The position numbers were made by a program, and so were the translations under genes. 51,980 nt of DNA, taken from the NCBI GenBank assembly GCA_905182345.1, contig CAJJBG010000016.1, positions 1-51,980 on the forward strand, read 5' to 3'. Shown one piece after another: positions 1 to 51,980 of the stretch (positions within the stretch are counted from its first letter, which is position 1; the number at the start of each line of letters is the position of its first letter). The notes under the pieces were generated by a model. The model had not been told where the DNA came from. It made no database searches and saw nothing but the letters and a program-made list of their open reading frames with translations. This stretch comes from Pelagibacteraceae bacterium AG-422-B15 (GTDB lineage Bacteria > Pseudomonadota > Alphaproteobacteria > Pelagibacterales > AG-422-B15).

Positions 1-391
1 CTAATGCAATAGTTACTGCTCGATACCACTGAGGTTTTTGTTTTACAAATAATAATTCATATAATGTTGCCCATACTGGCATCATATAAAAAAGAATTAA
101 AGCCCGAACAATATCAGTTAATAAAAAACTATTGGCGTAACAGGCAATACCCCCGCCCATTAGCAAGCCAATTAATGGGTAATCTAAACCAAATGACTTA
201 CCTTGTATTTTTCGCCATATCGCTATGGGTGCCAGCATTAAAAGTGGCACATACATTTGTGCAATAGTTCCCCAGCCTCCAGTTAATCCATTTGCTTCAA
301 GAGCACGTTGTGGTATCCAAAATAATCCCCATGTACCTGCAGTAATTAACAGAATAAAGCAAATAGCTAAATGATAAGGGTGTCTTTGCAT
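1..391 (-). CDS. EamA/DMT-family permease, N-terminal part (cut by window edge)
   Basis: Reading from an ATG at 391 towards the left edge gives about 130 residues with no stop, so the gene continues outside the window. The visible part is hydrophobic, with about four membrane segments separated by short basic loops. This is typical of the N-terminal half of a 10-helix drug/metabolite transporter of the inner membrane. It begins MQRHPYHLAICF and contains RALILFYMMPVWATLYELLF, which closely resembles the second DMT permease at 41663-42547 (RVLIFFYLTAVWSTMIEVFF). The two are therefore paralogues. The substrate cannot be told from sequence. The start is the first ATG after the 44-bp gap that follows the neighbouring hydrolase gene. 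Confidence 0.75.
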   Translation of the reverse strand, partial: MQRHPYHLAICFILLITAGTWGLFWIPQRALEANGLTGGWGTIAQMYVPLLMLAPIAIWRKIQGKSFGLDYPLIGLLMGGGIACYANSFLLTDIVRALILFYMMPVWATLYELLFVKQKPQWYRAVTIAL

Positions 392-434
392 AGATAGATA
401 TAAATTATAAGAACTTTAGCTGAAGCTGGCACAA

Positions 435-1556
435 TTATTTCCTGAGACTTTCCCACCAATGCGTATTCGGCAAATTAATTAGGTCAAATATTTCACCAAT
501 CATTGGGGTTGCAATATTAACATTTTTTTTCTTAGCTTCATCAGTAACTCGGATTATAGGGTCATCCCAAGAATGTGAAGACAAATCAAATTTAGACCAA
601 TGAATGGGGAAAAGAACTTTTGCATTTAAATCAATACTAGCTTGAACAGACTGATCAGGAAACATATGAATTTTAGACCAGCTCGCATTATATGCCCCAT
701 TCTCAATAAAAGCAATATCGAAAGGGCCATATGTTTCACCTAGTTCTTTGAATGTATTTGAATATCCACCATCTCCACTGAAATAAGCTTTCATTGACTT
801 AGAATTAATAATCCATGAACCCCATAAAGTTGAGTTTCTGTTTGTCAATCCACGACCACTAAAGTGCTGTGCAGGTGTCAATGTAAATTGGACACCTTTA
901 TAATTCTGGCTATCATACCAATCTAATTCACTAATTTTACTTCTATCAACCCCCCAGCTTTCTAGGTGAGCTTTAATTCCTAAGGGAACAAAAAAATGAT
1001 CAACTTTTTTTGCAAGATTCTTTATTGCTGTGGCATCTAAATGATCGTAGTGGTCATGTGAAATTATAACCACATTAACTTTAGGCAGGTCATCAATAAT
1101 AATTGGATTTTCAAATGGAAATGGTTTTCCAAAAATAGGTAATGGTGAAGCTCTATTAAAGACAGGGTCTGTCATAACTATTAAACCACCCGTATTCATC
1201 AATAAGGTTGAGTGGCCTAACCAAACCAACTTACCTGCTGTTAAATTATTACTTTTAAATTTTATTGTGGGAAGAGATTTTAATGGGTTTTTATCTTGAG
1301 CAGGAGAAATCCAATCCTTTAAGGTAGCGCTTTTTTCTGCAGCACGTAAATTAGCCTCATCAATACTTACGGTGACAGGATTTAAATTTACAAATTTTTC
1401 AGAATTAAAGTTTTTAGAATTTTGAATAAGTTTTTTACTTTCCTTATTTGGTGCCGCACCAAACTGAGAGGAAGTATTGAGGAATATAAATATAGATAAA
1501 AAAAGTAAAACTAAGACAATAATCAGATACTGAAATATAATAAAAATTATTTCCAT
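435..1556 (-). CDS. Membrane-anchored metallo-beta-lactamase-fold hydrolase (NAPE-PLD/UlaG-like)
   Basis: A 373-residue protein with one N-terminal hydrophobic helix (about residues 3-26) and then a metallo-beta-lactamase domain. The metal-binding motif HDHYDHLD lies at residues 167-174. Later elements WGSWII, FSGDGGY and PIHWSKFD fit the branch that contains N-acylphosphatidylethanolamine phospholipase D and UlaG-like lactonases. It is probably anchored to the inner membrane with the catalytic domain outside the cytoplasm. Known relatives cleave phosphodiester or lactone bonds. The substrate here is unknown, and lipid turnover is only an inference from the family. It lies 6 bp after the asparaginase gene, so the two are likely co-transcribed. 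Confidence 0.8.
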   Translation of the reverse strand: MEIIFIIFQYLIIVLVLLFLSIFIFLNTSSQFGAAPNKESKKLIQNSKNFNSEKFVNLNPVTVSIDEANLRAAEKSATLKDWISPAQDKNPLKSLPTIKFKSNNLTAGKLVWLGHSTLLMNTGGLIVMTDPVFNRASPLPIFGKPFPFENPIIIDDLPKVNVVIISHDHYDHLDATAIKNLAKKVDHFFVPLGIKAHLESWGVDRSKISELDWYDSQNYKGVQFTLTPAQHFSGRGLTNRNSTLWGSWIINSKSMKAYFSGDGGYSNTFKELGETYGPFDIAFIENGAYNASWSKIHMFPDQSVQASIDLNAKVLFPIHWSKFDLSSHSWDDPIIRVTDEAKKKNVNIATPMIGEIFDLINLPNTHWWESLRK

Positions 1557-1562
1557 AGATTT

Positions 1563-2561
1563 TTAATTCTTAGTAGGCATAATATTTGCAAATCGACAGA
1601 CACCCACCTTTGTACCTGCAGAATTAAACATGTCTTCTGAGCAAAATCTATTTAAAACTGCTTTATCTAGACCTAATTGATCAGCCATTTGCAATAACAT
1701 GCCAGCAATGGCAACGTTGGCAGCTCGCATATTGCCATCAGCTATTTTTAAAACCATTGCAGCTTGGGCTCCTGGTAAAATTACGGCGTAAACACCTTCA
1801 GCACCATTTTTAGCAAAGAATTTTTTTTCAGAGGCTTCTGTCATCTTACTATTTGGAGATTTAGTACCTCCAGTCAAATATGGAAACTGCATAGTTGCAG
1901 AAGTAATTTGTTCTGCTGCTTGCCGCATACTACCTTTTAACAAAGTAGGCGCAGCAATTTTTGACAATGCCCGACCAAACCCTGTTAAGCTTAAGCGGGG
2001 TGCTGGCATAGCACAGCCATCTATCCCTACAACATCTATTTCTTCTTCGGCAAGTTCTGTAATCATAGCCAGCATGGCCTGCTGTGCTGGGTGTTTAGCT
2101 AGATGATAGTCTTTTACATCCCAGCCTTGATGCTGACAAAAAGCCAATTGACCGCAATGCTTGCCTGAGCAATTATGATAAATACGTGATGCAGATATAT
2201 TCTGATCACGAAGTCTTTGACGGTCTTCTAGATAGCGTGGTAAATCTGGGCCACAAGATAGGTCTTCAGACGTTAAATTCATATCTATTAACCATTGTCT
2301 TACAGCAGATGCATGTATGATTTCTCCATGGTGTGAAGCGCTCGCTAACGCTGTTTGTTCAGTCGTAAGTTTGGTGCCATGTGTTAATATAGTTAAGGTT
2401 TGCAACGATTTCATTGCAGATCTTGGAAAAGTCTGCCTATTAGCATTCCCCCAAACTGCCTGTATTTCTCCAGTAGCTGAGACTAAAACTCCAGAGCCAA
2501 TATGTGTGCTTTCAATGACATTACCACGTGTGATTTCTGCCATTAGTATATCTGTAACCAT
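1563..2561 (-). CDS. L-asparaginase, Rhizobium etli (class 3) type
   Basis: A 332-residue cytoplasmic enzyme of the Asparaginase_II family (R. etli AnsA type), predicted to hydrolyse L-asparagine to aspartate and ammonia. It is unrelated to E. coli AnsA/AnsB. Supporting motifs are the SAMK serine-lysine pair at residues 48-51, SASHHGE near 74-80, the cysteine segment NCSGKHC at 130-136 and GIDGCAMPAPRLSLTGF in the C-terminal half. In characterised relatives the Ser/Lys pairs act in catalysis, and Cys/Lys residues from the latter two regions bind zinc. An alternative ATG lies six codons downstream (2543). Neither start has a strong ribosome site. Confidence 0.88.
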   Translation of the reverse strand: MVTDILMAEITRGNVIESTHIGSGVLVSATGEIQAVWGNANRQTFPRSAMKSLQTLTILTHGTKLTTEQTALASASHHGEIIHASAVRQWLIDMNLTSEDLSCGPDLPRYLEDRQRLRDQNISASRIYHNCSGKHCGQLAFCQHQGWDVKDYHLAKHPAQQAMLAMITELAEEEIDVVGIDGCAMPAPRLSLTGFGRALSKIAAPTLLKGSMRQAAEQITSATMQFPYLTGGTKSPNSKMTEASEKKFFAKNGAEGVYAVILPGAQAAMVLKIADGNMRAANVAIAGMLLQMADQLGLDKAVLNRFCSEDMFNSAGTKVGVCRFANIMPTKN

Positions 2562-2596
2562 TAACTTTTATAAATTTATTATTTGTGAATATTAAG

Positions 2597-2710
2597 TTAA
2601 TTATTGCAGATTGTCTCGCATGGAATTCCATCTTTATTTCTATCTAAATAAAGAAATTTATTATCATGAAATGTATTTAAAGATTGCAGATACATCTTCA
2701 CGGCAAACAT
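2597..2710 (-). CDS. 37-residue ORF with an excalibur-like calcium-binding motif
   Basis: A small ORF, overlooked because of its size, starts at ATG 2710 with an AAAGG ribosome-site-like stretch 6 nt upstream. It ends LDRNKDGIPCETICNN. The pattern D-x-N-x-D-G-I-x-C-E-x-x-C matches the C-terminal excalibur module of alphaproteobacterial secreted proteins and nuclease-like proteins. That module is usually preceded by another Cys and a signal peptide, and both are absent here. It is either a stand-alone microprotein or the surviving tail of a decayed secreted protein. It lies between the carbonic anhydrase and asparaginase genes, and an in-frame TAA sits four codons upstream. Confidence 0.4.
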   Translation of the reverse strand: MFAVKMYLQSLNTFHDNKFLYLDRNKDGIPCETICNN

Positions 2711-2782
2711 TTCAAACCTTTGTTAATCTTTATCACCTCAAGTTATACATGACTTTGAAAAGTTACTATGGAGTCAATTAAA

Positions 2783-3424
2783 CTAAATACTTTTAAACAT
2801 CATTGTTTCTGGAACTAATATTTCTAATTCGCCAGAGCCAATATCATTCCATAAGCCGTGAATTGAAAGCTGCTTTGAATCTAAGGCTTGTTGAATAAAT
2901 GGAAAGTCTAGTAAATTTTTAATTGATACTTTAATGCTTTCTTTTTCTAATTGAGAAATCATTTGATTATCATCAGACAATTGATTCAATGAGTCATATG
3001 CAGGCTGTAAAATATTTAACCATTTATTAACAAAGATTAAGTCATTGTTATTATTTTTACCCTTACATAAATAATAACCATTTTTAATACCTCCACAATT
3101 CGAATGTCCTAAAATAATAATATTAGGTATCTCTAGGGCACTGACTGCAAATTCAATTGCTGCTGATGTTCCATGGTGATCACCATCAGGGTTGTATGGA
3201 GGAATTAGATTTGCGATGTTACGGTGAATAAAAAATTCTCCTGTTTCTGCGCCAAACATTGAGGAAGCATGTACTCTAGAATCACAACAGGAAATAATCA
3301 TTCCTTTTGGTTTTTGACCATCAATGGCAAGCTGTTCATAAGAAAATTTATTCTCCAAAAAGCTATTTTCTTTCCAGTCTTTGTAGCGATCAACTAAATA
3401 TTGTGGTAATTTTGCTATAGTCAT
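2783..3424 (-). CDS. can: Beta-class carbonic anhydrase
   Basis: A 213-residue protein that interconverts CO2 and bicarbonate in the cytoplasm. The zinc site of the beta class is complete: the CCDSR motif at residues 46-50 (Cys46, with the Asp48/Arg50 dyad) and HSNCGG at 107-112 (His107, Cys110). The segment FFIHRNIANLIPPY is also diagnostic. Length is normal for the family. It lies in a minus-strand run, 50 bp after the flavin monooxygenase gene. A likely role is supplying bicarbonate for carboxylation or pH balance. Confidence 0.93.
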   Translation of the reverse strand: MTIAKLPQYLVDRYKDWKENSFLENKFSYEQLAIDGQKPKGMIISCCDSRVHASSMFGAETGEFFIHRNIANLIPPYNPDGDHHGTSAAIEFAVSALEIPNIIILGHSNCGGIKNGYYLCKGKNNNNDLIFVNKWLNILQPAYDSLNQLSDDNQMISQLEKESIKVSIKNLLDFPFIQQALDSKQLSIHGLWNDIGSGELEILVPETMMFKSI

Positions 3425-3474
3425 ATTTATTTTTTCTATTTTATATGAAATTTTATTAATTATAAATTAATAAT

Positions 3475-4917
3475 TTATAGATTATAAGTCTTGTAATGCT
3501 CAACCTTAAAATTATTAAGTTCTTTTTTCATATGACTGAGTGAATACGGCCAGTTTGTACTATTCTTATCATTTTTATCTAGAAAGTAACTTGCACACCC
3601 TGAGCTGCGCCAGACCGTTTGTTCTAATGTCTCTTGCATTTTCTTATTATGATTCTGAATAACATTATCTTTGATTAAAATAGATTTAATATTATTAGTT
3701 TTCTTAATAAAGTTTAGGGCTTTTAAAATATACTGAAGCTGCAATTCGATCATAGTGAAAGCTGAGGTAAAGGCATATAAATTTGGCCCAAGCATTAAAA
3801 ATGCATTTGGACAATTTGGCAGAGCAGTTCCTAAATAAGCTTTTGGACTACCATCCCAGTCATCAGCTAAACTTTTCCCATTCAAGCCATATATCAGTTT
3901 TGCTACTGGAGGATTAGATACCTTAAAGCCTGTAGCATAAATAATTACATCGACTTCAAAACAATTTCCATCGGAATCAATGGCTTTATTATTTTCGATT
4001 CTAGATATACCTGAGACAATATTAACATTCTCACGGTTAAGCGATCGGTACCAATTGTTGGATTGAAGAATACGCTTACAGCCAATTTCATAGCTTGGAA
4101 TTAATTTTTTCTGCAAAGTAAGATCTTTAATACTCCGTTTAATATTCTTAATTGCCAGTGCTTGTAGTTTTTTTCGAGCTATTGGCTCATTTAGGCTTGC
4201 ATTAAGTTTCTCAAAGTATTTTGCAAGCAGGGTTCGGATTATTCTTTGCACAAATGGAAAAGATTTAAAAAGTTTTTTCCAAAAAGATTTTATTTTGAAA
4301 TCTCTTTTTGGAATGACCCACGGAGCCGTTCGTTGAAACACCGTTAATTCTTTTACTTTTTTTTGTATCTCTGGAACAAACTGTATTGCTGATGCACCTG
4401 TACCAATCACAGCCACTCTTTTTCCGTTTAAATCTATGTTTTGGTTCCATTTTGCGCTGTGAAAACTTTCTCCAGAAAAAGTACCAATTCCAGGAATAGT
4501 AGGAACCACTACTTCATGCATAGGTCCTGTACCTAAAATAATAAAACGCGCCCCATAACTTCCTTGGCTTGTAGTCAAGTTCCAACAGCTCCGCTCAGTA
4601 TTCCAGGCTGCTTTAAATAATTCATGATTCAGTTTTATATTTTGCATGATTTTATATTTAGCTACAACCTCATGAATGTAGTTTTTTATTTCTTTTTGTT
4701 CTGCAAAAAACTTTGACCAATTATATTTAGGAGAAAATGAATATGAATAAAATATTGCAGGTATATCACAGGCACAGCCAGGGTAAATGTTATCACGCCA
4801 CACGCCACCAAGCTCAGATGACTTTTCTAGAATAGTATAATTATAGCCTGCTTGTTGTAACTTAATTGCAGCCCCGATACCTGAAAAGCCTGAGCCAATA
4901 ATAATAACATCATGCAT
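3475..4917 (-). CDS. FAD-dependent monooxygenase (flavin-containing/Baeyer-Villiger type)
   Basis: A 480-residue two-dinucleotide-domain flavoprotein. The N-terminus has the FAD-binding GSGFSG (residues 8-13), followed by the ELGGVWRDNIYPGCACD segment typical of this group. The second Rossmann motif, VIGTGAS (about 170-176), would bind NADPH. The fingerprint F-x-G-x-x-x-H-x-x-x-W appears as FSGESFHSAKWN at 147-158. Predicted chemistry is NADPH- and O2-dependent oxygenation of a ketone, amine or sulfur compound. The final fingerprint residue is Asn rather than the usual Asp/Pro, so Baeyer-Villiger activity is not assured. It starts 12 bp after glyS ends. Confidence 0.85.
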   Translation of the reverse strand: MHDVIIIGSGFSGIGAAIKLQQAGYNYTILEKSSELGGVWRDNIYPGCACDIPAIFYSYSFSPKYNWSKFFAEQKEIKNYIHEVVAKYKIMQNIKLNHELFKAAWNTERSCWNLTTSQGSYGARFIILGTGPMHEVVVPTIPGIGTFSGESFHSAKWNQNIDLNGKRVAVIGTGASAIQFVPEIQKKVKELTVFQRTAPWVIPKRDFKIKSFWKKLFKSFPFVQRIIRTLLAKYFEKLNASLNEPIARKKLQALAIKNIKRSIKDLTLQKKLIPSYEIGCKRILQSNNWYRSLNRENVNIVSGISRIENNKAIDSDGNCFEVDVIIYATGFKVSNPPVAKLIYGLNGKSLADDWDGSPKAYLGTALPNCPNAFLMLGPNLYAFTSAFTMIELQLQYILKALNFIKKTNNIKSILIKDNVIQNHNKKMQETLEQTVWRSSGCASYFLDKNDKNSTNWPYSLSHMKKELNNFKVEHYKTYNL

Positions 4918-4929
4918 AATGAAAAAGAA

Positions 4930-6285
4930 TTAATCGAAATATTTTTCGTAATAGCTTGCAAGCTCTGAAATGCTAATACGTTTTTGCTCCATAGTGTCAC
5001 GATCTCTCACGGTAACCGCTTTATCTTCAAGAGTTTCAAAATCAACAGTAATACAAATAGGTGTACCAATTTCATCATGACGTCGATAACTTTTTCCAAT
5101 ATTACCAGAATTTTCAAGCATAACTCGGCCCATACCAAGTTTTTGGAGAGTATTCTTAATATCTTTAGCTTGATTAACTAAGTCTTCATTATTTCTTTTT
5201 AATGGAATGATTGCAGCTTTAATAGGAGAAAGATGAGGCTTAAGACCCAGCACCACTCTAGTTTTTCCATCTACTTCCTCTTCTTTATAAGCTTCATTTA
5301 GTAGTGCAAATACACCCCGCTCAACGCCAGCACTAGGCTCAATACAGTATGGAATGTACCATTTCTTTGTTTCTAAATCTTGTACTGCCAATTTGGTAGT
5401 AGAATCTTTATTTTCCATAACATCTGCGGAAATATCAAATTCTGCTTGGTTCTTAGTGTGTGAGCCAAGGTCAAAATCTTGACGATTAGCAATGCCTTCC
5501 AACTCTTCAAAGCCATGTGGAAATTTATATAGCAAATCAGTGGTTGCTTTTGAGTAGTGAGATAAGTCATTGCTAGGTGCCTCAAGAATTTCTAAATTTT
5601 CTTTTTTAATGCCCTGCTCAACCCACCAATCAATTCGTGCCTGAACCCAATATTTAAACCACTCTTCATCAGTGCCTGGCTTTACAAAAAACTCAAGTTC
5701 CATTTGTTCAAATTCACGTACTCTGAAAATGAACTTACCTGGCGTTATTTCATTGCGAAAACTTTTTCCCATTTGACCAATACCAAATGGAATAGATCGA
5801 CTAGTTGAGTCCAATACATTTTTAAAGTTTGTAAATATTTGTTGTGCTGTTTCTGGTCTTAAATAGGCAAATGATGAGCCATCATCAACTGGGCCAATTG
5901 CAGTTTTAAACATAAGATTAAAAGGCCTTGCTTCAGTGAGGTTTTTAGAGCCACAGCTTGGACATGTACTATCTGTTAACTGGTCCTCACGCCATCTGCT
6001 TTTGCAATCTTTACAATCACATAGTGGATCTGTAAAAGTGCTTTCGTGCCCAGAATATTTTAATACATTTGGTGAGGTTAAAATACTGGCATCTAACCCC
6101 TCAACATCATCACGTTGCCAAACCATAGTTTTCCACCAAGCTTGCTTGAGATTGTTTTTAAGTTCGACCCCCATCGGTCCAAAAGTATACAAACCCTTTT
6201 GACCACCATAAATTTCATCTGACTGAAAGATAAATCCTCGTCGTTTACATAAAGCAACTAAATCATCGCTCTTCTCAACGGCCAT
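4930..6285 (-). CDS. glyS: Glycyl-tRNA synthetase, homodimeric (alpha2) type
   Basis: A 451-residue class II aminoacyl-tRNA synthetase that charges tRNA-Gly. It is the single-chain type shared with archaea, eukaryotes and some bacteria, not the GlyQ/GlyS tetramer of E. coli. Signs are the N-terminal [27 protein letters not shown], a zinc-like [10 protein letters not shown]...CPSCGSKN insert, motif 2 [20 protein letters not shown] and motif 3 PSAGVERG, followed by an HGTP anticodon-binding domain. The start ATG (6285) lies inside the 3' end of the S49 peptidase gene (11-bp overlap), suggesting translational coupling. Confidence 0.95.
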
Positions 6286-7096
6286 AACGGCCCCAGTATA
6301 ATTCTTCGTACAATGTTTCTACTAAACCACTGATACTATTCGTTGAGTCACTCTTAGAGGAGACTAAACCTTTAAAAAAAGATTTTTTAGATTCAATTGT
6401 TCTTAGTTTATAATTTTTTCCATAATTACTATCTAAATAAGAAACTAAAGTTTCATTAGAATCAACTAGGCCTAACTCTATGCCTTGTTCACCGGTCCAG
6501 AATTCTCCATTACAAACCTTATCAGGATCAACTTTATTTTTTCGACTATTTAAAACTAAACTTTTGAAATTCTCAAAAATACTAACTTGAACTTTAATTA
6601 GTTTATCAACATCTTTATCTTGTACATCTACAAATGGGTCTAAAAAAGATTTATTCTCACCCGCAGTAAAGATACGTCGCTGAATACCAATTTTTTCAAT
6701 CAAATCTTTGAAGCCAAATGAGGCGCTAATGACACCAATACTACCTACGATTGAACTCTTGTTGGCCAGCAACTCATCTCCAGCACACATCAACATGTAG
6801 CCACCACTTGCTGCAACATCTTCTGCAATAGTTATTACTTTAACTTTGTTCTCATCTGCAAGTACTCTGATTTTATTATAAATCAACTCAGATTGTACGG
6901 GGGACCCACCTGGAGAATTAATTTGAATTACAACCACTTTTGGCTTTTTAACAGTAAAAGCTTTTTCTATTATAGGCGCACTGTTTTCAAGGGTGAGGCC
7001 TTTGCTAAAACGGCCCATGTCTCCAATAACACCACGTAAACTTATGACATTAATGTTGGTTTTTTTCTTAAATGGATTAAATCTACTTATACTCAT
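6275..7096 (-). CDS. sppA: S49-family serine peptidase (SppA/SohB-like)
   Basis: A 273-residue single-domain peptidase of the SppA family, which cleaves remnant signal peptides or membrane-associated peptides. The Ser/Lys dyad is visible: Ser97 in AASGGY (95-100) and Lys149 in [11 protein letters not shown]. The INSPGGS oxyanion segment is at 60-66. There is no obvious N-terminal membrane helix, unlike E. coli SppA. It may be peripheral or cytoplasmic, as in short alphaproteobacterial SppA proteins. The stop codon is TGA, one of only four in the window, and overlaps glyS. Confidence 0.88.
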
Positions 7097-7163
7097 ACTT
7101 TACGAGGCTATGGCCAGAAAATTAATATTAATTATTGAATTTGTACTATAACTAATTTGCATT

Positions 7164-8174
7164 ATGAATGAAACATCTAAAAATCTACAAATGGGAATAA
7201 ATCCTATTGACGCCCTCTCTCGGCACCTTGCTAAGTCAGTAAAAAGACTGGATCAAGAGATTGAGAAAAATATCCAGGATAAAGAAGAAACTGTAAGCAC
7301 TATTGCGTCTCATCTGATAGTGGGTAAGGGTAAAAAAATTAGACCCTTACTAACGTTACTTTTTGCCAAAATGTTAAAATATAAAGGCAATGCACATTAC
7401 AATTTAGCAGTTTGCATAGAATTTATTCATAACGCAACCCTGTTACACGATGACGTCATTGATGACGCTAAGGTAAGACGTGGGAAAAAAGCTGCCAATC
7501 TTATTTGGGGCAATAAATTAAGCATCTTAGTAGGCGATTATTTGTTAAGTAAATCATTTAAATTAATGGTTAAAGATAAATCTATTAAAGTTCTAGAGAT
7601 CTTATCAAACACTTCTTTAATTTTAGCTCGTGGTCAAATTCAAGATGCCAATAATACTTCTAGCTTTCAACTAAATGAAAAAGATTATCTAGAGCTAATA
7701 TTTGCAAAAACTGCAGAACTTTTTTCTGTTTCGTGTTACTTGCCTGCAGTGCTGGCTAATAAAAGTGTGCCAATGCAAAATAGCTTAAAAAAATTTGGTG
7801 AGAATTTTGGGATGGCATTTCAACTATCTGATGATTATTTAGATTACTTTGGAAATTCGAAAAAAATGGGAAAAAATATTGGTAGAGATTTTTATGAGGG
7901 CAAAATAACTTATCCTTTAATTTATTGCTTTCGTAATGCTTCTAACGCTAATAAAATTTATTTGAATAAGATACTTCATAAGAAGAAGAGATCTAAAAAT
8001 GACTTTATGAAAGTCTTAAAAATTATGGAATTATCAAATACAAAAAAGGAATCTCTTAAATTTACTAATAAATACTTAAAAAAAGCCCAGAATAATATTT
8101 TAAGATTTGAGGGTAAGTCAGATAAGGTGTATCTTAATGCATTAATTAACTATTTACTAATAAGAGATCACTAA
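7164..8174 (+). CDS. ispB: Octaprenyl/polyprenyl diphosphate synthase
   Basis: A 336-residue trans-prenyltransferase that condenses isopentenyl diphosphate onto an allylic diphosphate to make the side chain of ubiquinone. The first Asp-rich motif is LLHDDVIDD (Asp96, Asp97, Asp100). The second is [11 protein letters not shown] near residue 214. GKGKKIRP gives the substrate-binding Lys/Arg. The single spacer between the first two catalytic Asp pairs (DDxxD) marks it as a long-chain synthase, in contrast to ispA at 9253-10071. Its stop overlaps the aroC start (TAATG), so they form an operon. The promoter should lie in the 67-bp divergent gap after sppA. Confidence 0.92.
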
Positions 8175-9256
8175 TGTCACATAATTCATTTGGAAAACTT
8201 TTTAAAGTTACAACTTGGGGTGAAAGCCATGGCCTAGCTATTGGCTGTGTGATTGATGGTTGTCCTCCATTAATTAGTTTAAATGAAAAAGACATCCAAA
8301 AATATCTTGATCAACGCAAGCCAGGGACTTCTAAATTTGTTACACAACGTAAAGAGGACGATAAAGTTGAAATTTTATCTGGTGTTTTTAAAGGCAAAAC
8401 AACAGGAACACCTATCTCTTTAATTATTTACAATAAAGATCAGCGATCTAAAGATTATGGAGACATAAAAAGTAAATTTAGACCAGGACATGCAGATCTA
8501 ACTTATTTTTTAAAGTATGGTATTCGTGATTATCGAGGTGGTGGTCGCTCATCTGCTCGTGAAACTGCTTGTCGTGTAGCGGCTGGAGCTGTTGCTCGCA
8601 AAGTAATTAAACATATTCTCAAAAGAGAAATAAAAATCAGAGGTGCTGTTACCCAAGTAGGCGTTCTCTCTATAAATCAAAATAATTTCAATTGGAAATC
8701 AGTCGGCGCAAACGCATTTTTCTGTCCTGATAAGAAAATTGTTTCTGTATGGGAAGAATATTTATCTCTTATAAGAAAAAAAGGCTTGTCTGTAGGTGCA
8801 ACTATTAGAGTTAATGCGATAGGAGTTCCATCTGGAATTGGTGAACCTGTTTATGGAAAACTGGATACAGAACTGGCTGCTGCAATGATGAGTATTAATG
8901 CAGTTAAGGGTGTTGAAATTGGATTAGGTATGGATGCTGCAAGTGTTACAGGTGATCAAAACTCTGATGAAATTAGAGCAAAAGGTAAAAAAATTTCTTT
9001 TTCATCTAATAATGCTGGTGGTATTTTAGGTGGAATTTCAACTAGTCAAGAACTAGATATATCACTTTCTGTAAAGCCAACATCTTCTATTCTCATACCT
9101 CAAAAAACTATTAATGAAAAATTTAAAAATACAACCATCTCAACTAAAGGGCGTCATGATCCCTGTGTTGGCTTACGAGCAGTTCCAATTGCTGAAGCTA
9201 TGATGGCACTTGTTCTCGCTGATCAAATAATGCGCAATCGTGCACAATGTGGCTAA
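8174..9256 (+). CDS. aroC: Chorismate synthase
   Basis: A 360-residue FMN-dependent enzyme that converts 5-enolpyruvylshikimate-3-phosphate to chorismate, the last shared step of aromatic amino acid and ubiquinone-precursor synthesis. Family signatures are all present: TWGESHG near the N-terminus, [31 protein letters not shown] and the C-terminal [19 protein letters not shown]. It is coupled to ispB by a 1-bp overlap. The TAA stop overlaps the convergent ispA stop by 4 bp, leaving no room for a terminator. Confidence 0.97.
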
Positions 9257-10071
9257 ACCTCTAATTCCATTAGGTGATTGAGTAATCTATTAATTGATTC
9301 ATTGTTGATTTTTAAGTTATTCAATTGCTTGATTGTTTGCTTATAAAGTTTCAATCTATATTTAGATAAAAATAGTCTTTCTTTAGTGGGCATCTTTGGC
9401 TCATCACTAAAATCATCACTAATTTGAAATATCTCACCAATATTCATGCCAACTCTTTGTAGTAACTTTAACTCTGATTGTTTTATCGCAGCAGAAATAC
9501 CAACTGCCTCAACACAATAGGACATTAGCTTTCCAGTTTTTAGTTTATTGATACGGATGCGGTCTGAGTAAGTAAGTTTTTTTAAATTCAAATCTTCAAA
9601 CTGTCCCTGAAGCAAGCCATTTTTACCTGAGATTTCAGCCAATCTATTAATCAACTTTATTTTTCTATCACTGTTTAATCTTAATTCCACTCCAGATAAA
9701 ATATTATATGACATAGTTAATAGGCTACATCCAGCTAGGATGGCAGTATATTCATTAAATTTAAAATGAGTGGATTTCTTGCCACGTCTATAGTTATCAT
9801 TATCCATAGATGGCAAATCATCGTGCACTAATGAGTAATTATGCAACATCTCTACTGCAACTCCAATACTTAATGCATTTTTACTACTTACTTTCAAAGC
9901 TTTGGAAAAAGTATAAATAAGAAATGGTCTGAATCGCTTACCGCCAGACTGAATAGAATAGTTAATAGATTGATTTAAAAGATTTCTATTTTTTGGTAGT
10001 GATTTAATTAAATGAAGTTCAAACTTTTTTAAAAAAATATTTATTTCAGATTCAATCTTTGATTGAGACAT
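9253..10071 (-). CDS. ispA: Farnesyl diphosphate synthase
   Basis: A 272-residue short-chain prenyltransferase that makes farnesyl diphosphate from isopentenyl and dimethylallyl diphosphate. The first Asp-rich motif has the bacterial farnesyl-type insertion, [12 protein letters not shown] (DDxxxxD). It is followed by [11 protein letters not shown] and the second motif [18 protein letters not shown] is the substrate-binding region. It is slightly shorter than the usual ~295 residues. Its start abuts the xseB stop. The xseB-ispA pair is common in proteobacteria, but the usual partner dxs is not present here. Confidence 0.92.
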
Positions 10072-10310
10072 TACTCAATTTCTTTTTTTGAAATCTTACC
10101 ATCCGCCGAAACCTTTATTTCTTCTAGCTTCAACACAGCATCATTTAATTTTTGCTGACAATGAGATTTTAAGTGTGATCCTCGTGTATAATATTCAATA
10201 GATTTTTCTAAATCTATTGTGCCATTTTCAAGATTCTCAACTATTTGCTCTAGCTCAGATAACGCCTCTTCAAAAGAAAGTTTTTTTATATCGTTAAAAG
10301 TATCAACCAT
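10071..10310 (-). CDS. xseB: Exodeoxyribonuclease VII small subunit
   Basis: A 79-residue helical protein and partner of XseA in single-strand DNA exonuclease VII. Diagnostic segments are LSFEEALSELEQIVENLENG, the following IDLEKSIEYYTRG and CQQKLNDAVLKLEEI. The gene lies upstream of ispA with its stop at the ispA start, as in many proteobacteria. The large subunit gene is not in the window. Confidence 0.95.
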   Translation of the reverse strand: MVDTFNDIKKLSFEEALSELEQIVENLENGTIDLEKSIEYYTRGSHLKSHCQQKLNDAVLKLEEIKVSADGKISKKEIE

Positions 10311-10313
10311 AAA

Positions 10314-11519
10314 TTATAAATATTTTTTAATTTCGTTTCGAGCAATTGCTGCCTTATGAACTTCATCTGGACCATCTGCCAACCTTAAGGTTCTAAGTCC
10401 TGCATAAGCCGCAGCTAGCTTAAAGTCCTCTGTAACACCGGCGCCACCAAATGCCTGAATAGCATCGTCAATTATTTTCAATGCCATTGTTGGTGCGGCA
10501 ACTTTAATCATTGCAATTTCATTTCTTGCAACTTTATTTCCTACAGTATCCATCATTTCTGCGGCCTTTAGTGTCAATAGTCTCGTCATTTCAATATTAA
10601 TACGAGCATCAGCAATTCTTTCTTGCCAGATTGAATGTCTAAACAATTCTTTACCGAATGCTTTTCTAGTTAAAAGTCTTTTGCACATAGTTTCTAATAC
10701 TGCCTCAGCTACACCAATAGCTCTCATGCAGTGATGAATTCTTCCGGGACCTAAGCGTCCTTGAGCAATCTCAAATCCACGTCCTTCTCCCAGAAGCATA
10801 TTTGCTGGTGGTACACGAACATCTTTAAATTCAATTTCTGCATGCCCATGAGGGGCATCATCGTATCCAAACACTGGAAGGTGTCTTTTGATTGTTATTC
10901 CTGGAGTATCAGCATCAACAAGTATCATTGACTGTTGCTTGTGCCTATTCTCATTATCTGGATCAGTCTTACCCATAAATATGTAAAATTTACAGCGTGG
11001 GTCCATTGCTCCAGAAGTCCACCATTTAGTTCCATTTAGAACATACTGATTACCTTCCATTTTAATTTCACTTTGAATATTAGTTGCATCAGACGAAGCA
11101 ACTGCAGGCTCAGTCATTGCAAATGCAGATCTAATTGTGCCATCAAGCAATGGTTTTAAATATTTTTCTTTTTGCTCATCACTTCCATACCTTACTAAGA
11201 CCTCCATGTTGCCAGTATCTGGTGCACTACAATTGAATACTTCGGCACACCAAATGTTTCTTCCCATAATTTCACACATATGTGCATATTCTTCATTAGT
11301 AAACCCAGAGCCATACTCACTTTCAGGAAGAAATAAATTCCAAAGATCAGCTTCTTTAGCTTTTGCTTTGAGCTCCTCAACAATTGGGACTATTTGCCAT
11401 CTGTTTGCACCAAAAGCTTCAATCTGTTTATAGTAAGTTGGAGTATTTGGATTGATGTGTTCTACTATAAATTTTTCTAAACGTTCTATGGTTTTTTTAG
11501 CTTTATCTGAAATATTCAT
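10314..11519 (-). CDS. Acyl-CoA dehydrogenase (ACAD10/11-like)
   Basis: A 401-residue FAD flavoprotein that would introduce an alpha,beta double bond into an acyl-CoA. The acyl-CoA dehydrogenase body is clear: [53 protein letters not shown] and the C-terminal [17 protein letters not shown]. The ending LADGPDEVH and the [10 protein letters not shown] segment place it with ACAD10/11-type dehydrogenases, not with the short- or medium-chain classes. The acyl chain is unknown. It is packed 3 bp upstream of xseB and 1 bp after tadA, in a run of mainly housekeeping genes. Confidence 0.88.
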
Positions 11520-11520
11520 A

Positions 11521-11976
11521 TTATCTTCGTTCCTTAAAAAAATTAATTAATAGTTTATTGCAGCTTGTACTACAAATATTGTCATAAATTTCAGGTAAGT
11601 GATTTGTATTTTCTTTTTGAAAATAATTAATATTACCGTTAATAGAGCCGTATTTTAAATCATCTGCACCAAAGTACAATCTTCTTATTCTGGCTTGAGA
11701 AATTGCAGCAGCACACATGACACAAGGCTCTAAAGTAACATATAAGTCATATTCTGGAAGTCTACTACAATTTAATTGTGCACACGCATCTCGTATAACA
11801 TTTATCTCTGCATGAGCGGTTGGATCAAAATTTTTATTGGTTTTATTGCCTGATATAGAAATTATAGTATTTTTTTTAGGATCAAAAATAATTGCCCCTA
11901 CTGGTATTTCACCATTTAATTTAGCCTCATCGGCACATTTTATTGCTTCTTGCATTAGATTAGATGGGTTTGTCAT
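11521..11976 (-). CDS. tadA: tRNA-specific adenosine deaminase
   Basis: A 151-residue zinc deaminase that converts A34 to inosine in tRNA-Arg(ACG). The zinc ligands and proton shuttle are present: HAE at residues 55-57 and PCVMC at 84-88. GEIPVGAII and [16 protein letters not shown] are typical of TadA. It is the first gene of the tadA-acd-xseB-ispA minus-strand run. Its promoter shares the 45-bp divergent gap with rluB. Confidence 0.94.
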
Positions 11977-12021
11977 AAGTACTATATATATGGTATATGC
12001 TTAGATAATTAAAATACTATT

Positions 12022-12729
12022 ATGGAAAATATTCAAGTTTCAGAACGAATTGCAAAAGTTATAGCCAGGGGTACAAAGTATTCGCGTCGAGATGCAGAGC
12101 GTTTAATTCAAGAAGGAAGAGTAAAGATTGATGGAAAAATAATTCTTCAACCTGGTATTAATGTTACATCTGAAAATAGTATTAAACTTGATGACAAAAG
12201 AATAAACTTTAAACAAGATTTGTTGCTTTACAGATATTATAAGCCCAGAGGAATTTTAGTAACTCACTTTGATCCTGAAAATAGAAAAACTATTTTTGAT
12301 GATTTACCTAAGAAGTTTGAAAAAATGATTTCTATAGGCAGATTAGACTATGACTCTGAAGGCTTGTTATTGCTGACTAATAATGGAGATGTTAAAAGAG
12401 CAATGGAACTTCCTAGTAATAACTGGAAAAGAACTTATCGCGCTCGTGTGCATGGCAGAGTTCAAGAAGGGTTAATTATAAAATTAAAAGAAGGACTGAA
12501 AATTGATAAAATGCATTACAAGCCGATCCATGCAAGTATTGATAGCTCTTCTAATTCCTATACATGGCTAACAATGACTCTAACTGAAGGTAAAAATAGA
12601 GAAATAAGAAATATTTTTGAGGCCTTTGGAATGGTTGTAACACGCTTAATTAGAATTTCTTATGGGCCTTACAAGCTAAATAATCTCAATAAAAGCGATG
12701 TAGCAAAAGTTACATATATTGAACAATAA
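12022..12729 (+). CDS. rluB: 23S rRNA pseudouridine synthase, RsuA/RluB family
   Basis: A 235-residue protein with an N-terminal S4 RNA-binding domain (about residues 5-60, RRDAERLIQEGRVKIDGK) and an RsuA-type catalytic domain. The catalytic Asp is in GRLDYDSEGLLLLTNNG. YYKPRGILVTH and TLTEGKNREIRNIF are family signatures. By comparison it isomerises a uridine of 23S rRNA, but the family members RluB, RluE, RluF and RsuA are hard to separate without alignment. It is followed 16 bp later by rsmD, another rRNA modification gene, as in many alphaproteobacteria. Confidence 0.88.
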   Translation: MENIQVSERIAKVIARGTKYSRRDAERLIQEGRVKIDGKIILQPGINVTSENSIKLDDKRINFKQDLLLYRYYKPRGILVTHFDPENRKTIFDDLPKKFEKMISIGRLDYDSEGLLLLTNNGDVKRAMELPSNNWKRTYRARVHGRVQEGLIIKLKEGLKIDKMHYKPIHASIDSSSNSYTWLTMTLTEGKNREIRNIFEAFGMVVTRLIRISYGPYKLNNLNKSDVAKVTYIEQ

Positions 12730-12745
12730 CAAATAACTAAATGAT

Positions 12746-13315
12746 ATGAGAATAATTAGTGGAACAAGAAGAGGTCATAAATTAATATCGCCAAGAAATA
12801 AAACTGCCCGCCCAATGACTGATAAGAATCGTGAAACTATTTTTAATATTATTCTTCATAGCAAAGAAATAGCTGAATGCGAATTTAATCTCAACAACTC
12901 AATAATATTAGACTTATTTGCCGGTACTGGAGCATTTTCTTTTGAGGCAGTATCTCGGGGGGCAAAAGAAGCTATATTAGTAGAAAATGATGCACATATG
13001 ATTGATATCATTTTTGATAATGCAGACAAATTAAAAATAAATTCTGAAGTCTCATTGCTTTCAAAAGATGCAACAAATATTAGAGCTAGTGATATTAATC
13101 AAGAAATAGATTTAGTTTTTTGTGATCCTCCGTATGAAAAAAAACTAGAATTTAAAGCAATAAAAAATCTTTTAAAAAATAAAATACTAAAAAGAAATAA
13201 AATTATTATAGTTGAACAGCATATTAAAGAACCTACAATGAATTATGATGAACTTAAACTTCTAAGATCTAAGGAATTGGGCATTACACGTTTTTCGTTT
13301 TATAAAATAAAGTAA
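12746..13315 (+). CDS. rsmD: 16S rRNA (guanine966-N2)-methyltransferase
   Basis: A 189-residue SAM-dependent methyltransferase. It begins MRIISGTRRGHKLISP, the RsmD hallmark, followed by RPMTDKNRETIFNI. The SAM-binding loop is LDLFAGTGAFSFEAVSRGA and the catalytic DPPY is at residues 127-130. It methylates G966 of the small-subunit rRNA. It is in one operon with rluB. Its TAA stop is directly abutted by the pgi stop on the other strand (0 bp between). Confidence 0.94.
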   Translation: MRIISGTRRGHKLISPRNKTARPMTDKNRETIFNIILHSKEIAECEFNLNNSIILDLFAGTGAFSFEAVSRGAKEAILVENDAHMIDIIFDNADKLKINSEVSLLSKDATNIRASDINQEIDLVFCDPPYEKKLEFKAIKNLLKNKILKRNKIIIVEQHIKEPTMNYDELKLLRSKELGITRFSFYKIK

Positions 13316-14419
13316 CTATTTTAAAAAGTTTTTTTGCCTCTCAACTGCATCTTGACTAAATGCATCTACGCAACCCATTTCAGCTAAAATTAAAACCTCT
13401 AACATAGAATTAGCAAATAAATAGCCAAGTTGGTAACCAATTAAATCTATACTCTCAACTGAATAATTAGTATGTTTTACAATTGGCAAGTTCTCGCTTT
13501 CCAATGTTTGAATCATTGCATCTTTATGATTTGCTAAGGTTATATCAATAAAATCATTGTTTTCATTATAAGTTACAGAATAAATTTCAAAAAACTTATC
13601 TTTAGGCCCATCTAAATATAGCTGCAACAAACTGTGCTGATCTTGGGTCATTTTGGATACTATTGGTAAAAAACCAAAACCATTTTTTCCTAAACTTTCT
13701 GCAAACAATTGTTTTAACCAATTCCCTAATTCAAACAACTCATCTCCATAAAAAAGCATAATATTAATATTTTTACCTTCTTGTATTAATTTAAATTTTT
13801 TACTTGCCGCTAAAAATGGTGATACCTCATTTTTTGTCGGTGTCTCATTGATGAAATTATCAATAGAAGATTTTAATCCCAAAAATATACTATCAATATT
13901 ATTATAGAAGAAAGATATGGGTATTAAGCCTGTATTAGAAAAAATAGAAAACCTTCCACCGATTTTATTATCATGCTTTATTACATGAATTCCCATATGT
14001 ATTGCAAGAGTATATAGCGGGGCAGTATTTTCTTCAGTAATTACTAGGAAGTTTTTTTCAATACTCAGCTTATCTTTTAGTAGCCCTGATAAATGATCAA
14101 ATAATGTTAGCACTTCAGATGTTGTGCCAGATTTAGAAATAAAAATAAAACCAGTTTTTTTTATATTAATTGAATCCATTACTCTATTTATTTCACGTGA
14201 ACTAAGATGATCAAAATAATGTATATTTTTTTTATTTAATGCACCTGCAAAAGCTTTGGAACCTTGTGACGAGCCGCCTATACCAACAATAATATAGCTA
14301 TCAAATTCAAAAGAGAGAGTTTTTTTAGCATTTTTATACTCATTTTTAAGATAGTCTAAGTCTAAAAAAGGATATCTATTTTTTATTACATTATCTTTTA
14401 TTTGTTCTAGAGGGTTCAT
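13316..14419 (-). CDS. pgi: Glucose-6-phosphate isomerase, compact form
   Basis: A 367-residue sugar isomerase interconverting glucose-6-phosphate and fructose-6-phosphate. Two SIS-domain signatures are seen: IVGIGGSSQGSKAFAGAL and FISKSGTTSEVL. These are followed by DNKIGGRFSIFSNTGLIP, QLFAESLGKNGFGFLPI (catalytic Glu region) and the C-terminal QDAVERQKNFL. It is far shorter than E. coli Pgi (about 550) and shorter than Gram-positive forms (about 450). N-terminal helices and surface insertions are missing, but the active-site segments are kept. It is the last gene of a seven-gene minus-strand run. Confidence 0.88.
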   Translation of the reverse strand: MNPLEQIKDNVIKNRYPFLDLDYLKNEYKNAKKTLSFEFDSYIIVGIGGSSQGSKAFAGALNKKNIHYFDHLSSREINRVMDSINIKKTGFIFISKSGTTSEVLTLFDHLSGLLKDKLSIEKNFLVITEENTAPLYTLAIHMGIHVIKHDNKIGGRFSIFSNTGLIPISFFYNNIDSIFLGLKSSIDNFINETPTKNEVSPFLAASKKFKLIQEGKNINIMLFYGDELFELGNWLKQLFAESLGKNGFGFLPIVSKMTQDQHSLLQLYLDGPKDKFFEIYSVTYNENNDFIDITLANHKDAMIQTLESENLPIVKHTNYSVESIDLIGYQLGYLFANSMLEVLILAEMGCVDAFSQDAVERQKNFLK

Positions 14420-14422
14420 TTT

Positions 14423-15394
14423 TTATAACTCATTAATATTTTTTTCAAATTCTCTTAGTCGCTTATAAACACTTGCTAATTCAATTATAATTGGCCATGA
14501 CTTAAATAAATATTGCAGAGACCCTTCCACTCTTCCAAAGGCTCTTATGATTTGCTGCATTACGCCAAGTGTCATAACTCCAGCAACAATAGCTGGTGCT
14601 AATAGGATGTATGCTGCTAAAACATTTGCCTGTAAATATGCAAGTCTTCCTATGTTAAAGTATAAGTAATACAGATAGCTTTTAAAGTGGATTTGTCTTA
14701 CTCCATCAAATAACTCTTCAAATGTTTTTGGTCGTATAGACCCATCATCTTCAGCTATAACAAGAACTTTTCTATATGCTGCTTCTTTTTTTTGAAGATC
14801 ATACTCAATACCAACTAAGCGTAAGACCCAGGCTAATATGATCATTAGTATTGTGCCTCCAATGGCCCAGATTAGAGCACCCGATACAAGACCATAGGAC
14901 CAATCACCAAACCATAATATAGGTATTCCAATAGATAAACCCATTAACAGTGGGAAGAATTCTATTAATACCATTATAGATTCAATGAGGCTTGTACCCA
15001 GATTTTCCATAATGCGGCTAAACTTAATAGTATCTTCTTGTACTCTTTGTGCGGCACCTTCTACTGTTCGCGCCTTATCATAAACACTGTGATACCAATC
15101 TGTCATGCTATTGCGCCATCTAAATAAAAAATGAGAAGTTAAGAATGAAGATCCAAGTCCTAGTACAATCCACATTGCTGCTAATTTTCCAAAAGTATAC
15201 AGGCCACCCATATATTCATTCATCGTGATTGCATTGGGAGTGCCTAAAGCCCTTTGAATCATGTCATAAAACTCTCCAAACCATTCATTAATTTTTACAT
15301 CAATTTGAACTTGGAGCCAAAGTGCAAGCAATATAGTTGCAGATCCTAAGTAGGCCCATAAAAACCATTTTTTTTGAATGAAAAATCTAAACAT
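14423..15394 (-). CDS. SbmA/BacA-family peptide transporter, short form
   Basis: A 323-residue membrane protein of the SbmA/BacA family, the ABC-transmembrane-like, proton-driven importers of peptides and modified peptide antibiotics. Signatures are WFGEFYDMIQRALG, FRWRNSMTDWYH, VEGAAQRVQEDTIKFSRIMENLG, YYLYFNIGRLAYLQAN and SWPIIIELASVYKRLREFE. Alignment from memory with E. coli SbmA (406 residues) indicates that about 70 N-terminal residues are absent. The upstream gene leaves no room for an extension, so this is the natural short form. There is no ATPase domain. The physiological substrate is unknown. Confidence 0.85.
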   Translation of the reverse strand: MFRFFIQKKWFLWAYLGSATILLALWLQVQIDVKINEWFGEFYDMIQRALGTPNAITMNEYMGGLYTFGKLAAMWIVLGLGSSFLTSHFLFRWRNSMTDWYHSVYDKARTVEGAAQRVQEDTIKFSRIMENLGTSLIESIMVLIEFFPLLMGLSIGIPILWFGDWSYGLVSGALIWAIGGTILMIILAWVLRLVGIEYDLQKKEAAYRKVLVIAEDDGSIRPKTFEELFDGVRQIHFKSYLYYLYFNIGRLAYLQANVLAAYILLAPAIVAGVMTLGVMQQIIRAFGRVEGSLQYLFKSWPIIIELASVYKRLREFEKNINEL

Positions 15395-15415
15395 TTTATT
15401 ATAAAAATCTAAAGG

Positions 15416-15718
15416 TTAATTAACTGAATCTTGTTCTAAAATATCTATTAGTTCATTATCTAGAGAAACATCTGAATTTAAAGCGCTACTTGAATCTGTT
15501 TCTAGAATTTCCTTTAAATCTTCATTACTTTCAACACTATCAAGCTCGTTATCAATTAGATCTTGTTCTATATCCAAAGGTGGCTTTAAGTCAAAGTTAG
15601 GCGGGATTTCTAATGCTTTTTGCTCAAGTGTTTTGATATCATTAATTGAGCTATTGCCTGAACATGACACTATAAAAAATAGCAAACTAACTATAAATGG
15701 ATTTTGGAATTTTTTCAT
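15416..15718 (-). CDS. DUF3035-type outer-membrane lipoprotein (BamF-like candidate)
   Basis: A small, very acidic lipoprotein of about 100 residues. The N-terminus MKKFQNPFIVSLLFFIVSCSGN is a lipoprotein signal with the modified Cys in VSC. The mature part has LEIPPNFDLKPP, the conserved segment of the alphaproteobacterial DUF3035 family, thought to correspond to BamF of the outer-membrane assembly complex. I start it at ATG 15718, eight bases after the lspA stop. The longer reading from 15751 would overlap lspA and spoil the signal peptide. Its place next to lspA, the lipoprotein signal peptidase, fits. Confidence 0.72.
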   Translation of the reverse strand: MKKFQNPFIVSLLFFIVSCSGNSSINDIKTLEQKALEIPPNFDLKPPLDIEQDLIDNELDSVESNEDLKEILETDSSSALNSDVSLDNELIDILEQDSVN

Positions 15719-15725
15719 ATTTTGA

Positions 15726-16214
15726 CTAAGTCTTTTTATTCGAAATTTCATATAATATTAATAATACACAACCTATCGAGATATTTATATCAGCAATATT
15801 AAATACATACCAATGTAAATTCTGATAATGAACATCTATGAAATCAACTACTGCACCATATCTAATTCTATCTATCAAATTCCCTATGGCTCCACCAATT
15901 AAAAGGCTGAATATAAAATACTGATATCTTTGATTTAAACTATTTGCATAGAAAAATAGAAATATAATTACAATTGAAATAATTAAAATATAGAGCAAAT
16001 TGATAGTAAATAAATCATTTTGCAATAAACCAAAAGCAAACCCTTTGTTCCAAACAATAACAAAGTTTAAGTATTCGTTGACGCTAAAAAGAAAATCATC
16101 AACTAATAATTCTGACTTAATACTAAAGTATCTAATAATTGATAATTTTGTTAATTGATCAAGAATCGTAAAGAAAGAAATAAATAGAATAAAATATTTA
16201 TGATTAGCTTTCAT
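15726..16214 (-). CDS. lspA: Lipoprotein signal peptidase II
   Basis: A 162-residue inner-membrane aspartic peptidase with four hydrophobic segments. It removes the signal peptide from diacylglyceryl-modified prolipoproteins. Catalytic aspartates are Asp124 (in GAVVDFID) and Asp142 (in NIADINISIG). NKGFAFGLL and GGAIGNLIDR complete the family signature. It lies 2 bp after ileS, the classic ileS-lspA pair, and is followed by a lipoprotein gene that is itself a likely substrate. Confidence 0.95.
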   Translation of the reverse strand: MKANHKYFILFISFFTILDQLTKLSIIRYFSIKSELLVDDFLFSVNEYLNFVIVWNKGFAFGLLQNDLFTINLLYILIISIVIIFLFFYANSLNQRYQYFIFSLLIGGAIGNLIDRIRYGAVVDFIDVHYQNLHWYVFNIADINISIGCVLLILYEISNKKT

Positions 16215-16216
16215 AA

Positions 16217-19030
16217 TTATTTAATAGCGGCATCACATCTATGGCAAATACCGTCATTTAAAGTATCAAAATATTTCCAACACCGGTTGCACTTTTCACC
16301 TGATATTTTTTCTACCTTAATACCTACATTTGATAATTCACTTAATTGAAAAGAATTGCTTAAATCAGCTGCACTAGATATTGAAAGATGTGAAACAATG
16401 CAAATATTTTCTAAATCTTGAATATTGATTTCTGAAACGTTTTTATTATCAGAAAATATTATCTCTACTGAAGCTTCAAGACTTGAACCAAGCAATTTGT
16501 TTTTTCTTTCAATTTCAATTGCACCATTAACAGCTTTCCTAACTAGCTTTAGATACTCCCATTTAGTTTTCATTTCTGGAAGCTTCCATTTATCTTCGAT
16601 TTCTGGAAAGTTCTGACTGTGAATAGAGGTATTTTTACCTAAACGACTTTGCCAAGCTTCTTCTGTGGTAAAACACAAGATAGGTGCCAATAAAGTAAGT
16701 AAGTGATTAAATAAAATATCAAGAACAGTTCTTGTGGCGCGTCTAGTATGACTAGATTTATGATCACAATATAAATTATCTTTTCTTATATCAAAATAAA
16801 ATGCAGATAAATCATTTGTACAAAAATTAAAAATAGTGGAAAAGACTTTCTGATATTCAAAAACTTGATAATTTTTAATAACTTCTTCTTCTAGCTCTGT
16901 TAGACACCCAAGAATATATTGGTCTAACTCTGGCAGTTCATCAAAAATAATTTTTTCAGATTCTTCAAATTCAGCAAGATTACCTAATATAAATCTAAGG
17001 CAGTTTCTTAACCTTCTATAGCTATCAACGTTACTTTTAATAATTTCAGGGCCAATTTTTAAATCTTCAGAATAATCACTGCTTGCTACCCAAAGTCTAA
17101 GAATATCAGCTCCGGATTTTTCAACAATTTCAGCGGGCGCTACAATATTAGAGGAAGACTTACTCATTTTAGTTCCATCTTCATGCAATACAAACCCATG
17201 AGTTAATACTGACTCATAAGGAGCTACTCCTCTTGTCCCACATGACTCTAAAAGAGACGAATGAAACCAACCTCTATGCTGATCGGTTCCCTCAAGATAT
17301 ATGGATGCAGGCCAAATTTGATCTTCTTTTCCTTCAAGAACAAAAGCGTGCGTACAACCTGAATCAAACCATACATCTAAAATATCATCAACTTTTTCAT
17401 AGTCATTAGGATTATACTTATCTCCTAAAAGCTCAGATTTAGATTTTTCAAACCAAATGTCACAGCCATTTTCTTCGTATAGTTTGATAATTCTACTATT
17501 AAGATCAGTATCAATTAATGGCAAACCTGTTTCCTTGTGATAAAAAATTGATAATGGTACACCCCAAGCTCTTTGTCTTGATACTACCCAATCTGGACGA
17601 TTTTGAATCATCGACAAAATTCTATTTTTACCCTGACTAGGAAACCAGTTCACTTCTTCAATGGCATCAAGTGCTTTTTTTCTTAAATCATTGGTCTCCA
17701 TGCTAATAAACCATTGTGGAGTATTCCTAAATATAACAGGGGCCTTTGAGCGCCATGAATGTGGATAGCTATGTCTGACAGAACCCTTGCCACTTAAAGC
17801 ATTGTGATTTTTAAGTTCAATAAGTACTGCTACGTTTGCATCAGCATCTGTGCCATCATCATTAAATATTTTTTTACCTTTAAATAAGGGCACATGATCA
17901 AAATACATTCCATCTTTATCGACTGTCTCTGGTACTTCAACTCCATTAGCTTTACCTAGCTCATAATCATCCGGGCCATGGCCTGGAGCAATATGCACAA
18001 ATCCTGTTCCTTGCTCAAGAGTTACAAAATCTGCATGGTATAAATTAACATCAAACTCATATCCTGATCCATTAAAAGGATGATTACATATGATACTAGA
18101 CACATTACTTAATGGTTTTAATTTTTCTATTGTATCAATTTTACATTTATCTTTAAATTGTTCTGCCAGCTCATTAGCTATGATCACTAAATCACCTTCT
18201 GAGCTATGGGAGCCTTCTAGAATTTTAATCACTTTATATAAGCCGTAAGAAATATCTTTATTATAAGCAATTGCTCTATTACCTGGAATTGTCCAAGGTG
18301 TTGTAGTCCAGATCACTACAGAAGCACCTACTAGCTCTTTATCATTTGATTTCTTTATAGGAAATTTTGTAAAAATAGTAATCGATTTGTGCTCACGATA
18401 CTCAAGCTCAGCTTCTGCTAAAGCTGTTTTTTCTACTGTTGACCACATCACAGGTTTTGAGCCTCTGTATAGGCCTTTATTTACTAAAAATTTAAAGAAT
18501 TCTTTTACAATGATTGCCTCAGATTCGTGAGCCATAGTAGTATAAGGTTTTGACCATTCACCAGTTATGCCTAAGCGAATAAACTCTTCTCTTTGTATGT
18601 TGATCCATTTGTCAGCAAATTCCCTGCATTCTTTTCTAAACTTAATAACGTCAACCTCATCTTTATTGAGACCTTTTTTTCTGTATTCTTCTTCAATCTT
18701 CCATTCGATTGGTAATCCATGGCAATCCCAGCCTGGAATATAAGATGAATCTTTGCCAAGCATTTGTTGTGACCTAACCACAAAATCCTTTAAAATTTTA
18801 TTTAAAGCATGTCCAATATGTAGATGTCCATTTGCATAAGGTGGTCCATCATGTAAAATAAATTTTTCTTTACCTTTTGAAGAGGCACGTAAACTTTTAT
18901 AAAGTTCTTTCTCAGACCACTGTTTTAAAATTTCTGGCTCCTGCTCAGGAAGTCCCGCTCGCATTGCAAAATCTGTTTTAGGTAGAAAAAGGCTTTCGCT
19001 AAAATCTAACTTATCTTCTTTAGATGTCAT
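16217..19030 (-). CDS. ileS: Isoleucyl-tRNA synthetase
   Basis: A 937-residue class I synthetase charging tRNA-Ile. The HIGH motif appears as GHLHIGH near residue 70 and KMSKS as GTKMSKSSSN near residue 627. The editing domain contains the TTPWTIPGN segment. The C-terminal zinc ribbon is CNRCWKYFDTL...CHRCD. Length is normal. It is in an operon with ribF upstream (3-bp gap) and lspA downstream (2-bp gap). Confidence 0.97.
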   Translation of the reverse strand: MTSKEDKLDFSESLFLPKTDFAMRAGLPEQEPEILKQWSEKELYKSLRASSKGKEKFILHDGPPYANGHLHIGHALNKILKDFVVRSQQMLGKDSSYIPGWDCHGLPIEWKIEEEYRKKGLNKDEVDVIKFRKECREFADKWINIQREEFIRLGITGEWSKPYTTMAHESEAIIVKEFFKFLVNKGLYRGSKPVMWSTVEKTALAEAELEYREHKSITIFTKFPIKKSNDKELVGASVVIWTTTPWTIPGNRAIAYNKDISYGLYKVIKILEGSHSSEGDLVIIANELAEQFKDKCKIDTIEKLKPLSNVSSIICNHPFNGSGYEFDVNLYHADFVTLEQGTGFVHIAPGHGPDDYELGKANGVEVPETVDKDGMYFDHVPLFKGKKIFNDDGTDADANVAVLIELKNHNALSGKGSVRHSYPHSWRSKAPVIFRNTPQWFISMETNDLRKKALDAIEEVNWFPSQGKNRILSMIQNRPDWVVSRQRAWGVPLSIFYHKETGLPLIDTDLNSRIIKLYEENGCDIWFEKSKSELLGDKYNPNDYEKVDDILDVWFDSGCTHAFVLEGKEDQIWPASIYLEGTDQHRGWFHSSLLESCGTRGVAPYESVLTHGFVLHEDGTKMSKSSSNIVAPAEIVEKSGADILRLWVASSDYSEDLKIGPEIIKSNVDSYRRLRNCLRFILGNLAEFEESEKIIFDELPELDQYILGCLTELEEEVIKNYQVFEYQKVFSTIFNFCTNDLSAFYFDIRKDNLYCDHKSSHTRRATRTVLDILFNHLLTLLAPILCFTTEEAWQSRLGKNTSIHSQNFPEIEDKWKLPEMKTKWEYLKLVRKAVNGAIEIERKNKLLGSSLEASVEIIFSDNKNVSEINIQDLENICIVSHLSISSAADLSNSFQLSELSNVGIKVEKISGEKCNRCWKYFDTLNDGICHRCDAAIK

Positions 19031-19033
19031 AAT

Positions 19034-19987
19034 TTAATTTCTACTTAAGATCTTCTTTGTTTTAGTAATATCTTTTTTTATCTGAAGCTTAAGGGGTTCA
19101 ATACCTAAAAATTTCATTTCAGGCCTTACGAAATCAATAAAGCTTACTTTTAATGCAGTTTTATAAATATTCAATTTAAAACTAAATAAATGTACTTCTA
19201 ATAGAGCTTCTTTTTTACCGAATGTTGGCCTTAACCCAAAGTTGGCAATTCCAGATTTTTCTTTGCCTTTTAGTTTTCCGGATAAAAAATTGACCTTAAC
19301 CGCATACACACCAAACTTTGGATAAATATAGTTCTCAGTAGAAATATTTGCGGTTGGGAAGCCAATTAATCTGCCACGTTTATCACCAGTTATTACCTTC
19401 CCCGTAATTGACCAGCAATGTCCTAAAAATTTATTGGCCTGTTTTATTTGTCCATTCTTTATAAATTTTCTTACTGCTGATGATGAAAAAATATTTTTAC
19501 TAGAATTTAGTTTATATAATTCTAACCCACTCACTTTAAAATTATTTTTAGCACCAAAGTTAGATAGCAGTTTTAAATCACCAACTCTATTTTGACCAAA
19601 TCTAAAATTTTTACCTATAAAGATATGTTGCATTTTACAACCATTTAATAAAATTTTATTACAAAATTCTAATGCGGTCATTGATGCTAGATTTTTATTA
19701 AATTTAAGTATTATAATAAAATTGACTCCAAGCCTTTCTAAAATTTCTGATTTGGTTTCAATGGATGATAGCAAAAATTGCTTTTCTTTAGAAAAATACT
19801 CCTTTGGGTGTGGAGCAAACATTATAATTCCTAATTTTGATTTGTTTTTTTTTGATATCTTGTTTGCTAATTCAATAACTTTTTTATGTCCACGATGAAC
19901 CCCATCAAAATTGCCTATTACTAAAGATGATCCATAAAAAGTTTTTGGAATTTTCTTATAATCATTTATTATCTTAATCTTGTTCAT
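19034..19987 (-). CDS. ribF: Bifunctional riboflavin kinase / FAD synthetase
   Basis: A 317-residue enzyme making FMN and FAD. The N-terminal adenylyltransferase domain has GNFDGVHRGHKKVI (about residues 26-39). IGKNFRFGQNRVGD follows, then the C-terminal riboflavin kinase domain with TGDKRGRLIGFPTANI and the YGVYAVKVN-like strand. It supplies cofactor for the flavoproteins of this window (monooxygenase, acyl-CoA dehydrogenase, GMC enzyme). Its ATG overlaps the TGA stop of the HAD gene (ATGA), indicating translational coupling. Confidence 0.94.
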   Translation of the reverse strand: MNKIKIINDYKKIPKTFYGSSLVIGNFDGVHRGHKKVIELANKISKKNKSKLGIIMFAPHPKEYFSKEKQFLLSSIETKSEILERLGVNFIIILKFNKNLASMTALEFCNKILLNGCKMQHIFIGKNFRFGQNRVGDLKLLSNFGAKNNFKVSGLELYKLNSSKNIFSSSAVRKFIKNGQIKQANKFLGHCWSITGKVITGDKRGRLIGFPTANISTENYIYPKFGVYAVKVNFLSGKLKGKEKSGIANFGLRPTFGKKEALLEVHLFSFKLNIYKTALKVSFIDFVRPEMKFLGIEPLKLQIKKDITKTKKILSRN

Positions 19988-20838
19988 AGGTATTCTGATG
20001 TTAATAATTTCCTTGGTAGGCTAACCAAATAATCCTGAGCAGTACTTTCAAGATCATTAATTGAATTAATTTCATGTTTATGTATGCCAGATCTAATAAA
20101 CAACACATCTATATTAAAATTAATTGCACCTAAAATATCTGTCGAGAGACTATCCCCAATGGCTAGTATCTCTTTCTTTTGTAATTTATTATTTATATTT
20201 TTTAAATTACTAAAAATATGCTCGTATATCTCTACATGAGGCTTACCAAAATATTTAACTTTGCCACCAATACTTTCGTAATGTTGAGCTAATGCCCCTG
20301 CACAAGGAATTTTTTTGTTACCTCGATATACAATCTTATCTGGGTTTGCGCAGACCATAAGGAGATTAGACTTTAACATGTCATTCAAAATATCATTATA
20401 ATCACTTGGTTCTTCAGATTCATCGTCATCTATACCCGTGCATAAAACAAACTCTGCAAAATTTACTTCTTTTACTAAATCTAATTTAATCGTAGAGAGT
20501 AAATCTTTATCTTTTTGTGGGCCAAGATGGTAGTAGCTGCTTCCATATTTCTTAGTATTTAAAAAACTAGAGGTAACATCCCCTGAAGTTACAATAAAAT
20601 CATAAAGATTATTGTTAAGTCCTAGCTTCTTTGTTAGCTGTTCTGCGACTACAAAATTTGGTCGAGGTGCATTTGATACTAGTACTATTTGCTTGCCATC
20701 ATTTTTAACTTTTTCTAAAAATTTCCTACTTTCTTCTAAAACTTCATTTCCATTATGAACCACGCCCCATAAATCACAGAGAATGGTTGTATACGGTGTG
20801 CTTAATTTATAGGGATCTGTGATGTTGAAAGTTTTCAT
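19984..20838 (-). CDS. HAD-IIA phosphatase (TIGR01459 type)
   Basis: A 284-residue HAD-superfamily hydrolase of the NagD-like IIA class. Motif I is LCDLWGVVHNG with the nucleophile Asp, motif II is LVSNAPRP, and the C-terminal motif is AIGDSLSTDILGA. TIGR01459-type proteins are widespread in alphaproteobacteria. The substrate is unknown. I chose ATG 20838 (MKTFNIT). A longer reading would start at TTG 20871 and run into the promoter region of the divergent SDR gene. It is the first gene of the run ending at pgi. Confidence 0.82.
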   Translation of the reverse strand: MKTFNITDPYKLSTPYTTILCDLWGVVHNGNEVLEESRKFLEKVKNDGKQIVLVSNAPRPNFVVAEQLTKKLGLNNNLYDFIVTSGDVTSSFLNTKKYGSSYYHLGPQKDKDLLSTIKLDLVKEVNFAEFVLCTGIDDDESEEPSDYNDILNDMLKSNLLMVCANPDKIVYRGNKKIPCAGALAQHYESIGGKVKYFGKPHVEIYEHIFSNLKNINNKLQKKEILAIGDSLSTDILGAINFNIDVLFIRSGIHKHEINSINDLESTAQDYLVSLPRKLLTSEYL

Positions 20839-20907
20839 TAAAATTTTCTTGTATAGTTTATGTTTATTCAACTATAATATTTTTTTTCAATTAATATTAT
20901 ACTTATT

Positions 20908-21681
20908 ATGTCTACATTGTTCAATCTATCAGGGAAAAAAGCTATAATTACCGGATCTTCAAAAGGGATTGGCAAAGCTACTGCAATGAGAATGGCAGAG
21001 CATGGAGCTAAAGTTGTTATAACAAGCAGAAAAATTGATGCGTGTATCGAAGTAGCAAATGAAATTAATAATAAGTATGGTTCAGACACAGCAATGGCGA
21101 TGGCATGTAATATTTCAGATAAAGAACAGCTAGAAAAACTTCACAGTACTTCAGTTGATTGGTGTGGAGATATAGACATACTAGTTTGTAATGCAGCAAT
21201 TAATCCTTATTTTGGTCCCTCACTAAATACACCAGACTCTGCATTTGAAAAAATTATGCGATCTAATGTACAGAGCAATTTTTGGCTATCTAATATGGTA
21301 TTGCCAACAATGATAAAAAATAAGTCTGGCTCTATTATTATAATATCATCAATTGCAGGTCTTCATGGTTCGTCCTTGCTTGGTGCCTACGCTATCTCAA
21401 AAGCGGCAGACTCACAGCTTGCTAGAAATATATCTGTAGAACATGGTCCACATGGAATTCGTGCTAATTGTATTTCACCTGGGTTAATTAAGACTGATTT
21501 TGCTCGAGCATTGTGGGAAAATGAATCAATACTAAAAACGCATACTAGTAAATCAGCTCTTAAGCGAATTGGACTACCTGATGAAATTGCAGGAGCTGTT
21601 ATATTTTTGGCCTCTGAAGCAGGTTCTTTTACTACTGGACAAAATATCGTTATAGATGGCGGTGAAGGTGAAACCGTATAA
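20908..21681 (+). CDS. Short-chain dehydrogenase/reductase
   Basis: A 257-residue classical SDR. The NAD(P)-binding motif is TGSSKGIG (about residues 16-23), followed by CNAAIN, the catalytic serine in ISSIAG and YAISK as the YxxxK motif. The C-terminus TGQNIVIDGGEG is typical of FabG-like SDRs. A basic residue after the first strand (SRK) suggests a preference for NADP(H). The substrate cannot be given. The 69-bp divergent gap with the HAD gene contains TATAAT-like sequences on the plus strand. It is followed by the groES promoter region. Confidence 0.86.
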   Translation: MSTLFNLSGKKAIITGSSKGIGKATAMRMAEHGAKVVITSRKIDACIEVANEINNKYGSDTAMAMACNISDKEQLEKLHSTSVDWCGDIDILVCNAAINPYFGPSLNTPDSAFEKIMRSNVQSNFWLSNMVLPTMIKNKSGSIIIISSIAGLHGSSLLGAYAISKAADSQLARNISVEHGPHGIRANCISPGLIKTDFARALWENESILKTHTSKSALKRIGLPDEIAGAVIFLASEAGSFTTGQNIVIDGGEGETV

Positions 21682-21744
21682 ATAGCTCACTGTAAAAAAA
21701 TAAAAACATTATTAATCAAATACTTAAATTATTAAATCTGAGCC

Positions 21745-21774
21745 CTTGACATGGTTGTTAGGGATTACTATATG
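21745..21774 (+). promoter_or_regulatory. groESL promoter, sigma-70 or RpoH-like
   Basis: A -35 TTGACA (21746-21751) is followed after exactly 17 bp by TATATG (21769-21774). Read one base earlier, CTTGAC-N17-CTATAT resembles the heat-shock sigma factor promoters of alphaproteobacteria. An RpoH gene lies at 45556-46443. Transcription would begin near 21781. No CIRCE-like operator (TTAGCACTC and its inverted copy) is present, so HrcA control looks absent. Confidence 0.6.
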
Positions 21775-21780
21775 CCAACT

Positions 21781-21818
21781 TGAATTATCTCATGCATAGT
21801 TTTGAATTAGATAATTCA
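21781..21818 (+). promoter_or_regulatory. Overlapping dyads at the groES transcript 5' end
   Basis: TGAATTATCT (21781-21790) is perfectly complementary to AGATAATTCA (21809-21818) across 18 bp. A second dyad, TGAATTA-GA-TAATTCA (21803-21818), uses the same right arm. As RNA only the long hairpin can form with a normal loop. As DNA either dyad could be an operator. It begins at the predicted +1, about 40 bases before the ribosome site. Confidence 0.5.
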
Positions 21819-21856
21819 TAGTTAATGAATATAAATTTTATTTAGGAGAGTAGATA

Positions 21857-22177
21857 ATGAATTTTAGTCCTCTACACGACAGAGTGTTAATTAAAAGATT
21901 AGAAAGTGAAGAAAAAACAGCTGGAGGTATTATTATACCTGATACAGCTCAAGAAAAACCTCAAGAAGGTTTAATTGTTGCTGTTGGATCTGGTGCTAAA
22001 TCAGAAGAAGGAAAAGTTACTCCTTTGGACGTAAAAGTTGGAGATAAGGTTTTATTTGGTAAATGGTCAGGCACTGAAATCAAAGTTGATGGTGTCGAAC
22101 TATGTATCATGAAAGAGTCAGATATTATGGGAATTATTGCTGACTCAAAACCAAAAGCTAAGAAAAAGAAAAAATAA
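21857..22177 (+). CDS. groS: Co-chaperonin GroES (Cpn10)
   Basis: A 106-residue lid protein of the GroEL chaperonin. It opens [20 protein letters not shown], with the mobile loop [46 protein letters not shown] completes the fold. A lysine-rich tail (KPKAKKKKK) extends beyond the usual ~95 residues. A strong AGGAG ribosome site sits about 8 bases before the ATG, in contrast to most genes here. It is in an operon with groL, 26 bp downstream. Confidence 0.97.
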
Positions 22178-22185
22178 ATATTTAA

Positions 22186-23859
<1,674 letters not shown>

Positions 23860-23879
23860 TTCGAGCTCAAATGCTTAAT

Positions 23880-23908
23880 AAAAAAACCCGGCTTAGCTGG
23901 GTTTTTTT
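23880..23908 (+). terminator. Rho-independent terminator after groEL
   Basis: An A-rich upstream arm and CCC-G-GC pair with GC-T-GGG followed by a run of T. The core AACCCGGC-TTA-GCTGGGTT forms a near-perfect stem with one G-T wobble, 21 bp after the groEL stop. The upstream A run also makes it usable on the other strand for the minus-strand transcript ending at 23947. Confidence 0.9.
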
Positions 23909-23946
23909 ATGCCTCAAAATCTAATTATTATTCTTTTCTTATTTCT

Positions 23947-24165
23947 TTAAATTGCTTTTGGGAAGTTTACAACAGCTTCTTCAGATAAAGGTGTCATAAC
24001 TGTAGTTTCAGTAAGGGCACCAGTATCTTCTCTTGCTTTGGCTAATTCTGCATCATTTTTAAATCCCATCATTCCATGCTCTTCTATTTTAGCTTTATTT
24101 TCCTGAAGCATATTTTTTCAGGAAACAAATCCCTTACTTAATTTTTGCGTTAACATTACGTACAT
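23947..24165 (-). pseudogene. Small gene interrupted by an in-frame TGA (or two coupled mini-ORFs)
   Basis: An ATG at 24165 is preceded by AAGGAGAT, a perfect Shine-Dalgarno and the strongest in the window. The frame reads 15 codons (MYVMLTQKLSKGFVS), then TGA at 24118-24120, then 56 more codons in the same frame to TAA. The restart ATG at 24111 gives MLQENKAKIEEHGM... and ends TETTVMTPLSEEAVVNFPKAI. The context before the stop (GFVS-x-KNMLQENKAKIEEHGM) resembles small YciI/monooxygenase-like marine proteins where a Trp would be expected at the TGA. The joined protein seems to lack a middle strand. I judge it a recently broken gene; the family assignment is from memory and uncertain. Confidence 0.6.
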
Positions 24166-24198
24166 AATTTATCTCCTTAATTTAAAGTTAAAACAAAA

Positions 24199-24217
24199 AT
24201 AATGAAACGATCATTAT
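24199..24217. promoter_or_regulatory. Inverted repeat ATAATGA-N5-TCATTAT
   Basis: A perfect 7-bp dyad with a 5-bp centre (AACGA), 34 bases upstream of the broken small gene. Its size and symmetry are like a TetR-type operator. On the minus strand it is followed by a T-rich stretch, so a weak terminator for the DUF2805 gene is also possible. No local regulator gene is present. Confidence 0.35.
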
Positions 24218-24259
24218 CTAACATAGTCTAAATTGTCACACATAAAAAATTGAGATGAC

Positions 24260-24514
24260 TTAGCTTTTTTGCTTTTTTGAACGAAATCTCTCTGATAAAT
24301 TAAGGATCTTAGTTTTTCTTCCTCGAACTCTTTTTCTCCAATTCAGAAAAGAGGTTCTTTTAAGGCTGGCTTTCATAATAGCAATAACTTCTTTTTCCGA
24401 CAAATCAAATTGAATCTTGATATCGCTAAAAGTTGTTCTGTCTTCCCAACCCATTTCAATAATCCTATCAATATCTTTTTGAGATAACGATTTAGTGTGA
24501 GTTGAATTCTTCAC
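24260..24514 (-). CDS. DUF2805 / TIGR03643 family protein
   Basis: An 84-residue basic protein with no known function. The core DIDRIIEMGWEDRTTFSDIK, then FDLSEKEVIAIMK and FLNWRKRVRGRKTK, is the DUF2805 (TIGR03643) signature. The arrangement looks like a small helix-turn-helix followed by a basic tail, so nucleic-acid binding is plausible but not shown. It lies 7 bp after hisG and may be the last gene of the his transcript. Confidence 0.85.
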   Translation of the reverse strand: MKNSTHTKSLSQKDIDRIIEMGWEDRTTFSDIKIQFDLSEKEVIAIMKASLKRTSFLNWRKRVRGRKTKILNLSERFRSKKQKS

Positions 24515-24521
24515 AATATAG

Positions 24522-25223
24522 TTACGATACTGAAGCTAAGAATTGTTCACTAATTTTCTCTAGATTAGAATTCCAATTGGCTGTTTGATATTTAAAAATA
24601 TTTGCAGATGAATTTAGTATCAATCCATCATCTAGTATTCTTAAATTATTTGCTTTTAATGTTTCACCTGTAGATGTGATATCAACTATAATATCTGACA
24701 TGCCATTAAATGGGGCGCTTTCTGTTGAGCTTGAACTGTTTACTGTTCGATAATCAGTAACTCCACATTTAGAAAAAAACCGATTTGTTAAATTTGTATA
24801 TTTAGTTGCAACTTTAAGGCGCTTAGAGGTCTGTATTCTTTTGATGTGGCTAATTTCATCCAAATCAGCCATCGTGCTAACATCAAGCCAAATCTTTGGA
24901 ACTGCCACTACTAAATCAGCCTTACCAAAATTTAATACCAATTCATTAGACACTTTTGTTTCATAATCAAACATATATTCTTGTATTAAGTCATCACCTG
25001 TAACTCCTAAGTGAATATTTCCCTCAGCTAATTGAGTAACTATTTCTTTTGCACCCATAAAATATATTAGAATACCTTCATGATTAGATAATTTAGCAAT
25101 ATAGTTTCTATCATTACCTTGATCTATAAAATTAATCTTTTTAGAAGCAAGCAGGTCTTCAAGATCTTTTCTGAGTCTGCCCTTACTTGGAAAAGCTATT
25201 TTTAATGTAGATTCATTATTCAT
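24522..25223 (-). CDS. hisG: ATP phosphoribosyltransferase catalytic subunit, short form
   Basis: A 233-residue enzyme for the first step of histidine synthesis (ATP + PRPP to phosphoribosyl-ATP). It has the short HisG architecture, lacking the C-terminal regulatory domain, so it needs HisZ, which is encoded 3 bp upstream. Signatures are FPSKGRLRKD, GVTGDDLI and DIIVDITSTGETLKANNL, the PRPP-binding loop. The gene order hisS-hisZ-hisG places histidine synthesis and tRNA-His charging under one promoter. Confidence 0.93.
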   Translation of the reverse strand: MNNESTLKIAFPSKGRLRKDLEDLLASKKINFIDQGNDRNYIAKLSNHEGILIYFMGAKEIVTQLAEGNIHLGVTGDDLIQEYMFDYETKVSNELVLNFGKADLVVAVPKIWLDVSTMADLDEISHIKRIQTSKRLKVATKYTNLTNRFFSKCGVTDYRTVNSSSSTESAPFNGMSDIIVDITSTGETLKANNLRILDDGLILNSSANIFKYQTANWNSNLEKISEQFLASVS

Positions 25224-25226
25224 ATT

Positions 25227-26354
25227 CTAAATATTGTTATTATTTACTGCAAAACCAATTGCAGAAGCATTATTCTCTAAGCCTAAATTAATAAGTAGTG
25301 AGTCATATCTGCCACCAACCACAATTTTATTATTCATATTATTTTTATCTTTAATTTCGAACATAATACCGTCGTAATATTCAATAGAATGACCAAAATC
25401 AGTTTTAAAATTAACGTCTTGATTGCCAATACCTAATCTAATTTTATTACTAAAATCCAAAGCCATCTGAGCAACAGAATCAAAGCTATTATCAACTTTC
25501 TGCTTAGTAAAATTACTTACGGCATCTGGTAATTTCTCTAGCCTACAGTCAATACTAAGGAATTCTCTTATGATTTTAACTATTTTGAGGCCATTTTCGC
25601 TTGAAACTATAGTTTCACTTTTAATATTTAACCGATTAATAATATCTTCAATAGATCGTTCCCCAAACTCAATGGGGTTGATGTTTACTAGGTATTTTTT
25701 TAGAATATTATCTGATGTACCCGCATCAATGCCAAGGTGAGTTTTGAGTAAGTCTTCTTTTCTAGTTTCATTAAATCCTATTCCCAGTTCAATACGCTTT
25801 AAAAGTGATTCAAAATAGTCTCTTCTAAAAAAATGTCTTCTCAATCTATCCTTCCAGCGTTGAGGCAAATCTAAACAATTAAGAAATTCTATGAATATTG
25901 CTATATTGCCTAAATTAATTTCTATGCTATCTTTTTTAACATATTTTAAAGTTTTAATTGCTAGATTAATTATTTTCACTTCTTCTTCGTAATTATTATC
26001 TTTAGTACTGTTAGTTTTTATTATTTCAACTCCAGATTGATTGAGTTCAATTGAATTATTAATACTTCCTGACCTAAAGATTGGGCCACTATAGCAAAGC
26101 TTAGCCTGTTCAAATTTTTGGTTATTTTTTAGATAAGTCTGACAGGTTGGAATTGTTAAGTCAGGCCTTAAACACATTTCAGTTTCTTGTGTACTTGCAA
26201 CGGAAAACATATCTTTTCTAATTTGTTCCCCAGAAGTTTCAAAGTAAATATCAGACTTAACAACTAGAGGAGGTTCTATATACTCAAATCCCTCTAAAAG
26301 AAAAAATTCTTTAAATTTATTATTTAAATCTTGTATAGATTGACTATTGGGCAT
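25227..26354 (-). CDS. hisZ: ATP phosphoribosyltransferase regulatory subunit
   Basis: A 375-residue paralogue of histidyl-tRNA synthetase that forms a complex with short HisG and carries histidine feedback control. Class II core features are seen: FEYIEPPLVV, the motif-2-like LRPDLTIPTC, FRSGSINNSIELNQSGVE, and near the C-terminus GGRYDSLLINLG followed by ASAIGFAVN. There is no anticodon-binding domain, as expected for HisZ. It starts 1 bp after hisS. Confidence 0.9.
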   Translation of the reverse strand: MPNSQSIQDLNNKFKEFFLLEGFEYIEPPLVVKSDIYFETSGEQIRKDMFSVASTQETEMCLRPDLTIPTCQTYLKNNQKFEQAKLCYSGPIFRSGSINNSIELNQSGVEIIKTNSTKDNNYEEEVKIINLAIKTLKYVKKDSIEINLGNIAIFIEFLNCLDLPQRWKDRLRRHFFRRDYFESLLKRIELGIGFNETRKEDLLKTHLGIDAGTSDNILKKYLVNINPIEFGERSIEDIINRLNIKSETIVSSENGLKIVKIIREFLSIDCRLEKLPDAVSNFTKQKVDNSFDSVAQMALDFSNKIRLGIGNQDVNFKTDFGHSIEYYDGIMFEIKDKNNMNNKIVVGGRYDSLLINLGLENNASAIGFAVNNNNI

Positions 26355-26355
26355 T

Positions 26356-27747
26356 TTATTTAAGAATTTTATTTAATTCAGAAATAAGGTCATTTGGTTG
26401 AATGGTAAGCTGGCCAGCTTTTACTTCTTTCCATTCTTCTCGACTGTCTATATTTTTTGATAACTCTTTACCCATATTTAAATTTTTAATTGAAATAGTA
26501 TTATTTTTTAACTCATCTTCTCCAATAATAACTACGATAGAGGCTTTCCTTTTGTCACAATACTTAAGCTGTTTGCTTAAATTACTAGATCCATAATAAA
26601 TTTCACACGCATATCCCTCAGAGCGAATTTGCTCTGCTATTGATATATAGGTAGATGTTTTTTCAGCCAGTAAATTTGCTATAACTATCAATGGTTTTTG
26701 GCTTGAATTAATCTTATCAAACTGTTCAATGGCGTATGTAAGCCTATCAACACCTATAGAAATACCAGTTGCTGGAACATCTTCCTTACCAAATCTTGCT
26801 ATCAGCTTATCGTACCTTCCTCCACCAGCCACAGAACCAAAAACTACTTCTTTTCCTTTTTCGTTCAGTATCTTGGCAGTAAGTTCAACTTCAAAAACGA
26901 GACCTGTATAATATTCTAATCCTCTAACTACAGTTGGATCAAATTCAAAAGGCAAATCTTTATAATTCTCTAGATATTCTTCAAAAATATTGAGCTGAAC
27001 ATCTTTGGTAGACTTATTAGAAATAAAATTTAATATCTCATTAGCTTGCTCATTTTTTAAATTAACCCCCTTCATAAAATCACCTGACTGGTCTTTGCGT
27101 CCTTCTAATAACAAGTCCTTCACGCCATCAATTCCTAAACGATCTAATTTATCAACTGCTCTTAATACTGCAGGCACTAGACTATCAATCAAATTTATTT
27201 TTTTAAATAATTCTTCCCAAATTACTCTACTTGAATACTTAATTTTAAATTCATTGACTGCAAAACCTAAATTAACAAATATTTTAGCAACCATAACACA
27301 TAGCTCGGCATCAATATAATTATTACTAATACCAATAGCATCTGCATCAAATTGGATAAACTCTCTGTATCTTCCTGGGCCAGGTTTTTCATTTCTCCAG
27401 ACAGAACCTACTTGGTACCTTTTAAAAGGCTTTGGAATAAATTGATAATTTTCTGCTACATATCTTGCTAAAGGAGCTGTTAAGTCATAGCGCATAGAAA
27501 GCCATTGGCCATCTTCATCCTGAAATGAAAATACCCCCCCACTTGGCCTTTCAATATCAGGTAAAAATTTACCTAGTGCTTCAGTGTATTCCAGCGCAGG
27601 TGTTTCTAAATTTTTAAAACCAAATTTTTCACACTCATTTTTGATAATAGCAATAATTTGATTCCTAATATCAACACTCTCTTGCAAGCTGTCTTTAAAG
27701 CCCTTGGGTAATTGTGCTTTTGGCTTATCAATCTTACTTTTAGTCAT
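26356..27747 (-). CDS. hisS: Histidyl-tRNA synthetase, alphaproteobacterial type
   Basis: A 463-residue class II synthetase. Motif 2 reads YQVGSVWRNEKPGPGRYREF and continues IQFDADAIG. This is the divergent alphaproteobacterial version (VWRxEKPGPGR...QFDADxxG), not the E. coli-like RHERPQKGRYRQFHQ. The histidine signature is LEYYTGLVFE, motif 3 is ATGISIGVDRL, and a C-terminal anticodon-binding domain follows. The cognate tRNA-His at 29890-29966 has the matching unusual acceptor end. It is the first gene of hisS-hisZ-hisG, with a palindrome 20 bp upstream of the start. Confidence 0.95.
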   Translation of the reverse strand: MTKSKIDKPKAQLPKGFKDSLQESVDIRNQIIAIIKNECEKFGFKNLETPALEYTEALGKFLPDIERPSGGVFSFQDEDGQWLSMRYDLTAPLARYVAENYQFIPKPFKRYQVGSVWRNEKPGPGRYREFIQFDADAIGISNNYIDAELCVMVAKIFVNLGFAVNEFKIKYSSRVIWEELFKKINLIDSLVPAVLRAVDKLDRLGIDGVKDLLLEGRKDQSGDFMKGVNLKNEQANEILNFISNKSTKDVQLNIFEEYLENYKDLPFEFDPTVVRGLEYYTGLVFEVELTAKILNEKGKEVVFGSVAGGGRYDKLIARFGKEDVPATGISIGVDRLTYAIEQFDKINSSQKPLIVIANLLAEKTSTYISIAEQIRSEGYACEIYYGSSNLSKQLKYCDKRKASIVVIIGEDELKNNTISIKNLNMGKELSKNIDSREEWKEVKAGQLTIQPNDLISELNKILK

Positions 27748-27766
27748 AATCTATATTCCTAATATG

Positions 27767-27784
27767 GTATCAAATAATTGATAC
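27767..27784. promoter_or_regulatory. Perfect palindrome upstream of hisS
   Basis: GTATCAA-ATAA-TTGATAC is a perfect 7-bp dyad ending 20 bp before the hisS start codon. On the minus strand it lies between any promoter and the AGGA ribosome site. It could be an operator or a leader hairpin. The regulator is unknown. Confidence 0.4.
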
Positions 27785-27824
27785 TTTAAACTTTATTTAT
27801 AATTTATATAGGGGGTCTCGGTCT

Positions 27825-27841
27825 GTTAAAATGTTTTTAAC
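27825..27841. repeat. Inverted repeat GTTAAAA-TGT-TTTTAAC
   Basis: A second perfect 7-bp dyad in the 262-bp divergent gap between hisS and the MFS gene, 40 bp from the hisS palindrome. A G-rich patch (GGGGGTCTCGG) lies just before it. The role is unknown; it could be a protein site for either gene. Confidence 0.3.
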
Positions 27842-28009
27842 AAACTTAAATATGATAGTGATGATGCAATAACTTAATCATTTTGCATGAAATGCCTGAA
27901 TTACCTCAAAATGTCAATATTAAATTTTTTTTTGTATACTCAAGTTTAAAAAGATATAATTATTATTCCTCAAAAAAGCTATATTTAAAGGCATAATCGA
28001 ATCTTTACT

Positions 28010-29197
28010 ATGAAACAAAATAATAAAAATTTAACTACTTTTTATGCTGCTTCCGGACATCTATTTATGCATATGTTTGCAGCTTTTTATTTTGTAATTG
28101 TTCTTGCTATAGAAGATGATTGGAAGTTTAGTTATGATGAGCTAATCAATTTATGGTTTTTAGGCTCACTGCTTGTAGGATTGGGTGCCATTCCATCTGG
28201 CTGGTTAAGTGACCGCTGGAGTAGATCAGGCATGATAGCTATTATGTTTATAGGCTTAGGGTTTGCCTCTATTTTATGTGGCTTAAGCTCAAGCAAAATT
28301 TTATTACTTTCGAATCTAGCCATTCTTGGATTATTTTGCTCAATATATCATCCTGCAGGTATTTCATGGGTGGTAAATACATCTTCAAAAACAGGTAGGG
28401 CACTAGGATTTAATAATATATTTGGTGGTGTTGGAATTGGTATTGGGGCTTTAAGTTCGGGCATTATTATAGATTATTTAAATTGGCAAATGGCTTTTAT
28501 TATACCTGGGTGCTTATCTCTTATGCTTGGCACAATGTTAATTTGTCATATTACCTCAAAAGAAATTTCACTAAAAAATATAGTTGCACAAAAATTCTCA
28601 GAAAACCCACCTTCGGGAGATTACTTTAAGATAATTATTATTATGCTGATTAGCATAACTTGTATGGGGTTTATATTTCAGATCTTACAAACATCATTAC
28701 CAAAAGTTATAGATATTAGATTAAGTGAAAGCTTAGCCCTAAGTACTACTAGTATTGGCATTGCTGTTTCAAGCATTTACATTGTTAGCGGCTTAATGAA
28801 TTATTTAGGTGGAATATTGGCCGATAAGTATTCAGAAAAATTCATTTATATATTAGGTATTCTTGGTCAAGCAATATTGTTATTTATTGTGGCAAGCACA
28901 TCAAGCTCTCTTTTAATTATTTTTGCCCTGATGACAGTGGCTTTTAATTCTAGTATTTTGCCTGCAGAAAATTTGTTACTAGCAAAATTCTCTCCAGAAA
29001 AATATCAAAGTCTTGTATATGGAATAAAATTTATTATTTCATTTGCAATTGCACCAATAGCAGTTTTGTTTATTGCAAAAAGTTATGAACTTACTGGTGA
29101 GTTTTACTATTTGTACATAGGTGCAGGGTGTTTAATGTTAATTGTTTTTATATTAGCTTTGTCTTTACCATTTTCACAAAAAAAAATAGCTACTTGA
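28010..29197 (+). CDS. Major facilitator superfamily permease
   Basis: A 395-residue inner-membrane transporter with about twelve hydrophobic segments. The A-like motif between helices 2 and 3 is GWLSDRWSRSGMI, with a second copy, GGILADKYSEKFIY, in the C-terminal half, as expected for MFS. IYHPAGISWVVN and GFNNIFGGVGIGIGAL resemble the fosmidomycin-resistance-like/exporter groups. The substrate is unknown. It stands alone on the plus strand. The TGA stop is followed four codons later by TAG in frame. Confidence 0.87.
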   Translation: MKQNNKNLTTFYAASGHLFMHMFAAFYFVIVLAIEDDWKFSYDELINLWFLGSLLVGLGAIPSGWLSDRWSRSGMIAIMFIGLGFASILCGLSSSKILLLSNLAILGLFCSIYHPAGISWVVNTSSKTGRALGFNNIFGGVGIGIGALSSGIIIDYLNWQMAFIIPGCLSLMLGTMLICHITSKEISLKNIVAQKFSENPPSGDYFKIIIIMLISITCMGFIFQILQTSLPKVIDIRLSESLALSTTSIGIAVSSIYIVSGLMNYLGGILADKYSEKFIYILGILGQAILLFIVASTSSSLLIIFALMTVAFNSSILPAENLLLAKFSPEKYQSLVYGIKFIISFAIAPIAVLFIAKSYELTGEFYYLYIGAGCLMLIVFILALSLPFSQKKIAT

Positions 29198-29217
29198 AAC
29201 AAAAATCATTAGAAAAT

Positions 29218-29856
29218 CTATTTCAAGCCATTTATTCTAAGCTCAGTCATCAAGTCATTAAACCTATCTTGTCCAAAAAAAAACTTACCCTTATAAACTG
29301 TCATCGGCACACCATGATGACCAGCAAGAATTTGTTCTTCTTGGTTTTTTTTAATTTCCTTAACGATTTCTTTTTCATTTAATTCAGTATCATTTTTCAG
29401 TTCATACAAGTCTACTCCAAATTTAGAAGTTATAATAGCTAACTGCTCATCTTTATTCCAATTTTTTACACCACCAAAGATTAGCTTTGATACCTCATAG
29501 GCAAAATCAAGTCCTAAGTTTTTTTTACAAATCATTTGGCAGACATGGCATATATAAAAAATATACGGCTGATGATCTGAAATCTTTCCTGTCAGAAGAC
29601 TCTGATTAATAGGGTCTGGTTTTGGAGCTCTAAATTTCATACCTAGTTTTTTAGCCTGTGAAAAGTAGTCAAAAGTTCTAGGTAAAAAATAAGTAAAAAA
29701 GTTTTTGCTTTTAAAAAATTCTGGATTCCTAATTGCTAGCGGATAAACTAATTTAAAGTTTATTTCTACGCCATATTTATCTCTTAGTTCCAATATTCTT
29801 GGTAGTATTAGGTATGAATAAGGGCTTCTAAATGAAAAATATAAATCAACTTTCAT
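29218..29856 (-). CDS. DsbA-fold 2-hydroxychromene-2-carboxylate isomerase-like protein
   Basis: A 212-residue protein of the thioredoxin-fold kappa/HCCA isomerase family. The N-terminus VDLYFSFRSPYSYLILP has the family's catalytic Ser instead of a CxxC. The C-terminal cis-Pro segment is HHGVPMTVYKGKFFFGQDRF. Family members are glutathione-dependent isomerases of aromatic degradation intermediates or kappa-type glutathione transferases. No aromatic pathway is nearby, so the substrate is open. It begins 33 bp after tRNA-His on the same strand. Confidence 0.8.
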   Translation of the reverse strand: MKVDLYFSFRSPYSYLILPRILELRDKYGVEINFKLVYPLAIRNPEFFKSKNFFTYFLPRTFDYFSQAKKLGMKFRAPKPDPINQSLLTGKISDHQPYIFYICHVCQMICKKNLGLDFAYEVSKLIFGGVKNWNKDEQLAIITSKFGVDLYELKNDTELNEKEIVKEIKKNQEEQILAGHHGVPMTVYKGKFFFGQDRFNDLMTELRINGLK

Positions 29857-29889
29857 AGTTATAAAATTAATTAAATAACTTATTAATTA

Positions 29890-29966
29890 TGGTACAGCTG
29901 GTCTGACTTGAACAGACGACCTCCTGGTCCACAACCAGGCGCTCTAACCAACTGAGCTACAGCTGC
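29890..29966 (-). tRNA. tRNA-His(GTG), with encoded CCA
   Basis: On the minus strand a full cloverleaf can be drawn: acceptor GCAGCTG/CAGCTGT, D arm GCTC/GAGC, anticodon stem CCTGG/CCAGG with loop TTGTGGA (anticodon GTG), T arm GTCTG/CAGAC with TTCAAGT, then A73 and CCA. The base before G1 is T, so the G-1 that marks tRNA-His in most organisms is not encoded. The top pair is G1:U72 and the discriminator is A73. This is the known alphaproteobacterial variant of tRNA-His identity. Confidence 0.97.
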
Positions 29967-30079
29967 AAATAAAAAAACACTATTAAACTATATACCTTAA
30001 ATAGTACAGCACCATATATGTTATTGATTTTGCTAAATTAATAAACATTTAAACAAGTGATATTTGGTTCATTATTTTG

Positions 30080-30085
30080 TATAAT
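30080..30085 (+). promoter_or_regulatory. -10 TATAAT upstream of the DUF2061 gene
   Basis: A perfect TATAAT lies 31 bp before the GTG start, with a weak GTGATA at the -35 position 17 bp upstream. It is the best promoter candidate in the 150-bp gap between tRNA-His and the DUF2061 gene. A five-codon ATG mini-frame (MENN) ends just before the GTG. Confidence 0.4.
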
Positions 30086-30116
30086 AGCCCTTAAATAATT
30101 CATGGAAAATAATTAG

Positions 30117-30347
30117 GTGATAACTAAGAGCAGTAAATCTAGATCTCTGGTAAAGGCTTTTACCTGGAGGTTCACAGCCACAATAGATACCTTTATTATT
30201 AGTTATTTAGTGATTTGGCAGTCTGATTTTTCAGCAGTTGAAACAGCCGGTATGATTGCAGGCTTTGAAATCCTTACTAAGGTGACAATATACTATGTGC
30301 ATGAGAGAATATGGTCTTCAATAACTTGGGGGCGCATACAAGAGTAG
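30117..30347 (+). CDS. DUF2061 small membrane protein
   Basis: A 76-residue protein of the DUF2061 family, with two predicted membrane helices (about residues 22-37 and 43-60). Diagnostic are SLVKAFTWRFTATIDTF and the C-terminal YYVHERIWSSITWGR. The family has no defined activity. The start is a GTG directly after an in-frame TAG, and no internal ATG would keep the conserved N-terminus. An 87-bp gap separates it from the convergent acetoacetyl-CoA synthetase gene. Confidence 0.85.
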   Translation: MITKSSKSRSLVKAFTWRFTATIDTFIISYLVIWQSDFSAVETAGMIAGFEILTKVTIYYVHERIWSSITWGRIQE

Positions 30348-30434
30348 TTAAACATGCCACTTAAATTTAGAGGCTAATGCTATTTCTGCTAAGCTTCCTC
30401 AGTAACTCGAAATATGGTTAATGTTATATAATAT

Positions 30435-32387
30435 TTAGACATTTAAAAATGAAGTCCTTATTTTTTTATATTCTTTTAAACTATTCGGATTAGCTAAGGC
30501 TTCAAGGTTTTTAACAGATTCTCCATTAACAATATCTCTAACAGTCAGCTCAGCAATTTTACCACTTCTAGTCTTTGGAATATCATTTACTTGAATGATA
30601 TGAGCTGGAACATGTCGAATTGAAAGCTGTTTTCTTAGCTCATGCGAAATCAGATCTTTGAGGTCTTTACTTAACTCAGTATTATCGCTTAGTTTTACAA
30701 ATAAAATTATTCGCACGTCACTATCCCAATTTTGAGCCACAGCAATTACTTCGTCTACATTTTTAATAGCTTCTACTACTCTATATAATTCAGCAGTTCC
30801 GATTCTAATGCCGCCAGGATTTAGCGTGGCATCAGATCTTCCATAAATGACAATACCATTGTTTTTTGTAACTTGAGCATAATCTCCCTGTGACCAGATA
30901 TTGTGATATTGCGAGAAATAGGATTTTTTATAATTATTATTATCATCATCCTTCCAGAAACCGATTGGCATACTTGGAATACTAGATTTACAAACTAATT
31001 CACCTTTCTCAGCTGTATGCTGTCCCTTTGCATTAAAAATATCCACTTCAACGCCTAGACACTTGCACTGAATTTCGCCTGCATAGACAGGTAGCATTGG
31101 ATTGCCTGCAACAAAACAAGAAACAATATCAGTACCTCCACTTATAGAAGCTAAGTGAACATTTTTTTTAATATGATCATATACATAATGAAACCCTTCA
31201 CTAGATAAAGGAGAGCCTGTAGATAAAATACATTTTAAATTCTCTAAAGTATACTTATCTTGGATATGTATACATTCATTCTTTAAAGAATCAATATATT
31301 TTGCGCTAATACCAAGTATTTGTAGATTTTCTTCATTGGTAATTTCTAAAATTGAATCCTTGTTTGGAAAAAATGGCGAACCATCATAAAGTACTACTGT
31401 AGCTTTTGAGGCCAAAGCAGAAACTAACCAATTCCACATCATCCAGCCACAAGTTGTAAAATATAATATTTTATCATTTGGCTTAATGTCACAGTGAAGT
31501 TGTTGCTCTTTCATATGCTGTATTAATGGCCCTCCTGTATTATGGATAATACATTTTGGCTTACCTGTGGTGCCACTTGAATACAAGATATACATTGGAT
31601 CGTTAAATAAATTTTTCTCAAAAATGATTTTATCGTCTAGTTGGTCATAGTTATAAATCGACTCTAAATCTAAGTAACCTTCATTAGCTTGATGAGGTAT
31701 CCCAGGGTAATTGATAAGTATTTTATTAGTTACAGTTTTAAGTTTAGTAGAAACTTCTTTTATTTTTTCTTTTACCTCTATCTGCTTGCCTCCATAGAAA
31801 TAAGTGTCACTGAATAAAAGAACTTTTGGTTCAATCTGACCAAATCGATCTACAATTGCAGAAATACCAAAGTCTGGAGAGCAAGAAGTCCAAATTGCAC
31901 CAATTGAATTTGTGGCTAAAAAAGAGATAATAGTATTTGGTGTGTTAGCTGCTATAGCGGCAATGCGGTCATTCTTTTTTATTCCTATTGATCTAAAATA
32001 ATTACTAAGCTTACCGACCTTATATGTGAGCTCTTCCTTAGTAAGGACCTCTCTATATCCTTTTTCATTTAAAAAAATTATTGGAGATTCATTAATTGCT
32101 GAGAGTATATTTTCTGCATAATTTACTTCTATATTTTCAAAAAACTTTTGGTTAATGATTTCATTATCTTTATTAATTATTTCAGAATCATTTTTAACAC
32201 ATTTAACCTCTAAGTATTCTAAAAGAATTTTCCAAAAATCTTGTCGAGAATTAACACTCCACTCCCATAATAATTGATAATTATTATTAAACTGAAGATT
32301 ATATTTTTTATTAAGAAAGCCGAAAAAACTCTCTAGATTTGTAGTTTCTCCTTTGCTTGGTGTTGGTTTCCAAAGTAATTCATTCAT
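30435..32387 (-). CDS. aacS: Acetoacetyl-CoA synthetase (acetoacetate-CoA ligase)
   Basis: A 650-residue adenylate-forming enzyme that activates acetoacetate with ATP and CoA. The P-loop-like motif is YSSGTTGKPKCIIHNTGGPL, followed by FTTCGWMMWNWLVSALAS, and the C-terminal catalytic lysine is in IPKTRSGKIAELTVR. The N-terminal LWKPTPSKGETTNLESF and overall length match AacS, not acetyl-CoA synthetase. In this island it would recover the acetoacetate released when 3-dehydrocarnitine is cleaved by the enzyme at 35369-36256. It is the third gene of the minus-strand arm, 36 bp after the aldehyde dehydrogenase. Confidence 0.9.
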   Translation of the reverse strand: MNELLWKPTPSKGETTNLESFFGFLNKKYNLQFNNNYQLLWEWSVNSRQDFWKILLEYLEVKCVKNDSEIINKDNEIINQKFFENIEVNYAENILSAINESPIIFLNEKGYREVLTKEELTYKVGKLSNYFRSIGIKKNDRIAAIAANTPNTIISFLATNSIGAIWTSCSPDFGISAIVDRFGQIEPKVLLFSDTYFYGGKQIEVKEKIKEVSTKLKTVTNKILINYPGIPHQANEGYLDLESIYNYDQLDDKIIFEKNLFNDPMYILYSSGTTGKPKCIIHNTGGPLIQHMKEQQLHCDIKPNDKILYFTTCGWMMWNWLVSALASKATVVLYDGSPFFPNKDSILEITNEENLQILGISAKYIDSLKNECIHIQDKYTLENLKCILSTGSPLSSEGFHYVYDHIKKNVHLASISGGTDIVSCFVAGNPMLPVYAGEIQCKCLGVEVDIFNAKGQHTAEKGELVCKSSIPSMPIGFWKDDDNNNYKKSYFSQYHNIWSQGDYAQVTKNNGIVIYGRSDATLNPGGIRIGTAELYRVVEAIKNVDEVIAVAQNWDSDVRIILFVKLSDNTELSKDLKDLISHELRKQLSIRHVPAHIIQVNDIPKTRSGKIAELTVRDIVNGESVKNLEALANPNSLKEYKKIRTSFLNV

Positions 32388-32423
32388 TGCTTTCTAGATA
32401 TTACTTTTCTAGTTTCTGCATTT

Positions 32424-33851
32424 TTAATCACCAAAATGTAGGGTTTTAGTTTCAAGATAATCATCCAAGCCCATTTCACCACCTTCACGCCCATTACCAG
32501 ATTGCTTATACCCACCAAAAGGCGTGCCATAATTGAAGCCACCTCCATTTATGTGAACTGCTCCAGCTCGAAGCTGTCTTGCAACTCTATCTGCTCGATC
32601 TTTATCACCTGTTTGCAAGTAGGCTGCTAGCCCATAAGGTGTATCATTTGCTATCTTTATTCCCTCTGCTTCATCTTCAAATGGAATTATAACTAGCACT
32701 GGACCAAAGATTTCTTCTTGGGCAATACGTTTGTCATTAGTTGCATCTGCAAAGATTGTTGGTTTAACATACCAACCAGTTTCAAAACCATCTGGCTTGC
32801 CAAGACCTCCTACTAACAATCGCACACCCTCATCAATTCCAACTTTTATCATGGCTTGAACACGATCAAATTGAATTTTGTCAAATAATGGTCCTAGGTG
32901 ATCACCCTCTTTCTTTGGGTCACCCACTGAAATGTTTTCTGCTGCTATTTTTGCTATTTTTAAAACTTCATCATAACATTTTTTTTCCACCAATAGTCGT
33001 GTAGGCGCATCACAAGATTGCCCTGTATTAAACATGCACTCATTAACTGATGCGGTAACTCTCTCTTCTAAATCACAGTCAGCAAAAATTAGATTTGGTG
33101 ATTTTCCTCCTAGCTCAAGAGTAACTCTTTTCACAGTCTTAGCTGCTTCTTGAGTTACTGATATGCCACCGCGTGTTGAGCCCGTAAAGGAAATCATCTG
33201 TATGTCAGCATGCCTTGATAAAGCAACACCAACATCTTCACCAGTTCCATTAATTAGGTTAAATACTCCAGGCGGAACACCGGCCTCATGTAGAATTTCT
33301 GTATAAATCATTGCTGATATTGGCGTATGTTCTGACGGTTTTAATATACAGGTACATCCTGTAGCTATAGCAGGTAAAACTTTTAGTGTTATCTGATTAA
33401 TTGGCCAATTCCATGGAGTAATTAACGCACAGACACCAATTGGTTCCTTACACATAATATCTCCATTATTTAGTGTTAAGTGATCTTCTAATTTTTCTAG
33501 AGCTCCAATAAATCCATCTAAGTGTCCAATTGCAGAATCAGCCTGTGGATCTCTAGCCATAGTAATTGGTGCACCCATTTCTTTACTCATTGCTTGAGCA
33601 AGATCTTCAAAGCGATTTTTTGTAATCTCTTTAATTCTTTGTAATAGTTTAAGGCGATCTGTTTTTGACGACTGAGAAAATTTATCAAAAGCTGCTTTTG
33701 CTGCATTTACAGCTATATTGACATCTTCAGAATCGCCAAGTCCTAGAATAGCAATTTGCTCTTCTGTAGCTGGATTAATTACGGGCATTGTTTTTTTTGA
33801 CTGAGGAGTTACCCACTTACCATTGATATAAAACTTTTGAAGATTTTCCAT
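32424..33851 (-). CDS. NAD(P)-dependent aldehyde dehydrogenase
   Basis: A 475-residue ALDH-superfamily enzyme oxidising an aldehyde to an acid. The catalytic Cys280 is in FNTGQSCDAPTR, the general base Glu246 is in TLELGGKSP, and Asn148 is in TPWNWP. Substrate specificity cannot be read directly. In context two roles are plausible: 4-trimethylammoniobutyraldehyde to gamma-butyrobetaine, feeding the hydroxylase at 37226-38368, or betaine aldehyde to glycine betaine. It is packed 13 bp after the iron alcohol dehydrogenase. That pairing recalls the Bacillus GbsB/GbsA choline-oxidising pair. Confidence 0.9.
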   Translation of the reverse strand: MENLQKFYINGKWVTPQSKKTMPVINPATEEQIAILGLGDSEDVNIAVNAAKAAFDKFSQSSKTDRLKLLQRIKEITKNRFEDLAQAMSKEMGAPITMARDPQADSAIGHLDGFIGALEKLEDHLTLNNGDIMCKEPIGVCALITPWNWPINQITLKVLPAIATGCTCILKPSEHTPISAMIYTEILHEAGVPPGVFNLINGTGEDVGVALSRHADIQMISFTGSTRGGISVTQEAAKTVKRVTLELGGKSPNLIFADCDLEERVTASVNECMFNTGQSCDAPTRLLVEKKCYDEVLKIAKIAAENISVGDPKKEGDHLGPLFDKIQFDRVQAMIKVGIDEGVRLLVGGLGKPDGFETGWYVKPTIFADATNDKRIAQEEIFGPVLVIIPFEDEAEGIKIANDTPYGLAAYLQTGDKDRADRVARQLRAGAVHINGGGFNYGTPFGGYKQSGNGREGGEMGLDDYLETKTLHFGD

Positions 33852-33864
33852 TTATTTTTTTCCT

Positions 33865-35064
33865 TTATCTAGACTTATTTATACAAGTAACAACTAATTC
33901 ATAAACTTCATCAAGAGTTGCAGTCCTTGGATTTGTTGCAAAAGCTGAATCAGCCATAGCTTTTTTTGCAATTCGAGATGCACAATCTTCAGGTATGCCA
34001 ATTTCATGAAGACTTTTAGGTATGTTAATTCTATCTAAAATCTTTTCAATATTTAATATAAAAGAATCTACTGAATGATCCCCAAGCTGCATTGCTTCGG
34101 CCATACGCTTAACTTTTTCCTCCATATTGGGTAGATTGAATCGTAGTATAGTGGGCAAGATTATTGCATTAGTAAGACCATGATGAGTATTGTATTCTGC
34201 GCCAACCATATGTGCTATTGCATGCACTAACCCTAAGCCCTTAATAAATGCAATACCACCAAGGCATGAGGCGACGAGCATTGCTCCTCGAGCTGCGAGA
34301 TTGTCAGGTTCCTCTAAAGCTAAATAAAGAGATTTTGAAATTAATGATAAACTTTCTAGGGCTGCGCCATCACATAATGGGTTAAACCCTGGTACACAGT
34401 AACCTTCAATAGCATGTATCATTGCATCTGCACCAGTCCATGCAGTAAGTGAGGCTGGAAGCTGTAATGTTAACTCTGGATCAAGAAGGGCTAATGATGG
34501 CTTCAATTCAGGATGAGTAATGCAAAATTTCATTTTTTTTTCAAGGTGTGTAACCATTGCTGTGCTCTCAGTTTCAGCACCAGTTCCTGCTGTAGTTGGA
34601 ATAGTTATTAATTTTGGGAATTGATTGTCTTTGCCAATCTTAGTGGCTGGTTTTTCCCATTCAAAATCCCAAAGTGGAATATCATTATTAGCCGTTAGAC
34701 AAATAGCTTTTCCTCCATCCATCGCACTACCACCACCAATTGCTATTATTGCATCATGATTTCCTAATTTAAACTTACTACAACCATTAACAATTTCATT
34801 GTCTCGGGGGTTTGGAGATATATCAAAAAAAAGATCTGAATCGATATTTGATTCAACTAATACACACTTAAGGCTTTCAATAAAAGGTAGTTCTTTGCTC
34901 CCACTGTCAGTAACTATTAATGGTTTCTTAATATTTAAAGATTTACAGAATATGCCTATTTCACTTAATCTTCCTGGGCCATATGCAATAGGTACTGGAA
35001 AGGTCCAATCTTGAGGTTTTAGAGCCTCTATCTCATCTAAATTAAATATGTGTTTTGTATTCAT
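33865..35064 (-). CDS. Iron-containing (type III) alcohol dehydrogenase
   Basis: A 399-residue Fe-ADH family enzyme. The NAD-binding region has GGGSAMDGGKAI, followed by IPTTAGTGAETEST. The metal ligands lie in WTGADAMIHAIEGY and GLVHAIAHMVGAEYNTHHG. It would oxidise an alcohol to the aldehyde used by the ALDH downstream. A trimethylammonium alcohol (choline or the C4 homologue) is inferred only from its neighbours. It is the first gene of the minus-strand arm and shares a 304-bp divergent control region with the cleavage enzyme gene. Confidence 0.88.
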   Translation of the reverse strand: MNTKHIFNLDEIEALKPQDWTFPVPIAYGPGRLSEIGIFCKSLNIKKPLIVTDSGSKELPFIESLKCVLVESNIDSDLFFDISPNPRDNEIVNGCSKFKLGNHDAIIAIGGGSAMDGGKAICLTANNDIPLWDFEWEKPATKIGKDNQFPKLITIPTTAGTGAETESTAMVTHLEKKMKFCITHPELKPSLALLDPELTLQLPASLTAWTGADAMIHAIEGYCVPGFNPLCDGAALESLSLISKSLYLALEEPDNLAARGAMLVASCLGGIAFIKGLGLVHAIAHMVGAEYNTHHGLTNAIILPTILRFNLPNMEEKVKRMAEAMQLGDHSVDSFILNIEKILDRINIPKSLHEIGIPEDCASRIAKKAMADSAFATNPRTATLDEVYELVVTCINKSR

Positions 35065-35368
35065 ATGACTTATATTTTACTTAAAGATTGAGTTGATACT
35101 ACGGGAAATTTTGCTATCTAGACAAATAAATTCATAAATTTTTTATAAGCTAAATTCATATTTTTCTTTCCAAAATCTTATCCTAGATATGAGAACAGAT
35201 ACATAGATTTCCCCTAATATATATAACAAACTGCACCCCATTATTGGGGGTGTATGGGGGCTTACATTCTGAAAAATAATTTATGTGCGTGAGAAGAAAG
35301 CTTAATTATCTTTCTTTTATTTCATTTATTAATATAATTTTATTAATTAAAAAGTAGAGAAATATTTT
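35065..35368. promoter_or_regulatory. 304-bp divergent control region of the quaternary-amine island
   Basis: This gap between two divergent operons holds no ORF worth reporting. It is AT-rich except for 35233-35260, where GCACCCC and GGGGGTG form a dyad followed by a second run of five G. A further inverted repeat, AAGAAAG (35294-35300) with CTTTCTT (35310-35316), lies 50 bp before the start of the plus-strand operon and would be in its leader. No clear -35/-10 pair stands out. Confidence 0.5.
35233..35253. promoter_or_regulatory. GC-rich dyad CACCCC-N7-GGGGTG
   Basis: CACCCC (35234-35239) pairs perfectly with GGGGTG (35247-35252), extended by a G-T pair. In a region with almost no other G/C runs this is the most likely operator, or a leader hairpin, for the carnitine-degradation genes. 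It sits 116 bp upstream of the 35369 start. The binding protein is unknown. Confidence 0.45.
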
Positions 35369-36256
35369 ATGAATAAAGATGTAATAATTTCATGTGCAGT
35401 TACTGGTTCTGGTGATACCGTAGGGAGACATCCAGCCATTCCTGTAACACCTGAACAAATAGCAAATGCTGCAATTGAAGCTGCTTCGGCTGGTGCTGCT
35501 ATTGCACATATGCATGTTAGAGACCTTGAGACCGGAAAGGGCACCAGAGACGACGAGCTCTACAAAGAAGTCGTAAGTAGAATTAAAGACAGCGGGACTG
35601 ATGTAATTATAAACCTAACTAGCGGCATGGGAGGAGATATTGAAATAGGTCCTGAAGATGATCTAATGAAATTTGGTCCCAATACTGACTTTATTAATGC
35701 TCTTGAAAGATTGAGTCATGTAGAAAAAATCTTACCTGATATCTGTTCTTTAGATTGTGGCACTCTTAATTTTGGTGATGGCAACATGATCTATGTAAGT
35801 ACTCCAGAACAGTTACGAATAGGTGCGAAAAGAATTCAAGAGCTTGGTGTAAAACCAGAATTAGAGGTCTTTGATACAGGACATATGTGGTTTGCTAACC
35901 AAATGCATAAAGAGGGTTTGTTGGATGATCCAGCTTTATTTCAAATATGTCTTGGCATTCCTTATGGAGCGCCCGCAAGTACTGGCTCAATGAAAAATAT
36001 GGTTGATATGTTACCAGAAGGCAGTAACTGGGCTGCATTTGGAATTGGAGCCATGCAAATGCCAATGGTTGCCCAAGCAATATTACTTGGGGGTAATGTC
36101 CGAGTAGGATTAGAAGACAACCTTTATCTAGATAAAGGTGTGTATGCATCAAATGGATCTTTGGTTGAGCGTGCTACCTCAATAATTAATAATATGGGCG
36201 CTAATGTAATGAGCGTCAAAGATACTAGAAAAAAATTAGGCCTTAAAAGTGACTAA
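35369..36256 (+). CDS. Beta-keto acid cleavage enzyme (BKACE, DUF849), probable 3-dehydrocarnitine type
   Basis: A 295-residue zinc TIM-barrel enzyme of the BKACE family, which uses acetyl-CoA to split a beta-keto acid into acetoacetate and a new acyl-CoA. The zinc ligands H-x-H are His47 and His49 in [16 protein letters not shown] and the [11 protein letters not shown] segment complete the signature. The next gene, L-carnitine dehydrogenase, overlaps it by 8 bp and indicates 3-dehydrocarnitine as substrate, giving betainyl-CoA plus acetoacetate. A GAGA-like ribosome site precedes the ATG. Confidence 0.9.
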
Positions 36257-37229
36257 AAATAAAATTATTTCTATAATTGGAACTGGAGTAATCGGAGCTG
36301 GGTGGGCCGCTCGATTTATTGCTGGCGGCTATAATGTTCAAGCGTTTGATCCAAATCCAAAATCTTTAAAAAAACTTAAAACTGACGTAAAAAAAGCTTT
36401 AATTAGCTTAAGTAAAATAGGCTTGCATAAAAATGCTTCAATAAAAAATCTTAGTTTCCATAATAACTTGTCAGATGCTTTGCAAAATACTTCTTTTGTA
36501 CAAGAGAATGCTCCTGAAAATGAAAAATTAAAAATATCAGTACTTAAGCAAATTGACCATCTGACTGATAAAAAAATTATTATTGCCTCAAGTTCATCTG
36601 GTTTACTGCCTAGCAAAATACAATCTAAATGTAAATTTCCTAATCGAGTATTAATTGGTCACCCATTTAATCCTGTCTATTTATTGCCACTAGTCGAAAT
36701 TGTAAAAGGTAAGAAAACTTCACAGCAGTCTGCTTTAAAATTGAAAAAGATCTATGAAAATATTGGCATGAAGCCACTGATGGTAAGAAAAGAGATAGAA
36801 GGCTATATATCCGATCGATTACAAGAAGCTCTATGGCGTGAATCTCTGCATCTTGTAAAAGATGGCATAGCTACAACTGAAGAAATTGATGATGCTATTG
36901 TTTATGGTCCTGGCTTAAGATGGGCATTTATGGGAGTATGTCTTACTTTTCACCTAGCAGGTGGTGAAGAGGGAATGAAGCATATGCTTGAACAATTTGG
37001 ACCAGCACTAAAGCTTCCATGGACAAAATTAAAAGCTCCTGAACTTAATAATATGCTTAAAGATCGCATGATATCAGGGACAAAAAAACAGGCTGGAAAA
37101 TTTAGTGTTAACCAGCTTGAAAAACAAAGAGATATTTTTCTAATTGAAATTATGAAAACTTTAAATAATAATCAAAATAATAAATTTCCTAATTGGCATA
37201 AAAAATACAATAACTTTAAAAAACAATGA
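36249..37229 (+). CDS. L-carnitine dehydrogenase (unfused)
   Basis: A 326-residue NAD-dependent enzyme of the 3-hydroxyacyl-CoA dehydrogenase fold, oxidising L-carnitine to 3-dehydrocarnitine. The Rossmann motif is [41 protein letters not shown] and the C-terminal [20 protein letters not shown] fit carnitine dehydrogenase rather than fatty-acid enzymes. Rhizobial versions carry a fused thioesterase; this one ends after the dehydrogenase. It starts with GTG inside the upstream gene and ends in an ATGA overlap with the hydroxylase, so the three genes are tightly coupled. Confidence 0.87.
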
Positions 37230-38368
37230 CTAGCTTAATTACAATTAAAGGTATTAAGCAAGATAAGCGTGCTTTTAATATTGAATGGAGTGATGGACAT
37301 AAAAGCACTTTTCATTACATGTGGCTTAGAGATAATTGTCCTTTAGATATACACCCCACCGCTAGAGAAAGAACATTTAATTTTATGTCAGTTTCTTTAG
37401 ACATTCATCCACAAGACTATTCAATAACCTCTGATGGCATCTTAAAAGTTAATTGGAGCGAAGGAGCCAATGTTAGTGAATACAGTTCCGAATGGTTACG
37501 ACATAACTGCTATACTTTAAAAAATCTAAAGCCATATCAATCACCTTATCATCTCTGGGATAGCTCTTTAATGTCCTCAATGGATAAAATAGCAATTGAC
37601 TGTGACGAGATTATGAGTGGTGATGAAGGTATCTTAAAGTGGCTATCGCAGTTACATCATTATGGAATATCTGTAGTTGAGAATGCTCCTATTGCAAATA
37701 AATCTGGTTATGAGGTGTTAAAGAAAATTAGCCACTGTAGAGAAACTTTTTTTGAAACACCATTTGAAGTAATTAACATACCGAACCCAAACAACTCTGC
37801 TTATACAGCACTAGGTCTACACAATCATTTAGATCTTCCTTATTATGATGTACCCCCCGGTTATCAATTTTTGCATTGTTTAATTAATGATGCTCAGGGA
37901 GGACAGTCTTTAGCTGTAGATGGATTTAAAGTAACCACATATATGCAAACTAATCATCCAGATCTCTTTAACGCATTAGTTGAAATACCTGTTAAATTTT
38001 GTAATCAAGATTACACACAAGATACTATTAGAGTACAACATGCTCCTCTTATCGGCTTAAACAAAGATAAGGATTTCAATGAAATTCGTTTTAGTATTGC
38101 TTATATGGGCGTGATGGATTGTGCACCTGATAAAATGGATTTATTTTACCGAGCTTATAGAATTTTTGCTGATTTAATACATGACGAACGCTTTGCGATA
38201 AAATTTAGAATGAAGGCTGGTGATATATTTTCGTTTAATAATCGTCGAATATTGCATGGCAGAACTGAATACGACCCTAACTCAGGTAAACGACATTTAC
38301 AGGGATACTATTTAGATAGAGATGAAATATTGGGTAGGTTAAATTACTTACAAAAAATAAGGGTTTAA
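37226..38368 (+). CDS. Gamma-butyrobetaine hydroxylase (2-oxoglutarate/Fe(II) dioxygenase)
   Basis: A 380-residue dioxygenase that converts gamma-butyrobetaine to L-carnitine. The small N-terminal domain (about 1-100) has HYMWLRDNCP and EWLRHNCY. The TauD-like catalytic domain has iron ligands His201 and Asp203 (HNHLDLPYYDVPPGYQ) and His344 (FNNRRILHGR), with Arg356 likely binding 2-oxoglutarate. These positions nearly coincide with human BBOX1. Of the human zinc ligands C38/C40/C43/H82 only Cys38 is kept; the others are Leu, His and Asn. It is the last gene of the plus-strand operon. The stop overlaps the convergent transporter gene by 4 bp. Confidence 0.9.
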   Translation: MTSLITIKGIKQDKRAFNIEWSDGHKSTFHYMWLRDNCPLDIHPTARERTFNFMSVSLDIHPQDYSITSDGILKVNWSEGANVSEYSSEWLRHNCYTLKNLKPYQSPYHLWDSSLMSSMDKIAIDCDEIMSGDEGILKWLSQLHHYGISVVENAPIANKSGYEVLKKISHCRETFFETPFEVINIPNPNNSAYTALGLHNHLDLPYYDVPPGYQFLHCLINDAQGGQSLAVDGFKVTTYMQTNHPDLFNALVEIPVKFCNQDYTQDTIRVQHAPLIGLNKDKDFNEIRFSIAYMGVMDCAPDKMDLFYRAYRIFADLIHDERFAIKFRMKAGDIFSFNNRRILHGRTEYDPNSGKRHLQGYYLDRDEILGRLNYLQKIRV

Positions 38369-39375
38369 TTATTCTTCAAAATTTTAGCGACTTCCATATC
38401 AGATATAGAGCCTACAATATTATCATTATCATCAACAACATTTAGCTTAGATCTTGTTTCCAATATAATTGGGAGACATGATTCGATGCTATCGTTCATA
38501 TTAACTTTAGGAGCTTCGGATCCTTGCTTAGAATCAATCATTATTGATTTAACTTTAAGAACTTTAGCCCTATTAACATCTTGAACAAAGTTAGATACAT
38601 ATTGATCTGCTGGATTAATGATTATGTCTTCGGGCTTGCCTACCTGTACTAATCTCCCACCATTTAAAATGGCTATTTTATCTCCTAATTTTAACGCCTC
38701 ATCTAGGTCATGCGTTATAAACATAATAGTCTTCTTTAGTTTTAATTGTAGCTCTAGCAATTGTTTCTGCATATCTGATCTGATAAGTGGATCTAAAGCA
38801 CTAAAGGCCTCATCCATTAGTAAAATATCAGGATTAGTAGTTAGTGCTCTTGCTAGTCCCACTCTCTGTTGCATGCCTCCAGAAAGTTGATTTGGATACA
38901 TATATTCAAATCCATTTAAGCCAACTGATTCTATTTGCTTCATTGCTGCGCTGTGTCTTTCATCTTTTGGTTTTTTTTGAATTTCTAAACCATAAGCAAC
39001 ATTATCAATAACATTTTTGTGAGGTAATAATCCAAACTTTTGGAATACCATGCTCATTTTATCTCTTCTAAAATTTATTAAATTTTTCTTATCTAAATCT
39101 ATAATATTTTGAGAATCTACAATAATTTCACCTGCAGTTGGATCTATTAATCTATTTACATGTCTAATTAGGGTTGATTTTCCAGAGCCAGATAATCCCA
39201 TTACAACAAAGATTTCTCCTTCTTCTATAGAAATAGAAACATTATCAAGACCAACTGTATGACCAGTTCTTTCTAAGACCTCATCTTTTCCAATGCCTTC
39301 TTGTAATAATGGCATTATAGATAACGGATCTGGACCAAAAATTTTATAAATATTATTAGCAACTATTTTTGACAT
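38365..39375 (-). CDS. proV: Quaternary-amine ABC transporter ATPase (ProV/OpuAA type)
   Basis: A 336-residue ATPase energising uptake of betaine-like compounds. Walker A is GLSGSGKST, the signature is NQLSGGMQQR, Walker B is DILLMDEAFSALDP and the switch His is in FITHDLDEA. The N-terminal YKIFGPDPLSIMPLLQEG is specific to ProV-like ATPases. The C-terminal region after residue 270 is CBS-like but short, perhaps one degraded CBS pair. In this island gamma-butyrobetaine, carnitine or glycine betaine are likely cargo. It lies 3 bp after proW. Confidence 0.92.
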   Translation of the reverse strand: MSKIVANNIYKIFGPDPLSIMPLLQEGIGKDEVLERTGHTVGLDNVSISIEEGEIFVVMGLSGSGKSTLIRHVNRLIDPTAGEIIVDSQNIIDLDKKNLINFRRDKMSMVFQKFGLLPHKNVIDNVAYGLEIQKKPKDERHSAAMKQIESVGLNGFEYMYPNQLSGGMQQRVGLARALTTNPDILLMDEAFSALDPLIRSDMQKQLLELQLKLKKTIMFITHDLDEALKLGDKIAILNGGRLVQVGKPEDIIINPADQYVSNFVQDVNRAKVLKVKSIMIDSKQGSEAPKVNMNDSIESCLPIILETRSKLNVVDDNDNIVGSISDMEVAKILKNN

Positions 39376-39378
39376 AAA

Positions 39379-40413
39379 TTATTTTTTATTAATCTCACGA
39401 CCGCCACGACGGCTTTGTAAAGTAGCACCATAAGCTTGTGTTATTCGATCAAATACAATTGCTAGCAAGACTATGGATATGCCAGCTTCTAGTGCACGGC
39501 CAATATTCAATTGTTGCAGACCTAATAATACCTCATCACCAAGTCCTCTTGTGCCAATCATGGAAGCTATAACAACCATAGACAATGCCATCATCGTACA
39601 TTGATTAATCCCCTGCATTATATTTGGTAATGCTAGTGGAAGTTGAATTCCAAATAGTTTCTGTGAGCTTGAAGCTCCAAATGAATCAGCTGCTTCTATT
39701 ACCTCTTCGTCGACCAATCTTATTCCAAGATCTGTTAAGCGCATTAATGGAGGCACAGCATAAATAAATATTGCAATAATAGCTGGAACAGCTCCTAATC
39801 CAAATAGCATAATTCCAGGAATTAAGTAACAAAATGCTGGAATCGTTTGTGCTAAATCTAAAACAGGTAAAAAGAAATTTCTTACCCTTTCGCTCCTTGC
39901 CATTGCAATGCCACCCGGAATACCTGCAATCATACAAAGGAAGATTCCTATAAATAGAATTGAAGTTGTCTCAAGCGCCTTATCCCAAAATACAGGATTT
40001 AAAAAACCAATAAAGAATGTTGCAATTCCTACAAACGTTGTTGTGTAAAGACTCCTGCCACTAGCAAAAAATGTAATTGTAATTACAATGCCAATTACCA
40101 TTGGCCATGGTGCTAGAACTAGTATCCCTTTGAGTCCATAAATTAAACCTAAAAGAAAATCATTAACAACATCAAAATACTTGCCATATGCCTTTATGAA
40201 CGTTCCAAAGCCATCATTTGTCCAATGCATTAATCTGAAGTCTAGCCATTTTGGCCAGTTAAGAAGCCAATCAGTACTGCCTAAAACAGACATTAGGCTG
40301 CCTTCTGGTTTATATCGCGAGTTCTGATATCCATTCACTAAGAAGAAGACAAATATAGCAAATAATACAGTGTATAAAATATAGTTAGAATGGTTTTTGA
40401 GAAATTTAATCAT
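39379..40413 (-). CDS. proW: Quaternary-amine ABC transporter permease (ProW type)
   Basis: A 344-residue inner-membrane permease. It has one helix near residues 12-26, then a soluble loop (WLNWPKWLDFRLMHW), then a BPD-type translocation domain from about residue 90. The EAA-like coupling loop is EVIEAADSFGASSSQKLFGI. PAFCYLIPGIMLFGLG is characteristic of ProW/OpuAB. It follows proX after an 82-bp gap with a hairpin and precedes proV by 3 bp. Confidence 0.92.
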   Translation of the reverse strand: MIKFLKNHSNYILYTVLFAIFVFFLVNGYQNSRYKPEGSLMSVLGSTDWLLNWPKWLDFRLMHWTNDGFGTFIKAYGKYFDVVNDFLLGLIYGLKGILVLAPWPMVIGIVITITFFASGRSLYTTTFVGIATFFIGFLNPVFWDKALETTSILFIGIFLCMIAGIPGGIAMARSERVRNFFLPVLDLAQTIPAFCYLIPGIMLFGLGAVPAIIAIFIYAVPPLMRLTDLGIRLVDEEVIEAADSFGASSSQKLFGIQLPLALPNIMQGINQCTMMALSMVVIASMIGTRGLGDEVLLGLQQLNIGRALEAGISIVLLAIVFDRITQAYGATLQSRRGGREINKK

Positions 40414-40440
40414 GAATTATTTTAAAACTATTAATATTAA

Positions 40441-40478
40441 AAAACCAGCAACAAAATAGTATGTTGCTGGTTTTTTTT
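40441..40478 (-). terminator. Hairpin with T run between proX and proW
   Basis: AAAACCAGCAACA and TGTTGCTGGTTTT pair perfectly around an 8-base loop, and T runs lie on both sides. In the direction of proX transcription the stem is followed by six T. It lies 18 bp after the proX stop and 27 bp before the proW start. It could act as a partial terminator or an RNA-stabilising stem, giving more binding protein than permease. On the other strand it would be a full terminator. Confidence 0.85.
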
Positions 40479-40495
40479 ATTGTTCTTATTACAAA

Positions 40496-41545
40496 TTACA
40501 GAGCAGCTGATATCTTTTTAGCTACATCTGCAGGAACCATACTTTTCCACTCAGAGTATTCACTTAAGAACATTCTGGCAGTTGCTTCCATATCACCACC
40601 GGTATTAGGGTCTGTATATTCAGCGAGTAGTTTGTTCACTGTAGGAGTTGATAAAGTATATGCTCTAATAAAATCAGCTTCAGCTGGATGAGCATCAGCC
40701 CATTCAGTTAACATAGATTTCGTTAAGGCCATATCTCTGTACTCACATGCACATGAAGGTACGTAAGCTTCTGGTCCATCAGCTTTAATACTTTCCACTA
40801 CACCTGACATGTCGCTCCAACATTTTTCAGTCCAAGCTGGTTCAGCAAGTCTAATCATGTCAACTTTGCCCATTAAGCCAGTCGGCGTCCAATAATAAGT
40901 AAAGATTGGATTGCCTTTTGCAAATGCCCCAGCAATGGCAGCATCTAATGCTCCACTAGTACCTGGATCAAAGTTGGTATAGAACTCATCTAAGCCATAT
41001 TCTTTTTGTTTAACTAGATTGATAGTGTAACAAGTCCAGCCTGATATACAGCTATACATTCTGCCCATGCCTGGACTTTCAGGATCATTGAACAATGCAG
41101 CAACTTCAGGGTTTTTCATGTCTTCAACAGATTTTAAGTTGTATTTTGCAGCCGTAGTTGCATCAACCCAAAACGCTTGTTCCGATGCTGGTGTATTAAT
41201 ACCGGCATTGAAAATTGTTCCTGCATCTTCATGAGGCTTGTAGTTATCAATAATATTGTCATACCATACTTCAACAAGCACATCTAATTGCTTGTCATAG
41301 TGTGCGGCCATAATTGGGGTGGTACTACCTTTAGTAATTTGAACTGTACAACCATATCCTTTTTCAAGAATAAAAGATGATATAGCAGCATGTATATTTG
41401 CACTATCCCAGTCAAAGTCTCCCATTCTTACCGTTCCACAATCATCAGTTGAAGCAACTTGCTTTTCACTGCATGAAACGAAAGTGAAAATTGCTAAAAT
41501 TGAAAGCGTTAAAACAGCCATGATTTTTTTTGATTTTATAATCAT
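40496..41545 (-). CDS. proX: Quaternary-amine ABC transporter binding protein (ProX/OpuAC type)
   Basis: A 349-residue solute-binding protein, likely lipid-anchored: a hydrophobic signal ends in FVSC at Cys25. The mature part is the OpuAC-like domain, with many Trp/Tyr residues (VEVWYDNII, YYWTPTG, EPAWTEKCW) that could form an aromatic box for a trimethylammonium head group. GTSGALDAAIAGAFAKG and the C-terminal ANPNTGGD-like stretch fit the family. A GGAG ribosome site lies 8 bases before the ATG. It is first in the proX-proW-proV order. Confidence 0.9.
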   Translation of the reverse strand: MIIKSKKIMAVLTLSILAIFTFVSCSEKQVASTDDCGTVRMGDFDWDSANIHAAISSFILEKGYGCTVQITKGSTTPIMAAHYDKQLDVLVEVWYDNIIDNYKPHEDAGTIFNAGINTPASEQAFWVDATTAAKYNLKSVEDMKNPEVAALFNDPESPGMGRMYSCISGWTCYTINLVKQKEYGLDEFYTNFDPGTSGALDAAIAGAFAKGNPIFTYYWTPTGLMGKVDMIRLAEPAWTEKCWSDMSGVVESIKADGPEAYVPSCACEYRDMALTKSMLTEWADAHPAEADFIRAYTLSTPTVNKLLAEYTDPNTGGDMEATARMFLSEYSEWKSMVPADVAKKISAAL

Positions 41546-41586
41546 TTTACTTACTCCATTTTTATTAAAATTAGATGTATTGAAGC

Positions 41587-41614
41587 ATGTTAGATTTTAT
41601 TGATCTAGTGTAAA
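41587..41614 (-). promoter_or_regulatory. Candidate proX promoter
   Basis: On the minus strand TTTACA (41609-41614) is followed after 16 bp by TAACAT (41587-41592), about 42 bp before the start codon. It matches the sigma-70 consensus at 5/6 and 4/6. It is the best pair in the 117-bp gap upstream of proX. Confidence 0.4.
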
Positions 41615-41662
41615 AATAAGAATTGTTTATAAGTTTCAGTAAATATTTGTAAGTATTTGTTT

Positions 41663-42547
41663 TTAATACTCTTTTTTCTTAACAAATAGTTCTGTTAAGG
41701 GTGCAAAAAGAATAAAAATTCCCCCAATTGCTTCTTTCGTAGTAATTAATTCATTTGCTACCAAGTATGCAGACGAAATACCTATTACAACCTCAAGCAT
41801 CATTAAAATCCCAGCTTTTCCTGGATCTACCTGGTCTGACCCATAGCAGGTGAGATAATATGCTGGCACAATCCATACAAAAGAAAATAGTATTATAAGA
41901 AGATAACTATCATTTAAAACTGAAAGGCTAAAGCCAGCCAAAGTTTGACCTTCGGGAAAGAAGGATGCAATTACAACACATATGGCTCCAGATAATATAC
42001 ATATAGCCGTTACAAGCTTTACACTCACTTCATCATTAATTCTTAAAAATGTTGCACAGACAGACCAACTAATGCCTGCAAGTAATCCACACATGTCAGC
42101 TACTGAACTAGGAATTAATCCAAATGCACTGTCACCATTAATAATATATAGCCCTATAAAGCCGGATGTGATTGCTAGGCTTCTATAAATAGTTAATTTT
42201 TTACTTAAGAAAAACACTTCTATCATTGTGCTCCAAACAGCAGTCAAATAGAAAAATATTAATACTCTCGCGACTGAGCCTCTCATTATGCCTTCATTAT
42301 AAAGACACATTGCAACTCCACCTAAAATACCTGCAATTAAAGTTAGGTATAAATTTCTTTTTGAAAAACTTATTTTTTCTTTTAGTGCAAAATATAAAAC
42401 GAAAAAACCACCAATCAAAAAGCTTAAAGCAAGTGGAATTGCATTGTTTAGCGCGTACTCATCGAGTAGTCTCAATGGATACCACCAAGTACCCCACAGT
42501 ATTGTAGAATAAATTAAGGCTAAACTTGGATTTATATTTTTAAACAT
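41663..42547 (-). CDS. EamA/DMT-family permease
   Basis: A membrane protein of about 294 residues with ten hydrophobic segments in two repeats, typical of drug/metabolite transporters. It begins MFKNINPSLALIYSTILWGT, and the end is basic (FVKKKEY). I choose ATG 42547. The longer reading from 42592 would leave a single base to the divergent GMC gene and adds a second hydrophobic stretch not usual for the family. It is a paralogue of the permease at 1-391. In this island it may export or import an amine or pathway product, but the substrate is not known. Confidence 0.8.
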   Translation of the reverse strand: MFKNINPSLALIYSTILWGTWWYPLRLLDEYALNNAIPLALSFLIGGFFVLYFALKEKISFSKRNLYLTLIAGILGGVAMCLYNEGIMRGSVARVLIFFYLTAVWSTMIEVFFLSKKLTIYRSLAITSGFIGLYIINGDSAFGLIPSSVADMCGLLAGISWSVCATFLRINDEVSVKLVTAICILSGAICVVIASFFPEGQTLAGFSLSVLNDSYLLIILFSFVWIVPAYYLTCYGSDQVDPGKAGILMMLEVVIGISSAYLVANELITTKEAIGGIFILFAPLTELFVKKKEY

Positions 42548-42593
42548 TCTATATTGTAGTAATATAACTATAAAATTTAATAACTTAAACATA

Positions 42594-44222
42594 ATGCAAT
42601 TAGATAGCTATACCTACATAATAATTGGAGCTGGTTCTGCCGGCTGTGTTTTAGCCAATCGACTTTCTAAGAACTCAAACCATAAAGTTTTAGTTATTGA
42701 GTCTGGGCCATCTGATAAAACTTGGAAGACTGCGATGCCCGCTGCTCTTCTCTACACAATGCATGATCCAAAATATAACTATCTCTATAATACTGAGCCA
42801 GAAACTTACATGAATAATAGGCAAATGTTTTGTCCAAGGGCAAAAATGCTTGGTGGCTGCTCATCTCATAATGGCATGGTACATGTAAGAGGCAATGCCA
42901 TGGACTTTGAGAATTGGGCACAATTAGGGTTACCTGATTGGAATTATGCAAATGTACTACCTTACTTTAGAAAATCAGAGAATATTGAAGGTTTGTCAAA
43001 AGAGTTTCGCAATGACGATGGACCATTAAAATTATCTAGATCAGAAAATGGCAATGTACTTACACAAGTTTTTTTAGAAGCTACAACTCAAGCAGGACAT
43101 GAAATTAATAATGATATGAATGGTTATAAGCAAGAGGGCTTTGGTTTAATGGATACAACTATTTTTAATGGCAAAAGACAAAGTGCAAGTTTTTCCTACC
43201 TACACCCTATTTCAAACAGAAAAAATCTAACAATACTAAAAAATACAGCAGTAAAAGAAATAATTATAGAAAATAACAAGGCTATTGGAGTTAAGTGCAT
43301 TAATAATAATAAATCTAAAAGCTATTTTACAGATGGTGAGGTAATATTGTCTGCTGGTGCAGTAAATTCACCTCAGTTATTAATGTTATCGGGTATTGGA
43401 TCAAGTAAAGATTTATACGAGCATGATATTGCAATAAAACAAAATCTTGCAGGTGTGGGTCAAAATTTACAAGACCATCTTGAAACATATGTTCAATATG
43501 AATGTAAAGAACCCGTTACTTTATATAACGAATATAATCCTCTAAAAATGGCTCTCACAGGAATTGAGTGGTTTCTTTTTAAAACTGGGACAGCGGCACA
43601 TTCAAATTTAGAAACTGGTGGATTCATACGCAGTAATGATTTAGTAGACTATCCAAATATACAATATCACTTTTTTCCATCATTAGTTTTAGATCATGGA
43701 AGAACCAATCCTGACCGTCACGCTTTCCAAGCACATGTAGGTCCTATGCGACCAACAAGTAGAGGTGAGATTAAGTTAAAATCAACAGATCCTTATTCTG
43801 CTCCATCAATTAGATTTAACTATATGCAGACTGAACATGATCTTAAAGAAATGAGAGAGGGTATTAAAATAGCACATGAAATATTTGAACAAAAAGCATT
43901 TGATAAGTTTAGAGGTAAAGCAATTAACCCTATCAATTTAAATTCAGATGAAGAAATTAATGAGTTTATAAGAAATACTGGTGATACTGCATACCATCCA
44001 TCTGGTACGTGTAAGATGGGTAAGGATAGTTTATCAGTTGTAGATGAAAAATTAAAAGTTTATGGCATTGAAAATTTACGTGTAGTAGATGCATCAATCA
44101 TGCCAAGAATTATTACTGGAAATTTAAATGCTGCAACTATAATGATTGCAGAAAAAGCATCCGACTATATACTTGGGCAATCTGAAGTTTCTAATGATGC
44201 TGAATTTTATCAAGCAAGCTAA
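42594..44222 (+). CDS. GMC-family flavoprotein, choline dehydrogenase-like
   Basis: A 542-residue FAD oxidoreductase. The FAD motif is IIIGAGSAGCVLANRLS. The PROSITE-like LGGCSSHNGMVHVRGNAMDFENWA segment and SAGAVNSPQLLMLSGIG follow, and the catalytic His is in DTAYHPSGTCKMG. It resembles BetA choline dehydrogenases, and its place beside a betaine transporter supports oxidation of choline or a related alcohol. Other alcohols are possible, since GMC specificity is hard to predict. It diverges from the DMT permease. Its stop overlaps the stop of the next gene by 4 bp. Confidence 0.88.
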   Translation: MQLDSYTYIIIGAGSAGCVLANRLSKNSNHKVLVIESGPSDKTWKTAMPAALLYTMHDPKYNYLYNTEPETYMNNRQMFCPRAKMLGGCSSHNGMVHVRGNAMDFENWAQLGLPDWNYANVLPYFRKSENIEGLSKEFRNDDGPLKLSRSENGNVLTQVFLEATTQAGHEINNDMNGYKQEGFGLMDTTIFNGKRQSASFSYLHPISNRKNLTILKNTAVKEIIIENNKAIGVKCINNNKSKSYFTDGEVILSAGAVNSPQLLMLSGIGSSKDLYEHDIAIKQNLAGVGQNLQDHLETYVQYECKEPVTLYNEYNPLKMALTGIEWFLFKTGTAAHSNLETGGFIRSNDLVDYPNIQYHFFPSLVLDHGRTNPDRHAFQAHVGPMRPTSRGEIKLKSTDPYSAPSIRFNYMQTEHDLKEMREGIKIAHEIFEQKAFDKFRGKAINPINLNSDEEINEFIRNTGDTAYHPSGTCKMGKDSLSVVDEKLKVYGIENLRVVDASIMPRIITGNLNAATIMIAEKASDYILGQSEVSNDAEFYQAS

Positions 44223-44536
44223 TCTCTATTGAGACTAAAATTTCTTATATTTTCACCACTCTCTAAAGAAAAAATACTAACCAAATTTTTATCATCAATT
44301 GAATAGTGAATGGTCATGGTTTTATCGTTACTAGTAACATTATTAATGGCTGTATATTCAGGTATTTTAATATTAATTGGAATATTTATGTCTGTCTTAT
44401 TGTTTGAGAATATTGTTTCATCATTTATTCTATAGATGATTGTAGATATTATGACTATAACCCCTAGAATAATTAAGGCACCCATGAATATAACGATATA
44501 CTTTAATCCACGCAGGTTATTTTGATTGTCAGACAT
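44219..44536 (-). CDS. Small single-pass membrane protein (DUF6476-like)
   Basis: A 105-residue protein with one strong hydrophobic helix (about residues 14-36), a short cytoplasmic N-terminus and a ~70-residue outer domain rich in Asn and Ile. In many alphaproteobacteria a DUF6476 gene diverges from rluD-rpoH. Position and shape match that, but the sequence is too diverged for me to be sure. The function is unknown. Its ATG overlaps the rluD ATG on the opposite strand. Confidence 0.65.
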   Translation of the reverse strand: MSDNQNNLRGLKYIVIFMGALIILGVIVIISTIIYRINDETIFSNNKTDINIPINIKIPEYTAINNVTSNDKTMTIHYSIDDKNLVSIFSLESGENIRNFSLNRD

Positions 44537-45515
44537 GAATAGTAAAATGCATTATCTTGAAGTAAATGTAAATAAATACATTGGCTATAGATTAGATAAA
44601 TTTTTAGCTGAGAAGCTCCCTAATATAAGCCGCTCTAAGATTAAGGCGCTAATAGATAAAGGCCAAGTCACTGTTAATAAAAATATAAAAGATCCTGATT
44701 ATAAGCTTATTTTAAATGATCAAATATCTGTTAATCAAAAAGAAGTTTTAAATACACAGTTAACAGGACAAAATATTAAATTAAATATTATTTACGAAGA
44801 TGCAGACTTACTAATAGTAGATAAGCCCTCAGGTTTAGTTGTTCATCCAGGTGCAGGTAATCATGATGGTACTTTGGTAAATGCTTTAATTCATCATTGT
44901 GGTAGTAATTTATCTACAATGGGTGATAGCAAAAGACCTGGAATTGTTCATCGTATTGATAAGGATACAAGTGGCCTTTTGGTTATTGCAAAAAATGATA
45001 GCGCACATGCATACTTGGCTAAGCAATTTGAGGAGCATAGCATTAGTAGAAAATATGTGGCTCTTTGTTGGGGGAAATTAAAGCCTGCCTCCGGTAAATT
45101 AGTTTCTCTCATATCTCGAAGCAATAGAAATCGAATTAAAATGATGTCTTCAGAGACTAAGGGTAAGGAAGCTATTACTAACTATAGAACTATAGAAGTT
45201 TATTCCGATAAAAATGGAGATCCATTTGCTAGTTTAGTTGAGTGCATTCTAGAAACAGGAAGAACTCATCAGATAAGAGTGCATTTAACTGAAAAAGGAA
45301 ATTCAATCATAGGTGATAAGGTATATGGAAAAATACCTATGTTAAAATATCGAGGGCTAGATACTTCTATTCAAAGTCAAATTAAAGAATTGCCGGGACA
45401 GGCATTGCATGCTTACTTCTTAGGGTTTATGCATCCTACTAAAAATAAAATTGTTGAATTTCAATCAGTTAGACCTGAATACTTGAGTAATTTAATAAAT
45501 TCTATTAAAACCTAG
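44535..45515 (+). CDS. rluD: 23S rRNA pseudouridine synthase, RluD/RluA family
   Basis: A pseudouridine synthase of about 326 residues with an N-terminal S4 domain (RLDKFLAEKLPNISRSKIKALI) and a RluA-type catalytic domain. The catalytic Asp is in HRIDKDTSGLLVIAKND; ETGRTHQIRVHL is also diagnostic. Possible starts are TTG 44526 (AGG nine bases upstream), ATG 44535 and ATG 44547. None is decisive, and all lie inside or against the divergent small gene. It is followed 40 bp later by rpoH. Confidence 0.92.
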   Translation: MNSKMHYLEVNVNKYIGYRLDKFLAEKLPNISRSKIKALIDKGQVTVNKNIKDPDYKLILNDQISVNQKEVLNTQLTGQNIKLNIIYEDADLLIVDKPSGLVVHPGAGNHDGTLVNALIHHCGSNLSTMGDSKRPGIVHRIDKDTSGLLVIAKNDSAHAYLAKQFEEHSISRKYVALCWGKLKPASGKLVSLISRSNRNRIKMMSSETKGKEAITNYRTIEVYSDKNGDPFASLVECILETGRTHQIRVHLTEKGNSIIGDKVYGKIPMLKYRGLDTSIQSQIKELPGQALHAYFLGFMHPTKNKIVEFQSVRPEYLSNLINSIKT

Positions 45516-45555
45516 CTCTATTGAAATATATGCAATTAAGTACAATATATTACCT

Positions 45556-47729
<2,174 letters not shown>

Positions 47730-47739
47730 TTAGAGCCTT

Positions 47740-49080
47740 TTATAAATTTGTAAAATATGAATCAACTTGTTTGATAACTGTATCAAGGATTGAGGCATTT
47801 TTACACTCAATCATTACCCTTAAAAGTGGTTCAGTACCAGACATTCTAGCGAATATTCTACCATCTATACCTAATATTTTCTGGCAATCATCTAAGAGGC
47901 TGACTGTCTCGTCTTTTTTCAGAATGTTACTGTCATTTAGATTAAAATTTAAAAGTTTTTGAGGAATTGGATCAAATACATCAAGTGTTTTACTGGCTTT
48001 CTGATTCTTTTCAATTAGGATTCTTAGGATTTGCAGAGCAGTTATCATGCCATCACCTGTGTCAATAAAATCTTTTAAGATAATATGACCAGATTGTTCT
48101 CCACCTACATTCGCATTTGTTTTTAACATTGCTTCTTTGACATACCTATCGCCAATATTAGTGCGATGTAATTCTATATCATTCTCTTTTAAAATATTTT
48201 CTAATCCAAGATTAGACATGGAAGTTGCAACAATCACATTTGTAGATAGCTGACCATGTTTTTTCCAATGTAATCCTAAAAGTCCTAGAATTTGATCTCC
48301 ATCAATAACCTTACCATTTTCATCGCAAATAATAATTCTATCGCCATCTCCATCTAAGCAGATTCCGATATCAGCCTTTTCTTCTACTACTTTTTTAGCC
48401 ATAAACTCTGGGCTAGTAGAGCCACAGTCTCTATTAATATTGGTACCATCAGGATCAACTCCAACAGTAATGACCTCAGCTCCTAGTTCCCATAATATAA
48501 CTGGAGCTGACTTGTAAGCCGCACCATTTGCACAGTCTAAGACTATTTTAAGACCTTCTAAACTAATTTTTTTTGGAAATGTATTTTTCTGAAACTCAAT
48601 ATATCTAGCATTAGCATCTTCTAAGCGCTTTGCTCTTCCTATTTTATCTGGACTAACTAAATAATCTTCAACATTTGAATCCATTAACTTTTCAATCTCA
48701 AGTTCAATTTGATCAGAGAGTTTATTTCCATTCTTATCAAATAACTTAATTCCGTTATCAGAATATTGATTATGTGATGCTGATATCATTACTCCAAAGT
48801 CTGCACGCATAGATTTTGCAAGCATAGCAACTCCTGGTGTGGGGATTGGACCCAGTAGTAAAACGTCGATACCCATAGATAGCAACCCAGATGTTATGGC
48901 CTGCTCAATCATATACCCTGATAACCTGGTATCTTTTCCAATTACTACTCTATGTCTATGTTCACCATTTGTAAAAAACTTACCTAAAGCCATACCTAGA
49001 CGCATCATAGTTAAGCCATTTAGTTTTAGACTGTTCGATTCTGCTCGGATTCCGTCAGTACCAAAATATTTTTTTTGCAT
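47740..49080 (-). CDS. glmM: Phosphoglucosamine mutase
   Basis: A 446-residue enzyme converting glucosamine-6-phosphate to glucosamine-1-phosphate for peptidoglycan and LPS synthesis. It begins KKYFGTDGIRAESN. The phosphoserine is Ser102 in MISASHNQYSDNGIK, the metal-binding loop is DGDGDRIIICDE and the sugar loop is GGEQSGHI. RMSGTEPLLRVM binds phosphate. It lies between folP (10 bp) and purA (10 bp), the usual alphaproteobacterial ftsH-folP-glmM order. Confidence 0.97.
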   Translation of the reverse strand: MQKKYFGTDGIRAESNSLKLNGLTMMRLGMALGKFFTNGEHRHRVVIGKDTRLSGYMIEQAITSGLLSMGIDVLLLGPIPTPGVAMLAKSMRADFGVMISASHNQYSDNGIKLFDKNGNKLSDQIELEIEKLMDSNVEDYLVSPDKIGRAKRLEDANARYIEFQKNTFPKKISLEGLKIVLDCANGAAYKSAPVILWELGAEVITVGVDPDGTNINRDCGSTSPEFMAKKVVEEKADIGICLDGDGDRIIICDENGKVIDGDQILGLLGLHWKKHGQLSTNVIVATSMSNLGLENILKENDIELHRTNIGDRYVKEAMLKTNANVGGEQSGHIILKDFIDTGDGMITALQILRILIEKNQKASKTLDVFDPIPQKLLNFNLNDSNILKKDETVSLLDDCQKILGIDGRIFARMSGTEPLLRVMIECKNASILDTVIKQVDSYFTNL

Positions 49081-49090
49081 CTTTATTTAT

Positions 49091-50128
49091 TTATAAATTA
49101 TTAAAAACTTTTATTGCTTGGGAAGTTTCAAACACATCATGGACCCTAAAAATTTGTACACCTTGAGATAATGCGTAAAAAACTGAAGCTAATGAACCAC
49201 CCATTCTCTTTCCTTCTAATGCATTTTTATGCAATTTTCCAATAAAACTTTTTCTTGAGGCACCTAATAAGAGCGGACAACCTAACGAATGCAACAATGC
49301 TATATTAGAAATTAGCTTCAAATTTTGTTGCGTAGTTTTACCAAAACCAATTCCAGGATCTAATATTATAGAATTTCTATTAATTTTATTTTTCTCACAC
49401 AACTCAATTTTCTTTTTAAAGAAATCATAAACATCTAATAATACATCATCATATTTAATTTTTAGTTGCATTTTTTTTGGAGTATGAATTGAATGCATTA
49501 ATATAAAGGGCATATTTTTTTGCCTAATAACTTGAATAGATTTTTTATCGTATCTCAACCCAGAGACATCATTAATAATATCAATGTTTTTTTTAATGCC
49601 TGCCAGCATTACTTCTGACTTACGAGTGTCTAAAGAAATAATAATTTTTTTATTTTTATCTTTTAAATAATTTATTGTGGGTAAAATTCTACGAACCTCC
49701 TCTTTAGAGCTTATGGTGATGGCTCCCGGTCTAGTAGACTCTCCACCAATATCAATGATATCAGCACCATCCTGCAACATTTTATTAGCATGCTTAGCAC
49801 TAAGATGAAGTGACGCATACTTGCCTCCATCAGAAAAACTATCAGGCGTAATATTAAGTATGCCCATAATCTTAGGCTTATTAAACTTTAATAATTTAAT
49901 TGGTTTTCTTGGAGCTATGATTAATTTAATTTGTTTGTTAACAACATCATATTCATTTTGATCTAAGAATTTGATATCCCTTAGATTAACTAGCTTCTTT
50001 TTTATTTCTTTTTTATTTCTACTAGTAATTTCAACTGTATCAAAATATAGGTTTGAAGATCCAAGTTTTTTACTATATTTAGATTTTAATTTTTTATTCG
50101 AAATAATTGGGCATACGTAATAATTCAT
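49091..50128 (-). CDS. folP: Dihydropteroate synthase with N-terminal extension
   Basis: A 345-residue folate enzyme condensing a pterin diphosphate with p-aminobenzoate. The catalytic barrel starts near residue 86 with KIMGILNITPDSFSDGG, then DIIDIGGESTRPGA, INDVSGL, DPGIGFGKT and LLGASRKSFIGKL. The first ~85 residues, rich in Lys, are extra compared with E. coli FolP (282) and show no motif I recognise. Comparable extensions occur in some alphaproteobacterial FolP proteins. It lies 31 bp after ftsH. Confidence 0.93.
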   Translation of the reverse strand: MNYYVCPIISNKKLKSKYSKKLGSSNLYFDTVEITSRNKKEIKKKLVNLRDIKFLDQNEYDVVNKQIKLIIAPRKPIKLLKFNKPKIMGILNITPDSFSDGGKYASLHLSAKHANKMLQDGADIIDIGGESTRPGAITISSKEEVRRILPTINYLKDKNKKIIISLDTRKSEVMLAGIKKNIDIINDVSGLRYDKKSIQVIRQKNMPFILMHSIHTPKKMQLKIKYDDVLLDVYDFFKKKIELCEKNKINRNSIILDPGIGFGKTTQQNLKLISNIALLHSLGCPLLLGASRKSFIGKLHKNALEGKRMGGSLASVFYALSQGVQIFRVHDVFETSQAIKVFNNL

Positions 50129-50159
50129 TTTTGCCCTAACTTTTATTTTATAAAAAACC

Positions 50160-51980
50160 TTAAGATGTTTGTGGTTTTGGTTTTAAGTCAGGATTTATTG
50201 ATGGCTTTGACTTGCCACTACTAGGCACAGAAGGTCCAGCATTTTTAATCTCTTCTTCAGGGTCTGGTCTATTAATAGATCCTGTTTCAATCAGCTGTTT
50301 TATTTCAACTCCATTTAACGTTTCATATTCTAAAAGACCCTTAGCTAAAGTATGTAGATCATTAATATTTTCTTTTAATATTTTATGTGCTTCATTATAG
50401 CACTTTTCAACTATGCTTTTAATTTCTGAATCAATTAGTCTGGCTGTTTCCTCAGAAACATTTTGATGCCTAGTAACTGAACGACCAAGAAATACTTCTT
50501 CCTCATTTTCTTCATATTGTAATGGCCCCAGCTTTTCACTTAAGCCCCATCTAGTAACCATATTTCTTGCAAGCTTAGTAGCCATCTCTATATCAGATGA
50601 GGCTCCTGAAGTAACTTTTCCAGCTCCGAATATTAACTCTTCTGCAACTCTTCCACCCATAGCAACAGTCATGTCAGCAAACATCTTATTCCTAGACATT
50701 GATAGCTGATCTCTTTCAGGTAGACGCATAACCATACCAAGAGCTCTTCCACGTGGAATAATTGTAGCCTTATGAATTGGATCAGAATCTGGCTGATGAA
50801 TTGCAATTAAAGCATGGCCACCTTCATGGTAGGCTGTAAGCTTTCTTTCATCTTCAGTCATTACTAATGACCTTCTTTCAGAGCCCATCATAACTTTATC
50901 TTTGGCTTCCTCAAAGTCTACCATAGTAACAATTTTTTTATTTTTCCTAGCAGCAAGTAAGGCTGATTCATTTACGATATTTGCTAAATCTGCACCAGAG
51001 AATCCTGGTGTTCCTCTAGCTATCGTTCTTGTATCAACATCCGGAGCTACTAATATTTTTTTAATATGTACTTTTAATATTGCTTCTCTGCCTACTAAAT
51101 CTGGATTGGGAACTACTACTTGTCTATCAAATCTCCCTGGTCTTAATAGTGCTGGATCTAGAACATCCGGCCTATTAGTTGCAGCCACCAAAATAATACC
51201 TTCATTGGCATCAAAGCCATCCATCTCTACTAATAATTGATTCAAAGTTTGCTCTCTTTCATCATTGCCACCACCTAAGCCAGCTCCTCTACTTCTTCCT
51301 ACAGCATCTATTTCATCAATAAAAATTATACATGGAGCATTTTTTTTGCCTTGCTCAAACATATCTCTAACTCTTGATGCTCCAACACCAACAAACATTT
51401 CAACAAAATCAGATCCTGAGATTGTAAAGAAAGGAACATCTGCCTCACCTGCTACTGCCCTAGCTAATAAGGTTTTACCTGTACCTGGGGGGCCAATTAA
51501 TAATGCACCTTTTGGAATTCTTCCACCTAGTTTTTGAAATTTTCTTGGATCTTTTAAGAAGTCAACAATTTCAGATAACTCTTCTTTAGCCTCATCAATT
51601 CCAGCAACCTCATTAAAAGTAACTTTATTTTTATTTTGGTTTAAGAGTTTTGCTTTTGACTTTCCAAAGCCCATTGCACCACCTTTTCCACCTTGCATTT
51701 GACGCATGAAGAAAATCCATACACCAATAAGTAAGAGCATTGGGAACCAAGAAATTAGAATTCCTAATATAGAAGGATAACCATCATCAAGTGGGGCTGC
51801 AGAAATATTAACTCCCATTTTAGTAAGTTTTTCAACTAAAGTTGAATCATTTACAGCATAAGTTTTAAATTTTTTACCGTCTGAAAAATTCCCAGAAATA
51901 TTATTACCCCGAATTGTAACATCATTAACAGAGCCGTTTTGAACATTTTCAAGAAACTGCGAGTAAGTTAAATCAAGTGC
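50160..51980 (-). CDS. ftsH: ATP-dependent zinc metalloprotease FtsH (N-terminus cut by window edge)
   Basis: The frame is open to the right edge, so this gene is partial. The Met at 51818 is internal: the 54 codons before it encode the periplasmic domain ([20 protein letters not shown]). Next come the second membrane helix ([19 protein letters not shown]), the AAA domain with GPPGTGKT and [12 protein letters not shown], the SRH with [19 protein letters not shown], and the zinc protease motif HEGGH. It degrades misassembled membrane proteins, and in E. coli also RpoH and LpxC. The C-terminal tail is Pro/Lys-rich. Confidence 0.97.

Follow-up and report, generated by a model that had tools for sequence, protein, structure and literature searches.

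The small minus-strand gene described here is very probably a pseudogene of a DUF3764-like protein, the ancestor of which had 97 to 99 residues and a predicted alpha/beta-barrel fold. It lies in a stretch of 51,980 nucleotides that is referred to here as the window (Table 1). The layout given in the first-pass annotation was confirmed at 24165-23947: a perfect-looking ribosome site (AAGGAGAT), a spacer of 5 nt and an ATG open a frame of 15 sense codons that is closed by TGA, and the same frame continues for 56 sense codons up to a TAA. The simplest reading in that annotation was that a Trp-to-stop change had killed the gene and that an internal deletion might have occurred as well; comparison with relatives bears out both lesions. 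The long open frame is meaningful because it is homologous along its whole length to a real protein family; the expected product would be a 15-residue peptide, or none. We regard the decay of this locus as ordinary, although it is mildly notable because pseudogenes are said to be few in this lineage. Its interest lies in gene loss in progress at one site, where the cassette can be compared directly in its intact form, in partial versions, as a broken remnant and as an empty site, in the setting of a streamlined, SAR11-like marine lineage; a claim of recoding or of a two-peptide device is disposed of, and the locus is otherwise ordinary.

Table 1. Features of the probable pseudogene and its surroundings in the window
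Feature	Position	Strand	Remarks
Probable DUF3764-like pseudogene	23947..24165	-	15 codons, TGA, 56 codons, TAA; 27 internal codons gone
Ribosome site AAGGAGAT	24171..24178	-	5 nt 5' of the ATG
In-frame TGA, codon 16	24118..24120	-	TGG (Trp) in the homologues counted in the text
"Restart" ATG	24109..24111	-	Conserved Met19 codon, in the hairpin loop
Hairpin 5' arm TTTCCTGAA	24117..24125	-	
Hairpin 3' arm TTCAGGAAA	24099..24107	-	
GGAATGA, one copy kept at the deletion junction	24069..24075	-	Present twice in L133, 81 bp apart
94-nt leader, DUF2805 to pseudogene	24166..24259	-	Resembles the GYD-gene leader of L133
DUF2805 / TIGR03643 protein, intact	24260..24514	-	Upstream neighbor; hisG, hisZ and hisS precede
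groEL	22204..23859	+	Convergent neighbor
Terminator-like inverted repeat	starts 23881		Between groEL and the pseudogene

Intact relatives of the broken gene

When 60 related genomes were searched with the read-through protein, 28 gave a match, including the window's own, and the matches within its family were split into query residues ~1-29 and 28-71 with extra residues between them. In tblastn, each of 19 relative loci showed Trp at residue 16 as well as 27 extra residues. Among 53 genomes of the family, 34 were matched, namely, that of the window and 33 of the 52 others, with the matches in the latter covering residues 1-97 without an internal stop. A wider search of 397 genomes matched 120 (the window's own included); the stops flagged there in close relatives sit at query residue 98, which is the normal end, and one TAA was flagged in a distant match with 29% identity (G365). 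No second copy was found in the window's genome, which is 98.7% complete. The nearest relative found, here referred to as L133 (metagenome-assembled genome Alphaproteobacteria bacterium BS30m-G7), has an intact gene of 99 codons with TGG at codon 16, and the 72-residue read-through protein aligns with its residues 1-32 and 60-99 at 89% identity over the shared part.

The codon at position 16, TGA in the window, is TGG in all 27 distinct homologues taken from the genome-search loci, which were picked solely by a ATGTATGTNATG start with LTQK nearby, a filter that dropped other loci, the window's own included. It is also TGG in 38 of 38 pattern-found loci (35 of them distinct), a set partly chosen for the Trp, which one of its two search patterns contains; for this reason, the count of 27 is the less biased one. 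Most intact homologues have a GGAG-like site at about the same distance from the ATG. What is seen of the once high expression suggested in the first-pass annotation is a good ribosome site.

The full-length relative L021 scored 27.7 bits against PF12594 (DUF3764), above the gathering score of 24, and scores below it were obtained for L133 (21.3 bits) and others (20.3 and 18.9 bits). The intact proteins thus fall within this family or close to it. While intact relatives match its model, the 72-residue protein of the window matched no Pfam model up to an E value of 1, and it differs from them in lacking the central 27 residues and in having a stop at the invariant Trp. A profile search for sequence relatives in the PDB, up to an E value of 1, found none, and the sole mention returned by a whole-word literature search for DUF3764 was a table entry, in the part of PMC10434023 that is accessible. 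In the sister family (f2), a strong and a weak DUF3764-like match adjoin each other in several genomes (G334:C8:4988-5533 and similar places), which suggests a tandem pair.

An 81-bp deletion between short direct repeats

The window copy is short of exactly 27 codons (81 bp, in frame) that every full-length relative compared has. The L133 gene has a direct repeat, GGAATGA, at positions 91 and 172 (a spacing of exactly 81) that bounds the codons missing from the window; it is the only 7-bp direct repeat within the searched ranges of that gene. The junction in the window is what the loss of one L133 repeat unit would leave. Since the repeat ends coincide exactly with the ends of the deletion, replication slippage between the two copies is the likely cause. 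Pseudogenes arising from a nonsense change and a slippage deletion between short direct repeats are a recognized kind. The window shares with them the premature TGA and a deletion that ends at a 7-bp direct repeat and differs from them solely by its hairpin, which is apparently due to chance.

The missing residues correspond to residues 33-59 of L133, which hold two strands (residues 32-39 and 46-53, β2 and β3) of a confident structural model of that protein (pLDDT 86, pTM 0.72). Among dimeric alpha/beta-barrel proteins (ABM, Dabb and DUF1330), it is ABM-type structures that this model resembles; its best PDB matches are ABM-type barrels (top match 3e8o_B; E value, 2.1e-4; TM score, 0.57), but sequence identity to them is no more than about 15%, and the likeness does not indicate a function. 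The model of the read-through protein, built from a shallow alignment and thus of supporting value only, has no confident fold (pLDDT 50, pTM 0.25). Judged by these models, the structural core is lost, with β2 and β3 being absent from the remnant, which would not be expected to form an ABM-type barrel.

It is conceivable that a sequencing, amplification or assembly error produced the TGA, the deletion or both and that the true gene is intact. The family relatives come, by their titles, from Pelagibacteraceae single-cell or metagenome assemblies, and slippage at short repeats occurs during amplification as well. We consider such an error very unlikely, as biological decay better explains why a single gene of 300 bp has two independent lesions, and the other genes of the cassette described below are absent both around this gene and anywhere in an assembly that is 98.7% complete.

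Divergence from the nearest relative

Over codons 17-72, the window and L133 differ by 13 synonymous and 7 replacement changes (dN, 0.054; dS, 0.527), and the frame after the TGA is otherwise clean. This constraint implies either that the lesions are recent or that the remnant is still under selection. No sister sequence with the same TGA and deletion was found, and the dN/dS ratio to L133, which is low, spans the whole branch. One of the replacements hits an Ala (residue 75 of L133) found without exception in the 14 intact rows of the alignment, a hint of relaxation. That the 81-bp deletion is in frame is a 1-in-3 outcome and was counted against decay. The dS of the pseudogene against L133, about 0.55 and based on few sites, is lower than those of hisS, hisZ, hisG and the DUF2805 gene (0.80-1.26).

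It is highly unlikely that the remnant is still translated and kept; in that reading, the loss of the β-hairpin and the stop would have turned a barrel protein into a short leader peptide plus a 54-residue protein made by re-initiation, with the hairpin tuning their coupling. In a milder form of this reading, the stop would have been written by a hairpin-templated (quasipalindrome) mutation. A point against decay is that SAR11 is said, in an excerpt of PMC10308909, to have few dead genes.

A hairpin around the stop and an old Met codon in its loop

The first-pass annotation had pointed to a perfect pairing of 9 bases around the stop with an in-frame ATG in the loop, and this was confirmed: the arms TTTCCTGAA and TTCAGGAAA pair at 9 of 9 positions and enclose a 9-nt loop with the codon-19 ATG. 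At the homologous arm positions of the 38 loci, 2 to 7 of the 9 possible Watson-Crick pairs are formed, and the pairing is perfect in the window alone. The whole window contains 11 perfect inverted repeats of at least 9 bp with loops of 3 to 15 nt, compared with 2 to 10 (mean of about 7) in 10 dinucleotide shuffles, and at least one such repeat was present in 28 of 2,000 shuffles of the 219-nt gene. The RNA folding z-score was -3.1 for a tight 41-nt piece and -1.6 and -1.8 for pieces of 66 and 141 nt, respectively. Within positions 23,800-24,600, an Rfam search returned six matches up to an E value of 1, all below gathering, and hence no known conserved RNA element. The hairpin is therefore a real but modest feature, several of which are expected by chance in a 52-kb window of such composition.

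Two arm changes are the window's own, G48A (the stop itself; unique) and T42 (a third codon position; unique among SAR11-like relatives), and the arm base G63 is shared with 1 of 37 other loci. An imperfect arm position becomes a Watson-Crick pair through G48A and, probably, another through T63G. Changes that perfect an imperfect palindrome would fit chance noticed post hoc, or a quasipalindrome-templated mutation; template-switching mutation is the topic of PMC8604942 and PMC8794818, as far as their excerpts go. The gain of arm pairs is no test of templated mutation, because the palindrome itself drew attention to the locus.

A translationally coupled two-peptide device, in which the stop lies in the stem and re-initiation at the loop ATG yields a 15-residue and a 54-residue peptide, had been offered as an alternative and would account for the next in-frame ATG lying 6 nt past the TGA, within the loop. 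However, all 38 homologous loci have this ATG as their ordinary Met19 codon, the 20 nt 5' of it contain no Shine-Dalgarno-like GGAG, and the hairpin is absent from relatives; the 54-residue product would, according to the model, lack β1, β2 and β3. Such a device is thus extremely unlikely. Since related genomes have intact copies, both the hairpin and the restart codon are best read as by-products of decay and not as a new control device. The hairpin probably arose from codon drift at two coding arms, with the loop ATG being the old Met19 codon. The first-pass annotation had stated beforehand that plain decay would be indicated by intact homologues that have TGG and lack a conserved hairpin; this pattern was found, and therefore plain decay is the reading that we adopt.

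Decoding of TGA

The genome of the window encodes release factor 2 (prfB, above the cutoff). According to ARAGORN, its tRNA-Trp has the anticodon CCA, and none of the 31 of 32 tRNA matches that the program read has UCA, the remaining one (L098) giving no gene. A search for tRNA-Sec gave no match above the cutoff, with the best two matches being tRNA-Ser genes. TGA also ends 4 of the 43 long ORFs in the window. TGA is, by these predictions, an ordinary stop in this genome, since release factor 2 is present, tRNA-Trp has a CCA anticodon and no UCA suppressor was found. The chance that TGA is recoded as Trp or selenocysteine to give a 72-residue protein, a reading to which the 56-codon continuation with its low dN/dS and the stem surrounding the TGA lend themselves, is negligible, given this decoding machinery, relatives that, wherever read, have the Trp as TGG and neither Cys nor a conserved TGA, a stem that is not conserved and a product that would lack two of the four modeled barrel strands. 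Neither alternative raised by the first-pass annotation, recoding or a two-peptide device, finds support. A stop-codon recoding signal (for read-through or Sec) was considered as a candidate and rejected: the homologues read show no conserved in-frame stop or stem, and no decoding tRNA was found among the tRNAs read.

A probable last remnant of a variable cassette

In L133, the gene order is hisS-hisZ-hisG-DUF2805-GYD-ABM-DUF3764-g94-groEL, where g94 encodes a protein of 94 residues. At the same site, genome G004 has GYD-ABM-SnoaL-cupin-g94, and a contig of G003 begins in ABM and continues with g94 and groEL, without DUF3764; in G002, the site is empty, with DUF2805 adjoining the groEL terminator. 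The window holds only the broken gene, and relatives of SnoaL, GYD, g94 and ABM were absent from its genome (98.7% complete, 39 contigs) at an E value of 0.001; because of this, we infer that a cassette was eroded or exchanged here and that the broken gene is what is left of it.

The 94-nt leader aligned with the GYD leader of L133 with a score of 55, which was reached by 0 of 500 shuffles, and aligned more poorly with the L133 ABM-DUF3764 gap (41 of 500 shuffles). Its match to the leader in G004 was not significant (94 of 500). The leader may thus have been taken over from a GYD gene, as L133 suggests and G004 does not. On the minus strand, hexamers spanning 24239-24210 resemble a promoter, but the match was not above shuffles. 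Downstream of the pseudogene, the match of the tail at 23902-23946 to g94 was reached by 24 of 500 shuffles, and a longer tail scores higher because it includes the groEL terminator.

Taken together, we propose that the ancestor was a DUF3764-like barrel gene in a small variable cassette (GYD, ABM, DUF3764 and the 94-residue protein; elsewhere also SnoaL and cupin) located between the hisG-DUF2805 genes and groEL. The neighboring cassette genes, absent from the window's lineage, would have been lost, an 81-bp in-frame stretch would have been deleted between two GGAATGA copies, probably by replication slippage, and the conserved Trp codon 16 would have become TGA.

The gap between DUF2805 (24260) and groEL (23859) in the window is a variable cassette site that corresponds to positions 4356-5615 of L133, 4000-5745 of L058, 1-401 of L140 and 5355-5470 of L059. 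In the window's genus and L133, its content ranges from nothing to differing combinations of small alpha/beta-barrel, SnoaL and cupin genes. The cassette might travel from one lineage to another, or it may be very constrained. The g94 protein of L133 (5331-5612) is 98% identical to those at G003:C15:117-398 and G004:C3:35460-35741, and the hisG proteins of L133, G003 and G004 differ by 11-22% from that of the window.
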